Below are positions 1 to 42,610 of a DNA stretch of 42,610 bases, piece after piece; within the stretch, counting starts at the first letter, position 1; the number at the start of each line of letters is the position of its first letter. The stretch spans positions 1-42,610 of the forward strand of contig JAAZOD010000016.1 of NCBI GenBank assembly GCA_012797975.1, in the 5' to 3' direction. A program made the position numbers and the translations under genes. Source of the DNA: Pelolinea sp. Its GTDB lineage: Bacteria > Chloroflexota > Anaerolineae > Anaerolineales > Anaerolineaceae. The notes beneath the pieces are model-generated. The model had not been told where the DNA came from. It worked only from the letters and a program-made list of their open reading frames with translations, and did not search any database.

Positions 1-35
1 CGTCACTTCTTTTTCAACAGCCTCATTTACATTGC

Positions 36-64
36 TTGCGAGTAGCAGATTACCATGTTATAAT
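36..64 (+). promoter_or_regulatory. Predicted sigma70-like promoter of rho
   Basis: TTGCGA (36-41), a 17-base spacer and a perfect TATAAT (59-64). Transcription would start near 71 and give a leader of about 140 bases before rho, room for the self-regulation known for rho leaders elsewhere. No gene I can support lies in 1-210; the rest of this stretch shows nothing else I recognise. Confidence 0.5.
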
Positions 65-210
65 CTCGCCGCTGATAGAAAAATACCCCAATTGTTTTTC
101 CCCCATTTTTGTATTATTTGGAGCAAATATCTCCTCTGGAACACTTAAATCAGAAATGTTGTCTTTATCCAATACCCGATAACCTAAATCTTTTACATGG
201 GAAATAAATT

Positions 211-1488
211 ATGATATCGATTGAAGAACTGGAAAAAAAGTCATTAACCGAACTGCGCACTATGGCCACTGAAATGGGCATTGAAAATGCCGCGGCCCAC
301 AAGAAGGAATTCTTGATGGTTGCCATATCACAATATTATGCCCAGCAAGAAGGGCGTGAAGCAGGCGGTGGAATTCTCGAAATCATGCCGGAAGGGATCG
401 GCTTCTTGCGGCAGGACTACCAGATGGGCAAGAATGATATCTATGTATCACAAGCCCAACTCCGCCGCAATGACCTGCGCAATGGGGATATGGTCTTTGG
501 GGATGTTCGCCCACCCCGTGAAACCGAGCGCCATTATGGCCTTGTGCATGTCGAAAGCGTCAATGGAAAACCAGCAGTGGAGAATGACAAAAGGATCCGC
601 TTTGAAGATCTCACCCCCATTTTCCCTGACCAGCGTTTTGACCTGGAAACACCGCGGAACATCCTTTCGAATCGTCTCATCAATATGATCGCCCCCATCG
701 GAAAAGGACAGCGTGGTATGATCGTCTCCCCGCCAAAAGCAGGAAAGACAACCATTTTGAAAGAAATCGCCAATGCCATTTCCACCAATCATCCTGAGGT
801 CTATTTGATGATCAGCTTGATCGGAGAACGTCCCGAGGAAGTGACCGATATGGATCGCTCAGTGGAAGGGGAAGTCATCGCTTCCACCTTCGATGAACCG
901 GTCACCTCTCATGTGCGCACCGCTGAGATCACGCTGAACCGCGCGAAACGGCTGGTCGAAATCGGGCATGACGTGGTCATCTTAATGGATTCCTTGACCC
1001 GTCTGGCACGCGCCTACAACCTGGTAGTAAATCCTTCTGGCCGTACGCTATCTGGCGGTATGGACCCCTCAGCGTTATACCCACCCAAGAAATTCTTCGG
1101 TGCCGCACGAAATATTGAAAATGGCGGTTCCCTGACCATCATTTCAACCGCCCTGGTGGATACCGGATCACGTTTGGATGATGTGGTCTACGAGGAATTC
1201 AAAGGAACCGGCAATATGGAACTGCATCTTTCCAGACGTCTGCAGGAAAGGCGTATTTTCCCCGCTATTGATATCGAGCGGTCTTCCACCCGCCGTGAAG
1301 AGCTGTTGCTCAGCCCGGATGAGCTGCAAAAAATATGGCTGATGCGCAGAATGTTCTTGCAGATGATCGGACAACCCCCCATGGGAGGAGGTATGGATAT
1401 TGCGGTTGCCACAGAAGCAATTCTGACACGACTCGAAAAGACCAAAAATAACATGGAATTCCTATCCACATTATCGGAGGGAATTTGA
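211..1488 (+). CDS. rho: Transcription termination factor Rho
   Basis: ATP-dependent hexameric RNA helicase that ends transcription by pulling nascent RNA out of RNA polymerase. At 425 aa it has the usual Rho length. An N-terminal helical Rho_N segment (about 1-45) is followed by the cold-shock-like RNA-binding domain (about 50-125). The RecA-type motor has Walker [10 protein letters not shown] near residues 173-181 and Walker [17 protein letters not shown]. The lysine/glycine-rich P-loop and the downstream FFGAARN segment are typical of the family. The ATG is not preceded by a strong Shine-Dalgarno site. The stop codon overlaps the TTG start of the next gene, so the two are probably translationally coupled. 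I see no insertion domain of the kind found in some actinobacterial Rho proteins. Confidence 0.97.
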
Positions 1489-2585
1489 TCAAGAAGCAAG
1501 CGACTCCTCCTCAAGATAAGGAGATGCCGCAAGAAACGAAGAGAAAACCGCATATCGTTGTATCCATCGTCACCTGGGTCATCGCAGGTTTGATGGTTTG
1601 TCTGATGGGAACATCCATTTACCTGTATTTCAAAGGTGAATCCCTGCTTTCATTATTCCACTTTAAGTCTGAGAAAATCCAATCGGATAATTCCAACGCC
1701 GTCTTGCCCACCCTGGCAGCAGCGAACGAGTATCAATCAGTAAAAAGAGATGCCAACGCAGACACGGTCCTTCCTACCGGCTACCGGCAAAAACCGGTCT
1801 CGTATACGGTTGAGGAAGGCGATTCCATTTTCGGCATTGCTACCAGCTTCGATCTTGAACCCGAATCGGTGCTGTGGGCAAATTATGATGTGTTGAACGA
1901 TGATCCCCACATGATCTCCGTGGGTCAAACCCTGGTTATCCCGCCGGTCGATGGTATTCTTTACGAATGGCAGGAAGGCGACACTCTGGAAAAAGTCGCG
2001 GAAAAATACCACGCCGATGTGGAAGACATCCTGTTGTTTCCGGGCAATGACCTGGATATGACCAACCCAACCATTGCTCCCGGCACCCTGATTATGATAC
2101 CGGGTGGTTATCGTGCGTATACAACCTGGGTGGTCCCTTCTGTTGCCACAACAAATTCAGGGGTCAATTCCACCATTCTCGGGCCGGGTGGCTGTTCCAC
2201 CACAGCAGGGTACACTGGAACCTACACCTTCGTTTGGCCGACACCTTATCGCATCATCACCGGAAACGACTATTGGAGCGGGCACACCGCATTGGATATG
2301 ATGTGCTACTTGGGTGATGCCATCTTTGCCTCCGATTCCGGTGTGGTGATCTATGCTGGTCCCATCAGCGGCGGCTATGGCAACATGGTGATGATCGATC
2401 ATGGCAACGGATACCAAACCGTCTATGCCCACTTGAGCAGCATCAATGTATCCTGCGGTCAGAGTGTCTATCAAGGCCAGGTGATCGGAGCATGCGGTTC
2501 TACCGGTAATTCCACCGGACCTCACCTGCACTTCGAGATCCGCCTGAACGGTGGGTTCATCAATCCGTGGCTTGTGATTCAATAA
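1485..2585 (+). CDS. Membrane-anchored LysM / M23 peptidase
   Basis: Predicted cell-wall endopeptidase held outside the membrane (366 aa). One transmembrane segment lies at about 23-47. Two LysM or LysM-like modules follow (about 106-154, starting YTVEEGDSIFGIA, and 159-207), then a C-terminal M23 (LytM/lysostaphin-type) domain. The zinc ligands look complete: H267 and D271 in HTALD, H316 in YAHL, and H347/H349 in GPHLHFE, so it is probably catalytic rather than an EnvC-like activator. The start is the TTG at 1485, with GGAGGG at 1476-1481 giving good spacing; TTGA overlaps the rho stop. The gene is closely related in layout to the one at 6077-7288. A strong terminator follows. Peptidoglycan cleavage is inferred from the family. 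Confidence 0.9.
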   Translation: MIKKQATPPQDKEMPQETKRKPHIVVSIVTWVIAGLMVCLMGTSIYLYFKGESLLSLFHFKSEKIQSDNSNAVLPTLAAANEYQSVKRDANADTVLPTGYRQKPVSYTVEEGDSIFGIATSFDLEPESVLWANYDVLNDDPHMISVGQTLVIPPVDGILYEWQEGDTLEKVAEKYHADVEDILLFPGNDLDMTNPTIAPGTLIMIPGGYRAYTTWVVPSVATTNSGVNSTILGPGGCSTTAGYTGTYTFVWPTPYRIITGNDYWSGHTALDMMCYLGDAIFASDSGVVIYAGPISGGYGNMVMIDHGNGYQTVYAHLSSINVSCGQSVYQGQVIGACGSTGNSTGPHLHFEIRLNGGFINPWLVIQ

Positions 2586-2595
2586 GTCAATCAAG

Positions 2596-2631
2596 AAAAA
2601 CCCGGCCTCATAAAAATGGCCGGGTTTTTTT
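2596..2631. terminator. Bidirectional intrinsic terminator between the rho operon and priA
   Basis: A 12-base stem AAAAACCCGGCC with its exact complement, a 10-base loop, and a run of T on both strands. It serves the rho/peptidase unit on plus and priA on minus, whose stop lies at 2630-2632 just inside the T run. Confidence 0.9.
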
Positions 2632-5131
2632 ATAGCAGATCAGGCGGGTTTACTTCAACGTGCCAGTCTTGCAACGGAAGGTCACGCAAAACGGAAAAAG
2701 GATCATCCCCGCGCAGGATGATCTGCTGCCGGAAATATCCGCGTTCTTTTTCAAAGAACGGAGGTACAGGTCCGCTCACCAGCAGGTTCGCTGGCGCTTG
2801 TCCATCCTGCATTTTTTGCCTGATCATTTCTGCCATACTGTTGGCGCATTTTTCCGCCATTTGTGAATCGGCATGACGAAATTCCAACCGGACAAGCTGC
2901 GTGAAAGGCGGATACCCGAGGGAACGCCGCTGGATGATCTCTTCATCATAAAAACCCTGAAAATCATGGTGTGCCACCCTTCGTAGCACAGGATGGTCCG
3001 GTTGGTACGTTTGCAGGATTACCTGCCCACCCAGCGGACTGCGACCGGAGCGCCCTGCCACCTGGGTCAACACTTGAAAACAGCGCTCTGGCGCGCGATA
3101 GTCGGGGAAATTCAACCCCACATCCGCCAGTACGATGCCAACCAAGGTGACCAGGGGAAGATCAAGTCCTTTTGCCAGCATCTGGGTGCCGATCAGAAAA
3201 TCGGCATGATGGTTGGCAAAGTGAGAAAGCAGCAATTCTTCCGCACCTTTCTGCCGGGCAGTATCCGCATCCCAGCGCAGAATGCGCGCCTGCGGGAACA
3301 GGTGTGTCAGTTCGGTTTCCACTTTTTGTGTTCCGCTCCCGTACTGCCTGATCTGGCTTTTCCCACAAACCGGACATTGGGAAGGGACCAGCCGAGCATA
3401 TCCGCACACATGACAAACCAGCTTCTTTTTTTCTTCATGCATGGTCAACGGCAGATCACAGCGCGGACAGAGCAGGGCCTTCCCGCAATCGCGGCAGAAC
3501 ACATAAGTGGAGCTTCCCCGGCGATTCAAAAAAAGGATGGCTTGTTGCTGTCGTTCTAGAATCCCCTGCAATGCCATTTGCAGATTGCGGCTGAAAATGG
3601 AGCGGTTCCCCTGGCGCAGCTCATTCCGCATATCCACCACCTGTACCAGCGGGAGCGGAAGGGAGGCGGCAGTTTTCCCCTCCCTTTTCGAGGAAGCGGA
3701 TGCGATTGCCTTTTGCTTCAGATAATCCTGGTGCGCCAGGATTCGGTCGGGTAATTGAATGATCTTCCACCCTTCGCTTTGAGCCTGAAAAAAAATACAG
3801 ATATCGGGAGTGGCAGAACCCAAAATAATGGGACAGCTCAACTGGTTTGCATAGGCAACGGCAGTTTGCACGGCATCATAGGCAGGAGAACTGTCTTTTT
3901 GATAAAAAGAAGCATCGTGAAATTCATCCACCACGATCAGGCCAATGTTTGGAAGTGGTGTAAAGAGCGCGCTGCGCGGCCCAACAATAATGGGAATCTT
4001 GCCCATACGCGCCCGGCGCCAGGTATCGTAGCGTTCTCCGCTGGATAGGCGAGAATGAACCAATCCAACCTGACCTGGAAAACGAGCCATGAATCGTTTA
4101 ACGGTCTGAGGGGTGAGGGAGATCTCGGGAACCAACACGATGACCTGTTTTCCCTGCCTGATGGTTGCTTCCACTGCCCGCAGGTAAATTTCTGTCTTTC
4201 CAGAGCCGGTCACACCGTGGATCAGGATCGGTGAACTATTCAACCGGTCCCGGAATATTCCCTCGATTTTTTTCCAAGCATCGCTTTGGGCATCCGTCAG
4301 TTCCGGCGGAATGGCCGGAGATACCTCGATATGCTCCAACGGGTCGCGCCAGATTTCCATTTCACTCAACCGGATGAAATTTTTTTCTTCCAGGGTCTTT
4401 AGATCCGCTGCATTGGCAGCGGATGATGCATAGACCCAGGCAACATTGACCGGCATTCCCTCTTCCAGCAAGAAATGCAAAGCTGCCTTTCTGCGCTCGA
4501 AGGCAGGTGTGCCTGGTTTGCCCAGTTCATGACTACGGGATTCCACGTCTTCCCGAGATTGGATGATCTGTGCGGTGCGGATGGTCTTGCGATGTATATG
4601 AACATCAGGCAGTACCGCCTGACTTTCGAGGTATCCTTTCCGAAGCATGGAACGGATCGACGCCTTCCAATTTTCACGTGGAAAAAGGGAACGTATCTGC
4701 CGCGCACGCAAAGAACCACGCGCGGTGATCTCGTTCAGGATCCTGGTCTGCAGATCCGACAGATCCTTTCCTTCTGCAATCTGTCCCCCCACTGTATAGC
4801 GCACATCCGCCAACTGGTTCATGCCCGGCGGCAGCATGAGATGCACACAATCAGAAATGGGAGAAAGGAAATGTTCCGCCATCCAGCTCGCCAGATGCCA
4901 CTGTGCTTCAGTAAGCACCATCTCGGAATTCAGAATCCCCAAAATCCTTTTTAAGTCTCTTCTATCGGAGGTGTTTCTTTTTTCCACAACCACAGCTTGT
5001 GCACACAAGTTTCCAAAGGGCACAGCGATCAGACTACCCTTCTGCAGGGAACCCAGGTTTTCGGGAACCTCATAATCGTAGAGGTCTGTCAAACCAGGGA
5101 TATTAACCACAACGCGCACGATGGAACTCAT
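2630..5131 (-). CDS. priA: Primosomal replication restart helicase PriA
   Basis: Restarts stalled or collapsed replication forks as a 3'-5' helicase that loads the replicative helicase. The protein (833 aa) is about 100 residues longer than E. coli PriA. After the N-terminal 3'-DNA-binding region comes Walker A GVTGSGKT at about 306-313 followed by EIYL. Motif II reads DEFHD at 402-406 where most PriA have DEEHD. The family's eight-cysteine zinc region is intact (CRDCGKALLCPRC, then CHVCGY and CPVCGK). The helicase C lobe contains IGTQMLAKGLD and QVAGRSGR. It starts 15 bases after the MEMO gene and is probably cotranscribed with it. The only oddity is the E-to-F change in motif II, which I confirmed on the nucleotide sequence (TTT codon). 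Confidence 0.96.
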   Translation of the reverse strand: MSSIVRVVVNIPGLTDLYDYEVPENLGSLQKGSLIAVPFGNLCAQAVVVEKRNTSDRRDLKRILGILNSEMVLTEAQWHLASWMAEHFLSPISDCVHLMLPPGMNQLADVRYTVGGQIAEGKDLSDLQTRILNEITARGSLRARQIRSLFPRENWKASIRSMLRKGYLESQAVLPDVHIHRKTIRTAQIIQSREDVESRSHELGKPGTPAFERRKAALHFLLEEGMPVNVAWVYASSAANAADLKTLEEKNFIRLSEMEIWRDPLEHIEVSPAIPPELTDAQSDAWKKIEGIFRDRLNSSPILIHGVTGSGKTEIYLRAVEATIRQGKQVIVLVPEISLTPQTVKRFMARFPGQVGLVHSRLSSGERYDTWRRARMGKIPIIVGPRSALFTPLPNIGLIVVDEFHDASFYQKDSSPAYDAVQTAVAYANQLSCPIILGSATPDICIFFQAQSEGWKIIQLPDRILAHQDYLKQKAIASASSKREGKTAASLPLPLVQVVDMRNELRQGNRSIFSRNLQMALQGILERQQQAILFLNRRGSSTYVFCRDCGKALLCPRCDLPLTMHEEKKKLVCHVCGYARLVPSQCPVCGKSQIRQYGSGTQKVETELTHLFPQARILRWDADTARQKGAEELLLSHFANHHADFLIGTQMLAKGLDLPLVTLVGIVLADVGLNFPDYRAPERCFQVLTQVAGRSGRSPLGGQVILQTYQPDHPVLRRVAHHDFQGFYDEEIIQRRSLGYPPFTQLVRLEFRHADSQMAEKCANSMAEMIRQKMQDGQAPANLLVSGPVPPFFEKERGYFRQQIILRGDDPFSVLRDLPLQDWHVEVNPPDLL

Positions 5132-5146
5132 AGGTTTCTGATCACT

Positions 5147-5989
5147 TCACCGTTCAATGATTGCAGCTCCATAACCCACTACCGAAGAATAATCACCGCT
5201 TTCAGCTCCCGAGGTGCTGTGATGCAGCACTTGAACACGGGTTCCGCCCAACAGCTGAGCGGTCCGCAGAATCGCTGCAACAGCACCAGCTCCACAGGCA
5301 AATGCGATTCCCTTCCGCTCGGCTTCCAATACCTGTTCGGGAGAAAATGCCGCTATTCTTTTCAACATCTCCTCATCCAAGGTACAGGCGGTTTTCTGGT
5401 CATAGAAATGGGAAAGATCAGTGCTGGCAATCAGCAACATCTTTTTTTCTTTGAAGACATTCGCTGCCGCCTGCGCGACCACCTCGATCTCATCCATTTC
5501 ATAAGTGCGAACCATCAACGGGAACAACAGAAATTCCTTTCCCAAAGCTATTTGCAAAAATGGAAGCTGTATCTCCAGAGAATGTTCCCGGTCGAAAGCG
5601 ATTTCTTGCGCTCTCAACCCCTTCCCTTCGATTTGTTTTTGAAAAACAGCCATCATATCATCCGCCACTGGTACCGCTCCTAAAGGCGTTTGGTAAGCGG
5701 AATGGCTGGTCGTTAATAATCGTTCATCCGTGAAATCATGAAAGGGGGAAAATACGGCCACTACATCCACCTCTTTCCCCAACACTGCCCGATAGGCATA
5801 GCCGGCGGTCGGTCCGGAATAGCGGTACCCGGCATGGGGAGCGATCAGTCCGATCACCTCACCCTCTATCGGCTGCAACTTTGCCGCAGCCAAGTAAGAG
5901 CGGATCTCCAACTGCAGTGCCTGCGCACTGCTGGTATACCAGCTTCCGGCAATGGGAGAGGGACGTACATTTTCCATATTCGAAGACAT
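5147..5989 (-). CDS. MEMO family protein (AmmeMemoRadiSam system protein B type)
   Basis: 280 aa. It matches the MEMO fold related to extradiol dioxygenases: LIAPHAGYRYSGPTAGYAY near the N-terminus, FSPFHDF in the position of the usual second histidine block, IASTDLSHFYD, and a C-terminal CGAGAVAAIL. In many bacteria this family is encoded with an AMMECR1 protein and a radical SAM enzyme; neither is present here, so it stands alone upstream of priA. The biochemical role is unsettled for the family. I chose the ATG at 5989 because AGGAGG at 5995-6000 sits 5 bases upstream; an in-frame TTG at 6007 lies before that ribosome-binding site and is unlikely. A terminator lies just upstream, so it probably has its own promoter; a TATAAT at 6012-6007 has no recognisable -35 partner. 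Confidence 0.85.
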   Translation of the reverse strand: MSSNMENVRPSPIAGSWYTSSAQALQLEIRSYLAAAKLQPIEGEVIGLIAPHAGYRYSGPTAGYAYRAVLGKEVDVVAVFSPFHDFTDERLLTTSHSAYQTPLGAVPVADDMMAVFQKQIEGKGLRAQEIAFDREHSLEIQLPFLQIALGKEFLLFPLMVRTYEMDEIEVVAQAAANVFKEKKMLLIASTDLSHFYDQKTACTLDEEMLKRIAAFSPEQVLEAERKGIAFACGAGAVAAILRTAQLLGGTRVQVLHHSTSGAESGDYSSVVGYGAAIIER

Positions 5990-6025
5990 GTTCGCCTCCT
6001 GCTTCAATTATAGCGGGAGAAGGAT

Positions 6026-6056
6026 AAAAAGAGGGAAGTCGGTCGGCTTCCCTCTT
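6026..6056 (-). terminator. Intrinsic terminator of the LysM/M23 gene at 6077-7288
   Basis: Perfect 10-base stem AAGAGGGAAG / CTTCCCTCTT with an 8-base loop. On the minus strand it is followed by TTTTT (complement of 6026-6030). It separates the peptidase gene from the MEMO-priA unit. Confidence 0.85.
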
Positions 6057-6076
6057 CTTTGCATATCATTTTTGAT

Positions 6077-7288
6077 TTAATAGGGGTAATACTTATGCGG
6101 GTTCATTCGGTTCCCATTCAGACTCATTTCGAAATGCAGATGGGGTCCGCTGGAATTACCGGTGCTGCCCATGGCGCCGATCAATTGACCACCGTAGCTG
6201 ATGAAATCACCACAGTTCACATACACCTCGCTGAGGTGCGCATACAGCGTCTGCCAGCCATTACCGTGGTCGATCACAACCACATTTCCGTATCCCCAAT
6301 CATTCCAGCCTGCGTAAACCACCACACCGGCATCCGCAGCATAAATGGGGTTGCCGAGGTCGCCACCGATATCCACACCCCAATGGTTCAGTTCAGGATT
6401 GTATTCATAACCGGAGATATACGTGGCAGTCGTTGGCCATACAAATGCTTCCGTCCCAACCGGGCCGCTGTACACTGCATCACAGTGGCCAGCGCCCAAA
6501 ATCCTGGAAGTGGCCGGATCATCCCTGCGGAAAAGTGCAGCGGACCAATCCACATAAGCGCGAGTCCCACCCGGCACGAACAGCACCGTGCCCGGCTCAA
6601 TATTCGGACTGGAATAATCACCAATGGTTTCGGCGCTCAAATGGTTGCCCGGCCAATTGATAATATCCTCGGGGGTGACATTCAGTCCTGATGCCACCCC
6701 GTTAAGACCATCCCCTTCATTCCAGGTATAGGTGGTTCCATCCGTCGGATAGATTTCCAGAACATCGCCCGGTGAAATGGCCGCCGGGTTATCGAGCAAT
6801 AGGTTGTAATTGCACCACAGGATCGTTTCGGGCTGCAATCCAAAATTATCCGCAATTCCGATCAGGGTATCGCCCGCCACCACTTCATACTGCACAACAT
6901 CGTAGCGCGATTGAGTGGGGCCATTGATATCCGTCTTGATATCGGAGGAGCGGCTGATGCCCTCTACCGGTGAAATGCCCTCATAGGCGGGCAACACCAA
7001 TTCGGATGCATCCGAGACTTCCTCAGCATACTGCTCACCGTTATCGGTTTTGGCAACCTGCTCCCCGGTGAGGAAAAAAGTTTTCATCACCCACACGATC
7101 AAACCGACCATTACCAGGGTAAGAAAGATGGTTCCAACCCTTGAAACCACGTCATGCAGGCCGATCTTTTGAACTCGTTTCCAGAACGTGTCCCAGCGCG
7201 TTAATAAACGAGGAGTTTCTTCTGTTTGTTTTTGGTTGTTAATCTGCTGTGTTTCATGAACATCATGCGATGTAATATTTTCATCCAT
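6077..7288 (-). CDS. Membrane-anchored LysM / M23 peptidase (paralogue)
   Basis: 403 aa with the same architecture as the product of 1485-2585. A hydrophilic N-terminal tail of about 50 residues precedes one transmembrane helix (about 51-69). A clear LysM starts YEVVAGDTLIGIADNFGL (about 134-182); a second, weaker LysM-like block lies at 187-238. The M23 domain follows, with zinc ligands H302/D306 (HWGVD), H351 (YAHL) and H383/H385 (GPHLHFE). All ligands are present, so hydrolase activity is expected. Both paralogues share a PGG(T/Y)RAY junction after the second LysM and nearly identical text from YGN to GPHLHFE. ATG at 7288 is preceded by GAGGT at suitable spacing. It is divergent from pncC and ends in its own terminator. 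Confidence 0.9.
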   Translation of the reverse strand: MDENITSHDVHETQQINNQKQTEETPRLLTRWDTFWKRVQKIGLHDVVSRVGTIFLTLVMVGLIVWVMKTFFLTGEQVAKTDNGEQYAEEVSDASELVLPAYEGISPVEGISRSSDIKTDINGPTQSRYDVVQYEVVAGDTLIGIADNFGLQPETILWCNYNLLLDNPAAISPGDVLEIYPTDGTTYTWNEGDGLNGVASGLNVTPEDIINWPGNHLSAETIGDYSSPNIEPGTVLFVPGGTRAYVDWSAALFRRDDPATSRILGAGHCDAVYSGPVGTEAFVWPTTATYISGYEYNPELNHWGVDIGGDLGNPIYAADAGVVVYAGWNDWGYGNVVVIDHGNGWQTLYAHLSEVYVNCGDFISYGGQLIGAMGSTGNSSGPHLHFEMSLNGNRMNPHKYYPY

Positions 7289-7381
7289 TCAAACCTCACG
7301 CGCCATCATAACATGCCCATTTTGGGTGGTCAAGCGCCTTAAGCGGGCCTTTTTTGCGAACGAAATGTCAAAAAGGAACGA

Positions 7382-7387
7382 TATAAT
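7382..7387 (+). promoter_or_regulatory. -10 box of pncC, leaderless layout
   Basis: Perfect TATAAT followed by exactly six bases (CACCGT) and the ATG at 7394, so transcription should begin at or next to the start codon. No Shine-Dalgarno sequence fits in that space. No convincing -35 was found. Confidence 0.5.
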
Positions 7388-7393
7388 CACCGT

Positions 7394-7900
7394 ATGGATC
7401 CCGATTTGGCCGAAAAAATTCTGGGCGAATGGCTGGCACAGAAAGGATTCTGGATCGCCACTGCAGAATCTTGCACCGGCGGATTGATCGCAAACCGCCT
7501 TACCAACATCCCTGGTTCATCCGGCTACTTTCTGGGTGGCGTGGTAAGCTACGCCAATCAGGCAAAGATGCAATGGTTGGGGGTAAAGACAGAGACACTG
7601 GCTGTGTACGGAGCTGTGAGCCGCCAGACCGTGGAAGAAATGGCTTGGGGGCTGGCACAGAACCTGCGGGAAATTTGCCCGCCTTCCAGGCTGCTTACCG
7701 TGGCCGTTTCTGGCATTGCCGGACCGGAGGGCGGTAGCGCCGAGAAACCCGTCGGAACTGTTTGGATCGCCTGGTCTTTCAATTCTCTGTTGCGCGCAGA
7801 GGTATTCCATTTTCAAGGGAAACGGTTGGCCATTAAAAATCAAAGCGCCGACCAGGCATTGTACGGCGCTTTGCAGTGGATGCAGGGACTGCTCGAATAG
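7394..7900 (+). CDS. pncC: Nicotinamide-nucleotide amidohydrolase PncC (stand-alone CinA C-terminal domain)
   Basis: Converts nicotinamide mononucleotide to nicotinate mononucleotide, recycling pyridine nucleotides released for example by NAD-dependent DNA ligase. The 168 aa cover only the CinA C-terminal domain, as in E. coli PncC. Diagnostic motifs are ATAESCTGGLIANRLT near the N-terminus, GGVVSYANQAK, VSRQTVEEMA and AVSGIAGPEGG with KPVGTVWIAW. No CinA N-terminal domain is fused or adjacent. The gene appears to be transcribed as a leaderless message. Its TAG at 7898-7900 lies 4 bases from the stop of metG on the other strand. Confidence 0.93.
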   Translation: MDPDLAEKILGEWLAQKGFWIATAESCTGGLIANRLTNIPGSSGYFLGGVVSYANQAKMQWLGVKTETLAVYGAVSRQTVEEMAWGLAQNLREICPPSRLLTVAVSGIAGPEGGSAEKPVGTVWIAWSFNSLLRAEVFHFQGKRLAIKNQSADQALYGALQWMQGLLE

Positions 7901-7904
7901 TGCT

Positions 7905-9689
7905 CTACTTGCCCATTCTTTCCCGTTCAGCGGCAACAATGCTGGCATCCAGTTTTTTGAAGAGGGGTTCCGGCTTTAAGAATTTATCCCCCGGTCTGAG
8001 AGTGCTGGGGCTCCATTCCCCAGCCGCTTTGGTGGGGTCGTAGCGCAAAATGGTGTGTTCGCCCAGCTCGTCCTTCACTTTTTCCACAAATTGTGACCCG
8101 AACAATTGATCGTTGTGCCCAAAATAAGCATGCAATTGTTGGCTGGTAAAAGGCAAAAAGGGAGCAAACAGGATCTTGAGGGAATCGATGGCTCGCATGG
8201 CAACATAGATGGCGCGTGCTGCAGTCTGCGCATCGGTTTTAATGTTCATCCAGGGAGCGGTTTGATCAAGATATTTGTTCACCTCCGTAGCCAGGCGCAT
8301 CACTTCTGACAGCGCAGCCCGCAAATGCACCTGCTCCAATTCCTTCCCTACTGTATCAAACCCCCCTTCAATGGCTGCCAGCAAGGTCGCATCCAGCTCC
8401 GTCAGAGGCCCCGGTTCGGGCACCACGCCTTCCCAATATTTATAGGCAAAGGAAAGCACGCGGTTCGCCAGATTTCCCCAGGTGGCAACCAGTTCATCAT
8501 TATTACGATGGTAAAACTCTTCCCAATCCCAGTCGGCATCGCGCGTTTCGGGCATGATCATGGTCAGGTAATAGCGAAATGCGTCGGGGTCATAGCGGCT
8601 TAAAAAGTCTTTTCCCCACACTGCCCAATTGCGGCTGCCGGAGATCTTCTTGCCCTCCAAATTCAAGAATTCATTGGCCGGCACATCATATGGCAGCACG
8701 AATTTTTCTTTTTTCGGCTCCCCATACAGCTCGTCGAACTTTTCACCACAGCCGATCAGCTCAGCAGGCCAGATAATGGCATGGAAAGGAATATTATCCT
8801 TTCCTATGAAGTACAGTGTTTTGGCATCAGGGTTCTTCCACCAATCCCGCCAGGCGGTTTGTTTTCCTTCCAATTTGCTCCATTCGATGGAAGCGGAGAG
8901 ATATCCGATCACCGCTTCAAACCAAACATACAGGCATTTATGATCCCACCCTTCAAGCGGGACAGGGATGCCCCAGTCGAGGTCGCGGGTGATCGGTCTG
9001 CCATGCAACCCCTCGCTCTGAATCTGGCCCAGCGATTGGCGGATCACGTTGGGTCGCCAGTAGGATTGTCTTTCACTCAGAAAATCGACCACTTCCTGCT
9101 GCATCTTTGCCAGATCCAGAAAGAAATGTTCCGTCTCGCGCAATTCGGGGGTGGAACCATCAATTTTGCTGCGCGGGTTGATCAACTTTGTGGCCTCCAG
9201 CAAGTTTCCGCATTTATCGCATTGATCGCTGCGGGCACCTTCAAAACCGCAAATATAACAGGTCCCTTCCACATACCGATCGGGTAAAAATCGTTTTTGA
9301 GCGGTGGAATACCACTGCAATTGTTTTTCGGTATACAAATATCCATTTTCCAGCAATGTTGTAAACATGGTTTGAGAAATATGAAAATGGTTGCTGGTAT
9401 GGGTGGAGGTGAACAGATCATACAGAATTCCCACCTGCTGGAATAATTCCAGGAAGCCGGCGTGGAAATGCTGATAAACATCTTCGGAGCTCACCCCTTC
9501 CGCATCCGCGCGCACGGTAATAGGAGTTCCATGTGAATCGCTGCCTGACACCATCAACACTTTGTTACCTTTCAAACGATGATATCGTGCGAAAATATCA
9601 GCCGGTAAGTGCGATCCGATCAGATTTCCTGCATGAATTTCCGCATTGGCATACGGCCAGGCAACAGCAACCAGTACATTTTCAGGCAT
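7905..9689 (-). CDS. metG: Methionyl-tRNA synthetase
   Basis: Charges tRNA-Met with methionine. The protein has 594 aa when started at the ATG at 9689 (MPENVLVAVAWPYANAEIHAGN). The class I HIGH motif appears as HAGN (19-22). A connective-peptide zinc knuckle has C144/C147 and C157/C160. The KMSKS loop reads KISGS at 348-352. The anticodon-binding helical region follows; there is no C-terminal tRNA-binding (Trbp111-like) extension, so it is the shorter form. GGGAG shortly upstream supports this start. The frame is open to 9983, but that extension would run antisense through the cobalamin riboswitch and has no MetRS character. The gene is convergent with pncC and divergent from the btu operon. 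Confidence 0.95.
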   Translation of the reverse strand: MPENVLVAVAWPYANAEIHAGNLIGSHLPADIFARYHRLKGNKVLMVSGSDSHGTPITVRADAEGVSSEDVYQHFHAGFLELFQQVGILYDLFTSTHTSNHFHISQTMFTTLLENGYLYTEKQLQWYSTAQKRFLPDRYVEGTCYICGFEGARSDQCDKCGNLLEATKLINPRSKIDGSTPELRETEHFFLDLAKMQQEVVDFLSERQSYWRPNVIRQSLGQIQSEGLHGRPITRDLDWGIPVPLEGWDHKCLYVWFEAVIGYLSASIEWSKLEGKQTAWRDWWKNPDAKTLYFIGKDNIPFHAIIWPAELIGCGEKFDELYGEPKKEKFVLPYDVPANEFLNLEGKKISGSRNWAVWGKDFLSRYDPDAFRYYLTMIMPETRDADWDWEEFYHRNNDELVATWGNLANRVLSFAYKYWEGVVPEPGPLTELDATLLAAIEGGFDTVGKELEQVHLRAALSEVMRLATEVNKYLDQTAPWMNIKTDAQTAARAIYVAMRAIDSLKILFAPFLPFTSQQLHAYFGHNDQLFGSQFVEKVKDELGEHTILRYDPTKAAGEWSPSTLRPGDKFLKPEPLFKKLDASIVAAERERMGK

Positions 9690-9784
9690 ACAGACGCTCC
9701 CAATCAGAATAATCTCGATTTTATCATGAAGAGTTCCTCCCGCGCTGCCATGCCGGAAAGCCACAGAATTTTCCCTGATTTCGC

Positions 9785-9813
9785 TTGACGGTTCCGATTT
9801 TTCTGAATACAAT
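9785..9813 (+). promoter_or_regulatory. Predicted promoter of the cobalamin-regulated btu operon
   Basis: TTGACG (9785-9790), 17-base spacer, TACAAT (9808-9813): a close sigma70-type match. Transcription would begin near 9820, just ahead of the riboswitch. Confidence 0.72.
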
Positions 9814-9821
9814 GATCCTGT

Positions 9822-9990
9822 AAATGTGTTCTGGTGTCCTCTCCCCGGATGGAAGGGCACAATGGCGAAACCGGTATCCAAAGTCCGGTGCTGTCCCGCA
9901 ACTGTATGGTTCGATGAACCAAGCCAGGTCGACCGCCAGAACGAAAAGAAAAATACACGCTCTCGAGGATAGGAGGTGACCATTGGTAAT
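9822..9990 (+). ncRNA. Cobalamin riboswitch
   Basis: Contains the hallmark segment CTGTCCCGCAACTGT at 9891-9905, preceded by CCGGT...GTCCGGTG pairing blocks and followed by AAGCCAGGTCGACCGCC (9920-9936), the conserved AdoCbl-type core. The outer helix pairs TTCTGG near 9829 with CCAGAA near 9936-9941. The boundaries are approximate. It lies between a good promoter and btuFCD, matching the known role of cobalamin riboswitches in switching off B12 uptake genes when B12 is plentiful. The region 9690-10062 holds no other gene. Confidence 0.93.
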
Positions 9991-10004
9991 CAGAAAACAT
10001 ACAT

Positions 10005-10036
10005 AATCTGTCAGATGTTTGGCAGATTTTTTCTTT
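10005..10036 (+). terminator. Riboswitch expression-platform terminator
   Basis: AATCTGTC (10005-10012), 8-base loop, GGCAGATT (10021-10028) with one G-U pair, then TTTTTTCTTTT. It sits between the aptamer and the btuF start, so control is probably by premature termination, not only by hiding the ribosome-binding site. Confidence 0.75.
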
Positions 10037-10062
10037 TAAATTTTCAATAGACGAGGTATATC

Positions 10063-11013
10063 ATGCAGAAAAAAATTGCATTCTTCTTAACCACATTGCT
10101 CATCGCTGCATCGCTGATCGGCTGTAACAAAGCTGCTGTTGAACCGGTTGCGGCGATCGTTGAAGAGACCGCTTCTACCCAGATCATGCTTCAGGATGGG
10201 CTCGGCAGAGAAATTGTCCTGGAGCAGCCGGCTGCCCGCATCGTTTCCCTTTCCCCTTCCAACACCGAAATATTGTTTGCAGTCGGCGCCGGGGATCAAG
10301 TGGTCGGGCGGGATTCTTTCTCCGATTATCCCGAAAAAGCCCAAACTCTGGTCGACGTGGGGGGTGGCTATTCCGAGTACAACCTGGAACAGATCGTCCA
10401 ACTGGAACCGGATCTGGTGCTGGCAGCCGAAATCAATACTGTCGAACTGGTGCAGTCGATCGAAGATCTGGGCATTCCCGTTTTTTATATCAGCAATCCG
10501 CTCACCTTTGATGATCTCTACAAGAACATCGAAAATGTGGGCCTGTTGACCGGCCAGGCTGATGCCGCCCAAACCGTGGTCGCAGGAATCCAAAGCCGAG
10601 TGGATGCGGTCGTTACCGCTGTTGCCAAAGCGGATAGCACCCCGCTCGTTTTCTATGAACTGGATGCCACCGATCCAACCAAACCCTATACCGCCGGGCC
10701 GGATACTTTCTACAGTACTCTGATCGGCATGGCGGGTGGCAAGAATGTTGGCGATGCTCTCACCTCTTCCTGGGCACAGATCAGTCTTGAAGAGCTGGTC
10801 ATCCAGGATCCGGATATCATTTTGTTGGGTGACTCATTATGGGGCATCACACCCGACAGTGTGGGGCAACGGGAAGGATGGAGCACTTTAACTGCCGTAA
10901 AGGAAGGAAATGTTCTTCCGTTTGATGATAATTTGCTGGCACGTCCCGGTCCACGCCTGGTGGATGGGTTGGAAGCCCTGGCTCAGATTCTCCATCCGGA
11001 GGTATTCCAATAG
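10063..11013 (+). CDS. btuF: Cobalamin (corrinoid) ABC transporter substrate-binding lipoprotein
   Basis: 316 aa. A lipoprotein signal peptide ends in the lipobox LIGC with the lipidated cysteine at residue 21, so the protein is tethered to the outer face of the membrane. The mature part is a class III two-lobe periplasmic-binding fold joined by a long helix. It opens with DGLGREIVLEQPAARIVSLSPSNTEILFAVGAG, typical of BtuF/FhuD/FepB proteins. The family alone does not separate corrinoids from iron siderophores; the upstream cobalamin riboswitch makes a corrinoid the probable ligand. GAGG before the ATG at 10063 supports the start. The last base of its TAG is the first base of the btuC GTG. 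Confidence 0.9.
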   Translation: MQKKIAFFLTTLLIAASLIGCNKAAVEPVAAIVEETASTQIMLQDGLGREIVLEQPAARIVSLSPSNTEILFAVGAGDQVVGRDSFSDYPEKAQTLVDVGGGYSEYNLEQIVQLEPDLVLAAEINTVELVQSIEDLGIPVFYISNPLTFDDLYKNIENVGLLTGQADAAQTVVAGIQSRVDAVVTAVAKADSTPLVFYELDATDPTKPYTAGPDTFYSTLIGMAGGKNVGDALTSSWAQISLEELVIQDPDIILLGDSLWGITPDSVGQREGWSTLTAVKEGNVLPFDDNLLARPGPRLVDGLEALAQILHPEVFQ

Positions 11014-12044
11014 TGCGTCAATCAAGCGCGGTTCGATGGATCGTGTTTCTTGTCATAGGAGTACTGCTGGCAGCGCTCTTGAGCGTCATGCTGGGAAGCG
11101 TGTCCATCCCATTCAAAGAAATCCTCTCAATTTTTAAGGGTAAGGTGGATAGCGGGTCCACCTTACCCGCAGTTCAGGGAAAATTTTCCAGCATTGTGTT
11201 CGACCTGCGCATTCCGCGCACCCTCCTGGTTTTGCTGGTGGGTGCGGCTCTGGCGACCAGCGGCGGAGCTTATCAGGGTCTGTTCCAAAATCCCTTGGCG
11301 GATCCCTACTTGATCGGTGTCGCTTCCGGGGCCGGGTTGGGATCCATTGTTGCCATGACCATCCAGTGGCCGCAGGACCTGCTGGGATATTTTGCTGTGC
11401 CCATCAGTGCTTTCATCGGTTCCATCCTGGCTGTGCTGCTCGTCTACTCCCTCTCCAAAGTTGGCAAAACGGTGCATAATACCACCCTTATTTTGGCCGG
11501 GGTGGCGGTCAGTTCTCTTTCCAATGCGCTTACTTCTTTTCTGCTCATCAACGCTGGGGGGGAGTTGCGGCGCGCCATCGTATGGATGATGGGGGGCAGC
11601 ACTCTGGTGGGTTGGAAGCCGGTCATCGCCTCCGCTCCCTTCATTTTGCTTGGCATCGCCCTGCTGTGCAGCATGGGCTATCCATTGAATGTGCTCCAAT
11701 TTGGCGACGAGGAAGCCCAGCAAATGGGGGTGCCGGTAAAGAAAGTCCGCATCCTGATCATTCTGGCGGCCAGTTTGACCACCGCAGCCGCTGTTGCTTT
11801 TTGCGGCACCATTGCTTTTGTTGGTCTGGTCGTGCCGCACATCCTGCGCCGGCTGGTCGGAAATGATCACCGCCTGCTGCTGCCGCTCTCAGCCCTGGGA
11901 GGTGCCATCTTTTTGACCATTTCAGATATTCTTGCCCGCACCCTGCTCGCTCCTCAAGAAATTCCGGTCGGCGTGATCACCATTTTATTTGGAGCGCCAT
12001 TCTTTTTGTTCATTCTGCGCAAAACAAAAAGGAAGATCTGGTAA
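11013..12044 (+). CDS. btuC: Cobalamin ABC transporter permease
   Basis: 343 aa FecCD/BtuC-family membrane subunit with about ten hydrophobic segments. Diagnostic stretches are LRIPRTLLVLLVGAALATSGG near the N-terminus, FQNPLADPYLIGVASGAGLG, and CGTIAFVGLVVPHILRRLVG followed by NDHRLLLPLSALGGA near the C-terminus. The segment around GTIAFVGLVVPH contains the cytoplasmic coupling helices that meet the ATPase. The GTG start overlaps the btuF stop by one base, with GGAGG at 10998-11002 as ribosome-binding site. It works as a dimer with BtuD. Confidence 0.93.
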   Translation: MRQSSAVRWIVFLVIGVLLAALLSVMLGSVSIPFKEILSIFKGKVDSGSTLPAVQGKFSSIVFDLRIPRTLLVLLVGAALATSGGAYQGLFQNPLADPYLIGVASGAGLGSIVAMTIQWPQDLLGYFAVPISAFIGSILAVLLVYSLSKVGKTVHNTTLILAGVAVSSLSNALTSFLLINAGGELRRAIVWMMGGSTLVGWKPVIASAPFILLGIALLCSMGYPLNVLQFGDEEAQQMGVPVKKVRILIILAASLTTAAAVAFCGTIAFVGLVVPHILRRLVGNDHRLLLPLSALGGAIFLTISDILARTLLAPQEIPVGVITILFGAPFFLFILRKTKRKIW

Positions 12045-12047
12045 ACC

Positions 12048-12818
12048 ATGCTGCACGTCGAAACCCTTTCCGTTACCATGAATCAAAAAGCCATCCTCAG
12101 CGGCATCTCGTTCGAACTGCACAAGGGAAAAATATTGGGCTTGATCGGTCCGAACGGCGCCGGGAAGACCACCCTGATCCGTGCCATCAATGGATCAGTG
12201 GATATTGAGCAAGGGAAAATCGTCTTCAAGAAACAGGACCTGACCGCCCTGAACGTTCAGGAACACGCCCGGTTCATCGCCACGGTCCCTCAAAATCGGA
12301 TCATTCCGGCAGGTTTCACAGTGCGCCAGATTGTGCTGATGGGAAGAACACCCTATCTCAACTGGTTTGGCAGATCCACAAAAGAAGATGAGCAGATCGC
12401 GGAACAAGCCATGCGCCGCACCGATACGCTGTCGCTCGCAGATGTGACTGCGGATGAACTCTCGGGTGGTGAACAGCAGCGGGTCATCCTGGCGCGCGCT
12501 TTTGCACAAAATACACCTTTGCTGCTGTTGGATGAGCCAACCACTCATTTGGATATCCGCTTTCAAATGGAATTTCTGGATCTCTTGTTTGAACATGTTC
12601 GGGAAGAAAAGATGTCGGTCATCATTGCCATGCATGATCTGAATCAAGCCATGCGGTTCTGCGATGAGGTCCTTTTGCTTTCCCAAGGCAAGATATACGC
12701 CAGCGGCAAGCCGCAAGATGTCTTAACCGAAAAGAAACTCTCAACGGTCTATCAATATCCCATCAAGATCAAATACAACCATGGAGATACGCCGGTTTAT
12801 ATTTACCCCAAGTTCTAG
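12048..12818 (+). CDS. btuD: Cobalamin ABC transporter ATP-binding protein
   Basis: 256 aa ABC ATPase that powers the BtuC channel. It has Walker A GPNGAGKTT, the Q-loop region VPQNRIIPAGFTVRQIVLMGR, signature LSGGEQQRV, Walker B LLLLDEPTTHLDI and the switch histidine in AMHDLNQA. This belongs to the FecE/BtuD class. The start is 3 bases after the btuC stop, and the gene closes the riboswitch-controlled operon. Its stop TAG shares the palindrome CTAG (12815-12818) with the stop of the HAD gene on the other strand. Confidence 0.94.
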   Translation: MLHVETLSVTMNQKAILSGISFELHKGKILGLIGPNGAGKTTLIRAINGSVDIEQGKIVFKKQDLTALNVQEHARFIATVPQNRIIPAGFTVRQIVLMGRTPYLNWFGRSTKEDEQIAEQAMRRTDTLSLADVTADELSGGEQQRVILARAFAQNTPLLLLDEPTTHLDIRFQMEFLDLLFEHVREEKMSVIIAMHDLNQAMRFCDEVLLLSQGKIYASGKPQDVLTEKKLSTVYQYPIKIKYNHGDTPVYIYPKF

Positions 12819-13492
12819 ACCAACAGTGAGAGAAGATCAGCAGGGGAAGAGAGGATAAAATCGGCCGCCGCCCTGCGCAGTTCTTTGAGCGTGCCAAACC
12901 CACTGAGCAATCCCACCGTCTTCATGCCGGCTGCTTTGCCAGCCATGATATCCACAATGGTATCTCCGACCATCAGGCATTTTTCGGGTGGTACAGCCAG
13001 CTTTTCAGCAGCGTACAACAATGGATGAGGAAAAGGCTTGGTATAGTAACAGGTTTGTGCGGTCACCACTACACTAAAATAATGTTCCAGAGAAAATTGG
13101 TGCAGAAAACGGGAAACCCCCGCTTCATTGCGCGCACTCACAACGCCCAGTTTATAGTGTTCATACAGCATCATAATCGTTTTTTCCACCCCCTCGATGA
13201 GGCCAAAATCCTTTTCACTATCTTTCTTTTCTAAAAGGACACCGCGGGGGAAAAGCTTCACGAAAAAGTTGTCAAGGCCGAGCTGGTCGATGATGTGAAA
13301 AGTCACATTGAAAAAGGTCATGGATAGCGTGACTATGTTGCGCGCAAATTTCTGCAAGACGGGATCCTTCCAAAGAAAATGGAGGAAGCGCAGGTGCTTC
13401 ATGATCTGCTCAATGATCTGGTCATCGGAATCGCTCAAAGTGCCGTCGATGTCAAAAAGAATCGCTTCGATCCCCGCTAAAGATTGTTCCAT
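12815..13492 (-). CDS. HAD-superfamily hydrolase, phosphoglycolate-phosphatase type
   Basis: 225 aa. All four HAD motifs are visible: DIDGT with nucleophile D14 and acid/base D16, the motif II serine in VVSARNE, the motif III lysine in YTKPFPHP, and the motif IV acidic pair in GDTIVDIMAGKAAG. A helical cap of the C1 type lies between motifs I and II. The layout resembles Gph/PpaX phosphatases, but the substrate cannot be read from sequence. AGGAG lies just upstream of the ATG at 13492. It starts 8 bases after the C39 peptidase gene and is probably cotranscribed with it. Confidence 0.85.
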   Translation of the reverse strand: MEQSLAGIEAILFDIDGTLSDSDDQIIEQIMKHLRFLHFLWKDPVLQKFARNIVTLSMTFFNVTFHIIDQLGLDNFFVKLFPRGVLLEKKDSEKDFGLIEGVEKTIMMLYEHYKLGVVSARNEAGVSRFLHQFSLEHYFSVVVTAQTCYYTKPFPHPLLYAAEKLAVPPEKCLMVGDTIVDIMAGKAAGMKTVGLLSGFGTLKELRRAAADFILSSPADLLSLLV

Positions 13493-13500
13493 TGCACTCC

Positions 13501-14781
13501 TTAATTCGCATTCACATAATCAATGGCCCATAATGCATCTTGATAATCTTCGCGGATCTTCAAGGCATCACGGAAATAACTGAGGGCAGTACTTTTATCT
13601 CCTTTTTGATAAAAAGCCCACCCACGCCACAACATGGCTTCTTCGGAGGTGCGGGAGATCTCCAGCGCATATTTGGTAAGCGTCAGCAGATCATCGGTGC
13701 GCCCGATCTGAAAATATGCAATGAAAGGGCCAAACTGATAGCGCAACATCCGCTGTGGCAAACCAATACTGCGGGCAGTATCATATGCCTGGGCTGCCTG
13801 CGAATAGTTCTTAAAATAAACCTGGTTGGTGCCGAGATTGAACCAGGCAAATGCGTTCTCGGGATCATCGTTCGTTTCTTGTTGAGCAATCGCCAGCGCA
13901 TTTTCACGGTTCTTGTCCACATCCCAATCCTCTCCCAGGATGGCTTTCAGAATTTGTTCCTGCTCCTCGCGGTAGACAACGATATAGACACGGTTGAAGC
14001 CCTGCCACCGCTTGCTCAAGATATCATAATTAATGGACTGGTTCGGTCCGATCTCGGAATCTTGGGCCGTAAAAGTGCGCGTGGTATCGTTGTAGCCGGT
14101 GATGAGCAGATAATGCCCTGACCAAAGATCATCTTCAGGCCAATATTTCCGATCCGTCGTGAAAGATTCCTCGATCATGACCGGAAAACCGGCCGCCAGC
14201 AGATCTTTGATCTGCTCGATATTTCCACCCACGCGGAATTCCGCCTTCAGCCAACCGGAATAGTTGCGCACGTAATAAACCAGCTCCTCAACATTCACAT
14301 TACGATCATCACGGGTAGGTTTTACAATGCTGGCGATATCATATTGATCGCCTTGCCAGCCATAGTACCGCAGATAGAGAGCCAGGGTTGCTGGTCCGCA
14401 GTTATTCCAATCTTGCTTATCTTTAGTTTCATCATAAGCCGGCGGATTGAGAATAGTGGAAGCGGGAATGGGGGTGGGAACGATGGTGGGCGTAGGAGTG
14501 ATCACAGAAGTTGGCGTGTTTGTAGAAAGCTGTGCGGTGCTAGAAGGGTTCTGCGTCTCGTTGGCACGGTTGACCATCGGCGCAGGCAATGCTTCTACCG
14601 GATTGAGCAGACGCTGAACATACGTGAGCGCCATATCCATACGCCAACTGACCACGCGGTTAACCCACGGGATCTGATACAGTCCGATGCCCAGAACAAT
14701 AAGAAAACAAACCACATAAAAAACGGTACGCGATGGTTTGCGTTTTTTCTTTTTATACGGAATATATTCAGGATATGCCAT
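13501..14781 (-). CDS. Membrane-anchored C39-like cysteine peptidase with TPR repeats
   Basis: 426 aa. A lysine-rich N-terminus (about 10-17) and one transmembrane helix (about 19-37) precede a Thr/Pro linker (TPTPTIVPTPIPAS, about 95-108). A Peptidase_C39_2 domain follows with catalytic C128 in WNNCGPA, H222 in SGHYLLITGY and D240 in TAQDSE. The C-terminal third (about 290-420) is made of TPR-like helical pairs ending in YFRDALKIREDYQDALWAID. The triad is complete, so it may be an active thiol protease on the outer side of the membrane, although many members of this family are uncharacterised. The ATG at 14781 follows a TAAAAT box by six bases, suggesting a leaderless message. Confidence 0.85.
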   Translation of the reverse strand: MAYPEYIPYKKKKRKPSRTVFYVVCFLIVLGIGLYQIPWVNRVVSWRMDMALTYVQRLLNPVEALPAPMVNRANETQNPSSTAQLSTNTPTSVITPTPTIVPTPIPASTILNPPAYDETKDKQDWNNCGPATLALYLRYYGWQGDQYDIASIVKPTRDDRNVNVEELVYYVRNYSGWLKAEFRVGGNIEQIKDLLAAGFPVMIEESFTTDRKYWPEDDLWSGHYLLITGYNDTTRTFTAQDSEIGPNQSINYDILSKRWQGFNRVYIVVYREEQEQILKAILGEDWDVDKNRENALAIAQQETNDDPENAFAWFNLGTNQVYFKNYSQAAQAYDTARSIGLPQRMLRYQFGPFIAYFQIGRTDDLLTLTKYALEISRTSEEAMLWRGWAFYQKGDKSTALSYFRDALKIREDYQDALWAIDYVNAN

Positions 14782-14787
14782 GCGCCA

Positions 14788-14793
14788 ATTTTA
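14788..14793 (-). promoter_or_regulatory. -10 box of the C39 peptidase gene, leaderless layout
   Basis: TAAAAT on the minus strand, six bases (TGGCGC), then the ATG at 14781. It has the same geometry as the divergent promoter at 14841-14846. Confidence 0.4.
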
Positions 14794-14818
14794 CCTTATC
14801 CCTCCCCTTTGAATAGGA

Positions 14819-14846
14819 TTGAAAGAGTCTGAATTATTGATATAAT
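14819..14846 (+). promoter_or_regulatory. Promoter of the miaB-like gene, leaderless layout
   Basis: TTGAAA (14819-14824), 16-base spacer, TATAAT (14841-14846), six bases (CGCCGC), then the ATG at 14853. No ribosome-binding site is possible upstream of the likely start of transcription. Confidence 0.6.
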
Positions 14847-14852
14847 CGCCGC

Positions 14853-16178
14853 ATGTTTTATCATATTTGGACAGAGGGCTGCCAGATGAATGTGGCAGAT
14901 TCGACCCGGCTCTCATCAGCGTTGGAACAGCTTGGATATAGGCCCGCCCCACAGATTGAAGCTGCCGATGTCATTGTGCTCAATACTTGCGTGGTCAGGC
15001 AAAGCGCTGAAGAGAAGGCAATTGGCAGACTTTCATCATTAAAAAAGATCAAAGAACAAAGACCACAAACGGTCATTTGTCTGATGGGCTGCATGGTTGG
15101 CATGGGTGATTTTTCACCATTGCAGAAACGCTTTCCATTCGTGGACGTTTTTTCAGCTCCTTCAGATACCAGCCGTTTGATCAGCTATCTATTGGAAACA
15201 GAACGATTGAAAACCAGCGATCACCATGCTGCAGCATGGACAATTTTGGAACAGAATGACGATTTTGTCCTGCCTGTTGAGATGCGCGGAAACAGCGTGG
15301 CAGCCTTTGTCCCGATCGTGCTGGGATGTTCCCATGCTTGCAGTTACTGCGTGATCCCGCTGCGGCGTGGGAGAGAGATCAGCCGCCCGCCTGAAAAGAT
15401 CTTATCGGAGGTGTGCAAGCTGGCCGAGCAGGGTATTCAGGAGATCACCCTGCTGGGTCAAATCGTGGATCGCTATGGCAGGGAAAATCCCGTCTATCCG
15501 ACCTTGGCCGAGTTGATCCGTCAGATCCATCCGGTGGACGGGGTCCAACGCATCCGCTTTCTCACATCCCATCCGAACTGGATGACGGATGAACTTTTGG
15601 GAACCCTGAGCGAACTGCCCAAGGTGATGCCTCATTTTGAGCTCCCGATTCAGGCCGGCGATGATGAAGTGCTGCGCCGGATGCGGCGCGGTTATACGGT
15701 CGAAAAATATCTCTCCATTGTGGAAAAGATCCGTGCCCGTTTTCCATTTTCGTCTATCGCAACCGATCTCATTGTCGGCTTTCCCGGAGAAACTGCTCAG
15801 CAGTTCGAACATTCTCTGCAAATGTTAACCACGGTCAGACCTGATATGACCCACGTGGCACGCTACTCTCCCCGCCCTGGCACCTATTCGGCCATGCATA
15901 TGGAGGATTCGGTACCGGATGAGGAAAAATGGGAAAGGTTCCGCGCTGTTGAAACCTTGCAAGAGAAAATCACCGCCGAAATCAACACCAGATACCTGGG
16001 AGAAAATATCCCTGTGCTGTTCGAAGGAAAGAAAAAAGAACGCTGGTTTGGCCGAACCCCCACCAACAAACTGGTTTTCACTGATTCCGCCACGTCCCTG
16101 TTGGGGAAGATCGAAAGCGTCAAGATCACATGGGCAGGACCCTGGTCCATGATCGGTGATATTTCAGCGGATCAATAA
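14853..16178 (+). CDS. miaB: tRNA methylthiotransferase, MiaB type
   Basis: Radical SAM enzyme that adds a methylthio group to N6-isopentenyladenosine 37 of tRNA. The 441 aa equal the usual length. The N-terminal UPF0004 domain supplies the auxiliary cluster cysteines C10 (EGCQMNVADS), C46 and C80 (MGCM). The radical SAM CxxxCxxC is C159/C163/C166 (GCSHACSYCVIPLRRGRE). Further family blocks are EITLLGQ, RIRFLTSHPNWM and TDLIVGFPGET. A TRAM-like RNA-binding segment closes the protein. GCQMN and the SHP block favour MiaB over RimO or MtaB, but LGQIVDRYG departs from the usual MiaB LGQNVNSYG, so the exact subfamily is not certain. The message is predicted to be leaderless. Confidence 0.88.
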   Translation: MFYHIWTEGCQMNVADSTRLSSALEQLGYRPAPQIEAADVIVLNTCVVRQSAEEKAIGRLSSLKKIKEQRPQTVICLMGCMVGMGDFSPLQKRFPFVDVFSAPSDTSRLISYLLETERLKTSDHHAAAWTILEQNDDFVLPVEMRGNSVAAFVPIVLGCSHACSYCVIPLRRGREISRPPEKILSEVCKLAEQGIQEITLLGQIVDRYGRENPVYPTLAELIRQIHPVDGVQRIRFLTSHPNWMTDELLGTLSELPKVMPHFELPIQAGDDEVLRRMRRGYTVEKYLSIVEKIRARFPFSSIATDLIVGFPGETAQQFEHSLQMLTTVRPDMTHVARYSPRPGTYSAMHMEDSVPDEEKWERFRAVETLQEKITAEINTRYLGENIPVLFEGKKKERWFGRTPTNKLVFTDSATSLLGKIESVKITWAGPWSMIGDISADQ

Positions 16179-16179
16179 A

Positions 16180-16887
16180 ATGAAAAAAATCGGAAAGGTC
16201 CTTTTAATCGGATTGGGTATCATGATCGTTGTGGTATGCATGGTATTTTATGAAACCATTATTCATCCTCAACGGTCTTCAAAAGTGGTTCAGTTCTTGC
16301 GCAACCCTGAAGAACACACTGATTGGGCGGTAAAAGCCCAATCGCGTTGTCAGGATGCGCCCTTTCTATTGCCGACGGATGGCCTGATTGGTTACCTGTG
16401 GGGAGACTCTTTCCGGATCGGCAAGCACCATCAAGGGATCGATATCTTCGGCGGCACTGAAGCAGGCATCACCCCCGTGTATGCCGCATACGATGGTTAC
16501 CTGACCCGCTTGCCCGATTGGAAATCATCCTTGATCATTCGGATTCCCGATGACCCGCTGCAGCCTGGTCGCCAGATCTGGACGTATTACACGCACATGG
16601 CAGACAAGAATGGAAAATCGTATATTGCGGCAGATTTTCCACCCGGCACCAGTGAAGTTTTCGTAAAAGCCGGTACCCTGCTCGGCTATCAGGGGAACTA
16701 TTCCGGTTCCGCGAATAATCCGGTGGGAGTTCACCTGCATTTTTCCATTGTTCTTTCCGATTCGGAAGGGAACTTCGAGAATGAACTGGAAATCGGCAAT
16801 ACGCTCGACCCATCTCCTTATTTCAATCTTCCGCTCAACGGGAAAGAAAATAAGGACATCATTCCGGTATGTTCCCATACCCCATAA
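16180..16887 (+). CDS. Membrane-anchored M23 family peptidase
   Basis: 235 aa. An N-terminal hydrophobic helix (about 5-24) anchors it. A single M23 domain follows with H84/D88 (HHQGID), H139 (YYTHM) and H185/H187 (VGVHLHFS). There is no LysM module, unlike the two larger M23 proteins in this window, and the domain has longer loops. Cell-wall hydrolysis is inferred from the family. I start at the ATG at 16180, one base after the miaB stop; an in-frame GTG at 16156 overlaps miaB and adds only eight residues. Neither has a clear ribosome-binding site. It probably shares the miaB transcript. Confidence 0.82.
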   Translation: MKKIGKVLLIGLGIMIVVVCMVFYETIIHPQRSSKVVQFLRNPEEHTDWAVKAQSRCQDAPFLLPTDGLIGYLWGDSFRIGKHHQGIDIFGGTEAGITPVYAAYDGYLTRLPDWKSSLIIRIPDDPLQPGRQIWTYYTHMADKNGKSYIAADFPPGTSEVFVKAGTLLGYQGNYSGSANNPVGVHLHFSIVLSDSEGNFENELEIGNTLDPSPYFNLPLNGKENKDIIPVCSHTP

Positions 16888-16901
16888 ACCATTTCATCAT
16901 C

Positions 16902-16907
16902 TATAAT
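16902..16907 (+). promoter_or_regulatory. -10 box before the AAC(3)-like gene
   Basis: Perfect TATAAT eleven bases before the ATG at 16919. The leader would be at most a few bases long. No good -35 was seen. Confidence 0.35.
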
Positions 16908-16918
16908 TCATCCGAGCT

Positions 16919-17722
16919 ATGTTACAGTATCGTGATCTAAAAAATGCCATTCATGATTTGGGGGTAAAACGAAGTGAGCCCACCCTTGTGCATGCCTCCG
17001 CAGCGTTGATCCCTCAGGTCAAGGGCGGAATTCAAACCATGCTGGGCGCTATTTTAGCAGGGATCGACAATATGCTGATGCCCAGCTTCACATTCAAAAC
17101 CATGCTCATTCCAGAAATAGGCCCGGAAGAAAATCTGATCGAGTACGGCAGCGGGAGGGAGGAAAATCTCAATGCATCGATCTTTACCCCTGATCTTCCG
17201 GCAGATTTCGAAGATCAAGCCATCAGTGAAGTGTTTCGACATTACCCCGACGTGAACCGTTCCAACCACCCCATTCTTTCCTTTTTAGGATTGGGTTTGG
17301 ATGGCGCTCTTCAAGCACAATCGACGGCAGACCCCTATGGGCATATTCGTTATTTGCTGGGAAAGAATGCCAAAGTTCTGCTGATCGGAAAAGATATTTC
17401 CGCATTGTTCAGCATTCACGCTTGTGAACAAGAAAGCGGAAGAAAACAGTTCCTGCGCTGGGCAATGACCGAGGAGGGGATCAAGGAATGTCCTTCCTTC
17501 CCCGGCTGTTCGAACGGCTTTCACAAGGTACTCTTTCACCTGGAAGGTGAGGTCCGGCAGGTCACTGTTCAGGATCAACCCTGGTACTCCTTTTCACTCG
17601 ATTCCCTGACCCGCACCACCCTGCAGTTGCTGCGGGAAGATCCATATGCGCTGTTATGCAATGATCTGCATTGCGAAAAATGCAACTTGATAAGAAAGGA
17701 TATCCGTCAGCGAAGAGGGTAA
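16919..17722 (+). CDS. AAC(3)-family N-acetyltransferase-like protein
   Basis: 267 aa, full length for the antibiotic-acetyltransferase (AAC(3)/YokD/FrbF) fold. Family blocks are HASAALIPQVKGG with GAILAG near the N-terminus, MPSFTF, RHYPDVNRSNHPILSFLGLG, DPYGHIRYLLGKNAKVLLIG and a late SFSLDSLTR. Chromosomal members of this family outside resistance islands often do not act on aminoglycosides, so antibiotic resistance should not be assumed. The C-terminus has an unusual cysteine cluster (CNDLHCEKCNL) after the fold. It is flanked by a peptidase gene and an MBL-fold gene; the context does not show the substrate. Confidence 0.78.
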   Translation: MLQYRDLKNAIHDLGVKRSEPTLVHASAALIPQVKGGIQTMLGAILAGIDNMLMPSFTFKTMLIPEIGPEENLIEYGSGREENLNASIFTPDLPADFEDQAISEVFRHYPDVNRSNHPILSFLGLGLDGALQAQSTADPYGHIRYLLGKNAKVLLIGKDISALFSIHACEQESGRKQFLRWAMTEEGIKECPSFPGCSNGFHKVLFHLEGEVRQVTVQDQPWYSFSLDSLTRTTLQLLREDPYALLCNDLHCEKCNLIRKDIRQRRG

Positions 17723-17805
17723 AAATGAGTGTGCCGCTCCACATCTTGATTGACATATAATACAAATGAAATAGAAACAACCTTACAATTCTTTGGAGAG
17801 CATAA

Positions 17806-18642
17806 ATGAAAGAGATCAGTGAAAATGTGGTTATCGATACTACCTTGAGCGGTGTTACCGTGGGGGTCATTAAAACACCCAAAGGAGTGGTTTTTATTGA
17901 TTCTCCTTTAACTCCCAAAGATGTTCAGTCCTGGCGTACCACTGCCATGAAAAATGACAGCGGCCCCTCTCGCGTACATATTTTGCTGGATGAGCATTTT
18001 GACCGAACCGCCTGTGTGGTGCCTATTAAAAGCCCGGTATTGGCTCATGAAAAAACCAGCAAAGCCATCCAGAGCCGCCCCACCACCTTCCGCTTTCCAA
18101 CTTCCGACACTGGCAGCGAATGGGAACTTTACCCCGAGATTGGTCCCTTGCAGTGGATCAATCCTGAGATCACCTTCACCCAATCCATGGGTCTGGAACT
18201 GGATGATGATGTGGTCCAACTCAGCTATCATCCCGGTCCCTCCAAAGGGGCCATCTGGGTCGGCTTGCCGGTCCAAAAAATTGTTTTTGTGGGAGATACG
18301 GTTGTGGTGGACGAACCACCGTTTCTTGAAAACGCGGATATCGAACAATGGCTAGAAACGTTGGAGCTTCTCCGATCTGATCAGTACAAAGACTATACCA
18401 TTATCAGCGGTCGATCTGGCGTGATCGAAAAAAATGATATTCAAGAACAAATGAAATTCTTGAATCTTGTTCAAAAGAAAATGGAAAAATATTCCACCAA
18501 AGTCATTGAAACCGCTCAACTTGAGAAATTAACCGTGGGTCTCCTGGATATCTTTCCCGCCAAAACCAAAAAACTCCAGGAACACTATAAGGCTCGATTG
18601 AAATGGGGTTTAAGCCAGTATTATGGGCGCAGCGTACATTGA
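17806..18642 (+). CDS. Metallo-beta-lactamase-fold protein with degenerate metal site
   Basis: 278 aa. The opening resembles the MBL fold: a strand run then GVVFIDSPLTP and RVHILLDEHFDRTA, where functional members have THxHxDH. Here the block reads DEHFD (62-66), leaving one histidine and one acidic residue. Later blocks YHPGPSKGAIWVGLPVQKIVFVGDTVV and the terminal helices (LEHY-like EHYKARLKWGL) fit the fold. It may bind metal weakly or not at all. GGAGAG lies 5 bases before the ATG at 17806. A TATAAT lies at 17756-17761 without a clear -35. The asparaginase gene follows after 30 bases. Confidence 0.65.
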   Translation: MKEISENVVIDTTLSGVTVGVIKTPKGVVFIDSPLTPKDVQSWRTTAMKNDSGPSRVHILLDEHFDRTACVVPIKSPVLAHEKTSKAIQSRPTTFRFPTSDTGSEWELYPEIGPLQWINPEITFTQSMGLELDDDVVQLSYHPGPSKGAIWVGLPVQKIVFVGDTVVVDEPPFLENADIEQWLETLELLRSDQYKDYTIISGRSGVIEKNDIQEQMKFLNLVQKKMEKYSTKVIETAQLEKLTVGLLDIFPAKTKKLQEHYKARLKWGLSQYYGRSVH

Positions 18643-18672
18643 AGCGTTGGCATTGGATCAGTGAGGGTGCAC

Positions 18673-19737
18673 ATGACAGAACAAGCTTATAAACCGCTGG
18701 TTGAACTTACGCGCGGTGATATTGTTGAGTCCATTCATTTTGGCACGCTGGTGATCTGTGATAACGCAGGCAATGTGCTTTTCAGCTATGGAGATGCCAA
18801 CCTGGTCACATATCTGCGTTCCACCGCCAAACCGCTGCAGGTGCTGGCTTTACTGGAACATCCGGATGTTGAACAATATCATCTTTCGGACGATGAAATT
18901 GCCATCCTATGCGCTTCCCATTCCGGCACCGACGAGCATGTGGCAGTTTTGAAAAGACTGCAAAGGAAGATCGGGGTGGATGTTACTGATCTGCAATGCG
19001 GAACACATCTTCCTTTCGACCACCTCACTGCCAATCGGATTATCCGTGAGGGAACACAGCCATCCAGTCTTCAGCATAACTGTTCGGGAAAGCACAGTGG
19101 CATGCTAGCCCTAGCCCGGTTGCTTGTCGAACCGAAAGCGGACTATCTCCTTCCCGACCAACCGGTGCAGCAGTTGATTTTGCGCACCTGCGGGGAGATG
19201 TTCGGAATTCCTGCAAGTGATTTCAAGATGGGCATTGATGGGTGCTCAGCTCCTGTCTTTGCAGTTCCCATGCGCAATGCCGCCCGGGCATATGCTCTGT
19301 TGTGCCAGCCAGAGCAGCTTTCGGACCGGCGCAAACAGGCCTGTCGGCAGGTTACCCATGCCATGATGACTTATCCATTTTTGGTTGCCGGACCAGAACG
19401 GTTCGACACCGCCGTGATGCAGGCACTCCCCGGCAAATTGATCGCCAAAACAGGAGCGGAAGGATATTTTGGATTGGGGATCATGCCCGATGCACTTCAT
19501 CCGGGCAGCCCGGCTATGGGTATCATGGTGAAGATCAGCGATGGGGACTTGAAAGAGCGCGCCCGACCGGTGACCTGTATGGCCATCCTGCGGCACATGG
19601 GGTTGATCACTCCTGACGGTGAGAAACAACTGCAAACATTCGACGCTGGCAGCATTGCCAACTGGCGCAACATTCCCGTCGGTGAAATCCGACCCTCCGC
19701 ACCATTGGTTGAGGTATTGCGATCTTGGAAACCCTAG
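18673..19737 (+). CDS. Asparaginase, type II family (pfam06089 class)
   Basis: 354 aa. It matches the small bacterial/plant-symbiont L-asparaginase II family, not the classical AnsA/AnsB fold. Features are LVELTRGDIVESIHFG at the N-terminus, LRSTAKPLQVLALLEH, ILCASHSGTDEHV, HNCSGKHSGMLALAR and GIDGCSAPVFAVPMRN, with GAEGYFGLGI later. Hydrolysis of asparagine to aspartate and ammonia is inferred. I chose the ATG at 18673, which has GAGGGT 4-5 bases upstream, over the GTG at 18661. It overlaps the next gene by 13 bases. Confidence 0.88.
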   Translation: MTEQAYKPLVELTRGDIVESIHFGTLVICDNAGNVLFSYGDANLVTYLRSTAKPLQVLALLEHPDVEQYHLSDDEIAILCASHSGTDEHVAVLKRLQRKIGVDVTDLQCGTHLPFDHLTANRIIREGTQPSSLQHNCSGKHSGMLALARLLVEPKADYLLPDQPVQQLILRTCGEMFGIPASDFKMGIDGCSAPVFAVPMRNAARAYALLCQPEQLSDRRKQACRQVTHAMMTYPFLVAGPERFDTAVMQALPGKLIAKTGAEGYFGLGIMPDALHPGSPAMGIMVKISDGDLKERARPVTCMAILRHMGLITPDGEKQLQTFDAGSIANWRNIPVGEIRPSAPLVEVLRSWKP

Positions 19738-20435
19738 ATTCACTGCCAGAAGAGCTGCGCACACGCTTCTCAGCCGATCAGGAAAAAGCCCAATGGCTGT
19801 ATGCGGAACTGAAGAAAGCATTCGGGATGCCCGTCTGGCGTTCCCCCATGCCGGCCATCGATGAATTGATTTCTACCATTCTTTCCCAGAATTCCAACGA
19901 TCATAATCGCGATATAGCTTTTGAACGGTTGCGCAAGCGTTTTCCCACCTGGGATGCCGTTTGTGATGCGGATGTGGATGATGTCATCGATGCGATCCGT
20001 CCGGCCGGGCTGGGCAATCAAAAAGGCAGGCGCATCCAAGCCGTCCTGCAGCAGATCCGTCGGGAGCATCAAACCCTGGACCTGGATTTCTTGAAGGGCT
20101 GGGAACAGGAAAAGATCAAAGAATATCTGCTGCAATTCAAGGGGGTTGGCTTCAAGACCGCCGCCATCGTGATGCAGTTCTCTTTGGGTATACCGGCATT
20201 TCCGGTAGATACGCATATTTATCGAGTGACCGGACGTTTTGGCATTCGTCCCCTGAACATGTCTGTGGAAGACTGCCATGCATATATGGAAAATCTGTTC
20301 CGGCCGGACCAATACGAAGCCGGGCATCTCAACATCATTCGCCTGGGGAGAGAGATCTGCCAGGCGCGCAAAGCACAATGCGAACGTTGCCCGCTCAGAC
20401 CGCACTGCAGTTATTATGCCGAACAGTGCTCCTGA
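19725..20435 (+). CDS. nth: Endonuclease III-like DNA glycosylase / AP lyase
   Basis: 236 aa base-excision repair enzyme of the HhH-GPD superfamily. The helix-hairpin-helix reads LLQFKGVGFKTAAIV with the catalytic lysine at about K144. The catalytic aspartate is D162 in FPVDTHIYRV. The iron-sulfur loop is intact, C212-x6-C219-x2-C222-x5-C228, exactly the EndoIII spacing. It is somewhat more divergent than housekeeping Nth (ILSQNSNDHNRD where Nth has LSAQTTD), so it may be an Nth paralogue with a different lesion range. The start is a TTG at 19725 inside the asparaginase gene; no better start is available before residue 35. Confidence 0.87.
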   Translation: METLDSLPEELRTRFSADQEKAQWLYAELKKAFGMPVWRSPMPAIDELISTILSQNSNDHNRDIAFERLRKRFPTWDAVCDADVDDVIDAIRPAGLGNQKGRRIQAVLQQIRREHQTLDLDFLKGWEQEKIKEYLLQFKGVGFKTAAIVMQFSLGIPAFPVDTHIYRVTGRFGIRPLNMSVEDCHAYMENLFRPDQYEAGHLNIIRLGREICQARKAQCERCPLRPHCSYYAEQCS

Positions 20436-20464
20436 AGAACAAAAATCACCCTCTCAAAAATAAT

Positions 20465-20492
20465 TTTTACATTTTCCGGTTGATGGTATAGT
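20465..20492 (+). promoter_or_regulatory. Predicted promoter of the MBL hydrolase gene
   Basis: TTTTAC (20465-20470), 16 bases, TATAGT (20487-20492). The -10 lies in a 15-base word, ATGGTATAGTAGTAT (20483-20497), repeated with one change before the lipoprotein gene at 22849. Confidence 0.4.
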
Positions 20493-20546
20493 AGTATCTG
20501 CTAGACATATTATTGGTAGTTAAAAATCGCATAGGAGAAAATCGAA

Positions 20547-21395
20547 ATGAAAGTCACCTTATTACTTGAGAATAACAGTTTGTTTGCCACCTATCTCAAT
20601 GCCGAGCATGGCTTCTCAGCATGGATCGAAGATGAAGACATCAAAGTCCTGTTTGACTTTGGTTTTTCCGGTAACTTCATCAAAAATGCCGAGGCGCTGG
20701 ATATCGATCTGCGCACCGCTGATTATGTCATTCTTTCCCATGGGCATCGCGATCACAGTGGCGGGTTGAAATACCTGCTCAAATATTACCGGGATATGGC
20801 AATGGCTCGCAAACCCATTATGCTGATCACCATGGAAGATATCTTCTACAAGAAATATAACTTCAAGAAGAACCATGCTTCCGGGTTTGATGTTAGTCGT
20901 GAAGTGCTGGAACAATATTTCGATGTGCGCATCACCCCCGAACCGGTCTGGCTGACCAAGAACCTGTGTTACATGGGGGTGACCGAGCTCACCAATGATT
21001 TTGAGCATAAAGTTCCCCAGGTACCCAAAAAACTCAAAAACGGTATGTGGGTGGACGATGTGGTGGACGAGGATACGCAGCTTGCCTATCGCCACAAAAA
21101 TGGAAAAGAGGTCAGTGTTGTCGCGGCCTGTGCCCATTACGGCATTTGCAACATTATGGAATACGCCAAGAAGCTCACCGGTGCTTCTCAGATCAACACC
21201 TACCTGGGCGGATCCCATCTGCGGATCGATGAGGTTCCCCAATCGCAGTTGGACAAGACCGTTGAATATGTGAAAGGCCAGCATATCAAGAACTTTTATA
21301 TTTGCCATGATACCGATCTGCATTGCAAACTGGCTCTGTGGAACGCCACCCCCAGCAAGGAAGCCGGCGTAGGACTGGTAGTGGAACTTGAATAA
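20547..21395 (+). CDS. MBL-fold metallo-hydrolase (DHPPP-synthase-like group)
   Basis: 282 aa with an intact metal site: HGHRDH at 65-70 followed by SGG, and VVAACAHYGICNIMEYA carrying the next histidine. The C-terminal part (NFYICHDTDLHCKLAL) supplies the last ligand region. This pattern is closest to the group annotated after the archaeal dihydropterin / aminobenzene 5'-phosphate synthase. Most bacterial members have no proven substrate and the pterin name should not be transferred. GGAG lies 9-10 bases before the ATG. A very strong terminator follows the gene. Confidence 0.83.
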   Translation: MKVTLLLENNSLFATYLNAEHGFSAWIEDEDIKVLFDFGFSGNFIKNAEALDIDLRTADYVILSHGHRDHSGGLKYLLKYYRDMAMARKPIMLITMEDIFYKKYNFKKNHASGFDVSREVLEQYFDVRITPEPVWLTKNLCYMGVTELTNDFEHKVPQVPKKLKNGMWVDDVVDEDTQLAYRHKNGKEVSVVAACAHYGICNIMEYAKKLTGASQINTYLGGSHLRIDEVPQSQLDKTVEYVKGQHIKNFYICHDTDLHCKLALWNATPSKEAGVGLVVELE

Positions 21396-21433
21396 GGAAC
21401 ACACCATTTTCTGATAAGTTGTGACATAAGTTG

Positions 21434-21475
21434 AAATAGAGCTGGCTTTTTTAAAGCCAGCTCTATTTTTTATTT
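21434..21475. terminator. Bidirectional intrinsic terminator
   Basis: 16-base perfect stem AAATAGAGCTGGCTTT (21434-21449) with its complement at 21453-21468, 3-base loop, then TTTTTTATTT. On the minus strand AAA-rich sequence at the other end gives a T run as well, so it also serves the DUF3048 gene ending at 21470. Confidence 0.92.
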
Positions 21476-22726
21476 GGGCGTATGTACTCTGACCGCCCAG
21501 TAGCCGGAACCGGGCTGGTCACCGTTTGCCAGACGATTGAACACTTCCGAATCGACCGTTTCCCAATAGGGCGTGAAAGAAGGCACGATCTCGATCCAGG
21601 TTTGCCCCGGCTTGAGCGGAAAAGGATTCCCCTTGGCATCAATGAAGCGAATCGGTCGAAGTTTGCCGGTGGTTTTTTCATATTCCTCGCTGGCAGTTGT
21701 CCAGTACAGATCATACTTTTGGCCATCCCTGAAAAGCAAGGCTTTCCCCCGTTTGATGTACAGAAGGGAAATATCGACATTGGTTGAATTTCCAGCATTA
21801 TGGTCGGCGAAAAGAACAACAACATTGGAGGCGCTCAAGGGTTCCCCGGTTATACGTTCGGTAGATTGAACAAATGTCGCTCCATCCGCTTTGTCCTGCC
21901 AGCGTCGATAGGTCCCGCTTTCTTCGTCATAGCGCCAAAAGATCTGGTTGAGATAGGAATAAAAAAGCCACAGCGATTGGGCTGTCCTTCCGCCTTCGGG
22001 AACCGCTGTATCAAAATACATGCCGCTTAATGCAGCTTCGCCCAGTTCTTTCTGGCTCGACTGGGACAGCGCTTCCAATTGAGACACCTTCATCATGGCA
22101 CTGTTCGGATTAGAAAGATCACTGCCAAAGAAATTTGTGTAATTTTTAAGCTGTTCCGAAACATACTTGGCGGCAGAGGCCATGACCAGGTATCCGTTAT
22201 ACAGTTCACGGATGTATTCGTAGGTTATACGCCCCGATCGTATAGGTCCAATCGTCGGTTCCTTGATACTGGTTGTGGTTTTATCTTCAGGATATGCCTG
22301 TGCGACTTCCTGCGGGAAATCACCATAAAATACGCATAAAAAGCGGGTCATGCCTTCTCCGATCCACAATTCGAAAACGATCGGGCAGTACGATAAACCC
22401 GCCTGCGGGCGTGCGGAAACCGGGAAATTGCTGATGGATACCAGCAAGGGAGGGTTTTTCAAGTTCTCGGCATTCTTCACCGGCAACCCGTTCAATGGGT
22501 TCACATTTTCCGGGAAGGTGAGCGGACCCAACGGTTGAGAGGTTGCAGTTATGGTCGGCAGTGGCGAGGGGGAAGGAGTGACTTCAACAGATAAAACGCT
22601 GTCAGCGATGGGCTCTTTCGCAGTTTCTTCATCGGTGGGAGAAAGAGCAGTGGCAACGGGATAGGCACAACCTGCAAACTCAAATATCAGGAGGGACAAA
22701 ATGCTGATAAAATATTTGCCTTTCAT
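21470..22726 (-). CDS. DUF3048 (YerB-like) lipoprotein
   Basis: 418 aa. A signal peptide ends in the lipobox FAGC (C20), then a Pro/Thr/Ser linker (TPSPSPLPTITATSQP). The DUF3048 N-terminal domain is recognisable from NPLNGLPV, LLVSISNFPVSARPQAGLS and ELWIGEGMTRFLCVFYG. The C-terminal domain has VVVLFADHN, ISLLYIKRGKALLFRDGQ and PLKPGQTWIEIVP. The family is secreted or surface-held in Firmicutes and Chloroflexi and its function is unknown. AGGAG lies before the ATG at 22726. The gene is divergent from the lipoprotein gene at 22849 and ends within the terminator stem. Confidence 0.87.
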   Translation of the reverse strand: MKGKYFISILSLLIFEFAGCAYPVATALSPTDEETAKEPIADSVLSVEVTPSPSPLPTITATSQPLGPLTFPENVNPLNGLPVKNAENLKNPPLLVSISNFPVSARPQAGLSYCPIVFELWIGEGMTRFLCVFYGDFPQEVAQAYPEDKTTTSIKEPTIGPIRSGRITYEYIRELYNGYLVMASAAKYVSEQLKNYTNFFGSDLSNPNSAMMKVSQLEALSQSSQKELGEAALSGMYFDTAVPEGGRTAQSLWLFYSYLNQIFWRYDEESGTYRRWQDKADGATFVQSTERITGEPLSASNVVVLFADHNAGNSTNVDISLLYIKRGKALLFRDGQKYDLYWTTASEEYEKTTGKLRPIRFIDAKGNPFPLKPGQTWIEIVPSFTPYWETVDSEVFNRLANGDQPGSGYWAVRVHTPK

Positions 22727-22765
22727 TCGCTAGCTCCTTGACTAATTCTAAAGCATTTTCCATCA

Positions 22766-22794
22766 TTGACAAAATCCAGAATTTTGCTTAAACT
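22766..22794 (+). promoter_or_regulatory. Predicted promoter of the lipoprotein gene at 22849
   Basis: TTGACA (22766-22771), 17-base spacer, TAAACT (22789-22794). A second possible -10, TATAGT at 22798-22803, overlaps an inverted repeat just downstream. Confidence 0.45.
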
Positions 22795-22802
22795 ATGGTA
22801 TA

Positions 22803-22823
22803 GTGGTATGACCAATATACCAC
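22803..22823. promoter_or_regulatory. Inverted repeat, possible operator
   Basis: GTGGTAT (22803-22809), 7-base centre, ATACCAC (22817-22823): perfect 7-base arms placed just downstream of the predicted promoter of the lipoprotein gene. This is where a repressor or early-transcript element would act. No regulator is encoded nearby. Confidence 0.35.
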
Positions 22824-22848
22824 ATAAGTACAGAAATGGAGAAAGAGA

Positions 22849-23598
22849 ATGAAAATCAAAACCGTATTTGGCATCCTGCTGGTCGTTCTGCTGCTTGCAG
22901 CGTGTAAGGTAACGCCAAACACAGCCGCTACACAAAATAGTAATTCCGAACCGCTAACCAGCGAATTAAAACCGGAACCTACTGAATCGGTCCTCTCGGA
23001 AGACTTGATTTTACGCGAGGAATTTGACGATGATATTAATAAAAATTGGGGCATTAAGATCGTTTCCGGGCTGGAAGACCAGCTCATCTGGTCGCAGACC
23101 AATGGCAAGTTCCGCCTAGAGATCCAACCGCCCAACGACACAAACTTTGCCTTCTTCCGCAAAGATACCTCCTATGACGATGTGATCGTTCAAGCCGAAG
23201 TGGAAAACTATGGGCAGACTGACAACGCTTTCTCGCTGATGTGCCGTGCCAGCGAACAGGGTTGGTACGAGCTGCGCATCAGCAGCCAGGGATACTATGA
23301 ACTGCTGCGCTATGATCAGTATCTGGCTGATGAAGGGAAGAACGCCTATACCAATTTCGTAGAAAAGCGCATCGGCAGCACGTTGATCAAGACCGGCGAA
23401 GATACCAATGTATTTGCCCTCTCTTGCCAAGGAGATCAGCTAAAAGTCTTCATCAATGGTGAACAGGTCTATGCCGACAAACGCCCGCTCACCGTTGAAG
23501 ACACGACTTATTCCGAAGGCACCGTCGGGTTCGGTGTGCTGAGTTATGGAAAAGAAGTCGATGTGACCTTCAATTATCTGGAAACCTTAAAACCCTAG
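22849..23598 (+). CDS. Lipoprotein with a concanavalin A-like (glucanase/lectin-type) domain
   Basis: 249 aa. The lipobox is LAAC with the cysteine at residue 19, followed by a polar linker of about 40 residues. The rest is a beta-rich domain beginning REEFDDDINKNWGI and running through SLMCRASEQGWYELRIS and GYYELLRYDQY to VGFGVLSYG and FNYLETL. This alternation is typical of concanavalin A-like jelly rolls that bind or cleave sugars. I see no glycosidase acid pair, so a binding or structural role is more likely. A second protein with the same layout is encoded at 39671-40393. GGAGA precedes the ATG. Confidence 0.72.
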   Translation: MKIKTVFGILLVVLLLAACKVTPNTAATQNSNSEPLTSELKPEPTESVLSEDLILREEFDDDINKNWGIKIVSGLEDQLIWSQTNGKFRLEIQPPNDTNFAFFRKDTSYDDVIVQAEVENYGQTDNAFSLMCRASEQGWYELRISSQGYYELLRYDQYLADEGKNAYTNFVEKRIGSTLIKTGEDTNVFALSCQGDQLKVFINGEQVYADKRPLTVEDTTYSEGTVGFGVLSYGKEVDVTFNYLETLKP

Positions 23599-23623
23599 CA
23601 TCTTCTAAGCGGTACCCCTTTTG

Positions 23624-23656
23624 AGAAGGAGACCTTTTGGTCTCCTTCTTCATTTT
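23624..23656 (+). terminator. Intrinsic terminator after the lipoprotein gene
   Basis: 11-base stem AGAAGGAGACC / GGTCTCCTTCT with a TTTT loop, then TTCATTTTACT. Confidence 0.8.
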
Positions 23657-23681
23657 ACTGGTCTTCCACCCCTTCCTTCGT

Positions 23682-23687
23682 TATAAT
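23682..23687 (+). promoter_or_regulatory. -10 box of the nurA-herA operon
   Basis: Perfect TATAAT 30 bases before the nurA ATG. No good -35 was found. It lies just after the preceding terminator, so the operon is likely independent. Confidence 0.4.
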
Positions 23688-23717
23688 CAATTCTATGAAC
23701 AATGCGCGGGGAATCCC

Positions 23718-24878
23718 ATGCCATTGAACCACCTTGAACTGCAAGAACAAATCACGTGTTTTTCCAGAGAGAGTTTGCGGTACCATCAGAACGCTCAAGA
23801 ACAGCTCGCTCAAGCCCTGCAGGCATTGGCCCATTTTTCCAGCGATTTGGAAAAAATGCAGCGCATCGGTAATGTCGCAACGGTACGGGTCGCCATTCCG
23901 ACGGGCGAGAATCCAGCCACACCCTTTTCTGTTTTAACTGAAACGAATACCTGTAACCTGGTCTGTGCAGACGGATCGCAGATCATCCCCGATCCGCACG
24001 CTGTTCCGGTATTTGCCCTGGTGAATATCGGCGTGATCCGCATCCTTGCAGGACAATCCGAGCCCATTCAACCTCTCATTTACAGCAAACTGTTGCAGCA
24101 TGATCAGCTTTATGTGAATAATGAACTTGTCAATGAAGAGATGGTGAATTTGGAACGTGATATGCTCGAAATGCGCCATCTTTCTGAGAATTGCAGAGGA
24201 TTAAAGGGTCCTGTCATTGCTTTGCGTGATGGCATGTTGGAGCTGTATCATGAGCCCAGAAACCAGCAGGCCTTCCAGGAGAAGGTTCAGTCGTACCACG
24301 CTTATCTTGAATCGCTGCACGCCGCAGATGTCATCGGTGCAGGGTATGTGGATAAACCACGTTCTCAAATGGTGCTGGAACTGCTGCGGCTCTGTGCAGC
24401 AGAAGATCAAAAGCAGTCAGCCGCTGCATTCTTTCCCAACCTCATTGATCGGCAGCTTTTTGAACAGAGATTGAAAAGTGGGGAGAGGTCGGCAATCTTT
24501 GAAAATCGCCCATGCCGGGATAATCCTGCGGAAAGATTCTCTTCAAAATTCTTCTTCTTTTATTTTAATGTGAGCTGCAATGAGAAACCCTGGATCGTAC
24601 GGGTCGAGATTCCCGACTGGGTGGCGGCGGACAGTGCAAAAGTGAATTTACTGCAATCCGTCTTGCTGGAACAGTGCGCCATCATGGGCACCAAACCATA
24701 CCCTTACTGCCTGCACCGCGCGCATGAAACAGCGCTGGTACGCCAAGAGGAAAAGGACGAATTGGGCAAGCGTATCCAGACCCACCAGCTCCAGGACGGA
24801 ATTCCATTGGACGAAAAATCATACAAACAAAGTGCCAAAGACCATGAACCTCGTAAAACAGTGGAGCGTAAAAGATGA
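23718..24878 (+). CDS. nurA: NurA domain nuclease
   Basis: 386 aa. NurA is a 5'-3' nuclease that works with the HerA translocase in DNA-end resection in archaea and some bacteria. Visible motifs: CADGSQ with the catalytic aspartate D85, the acidic block VNLERDMLEMRHL around residue 146, VIALRDGMLEL with D171, GAGYVDKPRS, and a late HRAHETALV segment. These fit the RNase H-like active site of the family. I start at the ATG at 23718 (MPLNHLELQEQ) with GGGGA before it; an in-frame start at 23637 would place coding sequence inside the upstream terminator. It overlaps the next gene by 4 bases (ATGA). Confidence 0.85.
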   Translation: MPLNHLELQEQITCFSRESLRYHQNAQEQLAQALQALAHFSSDLEKMQRIGNVATVRVAIPTGENPATPFSVLTETNTCNLVCADGSQIIPDPHAVPVFALVNIGVIRILAGQSEPIQPLIYSKLLQHDQLYVNNELVNEEMVNLERDMLEMRHLSENCRGLKGPVIALRDGMLELYHEPRNQQAFQEKVQSYHAYLESLHAADVIGAGYVDKPRSQMVLELLRLCAAEDQKQSAAAFFPNLIDRQLFEQRLKSGERSAIFENRPCRDNPAERFSSKFFFFYFNVSCNEKPWIVRVEIPDWVAADSAKVNLLQSVLLEQCAIMGTKPYPYCLHRAHETALVRQEEKDELGKRIQTHQLQDGIPLDEKSYKQSAKDHEPRKTVERKR

Positions 24879-25486
24879 ACGAGCATAGGATCGGATATGT
24901 TTTAAATGCAGATACACTGGGCTGCACAGCAGGGTGCCGGATGGATCAATCGAACAATCCCTGCTTTGGAGAAATGGTCTGCATTTCTGCTCAAAACGCG
25001 CAAACCATCTACGGCATTATTTCCAACGTACATATTTTGGATGACGGGCTGATCAGGCAGTTGGCCACCACTCAGGTCATTGATGAGCAGGTCATTCGCG
25101 ATAACCGTGATAACCGCATTGTCCCGCTGGAATTCAGCATCATCTTTTTGGGTTTTTGCCAAGCCGAACAGATCCACCATTTACTTCCGCCCAATCCGCC
25201 GTTATCGCTGGAGTCAGTGTTTGCTTGCCCCAGAGAAGAAATTCTGACTTTCACGAACGCAGGCAGCAGCGGTTATCTGCGCTATATGGTTTCGGAAAAA
25301 ACCATGCTCAATTTTGATCTCATCGCCGCACATTTTCGCAATCTGCATTCCTTGTTGGCCGAGCAAGATCGCCGGGCATGGGTCGAGAAAGCCACCCAAA
25401 CCCTGGTACATAGCTATCGCAATGACTATGATACGCTCAGCGCTCTGCTGCGCACTCTTTCAGATGCAACCATATTTAACGCATGA
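24875..25486 (+). CDS. Small HAS-barrel-like protein between nurA and herA
   Basis: 203 aa, not a named family that I recognise. The N-terminal half (about 5-60) has the pattern of the HAS barrel (HerA-ATP-synthase domain): GYVL...CFGEMVCISAQNAQTIYGIISNVHI. HerA in the next gene has a matching stretch, GSFVTIKSGDWQFYGLITDL. The C-terminal half is probably helical, with no catalytic motif. The 4-base overlap with nurA and tight link to herA suggest it is a fixed partner, perhaps an adaptor on the HerA ring. The HAS assignment is my inference from pattern. Confidence 0.6.
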   Translation: MNEHRIGYVLNADTLGCTAGCRMDQSNNPCFGEMVCISAQNAQTIYGIISNVHILDDGLIRQLATTQVIDEQVIRDNRDNRIVPLEFSIIFLGFCQAEQIHHLLPPNPPLSLESVFACPREEILTFTNAGSSGYLRYMVSEKTMLNFDLIAAHFRNLHSLLAEQDRRAWVEKATQTLVHSYRNDYDTLSALLRTLSDATIFNA

Positions 25487-25500
25487 TACAGGAAAAGACT

Positions 25501-27258
25501 ATGGAAACAGAATCTGCATTCACTTCCCCTCAACCTGGAAAGGAAATTGGAACGGTAATCGGCGGCAGTCTGTCAGAAAGCCTGACCGCCCGTTTGCAGG
25601 TCTCACCCCAGGAAATTCAAGAGGGCAGTTTTGTCACCATCAAGAGCGGCGACTGGCAGTTCTACGGGCTCATCACAGACCTGCGCTTGGGAGCCACCGA
25701 TCCCCGCTTTTCGGATGAACAGATCGATGCTTATTTCCCTCCGTCGATCGCACACGCGCTGCGCCAGGAAGTCCTGTATTCCAACGCAGTCATCCTGCCA
25801 GTGCTGATGCTCGAAAACGGACCGGATTACAGCAGCGGGAATCTTCAGGAATATCTGCAATGGAAAGACCGAAAGGAAAAGAAGGGCGGATTGATGCAAA
25901 ACCCCATTCAGATCAAGACCATCCCCGCCCATCAATCTTCCGTCCGCCTGGCCAGCGCGGTGGATATTGCCACCGTCTTTGGCGATGAGGGGGACGAGGA
26001 TAATTTCAAGATCGGAACCACCCGCGAACAGAACTTCCCCGTGTGCATTGACCTGTCGCATTTCATCCAGCGTTCCGCCGGCATCTTCGGTGCAACCGGC
26101 ACCGGGAAAAGCTTCCTCACCCGCATCTTGCTGGCCGGGTTGATCCAGCAGAATAAAGCTTCTTTGCTCATTTTTGACATGCACGATGAATACGGTTTTG
26201 ATGATACTGCCTCCGATACCGGTGAAAAGATCACCGGTCTGAACACTCACTTCGGGTCCAAAGTGCAGGTGGTCGGATTGGGAAAGGGAAAAAATATCCG
26301 CGGCAACAATCCCGCTTTCCAAATTGAGATCGCCGAAAGCGATATCACAACAAGCGATATTGAGATGCTGGTTTCCGAGCTCAATCTCAAAGAGACCACT
26401 TCCACCACCCTGGCAGCCCTGGCTGCCTGTTTCGGAAGAGACTGGTTCTCGAAGTTCAAAGCCATGAAATCGGGTGCCATGATCACCAATGAAGAAGGAA
26501 AGAAGATCCCGGCTCCAGATAGTGTGGCTGCCTGGGCAAACCAGAATGGGGTGAATGTGATGGCCGCTGAAAGCTTGCACAGCAAGTTGGGCAGGTTGTT
26601 CTCCAAAGGGTATATCAATGCCAGGCCGCCTGCGGATGGGCTGCAGCAGATCGTACAATTGCTCAAAGCCGGCAAACACATCATCCTGTCTTTCAGCGGT
26701 TATGATTCCGACCTTGATTACCTCTTTATCTCAAATTTGATCACCCGCAAGATCCGCGAGGAGTGGGAACAGCAAACCAATGACTACCGCAGCGGAACCA
26801 GTGGCGCAGAAGAACCCCGCCAACTGGTCATTGTGGTGGAAGAAGCGCATAAGCTGCTCAACCGTGAAATGGCTGCCCAAACCGCGTTCAGTACCATTGC
26901 CAGAGAAATGCGCAAATACTATGTCACCTTGCTGGTCATCGATCAGCGCCCCTCACAAATCTATGATGAAGTGCTTTCGCAGCTTGGAACGCGCATTTGC
27001 GGCTACCTGACGGATGATGAAGATATTCGCGCCGTTCTTTCGGGAGCTTCCAGCAAGGAAGTGTTGCGCAGTATGCTTTCGCACCTGCAACCCAAAGAGG
27101 AAGTGCTCATTGCGGGATGGGGTGTGCCGATGCCCATTCCGGTGCGCTCACGGCGATTGGATGCAATGTTTTGGGAAGAATTGGAAAAGAATCATCCCCG
27201 CACAAGCCGCCCGCAAAATTTTGAAGAACGCAAGAAAATGCTGGGGTTTGGATCTTAA
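25501..27258 (+). CDS. herA: HerA family DNA translocase / helicase
   Basis: 585 aa from the ATG at 25501. Hexameric FtsK-like motor that pairs with NurA. A HAS barrel lies at about 14-70; then comes the ATPase core with Walker A GATGTGKS near residue 197-204, a FDMHDEYGF block, Walker B LVIVVEEAHKLL near 442-453 and the conserved RKYYVTLLVIDQRPSQI segment with the sensor and arginine-finger region. A helical insert (about 320-370) sits in the core. The length is normal for HerA. An earlier ATG at 25483 overlaps the upstream stop as ATGA but has no ribosome-binding site; AGGAA before 25501 decides for the latter. Its stop shares TTAA with the gene on the other strand. Confidence 0.9.
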   Translation: METESAFTSPQPGKEIGTVIGGSLSESLTARLQVSPQEIQEGSFVTIKSGDWQFYGLITDLRLGATDPRFSDEQIDAYFPPSIAHALRQEVLYSNAVILPVLMLENGPDYSSGNLQEYLQWKDRKEKKGGLMQNPIQIKTIPAHQSSVRLASAVDIATVFGDEGDEDNFKIGTTREQNFPVCIDLSHFIQRSAGIFGATGTGKSFLTRILLAGLIQQNKASLLIFDMHDEYGFDDTASDTGEKITGLNTHFGSKVQVVGLGKGKNIRGNNPAFQIEIAESDITTSDIEMLVSELNLKETTSTTLAALAACFGRDWFSKFKAMKSGAMITNEEGKKIPAPDSVAAWANQNGVNVMAAESLHSKLGRLFSKGYINARPPADGLQQIVQLLKAGKHIILSFSGYDSDLDYLFISNLITRKIREEWEQQTNDYRSGTSGAEEPRQLVIVVEEAHKLLNREMAAQTAFSTIAREMRKYYVTLLVIDQRPSQIYDEVLSQLGTRICGYLTDDEDIRAVLSGASSKEVLRSMLSHLQPKEEVLIAGWGVPMPIPVRSRRLDAMFWEELEKNHPRTSRPQNFEERKKMLGFGS

Positions 27259-27725
27259 TAATAGATTGCCCACATGATCAAGGCAACACACAGCCCCAGC
27301 GTTACCCCTGCCATGGCTTCAAAGGGAGTGTGACCCAAAACCTCACGCAGTTTTTTATAGGAGAAATCGCCGCTTTTCAAGATTTCTTCCACGATCTTAT
27401 TGATCCATTCTGCGTGGAACCCGGCCTGCCGGCGGATGCTGACCGCATCGTACACGACAATGTTGGTCAGGGCAACAGCAAGGGCAAACAGCGAAGAGTC
27501 GAACCCGTCGTGCAGCCCGATCGCCAGCGTTGCAGAGGTAGCAATGGCAGAATGAGAGCTGGGCATGCCACCCGGGCTGACCAGCACTGTCCAATCCCAC
27601 TTTTTCGTGGAAAGATAATTGATCGGTAATTTTAGGATCTGCGCGGTCATCCATGCCGCCACCACACAGGCCAGCACATAATTGGAGATTAATTGGCGTA
27701 GGGAATTGAGAAAGTCAGTCCACAT
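27255..27725 (-). CDS. Divergent PAP2 family membrane protein (DUF212)
   Basis: 156 aa with about four transmembrane segments. Motifs of the YuiD/DUF212 group are present: SPGGMPSSHSA, VVYDAVSIRRQAGFHA and LGHTPFEAMAG, which resemble the three phosphatase signatures of PAP2 enzymes. Acid phosphatase activity on lipid or small phosphates is plausible but unproven for this branch. The gene overlaps xseB by 11 bases and is the last of an xseA-xseB unit. Its stop overlaps the herA stop by four bases. Confidence 0.88.
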   Translation of the reverse strand: MWTDFLNSLRQLISNYVLACVVAAWMTAQILKLPINYLSTKKWDWTVLVSPGGMPSSHSAIATSATLAIGLHDGFDSSLFALAVALTNIVVYDAVSIRRQAGFHAEWINKIVEEILKSGDFSYKKLREVLGHTPFEAMAGVTLGLCVALIMWAIYY

Positions 27726-27945
27726 TTTCCGTCGCGCCTCGTGTATTTTGGTTCACTTCTCTGATTTGAAGTTCCGCTTTTTCCAATAACTGCTGGCAGT
27801 GTGCCAGCAATTCTTTGCCAAATTCAAAGCGTTCCAGCATCACTTCCAGTTCCAAAGATCCATTTTCAAGATCAGCCAATACTTTTTCGAGTTCCTGCAT
27901 GGCTTCTTCATATTTCATTGCTTGAATATCTTTCTTTGCTACCAT
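27715..27945 (-). CDS. xseB: Exodeoxyribonuclease VII small subunit
   Basis: 76 aa, the usual size. The core reads KYEEAMQELEKVLADLENG followed by SLELEVMLERFEFGKELL, the standard XseB helical hairpin. XseB binds XseA to form the single-strand-specific exonuclease VII. The ATG lies one base after the xseA stop with AAGGGA before it. Confidence 0.95.
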   Translation of the reverse strand: MVAKKDIQAMKYEEAMQELEKVLADLENGSLELEVMLERFEFGKELLAHCQQLLEKAELQIREVNQNTRGATENVD

Positions 27946-27946
27946 T

Positions 27947-29182
27947 TCATTCCCTTATCGCTTTTTCCTTTGAAAGTACTTCTGCTGCTAAAGCACCATC
28001 TTTGAGATGTACATTAATTTTCTCATTTTTATCAATTTTCGCAACGCTGTCGACCAGTCTATTCTGCTGATTAAAAATCAGTGCATAACCACGCTGCAGG
28101 ACCGCCTGCGGGTTGAGCGTTTGAAAACGTCCTCCCATGCTATCCAGGTTGGCGCGCAGCAATTGCATACGGCTGCGTGCCGCCGAACGCAAGCGTCGCG
28201 CGGCCTCATCAGTTTGCAGTATTGCTTGCTCGATCACCCCTTCTGGCGATTGATGCTGCAGCCGGTATTGCTGTTCTTTCAGTTCACTGTTCTTGACCTG
28301 GACGCTTTCAATAAAGATCTGGACGAACGAATTCTGCATTTCCTGCACGCTCAATTTCAATTCTTCAATGTCGGGTGTCGCCAGAACAGCCGCTCCGGTT
28401 GGGGTGGGTGCGCGCAGATCGGCTGCAAAATCCACCAGCGTGAAATCGGTCTCATGTCCCACTCCGCTGATGATGGGAATTTCACAGGCAGCTACCGCCC
28501 GCACCACCGCTTCTTCGTTAAATGGCCAGAGGTCCTCCAGAGAACCGCCACCGCGCGCCATGATGATCACGTCCGGTTTTTGAGGGGTATTCTCCAATTT
28601 GTGCAATGCTCGCACAATATTCTCGGCTGCACCTTCCCCTTGTACCAGTGTTGGGCTGAGCAACACCTCAGTCAGAGGAAAGCGTTTGCGCAGCGTGTTC
28701 AGAATATCCTGTAATGCGGCCCCGGAAGGAGAGGTGACCACACCAATCAACTTCGGAAAGGCGGGGATGGTTTTTTTCTTTTGGGGATCAAAAAGTCCCT
28801 CCTCTTCAAGCTGCCTTTTCAATCGTAAAAATTCTTGAAACAGTTTGCCTTCCCCCTGCAGTCGCAGGGAATCGATATAAAATTGATATTGGCCGCCTTT
28901 TTCATAGACCCCGAATTTTCCATGAACTTCCACCGCCATGCCATCTTCAAGATGAATGGCAAAATATTGCGCGGTCCATTTCCAAATAACACAGCGCAGC
29001 GAGGCGGTTTCATCCTTCAGCGTAAAATAAATATGCCCCGAAGAGGGATAAGACACATTGGATACCTCCCCCTGCACCCAGATATCTTGCAGAGTGGGAT
29101 TTTCTTCCAACAAAACACGAACGTACCCGGTCACTTCCGCAACCGTATAAATCTGCTGTTGAAAAAGGGTGTCATCAATCAT
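27947..29182 (-). CDS. xseA: Exodeoxyribonuclease VII large subunit
   Basis: 411 aa from the ATG at 29182. An N-terminal OB-fold (tRNA_anti type, starting IYTVAEVTGYVRVLLEENP with IWVQGEVSN and GHIYFTLKDE) precedes the catalytic XseA domain: IGVVTSPSGAALQDI, MARGGGSLEDLWPFNEE and PIISGVGHETDFTLVDF with ADLRAPTPTGAA, then a long coiled-coil region. The frame is open to 29290, but that extension would be antisense through the HIT gene start and has no family match. A TATACT nine bases before the ATG and no ribosome-binding site suggest a very short leader. Confidence 0.95.
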   Translation of the reverse strand: MIDDTLFQQQIYTVAEVTGYVRVLLEENPTLQDIWVQGEVSNVSYPSSGHIYFTLKDETASLRCVIWKWTAQYFAIHLEDGMAVEVHGKFGVYEKGGQYQFYIDSLRLQGEGKLFQEFLRLKRQLEEEGLFDPQKKKTIPAFPKLIGVVTSPSGAALQDILNTLRKRFPLTEVLLSPTLVQGEGAAENIVRALHKLENTPQKPDVIIMARGGGSLEDLWPFNEEAVVRAVAACEIPIISGVGHETDFTLVDFAADLRAPTPTGAAVLATPDIEELKLSVQEMQNSFVQIFIESVQVKNSELKEQQYRLQHQSPEGVIEQAILQTDEAARRLRSAARSRMQLLRANLDSMGGRFQTLNPQAVLQRGYALIFNQQNRLVDSVAKIDKNEKINVHLKDGALAAEVLSKEKAIRE

Positions 29183-29261
29183 GCAAATACCAGTATAATC
29201 TGTTTTCGCAGAAACAACGCTTATAATAAAAATCAGAAACAAATAGAAGCAGGTAATAACG

Positions 29262-29753
29262 ATGGAACATGTTTGGGCTCCATGGCGCATGAAATATATT
29301 CAAGAAACATCCGAAAAAGGATGCTTTTTCTGTAAAGGTATCAAGCTTGAAGAGGATGGCGCGCAGAATTTGATCGTTAAACGCGGTAGATTTGCCTTCG
29401 TCATGCTCAACCGTTATCCCTACACCAGTGGGCATCTCATGGTTGTTCCCTACGCCCACGAATCGTCTTTGGAAAAATTGCCTACTGAAACAAAAACCGA
29501 AATCATGATTTTGATCTCCCAAGCCATTCAGGTGCTGACTGAGGAATACGGGGCAGAAGGGTTCAACGTAGGCGCCAACTTGGGGGCCACAGCCGGAGCT
29601 GGTGTGGCTGACCACCTGCATTTCCACGTTGTACCCCGCTGGGGGGGTGATACCAACTTCATGACCTCGGTCGGAAACGCCCGCGTACTGCCCGAGCAAT
29701 TATCGGATACCCAGAAACGCATTCAAGCACACTGGCCGAAAGATCCGGATTGA
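29262..29753 (+). CDS. HIT-family nucleotide hydrolase/transferase
   Basis: 163 aa. The histidine triad is HLHFHVVPRW with H118, H120 and H122. A zinc pair C21/C24 (KGCFFCKG) and the opening VWAPWRMKYI place it with the Ap4A-phosphorylase/HIT hydrolase branch common in Gram-positives and actinobacteria. It probably acts on dinucleoside polyphosphates or AMP conjugates. AGCAGG lies about 8 bases upstream. The gene heads a plus-strand run with the GNAT and FkbM genes. Confidence 0.9.
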   Translation: MEHVWAPWRMKYIQETSEKGCFFCKGIKLEEDGAQNLIVKRGRFAFVMLNRYPYTSGHLMVVPYAHESSLEKLPTETKTEIMILISQAIQVLTEEYGAEGFNVGANLGATAGAGVADHLHFHVVPRWGGDTNFMTSVGNARVLPEQLSDTQKRIQAHWPKDPD

Positions 29754-29759
29754 CCCCTG

Positions 29760-30248
29760 ATGAAGTCGATCGATATTCGTGAAAAAACTTCGCAAGATAC
29801 CGACTGGGCAAAGACCCTCATGCTTGAAAGTTGGGGGAGTGAGGTAATGGTTCTGCAGGGCAGATTGTATCATCCGGCCGAACTACCGGGTTATATTGCA
29901 GAAATTGATCAGGAGCGCGTTGGCTTGATCACCTATCTCCTCGAACAGAGAAGCTGTGAGATTATCACCCTGAACAGTCTGCAGCCTGGATTGGGGATTG
30001 GAACTCGTTTGCTGGATGCTGTAAAGCGATCAGCCAAACAGAGTGGCTGCACGGAAATGAAGTTGTTCACCACCAACGACAATACCGACGCTCTGCGTTT
30101 TTATCAAAAGTATGGATTTCATCTGGATATGTTGCTCAAGGATGGCATTGCTCCTGACCGCGCCCTCAAACCGGAGATACCCATGAAAGCAGAGAACGGC
30201 ATTCCGATCAGAGATTATCTTCTGCTAAAGATAGGATTGGAATCATGA
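29760..30248 (+). CDS. GNAT family N-acetyltransferase
   Basis: 162 aa. The acetyl-CoA loop reads LQPGLGIGTRLLDAV (motif A) and the C-terminal part has NTDALRFYQKYGFHL (motif B). The substrate is unknown. It starts 6 bases after the HIT stop and overlaps the next gene by ATGA. Confidence 0.85.
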   Translation: MKSIDIREKTSQDTDWAKTLMLESWGSEVMVLQGRLYHPAELPGYIAEIDQERVGLITYLLEQRSCEIITLNSLQPGLGIGTRLLDAVKRSAKQSGCTEMKLFTTNDNTDALRFYQKYGFHLDMLLKDGIAPDRALKPEIPMKAENGIPIRDYLLLKIGLES

Positions 30249-31117
30249 AGATCACGCTCAAAATAGCCGCCTTCGCAGCCAGGATCTTGCCCGCCAGAAT
30301 GAAAGCACAACTCTACCAAAATCCGAAGCTTGCCAGCAGGATCAGATCCACACTGAACGCCGCCGCTCCGCTAGGTCTGACAAAAATAAAAATCGCCGGC
30401 GGGTTGAACCAGGGCCTCTTGTTGAATCTGGATATGCAAACAGAAAAGGATTACTGGCTCGGCACGTATGAACTTGCTCTCCAAGCGGCCATTGAAAAAT
30501 ATTGCCTGCCAGGAATGGTCGTTTATGATGTGGGTGCCAATATTGGCTATATCAGCATGATTTTCGCAAGGCAGATTGGAAAAGCAGGCAAGGTGCTTGC
30601 TTTCGAACCACTGCCGGATAATTTCAAGCGTCTGACCGATAACATAGCGCTCAACGATCTCCCAGCGCAGATCGCTTGTTTTCAAGCAGCCGTTATCGAT
30701 GGGCCTGGCAGCACCACTTTTTTCGTGCACAAATCCGGCGCCATGGGAAAAGCACAGGGTTCCCTGGGACGCGATGAAAAGTACACTTCGCAGATCAACG
30801 TGCCGGCAATCGCCCTGGATGATTTCATTTTCAAACAAAACCATCCGCGCCCCGATCTGATCAAGATGGATATTGAAGGTGGCGAGGTGCTGGCAATTCA
30901 GGGGATGGAAAAAACCTTACATGACATCCAGCCGACTATGCTCGTTGAAATCCACAGTCATGCCGCCCTGGATTGCTTATGGAAAGAATTCAAGACATAC
31001 GGATACCGTTTGTTCAAAATGGAAAAGGGATATCCGCAGATCATTGATCCGGCTGCCTTGGGAGAGCGAACCTATGCAGTGGCTGTTCCTGATAAAAAAA
31101 CCGGTTCTCATGCATGA
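30245..31117 (+). CDS. FkbM family SAM-dependent methyltransferase
   Basis: 290 aa. The SAM site is YDVGANIGYISM at 94-105, with the acidic AFEPLPDNF loop after it. The FkbM signature DLIKMDIEGGEVLAIQGM and MLVEIH follow. FkbM-type enzymes usually O-methylate sugars or secondary metabolites; the acceptor here is unknown. The coding sequence ends inside the arms of the downstream terminator: the TGA is 31115-31117. It is coupled to the GNAT gene by a 4-base overlap. Confidence 0.87.
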   Translation: MKITLKIAAFAARILPARMKAQLYQNPKLASRIRSTLNAAAPLGLTKIKIAGGLNQGLLLNLDMQTEKDYWLGTYELALQAAIEKYCLPGMVVYDVGANIGYISMIFARQIGKAGKVLAFEPLPDNFKRLTDNIALNDLPAQIACFQAAVIDGPGSTTFFVHKSGAMGKAQGSLGRDEKYTSQINVPAIALDDFIFKQNHPRPDLIKMDIEGGEVLAIQGMEKTLHDIQPTMLVEIHSHAALDCLWKEFKTYGYRLFKMEKGYPQIIDPAALGERTYAVAVPDKKTGSHA

Positions 31118-31129
31118 GAACCGGTTTTT
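31096..31129. terminator. Bidirectional terminator overlapping the end of the FkbM gene
   Basis: Perfect palindrome: AAAAACCGGTTCTCA, TGCA loop, and the complement ending TTTTT. It contains the last codons and stop of the FkbM gene and also faces the PspC gene ending at 31148. Confidence 0.92.
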
Positions 31130-31147
31130 ACATCTTTTCGATTAGTC

Positions 31148-31342
31148 TTATGGCTCTTCAGGCACGACCAGCATCATCACAATGTAAACCCAAAAGGTCA
31201 GTGTTCCCAAGAAAAGCCCGAGAGCAAACAATAATCGGACGATGGTAGGATCTACTTCAATATATTCACCCAATCCCCCGCAGACTCCGGCTATCATCCG
31301 CTTATCCCGCGATCGGTATAATTTGCGACTATCATCAGCCAT
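31148..31342 (-). CDS. PspC domain membrane protein
   Basis: 64 aa. PspC domain: KLYRSRDKRMIAGVCGGLGEY then VDPTIVRLLFAL and one long hydrophobic segment ending VVPEEP. PspC proteins are linked to membrane-stress responses. I chose the ATG at 31342 because GAGGAG lies about 8 bases upstream; an open frame reaching 31489 would overlap the HD-GYP gene end. It closely resembles the product of 38345-38569. Confidence 0.88.
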   Translation of the reverse strand: MADDSRKLYRSRDKRMIAGVCGGLGEYIEVDPTIVRLLFALGLFLGTLTFWVYIVMMLVVPEEP

Positions 31343-31406
31343 GGCTGTTCTCCTCGTTTCAATGTATTTCTCTAGGTATACGCTTCTGGCGAAAAAAGGT
31401 TGCTGA

Positions 31407-33947
31407 TTATTTTCTCGATTTCTTCGATTTTCTTGTTTTCTGTTCTTCTTCCAGCATGGCAATAAAAACCTCAACCACATGGGGATCAAAATGGGTGCCG
31501 GATTGTTCTTTAATATACCCGATTACTTTTTCCTGCGGCCATGCCTTGCGATAAGGCCTATCCGATGAAAGAGCATCCCACACATCCACAATGGCGAATA
31601 TCCTGGCAGACAAAGGGATTTCCTCACCTTTCAGCCCTTGGGGGTACCCGCTGCCATCCCATTTCTCATGATGGCAGTATGGTATCTCCAAAGCCGGTTC
31701 AAGAAAATGAATGGAGGAGAGCATTTCGTATGCAATGCTGGGATGTCTGCGCATGGTCTCCCATTCTTCATCGGTAAGAGGACCTGGTTTTTGCAAAATG
31801 CTATCAGGGATGGCAATCTTCCCTATATCGTGCAATAAAGACCCACGGCGGATATGTACCAGCTCATCTTCACTCACGCCCATCTTCTCGGCCAGGTGCA
31901 AGGTCATTCCCAAAACACGCTGGCTGTGCCCCTCTGTTTCCCGATCGCGCATTTCCAGTGTGCGCGCCCACCCCTCCAACGTCGCTTCATACGCACTCAC
32001 CAATTCCATATTGGTCTTTTCGAGATCGGTGAACATACGTGCATTATCGATGGCAATAGCAGTTTCGGATATCAAGGTGTTGAGATAATCAAGCCACTGT
32101 TGATCTGGTTCAAGGACCGAACGATGAAAAATTTCCAACACGCCTTTGATTTGATTCCGTGCAATCAGCGGGAAACCATAATAAGAAACAAAACTCTCAT
32201 CTTCCAGTAATGGCGATTGCTTCAGCGTTGTCAGTTCGGAAGCAAGGTTTTTTACATAGATTGGCTCCCGTTTTTGGGCAGCCATCCCCGCCATACCCTG
32301 CCCCATTCGCAAACTGGTATATTTCAATGCATCGGTTCTAAATCCTCGACCGGCAATAAAATTCAAGTTCTTGTTTTCCGGGCTGTAAAGCAGCACATCT
32401 GCCGCATCCACTTTCAGTTCATTCACAACCTGATCCAACAACATGACCAGAGGGATCTGCAGATCAAAATTTTCTGTGATCGCAATATTGATGTTTTGTA
32501 GAGCTGAAAGTCGTTTTAGCTGGAGCTGCAAGTTCTTCTCGGCCTTGCGCCGTTCCATCAGTTCCTTTTGTGCCAATGAATAGAGTTTTGCATTTTGAAT
32601 GGCCAAGGAAGTTTGGCTTGCCAGGGTGGTAAGAATGTTGAGATCTTCTTGGGAATAGGGCGTCTCAGACATTTTTTCGCCCAGAACCAGGATTCCAATC
32701 AGGTCCTTCTTTGTTTTCAACGGTATGAATAATTCTGCGCGTAAATCGATCAGGTAATCCAGTTCATCTTTCCACAGCGATTTGATCATGGGAGATGATT
32801 CCAACTCGCTCCACATCACAGGGTCGTCAGCTCGTTTCATTCTCAATACTAAAGGATGATCGATACGGAATTCTTTATGTTTGGAATAGTTCAGCCCATT
32901 ACCAGAAACAAGAACAAAGGACGCATTTTCTTTTTCCTTTTGCGAAACAAAAAGACCGGCGCGTTTGATATGCATGGTGGAGATGATCTCGGTGATGATT
33001 GAACTGGCCAGGCGTTGCAGGTCAATTTCGCGCGATGCGGTTTGAACAATTCGCTGCAGCATAAGGTTCGAGTCGTATCGCTCACGGAAGAAGATTTTAT
33101 TGATCCAATCCTGCAAAATTTTTTGGACTGGCTGAAACACAAGAGCGGCTGCAATCGCAACAAACACAGAAACCAGAACCTGTTGATTGATAGAAAACTG
33201 AAAAGCACGTACCGTGCTGCTGATGACGAGAAAGTACAGGGTCCCGATGATGCTGGTAGGCAAAACATACAGGACGCTTTTTCGGAGGATGACATTGATA
33301 TCCAGAAGTTGATGGCGCAGGATGGCCACTGAAATAAGGATGGCGGTGATGAGATTCGCAAAAATATCGATGGGATACTGCCCCAGATTGGTAAAGTTGA
33401 AGATGGATCCGATGATGATGAAAATGAACCCCAAGATCAGATATTTCAAGCGGTTGCGAATTTGGGGGCTTCTTGCCTTATGGTAACCCTTGAACAAGCG
33501 ATAGGTATTGTAGAGCATCAATGCATATCCGGGGCCGGCCACAAAACCCACCAGGGGAGTGAATGCGTAAACCAATTCTGTCCCATTCATATAGGCGTAG
33601 GAAACGACCCAATTTGTGCACAGGGTCATCAAAATAGCCAGAACGATATATACATAGATCCAACGATCCCAGCTTGTTTTCTGCGGTAAACTGGCCTGCA
33701 CAAATCGATGGCTGCCGATCAAGGTCAAAATAGATGAAACGGTCATCATGCGGAACCAAAAATAGATATCCCCCAGTTGGCCAACGACCATGATGGCGCT
33801 AAGTTTCCAAAGCGCCATCATTAATAAATAAAAACGAAAAGCATCTTTCTCTCTGGTCTTTGGTTTCGTGAACAGCACAACCAAATAAAGCGCCAGATAG
33901 CTGATGAAAGCAAGAACGGTAACGATAAGTTCCAAATTCCAGATCAT
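31407..33947 (-). CDS. 7TM-GAF-GAF-HD-GYP phosphodiesterase
   Basis: 846 aa. The N-terminal 250 residues form about seven to eight membrane helices like the sensor modules of some histidine kinases. Two GAF-like regions follow (about 310-460 and 490-640) separated by a short coiled coil. The C-terminus is an HD-GYP domain: H674 in EGHSQRV, H706/D707 in LLHDIGKI, then HHEKWDGSGYPQGLKGEEIPL (about 759-779) and DVWDALSSDRPYR. The GYP signature and metal ligands are intact, so degradation of cyclic di-GMP (or a related dinucleotide) is expected. No clear ribosome-binding site is seen. The start lies 9 bases after the GH3 stop, so it is probably in the methyltransferase-GH3 operon. Confidence 0.9.
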   Translation of the reverse strand: MIWNLELIVTVLAFISYLALYLVVLFTKPKTREKDAFRFYLLMMALWKLSAIMVVGQLGDIYFWFRMMTVSSILTLIGSHRFVQASLPQKTSWDRWIYVYIVLAILMTLCTNWVVSYAYMNGTELVYAFTPLVGFVAGPGYALMLYNTYRLFKGYHKARSPQIRNRLKYLILGFIFIIIGSIFNFTNLGQYPIDIFANLITAILISVAILRHQLLDINVILRKSVLYVLPTSIIGTLYFLVISSTVRAFQFSINQQVLVSVFVAIAAALVFQPVQKILQDWINKIFFRERYDSNLMLQRIVQTASREIDLQRLASSIITEIISTMHIKRAGLFVSQKEKENASFVLVSGNGLNYSKHKEFRIDHPLVLRMKRADDPVMWSELESSPMIKSLWKDELDYLIDLRAELFIPLKTKKDLIGILVLGEKMSETPYSQEDLNILTTLASQTSLAIQNAKLYSLAQKELMERRKAEKNLQLQLKRLSALQNINIAITENFDLQIPLVMLLDQVVNELKVDAADVLLYSPENKNLNFIAGRGFRTDALKYTSLRMGQGMAGMAAQKREPIYVKNLASELTTLKQSPLLEDESFVSYYGFPLIARNQIKGVLEIFHRSVLEPDQQWLDYLNTLISETAIAIDNARMFTDLEKTNMELVSAYEATLEGWARTLEMRDRETEGHSQRVLGMTLHLAEKMGVSEDELVHIRRGSLLHDIGKIAIPDSILQKPGPLTDEEWETMRRHPSIAYEMLSSIHFLEPALEIPYCHHEKWDGSGYPQGLKGEEIPLSARIFAIVDVWDALSSDRPYRKAWPQEKVIGYIKEQSGTHFDPHVVEVFIAMLEEEQKTRKSKKSRK

Positions 33948-33956
33948 AAAAGTATT

Positions 33957-35552
33957 CTATTTATTTCCAAATAGTCTTTCAATTATATTGTCTCTTGGCT
34001 GCATGTGTGGTGGTTTCAAGTGAGCTAAATCTGCTCCTGCTTTGCGCTGCATATCAATGTAATTATTGAAAGCGCCTTCGGGAAGAAGGGTGACCTGTAA
34101 AATATCCTCCCCTGAAATTTTCAGGGTGTCCGAAAATTCTTCATTCAGTTCTGCCATACTTTCCTTGATCTTCAATGCTGCAGCATTGGCAGAGAGTTCG
34201 ATGCCCGGTTTCATTTCGATGTAAAGATGTAAAAGGGAGTCGGCATTGACAACTTCTTTTCGGGCAGTCCAATCTACATATTCAATTCCAGCTTTTTCGA
34301 TCCCCATCCAAATATCGGTCTCTGTCAATTTCACCATGGTACCCAGATCGATCAGATCGTCAGCTCTGGAATAGAACTTGAATTGCGGCAATTTCACTCC
34401 GATCTCTTTATCTTCCAATGCAATGAAATTGATCAAATCGCTAACACGGTAGCGCATCAAGGCTCCCCCCAATAAATTCGTAAAGACGATTTCATAGATT
34501 CCCGGTTTCACCTCATCGAACAACACCGTTTTCGGCTTGTAAGTCGGATCAGCTTTATTCTTCATATATTCATCATAGGGTATGAACTCATAGAAATCGC
34601 AATCAGGGAACAGCGTCATGCCTTTGAAATTCCAGGCCTGCATGGCGATCATCCCACCTTCCGTGCAGGCGTACCCTTCCAGTGGTTTTCTTCCCCAATA
34701 GTATTCAAGGCGTTCACGATAGATTTCGGTATCCATCCCGCCGGTCATGATCCCTTTTAATTTCCAGATGTCCTTTGGAAGCAGCGGCCGTTTTTGGATT
34801 TTCGCTTTTAGATACCCGATCAGCAGCCGTCGAATGGTTCTGGGTTTGAGCATTTCTTTCGATATCTTTACGCCTCCCGAGCCGCTGGCAAAACGCTCCC
34901 CCATCTTTCCCAGGATCATAGCCAGACCAAAGAAAATGTCCAGTCCGGTATCCATTGCCATGAGAAAACCTTTGTTCACTCGTTCGCCGTATTCCATTTT
35001 TTCGGCTTCATCCAAGGGGGGAACAAAACGCACATCCGCATTTTCATAGGTCGTATAGCTGATATAACCGGAAGTGTAAGGTCGCGGGGCAGTGGCCAGC
35101 AGCACCACATCGCCAGATTCAAGCGGTACATCCCCTTTTTCGCTGCAAGATGCCTGGATCATGGCGCTGATCACCACTTCCGCCATCTTGTCGTAGATCC
35201 TTTGGGAATAAGGGATCCATTTGCAGGGATATTTCCCCGATTTTCCCGACGTGCGGGCCCACATGTACTTCTCCCTGGGAAGGTTTTTCTCATCTTTTTC
35301 CATTAAGAAGGGAACATAATCATCATAAGTGGTTAGTGGAACAATTTTCCGGAAATCATCCATGGATTCGATTTTATGGTCGCCAAGAAAGTGCTTCCCC
35401 AATTTACTTTCTCGAAGAAATGCAACCTGTTCCATTAATAATCGGTTTTGAATCTCCATGAATTCTTTCATGGTGAGATCCAAATATCCGCAATATTTTT
35501 CCCAGATAAGATCTTGTCTACCCTGTTGTAGTAATTCTTTGTACGTTGTCAT
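33957..35552 (-). CDS. GH3-family acyl-adenylating enzyme
   Basis: 531 aa. GH3 proteins belong to the ANL adenylating superfamily; plant members join amino acids to jasmonate or auxin, while bacterial members are mostly uncharacterised. Motif 1 is TSGKSGKYPCKWIPYS (about 101-116), motif 2 ACTEGG and motif 3 RYRVSDLINF, all in the right order. FDEVKPGIYEIVFTNLLGG and FYSRADDLIDLG are typical GH3 text. ATP-dependent activation of a carboxylic acid followed by conjugation is inferred; substrate unknown. AGGAGA six bases upstream decides for the ATG at 35552 over a TTG at 35558. The gene follows the methyltransferase after two bases. Confidence 0.87.
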   Translation of the reverse strand: MTTYKELLQQGRQDLIWEKYCGYLDLTMKEFMEIQNRLLMEQVAFLRESKLGKHFLGDHKIESMDDFRKIVPLTTYDDYVPFLMEKDEKNLPREKYMWARTSGKSGKYPCKWIPYSQRIYDKMAEVVISAMIQASCSEKGDVPLESGDVVLLATAPRPYTSGYISYTTYENADVRFVPPLDEAEKMEYGERVNKGFLMAMDTGLDIFFGLAMILGKMGERFASGSGGVKISKEMLKPRTIRRLLIGYLKAKIQKRPLLPKDIWKLKGIMTGGMDTEIYRERLEYYWGRKPLEGYACTEGGMIAMQAWNFKGMTLFPDCDFYEFIPYDEYMKNKADPTYKPKTVLFDEVKPGIYEIVFTNLLGGALMRYRVSDLINFIALEDKEIGVKLPQFKFYSRADDLIDLGTMVKLTETDIWMGIEKAGIEYVDWTARKEVVNADSLLHLYIEMKPGIELSANAAALKIKESMAELNEEFSDTLKISGEDILQVTLLPEGAFNNYIDMQRKAGADLAHLKPPHMQPRDNIIERLFGNK

Positions 35553-35554
35553 AC

Positions 35555-36289
35555 TCAATCTCCTTTTCTTTTGGCCTGGATAAGGATTGGATCAGGAATC
35601 CAGGGGCGGCGTGATTGTAATTTTTGAATTTTTATTTCCGAAAAACCGGCTTCTTCCAGCTCTTCCTCCCATTTCTCCGCAGTACGTATATTGGGCAGTG
35701 CCTCCGCCTCAGCCCATGCGCGGGAACTGTTTTCTCGAAACAAAAAGTATAAAAATGCCAAGACACGGATAATGGAACGCACAAGGGGATTCATCCAGGT
35801 TTTCGATGCACCCACATCCACAACCATCACCTGCCCATTGAAATCAGTCACACGGAACATTTCACAAAGCAGTTTTTTCACATCCATGTGATGAGTTGCC
35901 AGAGCGCAGGTGATCAGATCAAAACTGCTGGAACGAAAAGGGATTTCAAGCGCGGAAGCACACAGCATTTCAATGGGAGATCCTTTTCCCAGGGATTTTT
36001 TCCCAAGTTCAAGCATTCGGTAAGTGATATCCAACCCAACCATCTGTTTCACCAGTGGGTTGGCCGAGAGGATTGCCCTCGGGATCATCATTTTTCCGGT
36101 TGCCAGGTCAAGGATCCTTTTCTCCTGAACATCGTTACAGTTCGCAAGCAATGTGTCGAGCAGTTCGGCATAACTCCAACCCCAAAAGAGATTCAATTCT
36201 GAATCCATTTTCTTTTCATATTCAGGAGCAAGGTCGGTAAAAGCATCAATGACATGTTGCTGCTCTTTTACAGGAACATCGTCTGTCAT
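35555..36289 (-). CDS. Class I SAM-dependent methyltransferase (UbiE-like)
   Basis: 244 aa Rossmann-fold methyltransferase. Motif I is ILDLATGKMMIPRAIL (about 59-74), where the usual DxGxG is DLATG. Motif II acidic region reads VGLDITYRML. Motif post-II FDLITCALATHHM and HM are typical of the UbiE/Coq5 group. A hydrophobic stretch (VRSIIRVLAFLYFLF) near residues 168-185 could touch the membrane. The substrate is unknown; being first in an operon with a GH3 enzyme suggests a small-molecule or lipid acid. The ATG follows a TATAAC box by eight bases. Confidence 0.85.
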   Translation of the reverse strand: MTDDVPVKEQQHVIDAFTDLAPEYEKKMDSELNLFWGWSYAELLDTLLANCNDVQEKRILDLATGKMMIPRAILSANPLVKQMVGLDITYRMLELGKKSLGKGSPIEMLCASALEIPFRSSSFDLITCALATHHMDVKKLLCEMFRVTDFNGQVMVVDVGASKTWMNPLVRSIIRVLAFLYFLFRENSSRAWAEAEALPNIRTAEKWEEELEEAGFSEIKIQKLQSRRPWIPDPILIQAKRKGD

Positions 36290-36297
36290 AGCACCTA

Positions 36298-36325
36298 GTT
36301 ATATATTGTTCTCAAAAAAAATCAA
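36298..36325 (-). promoter_or_regulatory. Predicted promoter of the methyltransferase-GH3-HD-GYP operon
   Basis: On minus: TTGATT (36325-36320), 16 bases, TATAAC (36303-36298), then 8 bases to the ATG, giving almost no leader. Confidence 0.5.
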
Positions 36326-36589
36326 TTGGGAAATTGAACAATGCCATACTTCTATGGCAACAGCCCGCCGAACAAAACCTACTTTTAGTATACCAGAATA
36401 TGAAATCGCACCGCACCCTGATTTCTTGGTATAAATTCGAGAGTAATATAACACATTTCAACAGGGAGGAAGACAGTATCGACCCGTGTTTTCATCATCC
36501 CTTTTACCCCATTGACATTTTTATGAAAGAGGTATAAGAATAACAATACTGAGGAAAAATAGTTCGCTGGTTCCTGTTTTAAATGCTTC
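36326..36589. other. Divergent intergenic region
   Basis: AT-rich spacer between the methyltransferase operon and the diguanylate cyclase gene (about 300 bases in total including the flanking promoter). Apart from the two predicted promoters I see only short chance open frames and no RNA gene. Confidence 0.5.
36512..36538 (+). promoter_or_regulatory. Possible promoter of the diguanylate cyclase gene
   Basis: TTGACA (36512-36517), a short 15-base spacer, and TATAAG (36533-36538), about 50 bases before the ATG at 36590. Confidence 0.4.
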
Positions 36590-38254
36590 ATGAAAAGACA
36601 AAATAAAGACGCCGCCAAGCGCATTTACTCAACAAGAAATGCTATATTCGGTTATTTGATAGGGTTGATATTCCCTGTCTTGGCATATCTGTCTGAATTC
36701 CTAAAAACAAAGGGCGGTTTCTCACTGAATACGTTTCAGCAATTCCATCTTGAAAACCCGTTGTTTTGGCTTGTCGATTTCATCCCGGTTTTTGTTTTTT
36801 GCATCATCTACTTCACCCCGCAGGAAGAGCACGGTAATTGGATGACTTCGCTTTTTAAGAAGATCGACCACTCAAACAGTTATGAAATCTTCAAACAGAA
36901 AACTTTTTATGAATCCCTGGTAAACAACAGTCCGGCAGCCATTGTCACCATGGATGCTGACCAAAAAATCATTTCAGTCAACCCTGCTTTTACGAAAATG
37001 TTCCAATATACACAAGAAGAAGTCCATTTAAAGGATCTCGATGTAACCATTGCGGCCGATTGCGACCTTTGCCAGGCGCAGGAATTTACACAGACCGTCC
37101 TTCAGGGCGGAAATATTCATGGGTCGGGAAAAAGACGCCGCAAAGATGGCACGTTGATCGATGTGGAAATTTACGGCGTCCCAATCTTTCTGGAAGGAAA
37201 ACGCGTCGGTGTTCTAGGGATGTACATTGACATTACCGACCGCATCCGGTCGGAGGAAATCATCAAAGAAAGCGAACTGCGTTATCGCAGTTTGTTCCAT
37301 GATTCTCCAATTTCCATGTGGGAAATGGATTTTTCTCTGGTAAAGGAATGGATCGATGCGCTTGAATTCAATAAGGAGGACGAACTTCGTCTATTTTTGG
37401 AAAAAATGTCGCATTTTGAAAGAGAATTTTCATCGTTGATCCGGATCATAGACGTCAATCAAGCGACCTTGCTGTTATACAAAGCCCATGACTTAGAGGA
37501 TTTACGCAAGAATATAGACGGGATTTTTATTGAGCAATCCATCGGGCCGATGCAATCTACTTTGTTAGCGTTATTCAACGGATCCCATCAGATTGAAACA
37601 GAAATTCCCCAACGGACCCTTGATGGCATGATTCTTCATACCATCATGCGGCTGTCGCTGGTGAACGGATTTGAAAAGGATTGGTCCCGAGTCCATTTAT
37701 CGGTTTTGGATATCACAGAGCGCAAATGGGCCGAGGAAAGAATGCGATTTTTAACCATGCATGATTCCATGACCGGTCTCTATAACCGCGCTTATTTTGA
37801 AACGGAATTGAAGAGGATTTCACGAGGCCGCCAGTTCCCGCTCAGCGTGATCGTCTGCGATCTGGATAATTTGAAAACCACCAACGACCAATATGGGCAT
37901 ACTGCGGGAGATGCCATCATCTGCAAAACTGCATCCATCCTTCTGGAAAGTTTTCGAGCGGATGATATTGTGGCAAGGTTGGGAGGTGACGAATTTGCAG
38001 TGATCATCCCCAATCTGGAAGAAGACCGGGTGTTCAAGATCGTGGAACGGTTGCAGAAAAACCTGGAACAGTACAACCGCACATTGCTTGTTGGTGATAG
38101 CACCCATCGGGTAAATCTCTCCATCGGTTCTGCCACCACGCAAAACGAAGCAGAGGTGGCGGAACTTTTTAAACTGGCAGATCAACGTATGTATCGCGAA
38201 AAACTTAAAAAACGCGCTTCCTCCTCAAAAGGGAGTACCTTCAATAAAAACTGA
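36590..38254 (+). CDS. PAS-domain diguanylate cyclase (GGDEF)
   Basis: 554 aa. Two membrane helices (about 18-38 and 57-76) are followed by a PAS domain (about 103-220: NNSPAAIVTMDADQKIISVN ... DITDR), a second PAS-like region (about 228-375) and a C-terminal GGDEF domain. The active site GGDEF is intact at 465-469. The inhibitory I-site RADD lies at 456-459, exactly five residues before it, so product inhibition is expected. No EAL domain. It makes cyclic di-GMP. It is divergent from the operon encoding the HD-GYP phosphodiesterase. The start lacks a strong ribosome-binding site. Its TGA is inside the downstream hairpin. Confidence 0.92.
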   Translation: MKRQNKDAAKRIYSTRNAIFGYLIGLIFPVLAYLSEFLKTKGGFSLNTFQQFHLENPLFWLVDFIPVFVFCIIYFTPQEEHGNWMTSLFKKIDHSNSYEIFKQKTFYESLVNNSPAAIVTMDADQKIISVNPAFTKMFQYTQEEVHLKDLDVTIAADCDLCQAQEFTQTVLQGGNIHGSGKRRRKDGTLIDVEIYGVPIFLEGKRVGVLGMYIDITDRIRSEEIIKESELRYRSLFHDSPISMWEMDFSLVKEWIDALEFNKEDELRLFLEKMSHFEREFSSLIRIIDVNQATLLLYKAHDLEDLRKNIDGIFIEQSIGPMQSTLLALFNGSHQIETEIPQRTLDGMILHTIMRLSLVNGFEKDWSRVHLSVLDITERKWAEERMRFLTMHDSMTGLYNRAYFETELKRISRGRQFPLSVIVCDLDNLKTTNDQYGHTAGDAIICKTASILLESFRADDIVARLGGDEFAVIIPNLEEDRVFKIVERLQKNLEQYNRTLLVGDSTHRVNLSIGSATTQNEAEVAELFKLADQRMYREKLKKRASSSKGSTFNKN

Positions 38255-38283
38255 CACGGAGAAAAATTCGTTCTCCGTGTCAG
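38246..38283. terminator. Terminator between the GGDEF and PspC genes
   Basis: 13-base perfect stem CTGACACGGAGAA / TTCTCCGTGTCAG with a 7-base loop. The T run is good on the minus strand (TTTTTATT), weak on plus, so it mainly ends the PspC transcript. It contains the GGDEF stop codon (38252-38254). Confidence 0.8.
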
Positions 38284-38344
38284 CCATCAATTTCTTTGCA
38301 AAATTTTTCGTTCCAATAACTCCAACTATTGGAGAAAATAGCGG

Positions 38345-38569
38345 CTATTTCTCCTTGCCCTGTACATCAATGGTTTCCTCGCTGATCAATGGTTCTTCCG
38401 GTGTGATGATCCATAAGATGATATAAACCAGCACCCCTCCCAACCCGGCAAAGACCAGGATGAGGAAAATGATCCGTACGATGGTCGGATCGACCCCAAA
38501 GTAATCACCCAATCCGGCACACACACCTGCTAGTATTTTTTCATTTCGCTTCCGATAAAGTCTTTTCAT
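38345..38569 (-). CDS. PspC domain membrane protein (second copy)
   Basis: 74 aa. RLYRKRNEKILAGVCAGLGDY, then VDPTIVRIIFLILVF and a membrane segment ending ITPEEP, plus an acidic/lysine tail of 14 residues absent from the copy at 31148. AGGAG lies before the ATG. It converges on the diguanylate cyclase gene. The two copies align without gaps through most of their length and are probably paralogues. Confidence 0.9.
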   Translation of the reverse strand: MKRLYRKRNEKILAGVCAGLGDYFGVDPTIVRIIFLILVFAGLGGVLVYIILWIITPEEPLISEETIDVQGKEK

Positions 38570-38675
38570 TTTTACTCCTGTTACCTATATTACGAAATTA
38601 ATCCACCCGGGTTGCATGAATGTCCTGCATTGTATTTCTTATGGGATCTCCATGGATCAGGTTTTCGCCTTCTGG

Positions 38676-39674
38676 CTATTCTTGCTGTGTCCAAGCGGGA
38701 TAAAAATCCTCTCCGGAGGAAGTGGTCATTTGAAAGATCGCTTTGGTATCCAGATCCATGATATAGATGTCACGATTCCCCTGATAGTTAGATGCAAAGA
38801 TCAGATACTGGCCATCCGCGCTCCATTTGGGCATTTCGGTGGATGCTTCGAAATTGGTAGTTTGTTCAAGATCATCCGCCTCGAGATCATAGATATAGAT
38901 TTCCTCAAACCCGCTGCGAGTGGAAATGAATGCGATTTGTTTCCCATCCGGTGACCAGGCAGGTTGAGCATCTTCGGCGGTATTTTCTGTAACTCGCTTG
39001 ATATCGAGCCCGTCTTTGGTCATGATGTACAGTTCATTGTTCACATCACGATCCGTTTGATAAACGATTTGCTCCCCATCCGGCGACCAGGCCGGAAAAC
39101 CATCGCTGAAAGAATTGTTGGTAAGCTGGATAACATTCCTGCCATTTAAATCCATGAGGAATATTTCATCATCGCCATCCCGATTGGAGACAAAGGCAAT
39201 CGTTTTTCCATCCGGTGAGACGGCGGGCAATACATCGTCACCCGCATCGTTCGTCAGCCGTTTTATCCCACTCCCATTGGCATTCATGATGTAGATCTCG
39301 GGATTTCCATCCCGGTCCGACACAAAGACGATCTGGTTTCCATCACTGGTCCAGGTCGGAAAGACATCCACATTTTCATTGGAAGTCACTTTCGAAAGGG
39401 TTGCGCTCTGGAAATCATAAACATAAATATCCAGGTTCCCATTGCGATCGGATTGAAAAGTCACTTTTCCCTTCAGATCGACCGGATTCAGTGCTGCCAC
39501 AGCGATCGGCGTGGAAGTGGCCGGGATCAAAGGGAGTGTTGGCCATATTGTAGCAGTCGGGGTGGTTGTCGCTTCGGATTCTGCGGTTGCGGCATTTCCC
39601 TTTTTTTGAAAGAAGGTCTGGCAACCACCAAGCAATACAAGCAATACCATTAAAACAATGATTTTTCTTTTCAT
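38676..39674 (-). CDS. TolB-like beta-propeller lipoprotein
   Basis: 332 aa. Lipobox LGGC with the cysteine at residue 18, then a Thr/Pro linker (TTTPTATIWPTLPLIPATSTP is its core, about 36-56). The rest is six PD40/WD40-like repeats of about 42 residues, each with a SDRxGNxxIYxMD strand and a PAWSPDGxQI turn. This predicts a six-bladed propeller like the C-terminal half of TolB. No Pal or TolA genes are nearby, and the protein lacks the TolB N-terminal domain, so it is not TolB itself. The ATG overlaps the stop of the upstream lipoprotein gene (ATGA), so the two are coupled. Confidence 0.87.
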   Translation of the reverse strand: MKRKIIVLMVLLVLLGGCQTFFQKKGNAATAESEATTTPTATIWPTLPLIPATSTPIAVAALNPVDLKGKVTFQSDRNGNLDIYVYDFQSATLSKVTSNENVDVFPTWTSDGNQIVFVSDRDGNPEIYIMNANGSGIKRLTNDAGDDVLPAVSPDGKTIAFVSNRDGDDEIFLMDLNGRNVIQLTNNSFSDGFPAWSPDGEQIVYQTDRDVNNELYIMTKDGLDIKRVTENTAEDAQPAWSPDGKQIAFISTRSGFEEIYIYDLEADDLEQTTNFEASTEMPKWSADGQYLIFASNYQGNRDIYIMDLDTKAIFQMTTSSGEDFYPAWTQQE

Positions 39675-40393
39675 TCTTGATTTTCCTGATTCATCGTCTG
39701 CGTCACATCGATCAGATAGAAATTATCAAACAGAACATGCACTCCCACGTCTTCAAAGCTGCCGGCGATCATGCCCACATCACCAGTGCTGAAAGTTTTG
39801 TCTTGCTGCACATCCAGCAAATTGCCATTGACATATAAAAAAAGAAATTCTTTATAACAGTTGAACACGATCTGGTTCCTTTCGCCATCCTTCGCAATAG
39901 AGTCGGATTGGAGCATGGTGTCGTGTCCAAGGACCGTGTACTCGCCATTCTGTATTTTGAAAATCCCGTAATAACCATCACTGCTGATCAGGCCTGCATA
40001 GAAATTCTTTTCATCCTGATAGCGGCAGATCAGGCCGTAATCATTATCATAGGTGCCTTCCACGTATTGGGCATCCACCTGCAGTCCGATATCAGCATAC
40101 GTGCGATAGAGTGTTGAAAAATAATCAGTGTTCTTTTCATTGACCAGGATGTGATAGCTTCCATCCATATAATCCGTTCCCCCGAGATCGGTCTCTGTCT
40201 GATCCCAACCGGAAGTATTGGAACTGAAATCATCATAGAAGATCGTACCGGCCGGCAGCGTGCTTTGGGCCTTTTCCTGAGCAAACCAAGCTGTTCCAAA
40301 GGGAAGAATGTTGCATGCAGAAAAAAACAGCAGAACAACCATATTGATCAAAACACACGCCTTATTGAACGACGAGTGATTCTTCTTCATCAT
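39671..40393 (-). CDS. Lipoprotein with a concanavalin A-like domain (paralogue)
   Basis: 240 aa. The signal peptide ends FFSAC (C27). The mature part starts after a short linker with GTIFYDDFSSNTSGWDQ, then YADIGLQVDAQYV, DYGLICRYQDEKNFYAGLIS with SDGYYGIFK, DVGMIAGSF and VLFDNFYL. The order of motifs matches the product of 22849-23598, especially CR...WY/FYxxxIS and DGYY. A sugar- or surface-binding role is possible; no enzymatic residues are evident. The ATG at 40393 sits six bases after a TATAAT, so the mRNA is probably leaderless. It is coupled to the TolB-like gene. Confidence 0.73.
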   Translation of the reverse strand: MMKKNHSSFNKACVLINMVVLLFFSACNILPFGTAWFAQEKAQSTLPAGTIFYDDFSSNTSGWDQTETDLGGTDYMDGSYHILVNEKNTDYFSTLYRTYADIGLQVDAQYVEGTYDNDYGLICRYQDEKNFYAGLISSDGYYGIFKIQNGEYTVLGHDTMLQSDSIAKDGERNQIVFNCYKEFLFLYVNGNLLDVQQDKTFSTGDVGMIAGSFEDVGVHVLFDNFYLIDVTQTMNQENQE

Positions 40394-40399
40394 CAGTAG

Positions 40400-40429
40400 A
40401 TTATAGTTGATAACTTATGCCTTTCTAAA
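40400..40429 (-). promoter_or_regulatory. Promoter of the lipoprotein / TolB-like pair, leaderless layout
   Basis: On minus: TTTAGA (40429-40424), 18 bases, TATAAT (40405-40400), six bases (CTACTG), then the ATG at 40393. Confidence 0.5.
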
Positions 40430-40508
40430 CTCCGGAGAAGGGTTTTGCTTCCTCTCGAATTTTGAGAGGCATCTCCAGCCAGAACATGGATAAAAACAGT
40501 TCAAGAAA

Positions 40509-41084
40509 TTATTTCATGCCCAATTTCCTGTTTTGCATCAGCAGTTTCAATGCTTCACCAGCGCGTTTTTTGCGCGTTTCTTCTTTTTTGGCATCCATAA
40601 TCCACCGAATATAGTTGCGGCGGTGAGAAGGAGCCAGCTTGTTGAAATTTTTCCAGCCGGTCTCGTTTTCCTTTAAAATTTCTTGAATCGATGGAGATAA
40701 TTCCGGTTCTGGTTTCCGGTCCCTGGGCTTATCGAATTCTACGTCATCGACCGCAAAATCCACTTTGTCCAAACCTGCCTGGGTCATGCGCCCTTCCCTA
40801 ACAAGCTTCACCACACGGCGTTTGTTCAATTCTGACCATTTGCTGCCTGCCTTGCGCGGGGTGAATTTCTGAGCATATTTTTCCTCGTCCACCCGCTGCA
40901 CCAGACTGTCGATCCAGCCAAAACATAATGCCTCTTCCACTGCATCTTCATAGGAGATGCGTGGTTTTCCACTGCATTTTTTATAATAAATCAGCCAGAT
41001 TTCTTCTTCAGAAGCGGCATGCTTTTCCAGCCAAACGTGCCAGGTATTGCGGTCAGGCGCATAAATAGTTTTTGTTAATCTCAT
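40509..41084 (-). CDS. YdeI/OmpD-associated family protein
   Basis: 191 aa. It matches the family often annotated as bacteriocin-protection or YdeI-like: LEKHAASEEEIWLIYYKK, then SYEDAVEEALCFGWIDSLVQ, YAQKFTPRKAGSKWSELNKRR and, at the C-terminus, FNKLAPSHRRNYIRWI with DAKKEETRKKRAGEALKLL. The protective role is known only for a few members and should not be assumed. GAGGAAAA precedes the ATG. Its 3' side has a small CCTCTC/GAGAGG hairpin without a T run. Confidence 0.88.
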   Translation of the reverse strand: MRLTKTIYAPDRNTWHVWLEKHAASEEEIWLIYYKKCSGKPRISYEDAVEEALCFGWIDSLVQRVDEEKYAQKFTPRKAGSKWSELNKRRVVKLVREGRMTQAGLDKVDFAVDDVEFDKPRDRKPEPELSPSIQEILKENETGWKNFNKLAPSHRRNYIRWIMDAKKEETRKKRAGEALKLLMQNRKLGMK

Positions 41085-41149
41085 TTTTCCTCAAAATGAT
41101 TTATGGACGTTCTCCCCAAAACTCCATTCATTAATTCTATCCCCTCATG

Positions 41150-41203
41150 TTTTTTAAACAAAGAGAATCCAGGGTCGACAGATTCTTCCCTGGCTTCTCT
41201 TTT
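41150..41203 (-). terminator. Terminator of the MFS transporter gene
   Basis: Stem AAAGAGAA-x-CCAGGG with CCCTGG-x-TTCTCTTT (14 pairs, one mismatch), 13-base loop. On the minus strand it is followed by GTTTAAAAAAC; a T run of three limits confidence. Confidence 0.6.
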
Positions 41204-41217
41204 GCCACAATTAGCGT

Positions 41218-42393
41218 TTATAGATGTTTCTTCTGGAAATGGGGCAGTACAACGAATTTCGTAAGCAAGATCGGAACCAGCATAAAAATTGCATTGGCTG
41301 AAAATTGAGGTTGATAGCTACCGGTAGCTTCCGCCACATACCCAAAGGCAGTTGAGCCGATCACTGCTCCCAAATCACACCCTAGCTGGGTGGTTGCGTT
41401 GCATTTTCCGCGTTCTTCCTGTGAAACCATGTTCAACGCCATCGCCTGGAAGGTGGAACTGGCTATCCCAAACCCTGTCCCGATGATGAAGCCACCCATC
41501 AGAAAAGCCGGGATGGAACGGATGAATCCGATGATCGCAAACCCCGCTGTAAGCAAGAACAGTGCAAGCATGGCAGCTTTATTTGGCCAATTCTTTTTCA
41601 CCAATCGTTGATTGAATGGGATAGTCAGCAGGGAACCGACCCCGTAGAAAACAAAAAATGTTCCTCTGCTCGCCAGTCCAAGTTCGTTGGCATATAAAGG
41701 GCTGAAGGAACCAATGATGGGAGTACCTGCAAAGAACAATGCAAGAATGAGCGATATCCAACCAACCTTTGGTTCAAAGGAAGTTTTCACAGAAAACGGA
41801 ATGGACGGATTCTTAATATCGGTATATTTCAAAATAACGATCAGCGCCATTGCGATCACGGTCAAAATCGCCGAAAAGATGAAATTGAAGGCATAACCAT
41901 AACGGTCCAAAAACCAAAAACTGAGATAGGGTGCCACGACCGAACCGAGAATAGCCGTGATCACTGCATTGACCCCGATCCCTTCCGCCAGCCGTTCTCT
42001 TGGCAAAGTATCTGCGATCAACGTTGCCAGACTGATGGAATTCAATGCAAAGGGAACTCCGGCGAGAAAACGTAGAACCGACAGTTGGAAAAAATTAGGG
42101 CGTGTCAATAAGAGCAAGTTGAGAATCGTCGATAGAGCCATTGCTGTCAAGAGCGTCTTTTTTCTGCCAATCCGATCGACCAAAAAACCAGATAGTGGTC
42201 GCGACAAGAAAGCACAAAAGATCATTAACGAATATAATGTGCCCACTTGCGCTGCAGTTCCATTCAACTCATCAACAATAAATGTGGACATGATATTCGT
42301 CACAAACGACGATCCGCACATGCTGAAGCAGGAAATAATCAGCACCATAATGAACTCAATATTCCACAGTTGTTTTCCCTTTTCCTCTTGCAT
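41218..42393 (-). CDS. Major facilitator superfamily transporter
   Basis: 391 aa with twelve predicted membrane helices. The loop 2-3 motif SGFLVDRIGRKKTLL is the MFS signature (GxLxDRxGRRxxL), and the second half has NQRLVKKNWPNKAAML in the equivalent place. FALNSISLATLIADTLPRER is typical of drug/metabolite exporters of the YfmO/YhhS-like type. The substrate is unknown. I start at the ATG at 42393 with AAGGTGA as ribosome-binding site; a GTG two codons earlier is possible. Confidence 0.87.
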   Translation of the reverse strand: MQEEKGKQLWNIEFIMVLIISCFSMCGSSFVTNIMSTFIVDELNGTAAQVGTLYSLMIFCAFLSRPLSGFLVDRIGRKKTLLTAMALSTILNLLLLTRPNFFQLSVLRFLAGVPFALNSISLATLIADTLPRERLAEGIGVNAVITAILGSVVAPYLSFWFLDRYGYAFNFIFSAILTVIAMALIVILKYTDIKNPSIPFSVKTSFEPKVGWISLILALFFAGTPIIGSFSPLYANELGLASRGTFFVFYGVGSLLTIPFNQRLVKKNWPNKAAMLALFLLTAGFAIIGFIRSIPAFLMGGFIIGTGFGIASSTFQAMALNMVSQEERGKCNATTQLGCDLGAVIGSTAFGYVAEATGSYQPQFSANAIFMLVPILLTKFVVLPHFQKKHL

Positions 42394-42468
42394 AGTCACC
42401 TTTCCGCCAATGTTTCGCTACTTTTCATCACAATGAACGCCTTTTTGCATTGCATGATTCGTTGGTCT

Positions 42469-42610
42469 CTATAAATTCGCAGCGATGAAGTAGGAATCAT
42501 TGGTGGCTTCCAATACCTTGCCCACTTTCTCGCAATCACCCACCATGAACGTCTCATCCGCAATCCCGTAGAACCCAAACGCTTCCTCTTTGTTTGCTTT
42601 CATCCCCACC
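42469..42610 (-). CDS. C-terminal fragment of an FAD-dependent enoate-reductase-like oxidoreductase (cut by the window edge)
   Basis: Only the last 46 residues are in the window, read from 42610 down to the TAG at 42471-42469. The segment GIADETFMVGDCEKVGKVLEA followed by TNDSYFIAANL matches the C-terminal FAD-binding end of 2,4-dienoyl-CoA reductase / old yellow enzyme-type proteins, where (V/I)GDCxxPxxVLEAxxDG is conserved. Here the usual D-G is D-S. It probably shares direction and perhaps transcript with the MFS gene 75 bases downstream. Confidence 0.6.
   Translation of the reverse strand, partial: VGMKANKEEAFGFYGIADETFMVGDCEKVGKVLEATNDSYFIAANL

Follow-up and report, generated by a model that had tools for sequence, protein, structure and literature searches.

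A gene for a GH3-type acyl amide synthetase was found near a gene for a membrane receptor at all of the 64 GH3 loci read, and this genetic linkage is solid. In the window, a stretch of 42,610 nucleotides from Pelolinea sp., the two genes are preceded by a methyltransferase gene. The conserved core consists of methyltransferase, GH3 and receptor, and is smaller and far older than a preliminary description of the locus had assumed. There is about an even chance that this cassette encodes the synthase of a lipid signal of methylated N-acyl type together with its own receptor, and that the signal controls cyclic di-GMP. The features of the locus are as follows.

35555..36289, minus strand: methyltransferase, class I SAM, UbiE/Methyltransf_11 type, cassette gene 1 (Pfam, family alignment, hydropathy)
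33957..35552 from the ATG (a TTG at 35558 is possible), minus strand: predicted GH3-type acyl amide synthetase, an ANL adenylating enzyme (Pfam, motifs, AF2)
31407..33947, minus strand: HD-GYP receptor protein, 846 amino acids (Pfam GAF_2, GAF and HD_5; AF2 helices)
33033..33947, minus strand: receptor membrane module, residues 1-305 (window row in profiles A5 and A6)
31148..31342, minus strand: PspC1, 64 amino acids from the ATG (PF04024), a local add-on ending the unit, outside the conserved core
36590..38254, plus strand: PAS-GGDEF diguanylate cyclase, divergent, a genus-level neighbour (Pfam)
38345..38569, minus strand: PspC2, a genus-level neighbour (recognised from its sequence and from BLAST similarity with the counterparts in congeners, not by Pfam)
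31096..31129: palindrome of 15 pairs in the gap that separates the end of PspC1 from the FkbM gene (terminator score on the plus strand only)
36290..36589: divergent intergenic region of 300 bases, presumed promoter region (gene coordinates)

The coordinates confirmed the layout first described, in which the PspC, HD-GYP, GH3 and methyltransferase genes lie on the minus strand with gaps of 64, 9 and 2 bases, and the PAS-GGDEF gene is divergent from these four and converges on a second PspC gene. Pfam matches above cut-off were obtained for PspC1 (PF04024, 86 bits), HD_5 (140 bits) and GGDEF (139 bits), as well as for GAF_2, GAF, Ubie_methyltran/Methyltransf_11 and PAS. The four minus-strand genes are plausible as a candidate single transcript. 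Two minus-strand terminator-like matches, of 5 and 6 pairs, lie within the four genes, and it is a guess that the palindrome just beyond PspC1 marks the end of the unit. One sigma-70-like site was present at 36512-36541 (plus strand) in the divergent region, and such sites were not in excess over shuffled sequences across that region as a whole. An Rfam scan of the window returned only a cobalamin riboswitch, far from the locus.

The window GH3 protein matched both PF03321 (GH3, 40.7 bits) and PF23571 (GH3_M, 41.4 bits) above the cut-offs of 23.6, and Pfam GH3 domains were likewise above cut-off in the relatives L092, L048 and L142. All three nucleotide-binding motifs are present (TSGKSG...KW, CTEGG and RYRVSD), and T101, G103, T297, E298 and R367-Y368-R369 were invariant in an alignment of 17 diverse GH3 rows. 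The third motif has S in the window and G in most rows. The AF2 model (pLDDT 88) gave the BT_0428 ligase and plant GH3 enzymes as best PDB matches. The enzyme is accordingly a GH3-type acyl amide synthetase with putative ATP-dependent amide-forming activity. Membership of the ornithine-specific OlsH group was rejected, as the window protein reached 32.7 bits with NCBIfam model NF052613, far short of its cut-off (620), and the model had zero matches in L092, L048 and L142.

The HD-GYP protein carries an N-terminal multi-pass membrane domain followed by two GAF domains and the HD-GYP output; the membrane domain and the GAF domains had been missed in the preliminary description. Helices were predicted by AF2 (pLDDT 79, pTM 0.52) at residues 2-26, 32-55, 61-86, 94-110, 133-157, 161-185, 189-211, 223-252 and 256-290, which suggests a 7TM-type module of seven membrane helices plus two more. 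HisKA_7TM (PF16927) was above cut-off in 12 of the 22 receptors scanned with their N-terminus, three of these 12 not being linked to GH3, and was below cut-off in the window receptor; homology of the membrane module across rows is taken from the alignment. The best 50 Foldseek matches listed for the receptor were GAF-bearing proteins, and none of them is a solved structure related to the membrane part. The HD and GYP motifs are intact (HDIGK and HHEKWDGSGYP), and with these canonical motifs the output is a putative cyclic di-GMP phosphodiesterase. Among the HD-GYP outputs, 43 of 51 had both HD(I/V)GK and HHE..GYP, and the remainder were non-canonical.

A methyltransferase, of class I or PEMT type, adjoined GH3 in 52 of the 64 loci, and in seven loci there was none adjoining even with the contig continuing. 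An apparent PEMT-GH3 fusion at L098 was left uncounted, as no more than half of the PEMT is in frame and the remainder is unrecognisable. The methyltransferase matches were generic, and the solved structures matched by the profile were a mix of O-, C- and N-methyltransferases, so that the substrate of the cassette enzyme is not fixed by them. Residues 166-184 of the window protein form a hydrophobic segment within a conserved stretch, as seen from the family alignment and hydropathy.

The 64 loci (62 in the main set and two added) are nearly all from Chloroflexota and Bacillota; repeats of loci already counted (L109-L112) were dropped. The receptor module accompanied GH3 in 62/62 and 2/2, with a gap of at most 2.9 kb in 63 loci and of 5.1 kb in one; in eight genomes belonging to group g96 the receptor gene is divergent, at a distance of 2.8-5.1 kb from GH3. 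The order methyltransferase-GH3-receptor recurs in many genomes where the other neighbours have no BLAST match to those of the window, and its retention amid such flanks is more than chance. In a draw of 400 genomes from the phylum, strong GH3 matches were found in 27 (six weak matches of 19-30 bits being excluded) and a membrane module scoring at least 215 bits in the same 27; as profile A5 derives from GH3-linked rows, its score gap is partly circular. With a module profile from Anaerolineaceae alone, the best match was the GH3-linked protein in 25/25 distant GH3 genomes. Two GH3-less genomes gave matches in this search as well, G337 with 87 bits and G240 with 82, G337 scoring above both of the weakest GH3-linked matches (G232, 83 bits; G444, 72 bits) and G232 falling between G337 and G240.

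Strong GH3 was present in 13 of 398 Bacillota genomes, and the receptor adjoined it in 13/13; outside the rows of the profile itself, the receptor was adjacent in 12/12. In three genomes of Bacillota, distant GH3 genes had no receptor nearby, and the receptor link is thus specific to this GH3 subfamily. The spread of the cassette covers Anaerolineae, Dehalococcoidia and Bacillota and, judging by the number of matches to reductive dehalogenases (19-50 in each genome), appears to include organohalide-respiring (dechlorinating) genera. The neighbourhood of GH3, methyltransferase and HD-GYP (or GGDEF), proposed from the window, was accordingly conserved far beyond the genus in the search of Chloroflexota and its extension to Bacillota. 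GH3 homologues consistently devoid of the methyltransferase and the HD-GYP gene, the pattern that would have spoken against an association, were not what was found, given the receptor and methyltransferase counts above. The pairwise identities of GH3 and module were correlated (r 0.90, and r 0.72 for pairs below 50 percent); this correlation was set aside as evidence, since shared ancestry alone would yield the same.

The part of the receptor that tracks GH3 is the membrane module, and its output is exchangeable. Around a constant GH3 and membrane module, HD-GYP, GGDEF, GGDEF-HD-GYP and histidine kinase outputs, the last with or without a receiver, are swapped. A tree built from 57 GH3 rows shows six changes of output and one of methyltransferase fold; it omits L032, L106, L107, L145 and L146 (GH3 broken, cut or in pieces below 400 residues) and the late L152-L153. 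The GH3-linked modules did not form a single clade (three label changes). Eight of the related receptors read had no GH3 nearby; five of them adjoin a FabF-like ketoacyl synthase, scoring best with FabF models, and one adjoins an N-acyltransferase. If the module reads acyl-derived products made by adjacent genes, neighbours of this kind would be expected. A class I methyltransferase was found at three of the five ketoacyl synthase-linked receptors (two identified with Pfam and one with BLAST), and no methyltransferase was recognised at the ketosynthase-bearing locus of G817 (L147). No acyl enzyme was recognised beside the related receptors of G337 and G578, the neighbours of the latter lying outside the Pfam scan.

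The outer genes of the locus have a local distribution, and PspC and PAS-GGDEF were ruled out as parts of the system. By BLAST, PspC1 was confined to the genus and to G033, a genome from a different genus that has more of that flank in common; the suggested tie to membrane state through PspC is not borne out by this distribution. PspC1 scored 57.2 bits against the NCBIfam equivalog TIGR02978 (cut-off 104), and is a short PspC-domain protein rather than a canonical PspC. PAS-GGDEF and PspC2 were present in three of four congeners (G001, G002 and G004), the contig of the fourth ending before them, and were absent by BLAST from the six other genomes of the family read. The earlier picture of a locus bracketed by opposing cyclic di-GMP enzymes is likewise not borne out. 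By eye, the PAS-GGDEF protein has RLGGDEF with an RxxD five residues upstream, which we take to be an I-site.

The idea of a small acid derivative, made by GH3 and linked to cyclic di-GMP, gains support from the conserved GH3, methyltransferase and HD-GYP/GGDEF neighbourhood. In the proposed mechanism, GH3 would use ATP to activate a fatty (or other) acid and couple it with an amine; the resulting N-acyl-type product would then be methylated by the methyltransferase through carboxyl O-methylation or N-methylation, the two being indistinguishable here. The methylated product would reach the membrane or the medium and bind the receptor encoded alongside, at its membrane module; this receptor would then alter cyclic di-GMP through HD-GYP in the window, or act through another output in relatives. 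For this signal we infer the substrate, product, ligand identity, export and density dependence; the pairing of putative synthase and putative receptor genes, as in quorum sensing, is observed at every locus. No conserved exporter was seen among the neighbours scanned, and what the receptor monitors could be a lipid of the membrane rather than a released signal.

The main rival to the signal reading is an N-methylated aminolipid pathway with its own lipid sensor, like the planctomycete OlsH-OlsG pathway, in which an N-acyl amino acid made by GH3 would be N-methylated to a membrane lipid resembling trimethylornithine lipid and the receptor would monitor membrane composition. Phospholipid N-methyltransferases of both folds seen here (class I and PEMT) are known. 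The hydrophobic segment in the methyltransferase would suit such a role, and the class I methyltransferase of L097 has PmtA as its best NCBIfam match, although a weak one (57.5 bits against a cut-off of 390). In Singulisphaera acidiphila, according to the sections of PMC12493201 on ornithine lipid synthesis, OlsH (GH3), OlsG (N-methyltransferase) and OlsI are encoded in one operon and lead to trimethylornithine lipid, and the cassette is alike in having a GH3-type enzyme beside a methyltransferase gene. However, the cassette adds a membrane receptor, the OlsH model fell far below its cut-off, and an OlsI alpha/beta hydrolase was not found among the nine Pfam-scanned genes at 29760-40393 (PspC2 excluded). 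Moreover, a lipid pathway alone predicts neither the exchanged outputs nor the receptors beside a ketosynthase or N-acyltransferase, and the aminolipid explanation is considered unlikely, if well short of negligible.

Ordinary regulation, with the receptor sensing something unrelated and merely controlling how the two enzymes are expressed or how active they are, would by itself also result in a fixed neighbourhood. It is improbable, as the membrane module is common across loci while the outputs differ, and HD-GYP and GGDEF act on a global messenger rather than on one operon. It is more improbable still that GH3 removes the ligand, conjugating and inactivating a sensed fatty or other acid as plant GH3 does with auxin. 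Plant GH3 enzymes are among the nearest solved relatives of the window enzyme, and hormone conjugation by them is noted in part of PMC12493201, but the co-conserved methyltransferase and the receptors beside a ketosynthase or N-acyltransferase fit biosynthesis better. Chance or passive clustering would suit the flanking genes, PspC and PAS-GGDEF, which have the look of local neighbours; for the core it is scarcely credible, given a receptor at every locus, mostly with other flanks, and the specificity seen against the distant Bacillota GH3 genes.

Parts of the signal-receptor proposal have counterparts in known systems. In the Xanthomonas RpfF-RpfC-RpfG system of the diffusible signal factor, the synthase is of crotonase type and the receptor and HD-GYP are separate proteins; both that system and the cassette link a fatty signal to an HD-GYP output, whereas in the cassette receptor and HD-GYP are one polypeptide. 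The plant acyl amido synthetases JAR1, GH3.5 and GH3.12 share fold and adenylation motifs with the cassette GH3, but have 14-19 percent identity in structure alignments and act on plant hormones. The photopyrone receptor is of LuxR type. The photopyrone ketosynthase PpyS, an acyl-condensing enzyme which makes a signal (PMC4578411), offers a parallel to the ketosynthase-linked sister receptors, although the ketosynthases beside those receptors score best with FabF models. In Ralstonia, PhcB (methyltransferase) and PhcS (kinase) are encoded in one operon and make and sense methyl 3-hydroxymyristate, as set out in excerpts of PMC8578825, and by analogy this may serve as a precedent for an operon of methyltransferase and sensor with a lipid signal. 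Compared by description only, that system differs in that no GH3 is named in those excerpts and PhcS is a histidine kinase whose response goes to PhcA and not directly to cyclic di-GMP. A PhcBS-type pairing was rejected for the window, where Pfam finds HD-GYP and no kinase domain in the receptor; a kinase-output receptor with a methyltransferase does occur in L082, L085, L089, L097 and L102. The main text of PMC12493201 has no mention of Chloroflex-, quorum, histidine kinase or c-di-GMP. Within the open-licence literature, the matches listed contained no report of the GH3-receptor pair or of a signal system in anaerobic Chloroflexota or organohalide respirers, and nothing was found on Chloroflexi quorum sensing with HD-GYP.

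It is tentatively suggested, at rather less than even likelihood, that the cassette represents a new class of bacterial chemical communication in Anaerolineae, Dehalococcoidia and Bacillota, with GH3-made methylated N-acyl signals, a receptor of 7+2 helices and interchangeable cyclic di-GMP and kinase outputs. If so, the receptor family, paired elsewhere with ketosynthases and an N-acyltransferase, would be a general platform for acyl-derived signals. The finding offers a second testable role for bacterial GH3 enzymes beside the lipid pathway described in PMC12493201, and identifies a receptor family whose ligand could be sought directly. For the anaerobic Chloroflexota of sludge and sediment and, presumably, for organohalide respirers, it also puts forward a candidate signal system that has its own specific receptor. 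If experiments bear it out, this three-gene kit, present in many anaerobic bacteria, would amount to a new type of chemical communication in bacteria.

The genes and gaps of the preliminary description were all borne out by gene coordinates and Pfam. They are as follows.

31148..31342, minus strand, PspC1
31407..33947, minus strand, receptor gene with HD-GYP output
33957..35552, minus strand, GH3
35555..36289, minus strand, methyltransferase
36590..38254, plus strand, PAS-GGDEF
38345..38569, minus strand, PspC2

The contig in the window comprises 42,610 bases and belongs to a draft genome of 2.57 Mb in 35 contigs. The kin of this genome are Anaerolineaceae, the closest named record being UBA4781 (Anaerolineaceae bacterium; GH3 identity 87 percent). 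Adjoining PspC2, a PD40 propeller-repeat gene and a gene without a Pfam match (38676-40393, minus strand) were conserved in the genus, and the N-terminus of the latter was lipoprotein-like by eye. The sole Rfam match in the window at the gathering threshold was a cobalamin riboswitch (RF00174) at 9815-9954 on the plus strand, scoring 55 bits.

A GH3 match was found in 11 of 61 related genomes, that in the congener G004 being only a 47-residue remnant. The conserved neighbourhood put forward for checking in the preliminary description held in part: the order methyltransferase, GH3, receptor was kept in ten GH3-bearing related genomes apart from G004, whereas the other neighbours had no BLAST match to the window flanks beyond the genus and G033. 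The G033 cassette is split across two contigs, with broken GH3 and receptor frames.

The 64 loci read comprised the window, 25 from named genomes, 26 from a 400-genome draw of the phylum and 12 further Bacillota loci. The receptor module was present at all 64, within 2.9 kb of GH3 at 63 of them and at 5.1 kb in L096. One locus, L041, is titled Paludibacter and was placed among Anaerolineae rows on the GH3 tree, so that the label is probably a binning error. A methyltransferase adjoined GH3 at 52 of the 64 loci and was assigned by our own profiles to class I (27) or to the PEMT/ICMT type (25). Pfam support for the latter assignment was weak: among 11 such proteins, three passed the cut-off for PEMT, one that for DUF1295 and one that for Steroid_dh, and the rest fell narrowly below. 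Three of the 12 remaining loci stop at a contig edge (L032, L106 and L146), and the partner contig of L032 carries the methyltransferase. Pieces of a methyltransferase were present at two others, as fragments on the opposite strand in L107 and as the second half of a PEMT-type enzyme in one reading frame with GH3 in L098 (8583-10520, minus strand; a fusion or a sequence error). No methyltransferase adjoined GH3 in the other seven (L083, L099, L100, L101, L103, L104 and L105). A class I methyltransferase lies on the opposite strand, past the receptor, in L105-L107.

A winged-helix gene was detected by Pfam in L092 (7164-7883; HTH_45) and similar genes by reading in L099, L100, L104 and L105. 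At these five loci it stands, together with a short gene (roughly 103-144 codons), ahead of GH3 or PEMT-GH3, and the two genes may regulate the cassette.

Adenylation and amide formation by the GH3 protein are likely, given its conserved adenylation motifs, a structure model with pLDDT 88, top PDB structure matches to the BT_0428 ligase and plant GH3s, and sequence-profile matches to plant GH3s only. The methyltransferase gave generic matches; the PEMT-type enzyme of L092 weakly matched isoprenylcysteine carboxyl methyltransferase (20 bits versus a cut-off of 160) and the class I enzyme of L097 weakly matched PmtA. The methyltransferase may catalyse either O- or N-methylation.

Residues 1-290 of the window HD-GYP protein were predicted by AlphaFold2 to be membrane helices (mean pLDDT 79, pTM 0.52), with seven helices up to residue 211, two more up to 290 and a GAF domain next; hydropathy agreed in part. 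Among 22 receptors whose scanned sequence included the N-terminus, 12 passed the Pfam model HisKA_7TM, the window protein not being one of them. On the predicted helices and these relatives, the window protein is receptor-like, with HD-GYP as its output. Its HD-GYP motifs are intact, and both standard motifs were present in 43 of 51 receptors with this output; SHE replaces HHE in six exceptions, and L107 and L145 deviate in other ways. The receptors of L087, L088, L090 and L096 (about 1,110 residues) carry a weaker second copy of the membrane module ahead of the first.

The outputs at 57 loci of the GH3 tree were GGDEF-HD-GYP (25), HD-GYP (22), kinase (4), kinase-receiver (2) and GGDEF only (1), with three cut off. 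This quick tree, supported by SH-aLRT only, requires six output changes and one change of methyltransferase fold (rows without a methyltransferase not counted). No GG(D/E)EF motif was found by pattern in four Bacillota receptors (L141-L144).

Forty genomes were searched with a profile of the membrane module (A5), which spans 305 positions and was built from 20 GH3-linked rows. Each of the 30 GH3 genomes, the G004 remnant included, had one locus near GH3 (236-375 bits); among the 10 genomes without GH3, G024 scored 193 bits and the others did not exceed 69 bits or lacked a match at E 1e-10. Within the 400-genome draw, strong GH3 (E 1e-59 or better) occurred in 27 genomes and a module of at least 215 bits in the same 27, followed, tandem copies aside, by G337 (194), G024 (193), G240 (137) and then values of at most 100 bits. 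As A5 was derived from GH3-linked rows, a second profile (A6) was made from six Anaerolineaceae rows only and run on 27 genomes. Its best match was the GH3-linked protein in 25 of 25 GH3 genomes (72-172 bits; best other locus 59), and it scored 87 and 82 bits in the GH3-less G337 and G240. On these profile matches, the module occurs without GH3 too, but has no second copy elsewhere in GH3 genomes. For the genomes labelled f31, a size of 1.4-2.1 Mb together with 19-50 matches to reductive dehalogenases in every one of seven tested suggests Dehalococcoides and Dehalogenimonas; we infer that the remaining small genomes are Dehalococcoidia.

Of 398 Bacillota genomes, A5 matched 16 (E 1e-25 or better), 11 of them with strong GH3 and an adjoining receptor in each. 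The converse GH3 search recovered 13 strong GH3 genomes, two of them new, with a PEMT-type methyltransferase, GH3 and receptor consecutive and a receptor score of only 83-85 bits (local profile). The receptor thus stood beside strong GH3 in 13 of 13 genomes, of which G451 alone, with the order receptor-methyltransferase-GH3, was in the profile. A PEMT-type methyltransferase was beside GH3 in 12 of the 13, G740 being cut by the contig. The G474 locus sits on a 2.88 Mb contig, so binning errors are not the explanation. Three Bacillota genomes with a distant GH3 (76-82 bits) had no receptor nearby, so the receptor link is a property of the cassette GH3 subfamily. Around these distant GH3 genes (L154-L156), an MFS transporter adjoins in the scanned L154 and L155, and a MarR-type regulator is present in L155, with genes of similar size in L154 and L156.

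Eight receptors without GH3 beside them were read (L108, L113, L114 and L147-L151). A FabF-like ketoacyl synthase adjoins five, L147-L150 from Bacillota and L114 from Chloroflexota, and this pairing is a candidate parallel system. A class I methyltransferase was identified by Pfam in L148 and L150 and by BLAST in L149. The module tree places the ketosynthase-linked rows in a single group and requires three label changes for those linked to GH3. The four Bacillota ketosynthase loci have additional sensor or output genes nearby. In L108 (8883-12945; G024, Chloroflexota), a receptor with GGDEF output overlaps an N-acyltransferase gene (NAT_N PF18082 and GNAT_C PF18164). No acyl enzyme was recognised beside L113 (G337) by Pfam, or beside L151 (G578), whose neighbours were not Pfam-scanned.

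By analogy with the PhcB-PhcS methyltransferase and kinase of Ralstonia, the cassette would encode a signal synthase with its own receptor, a reading that we favour at about even confidence. An aminolipid with a dedicated sensor seems less probable. The congener G004 (L019:8548-12047), one draft genome, has lost the methyltransferase and all but the GH3 remnant, and retains PspC1, GGDEF and PspC2 beside an open receptor frame; under the synthase-receptor reading, this fits a receiver without a synthase. No report of this enzyme, receptor family or their combination was found in the open-licence literature, among the matches listed. Synthase-receptor pairs are already known, and the cassette would therefore represent, as far as searched, a new combination of enzyme and receptor family within a known type of system.
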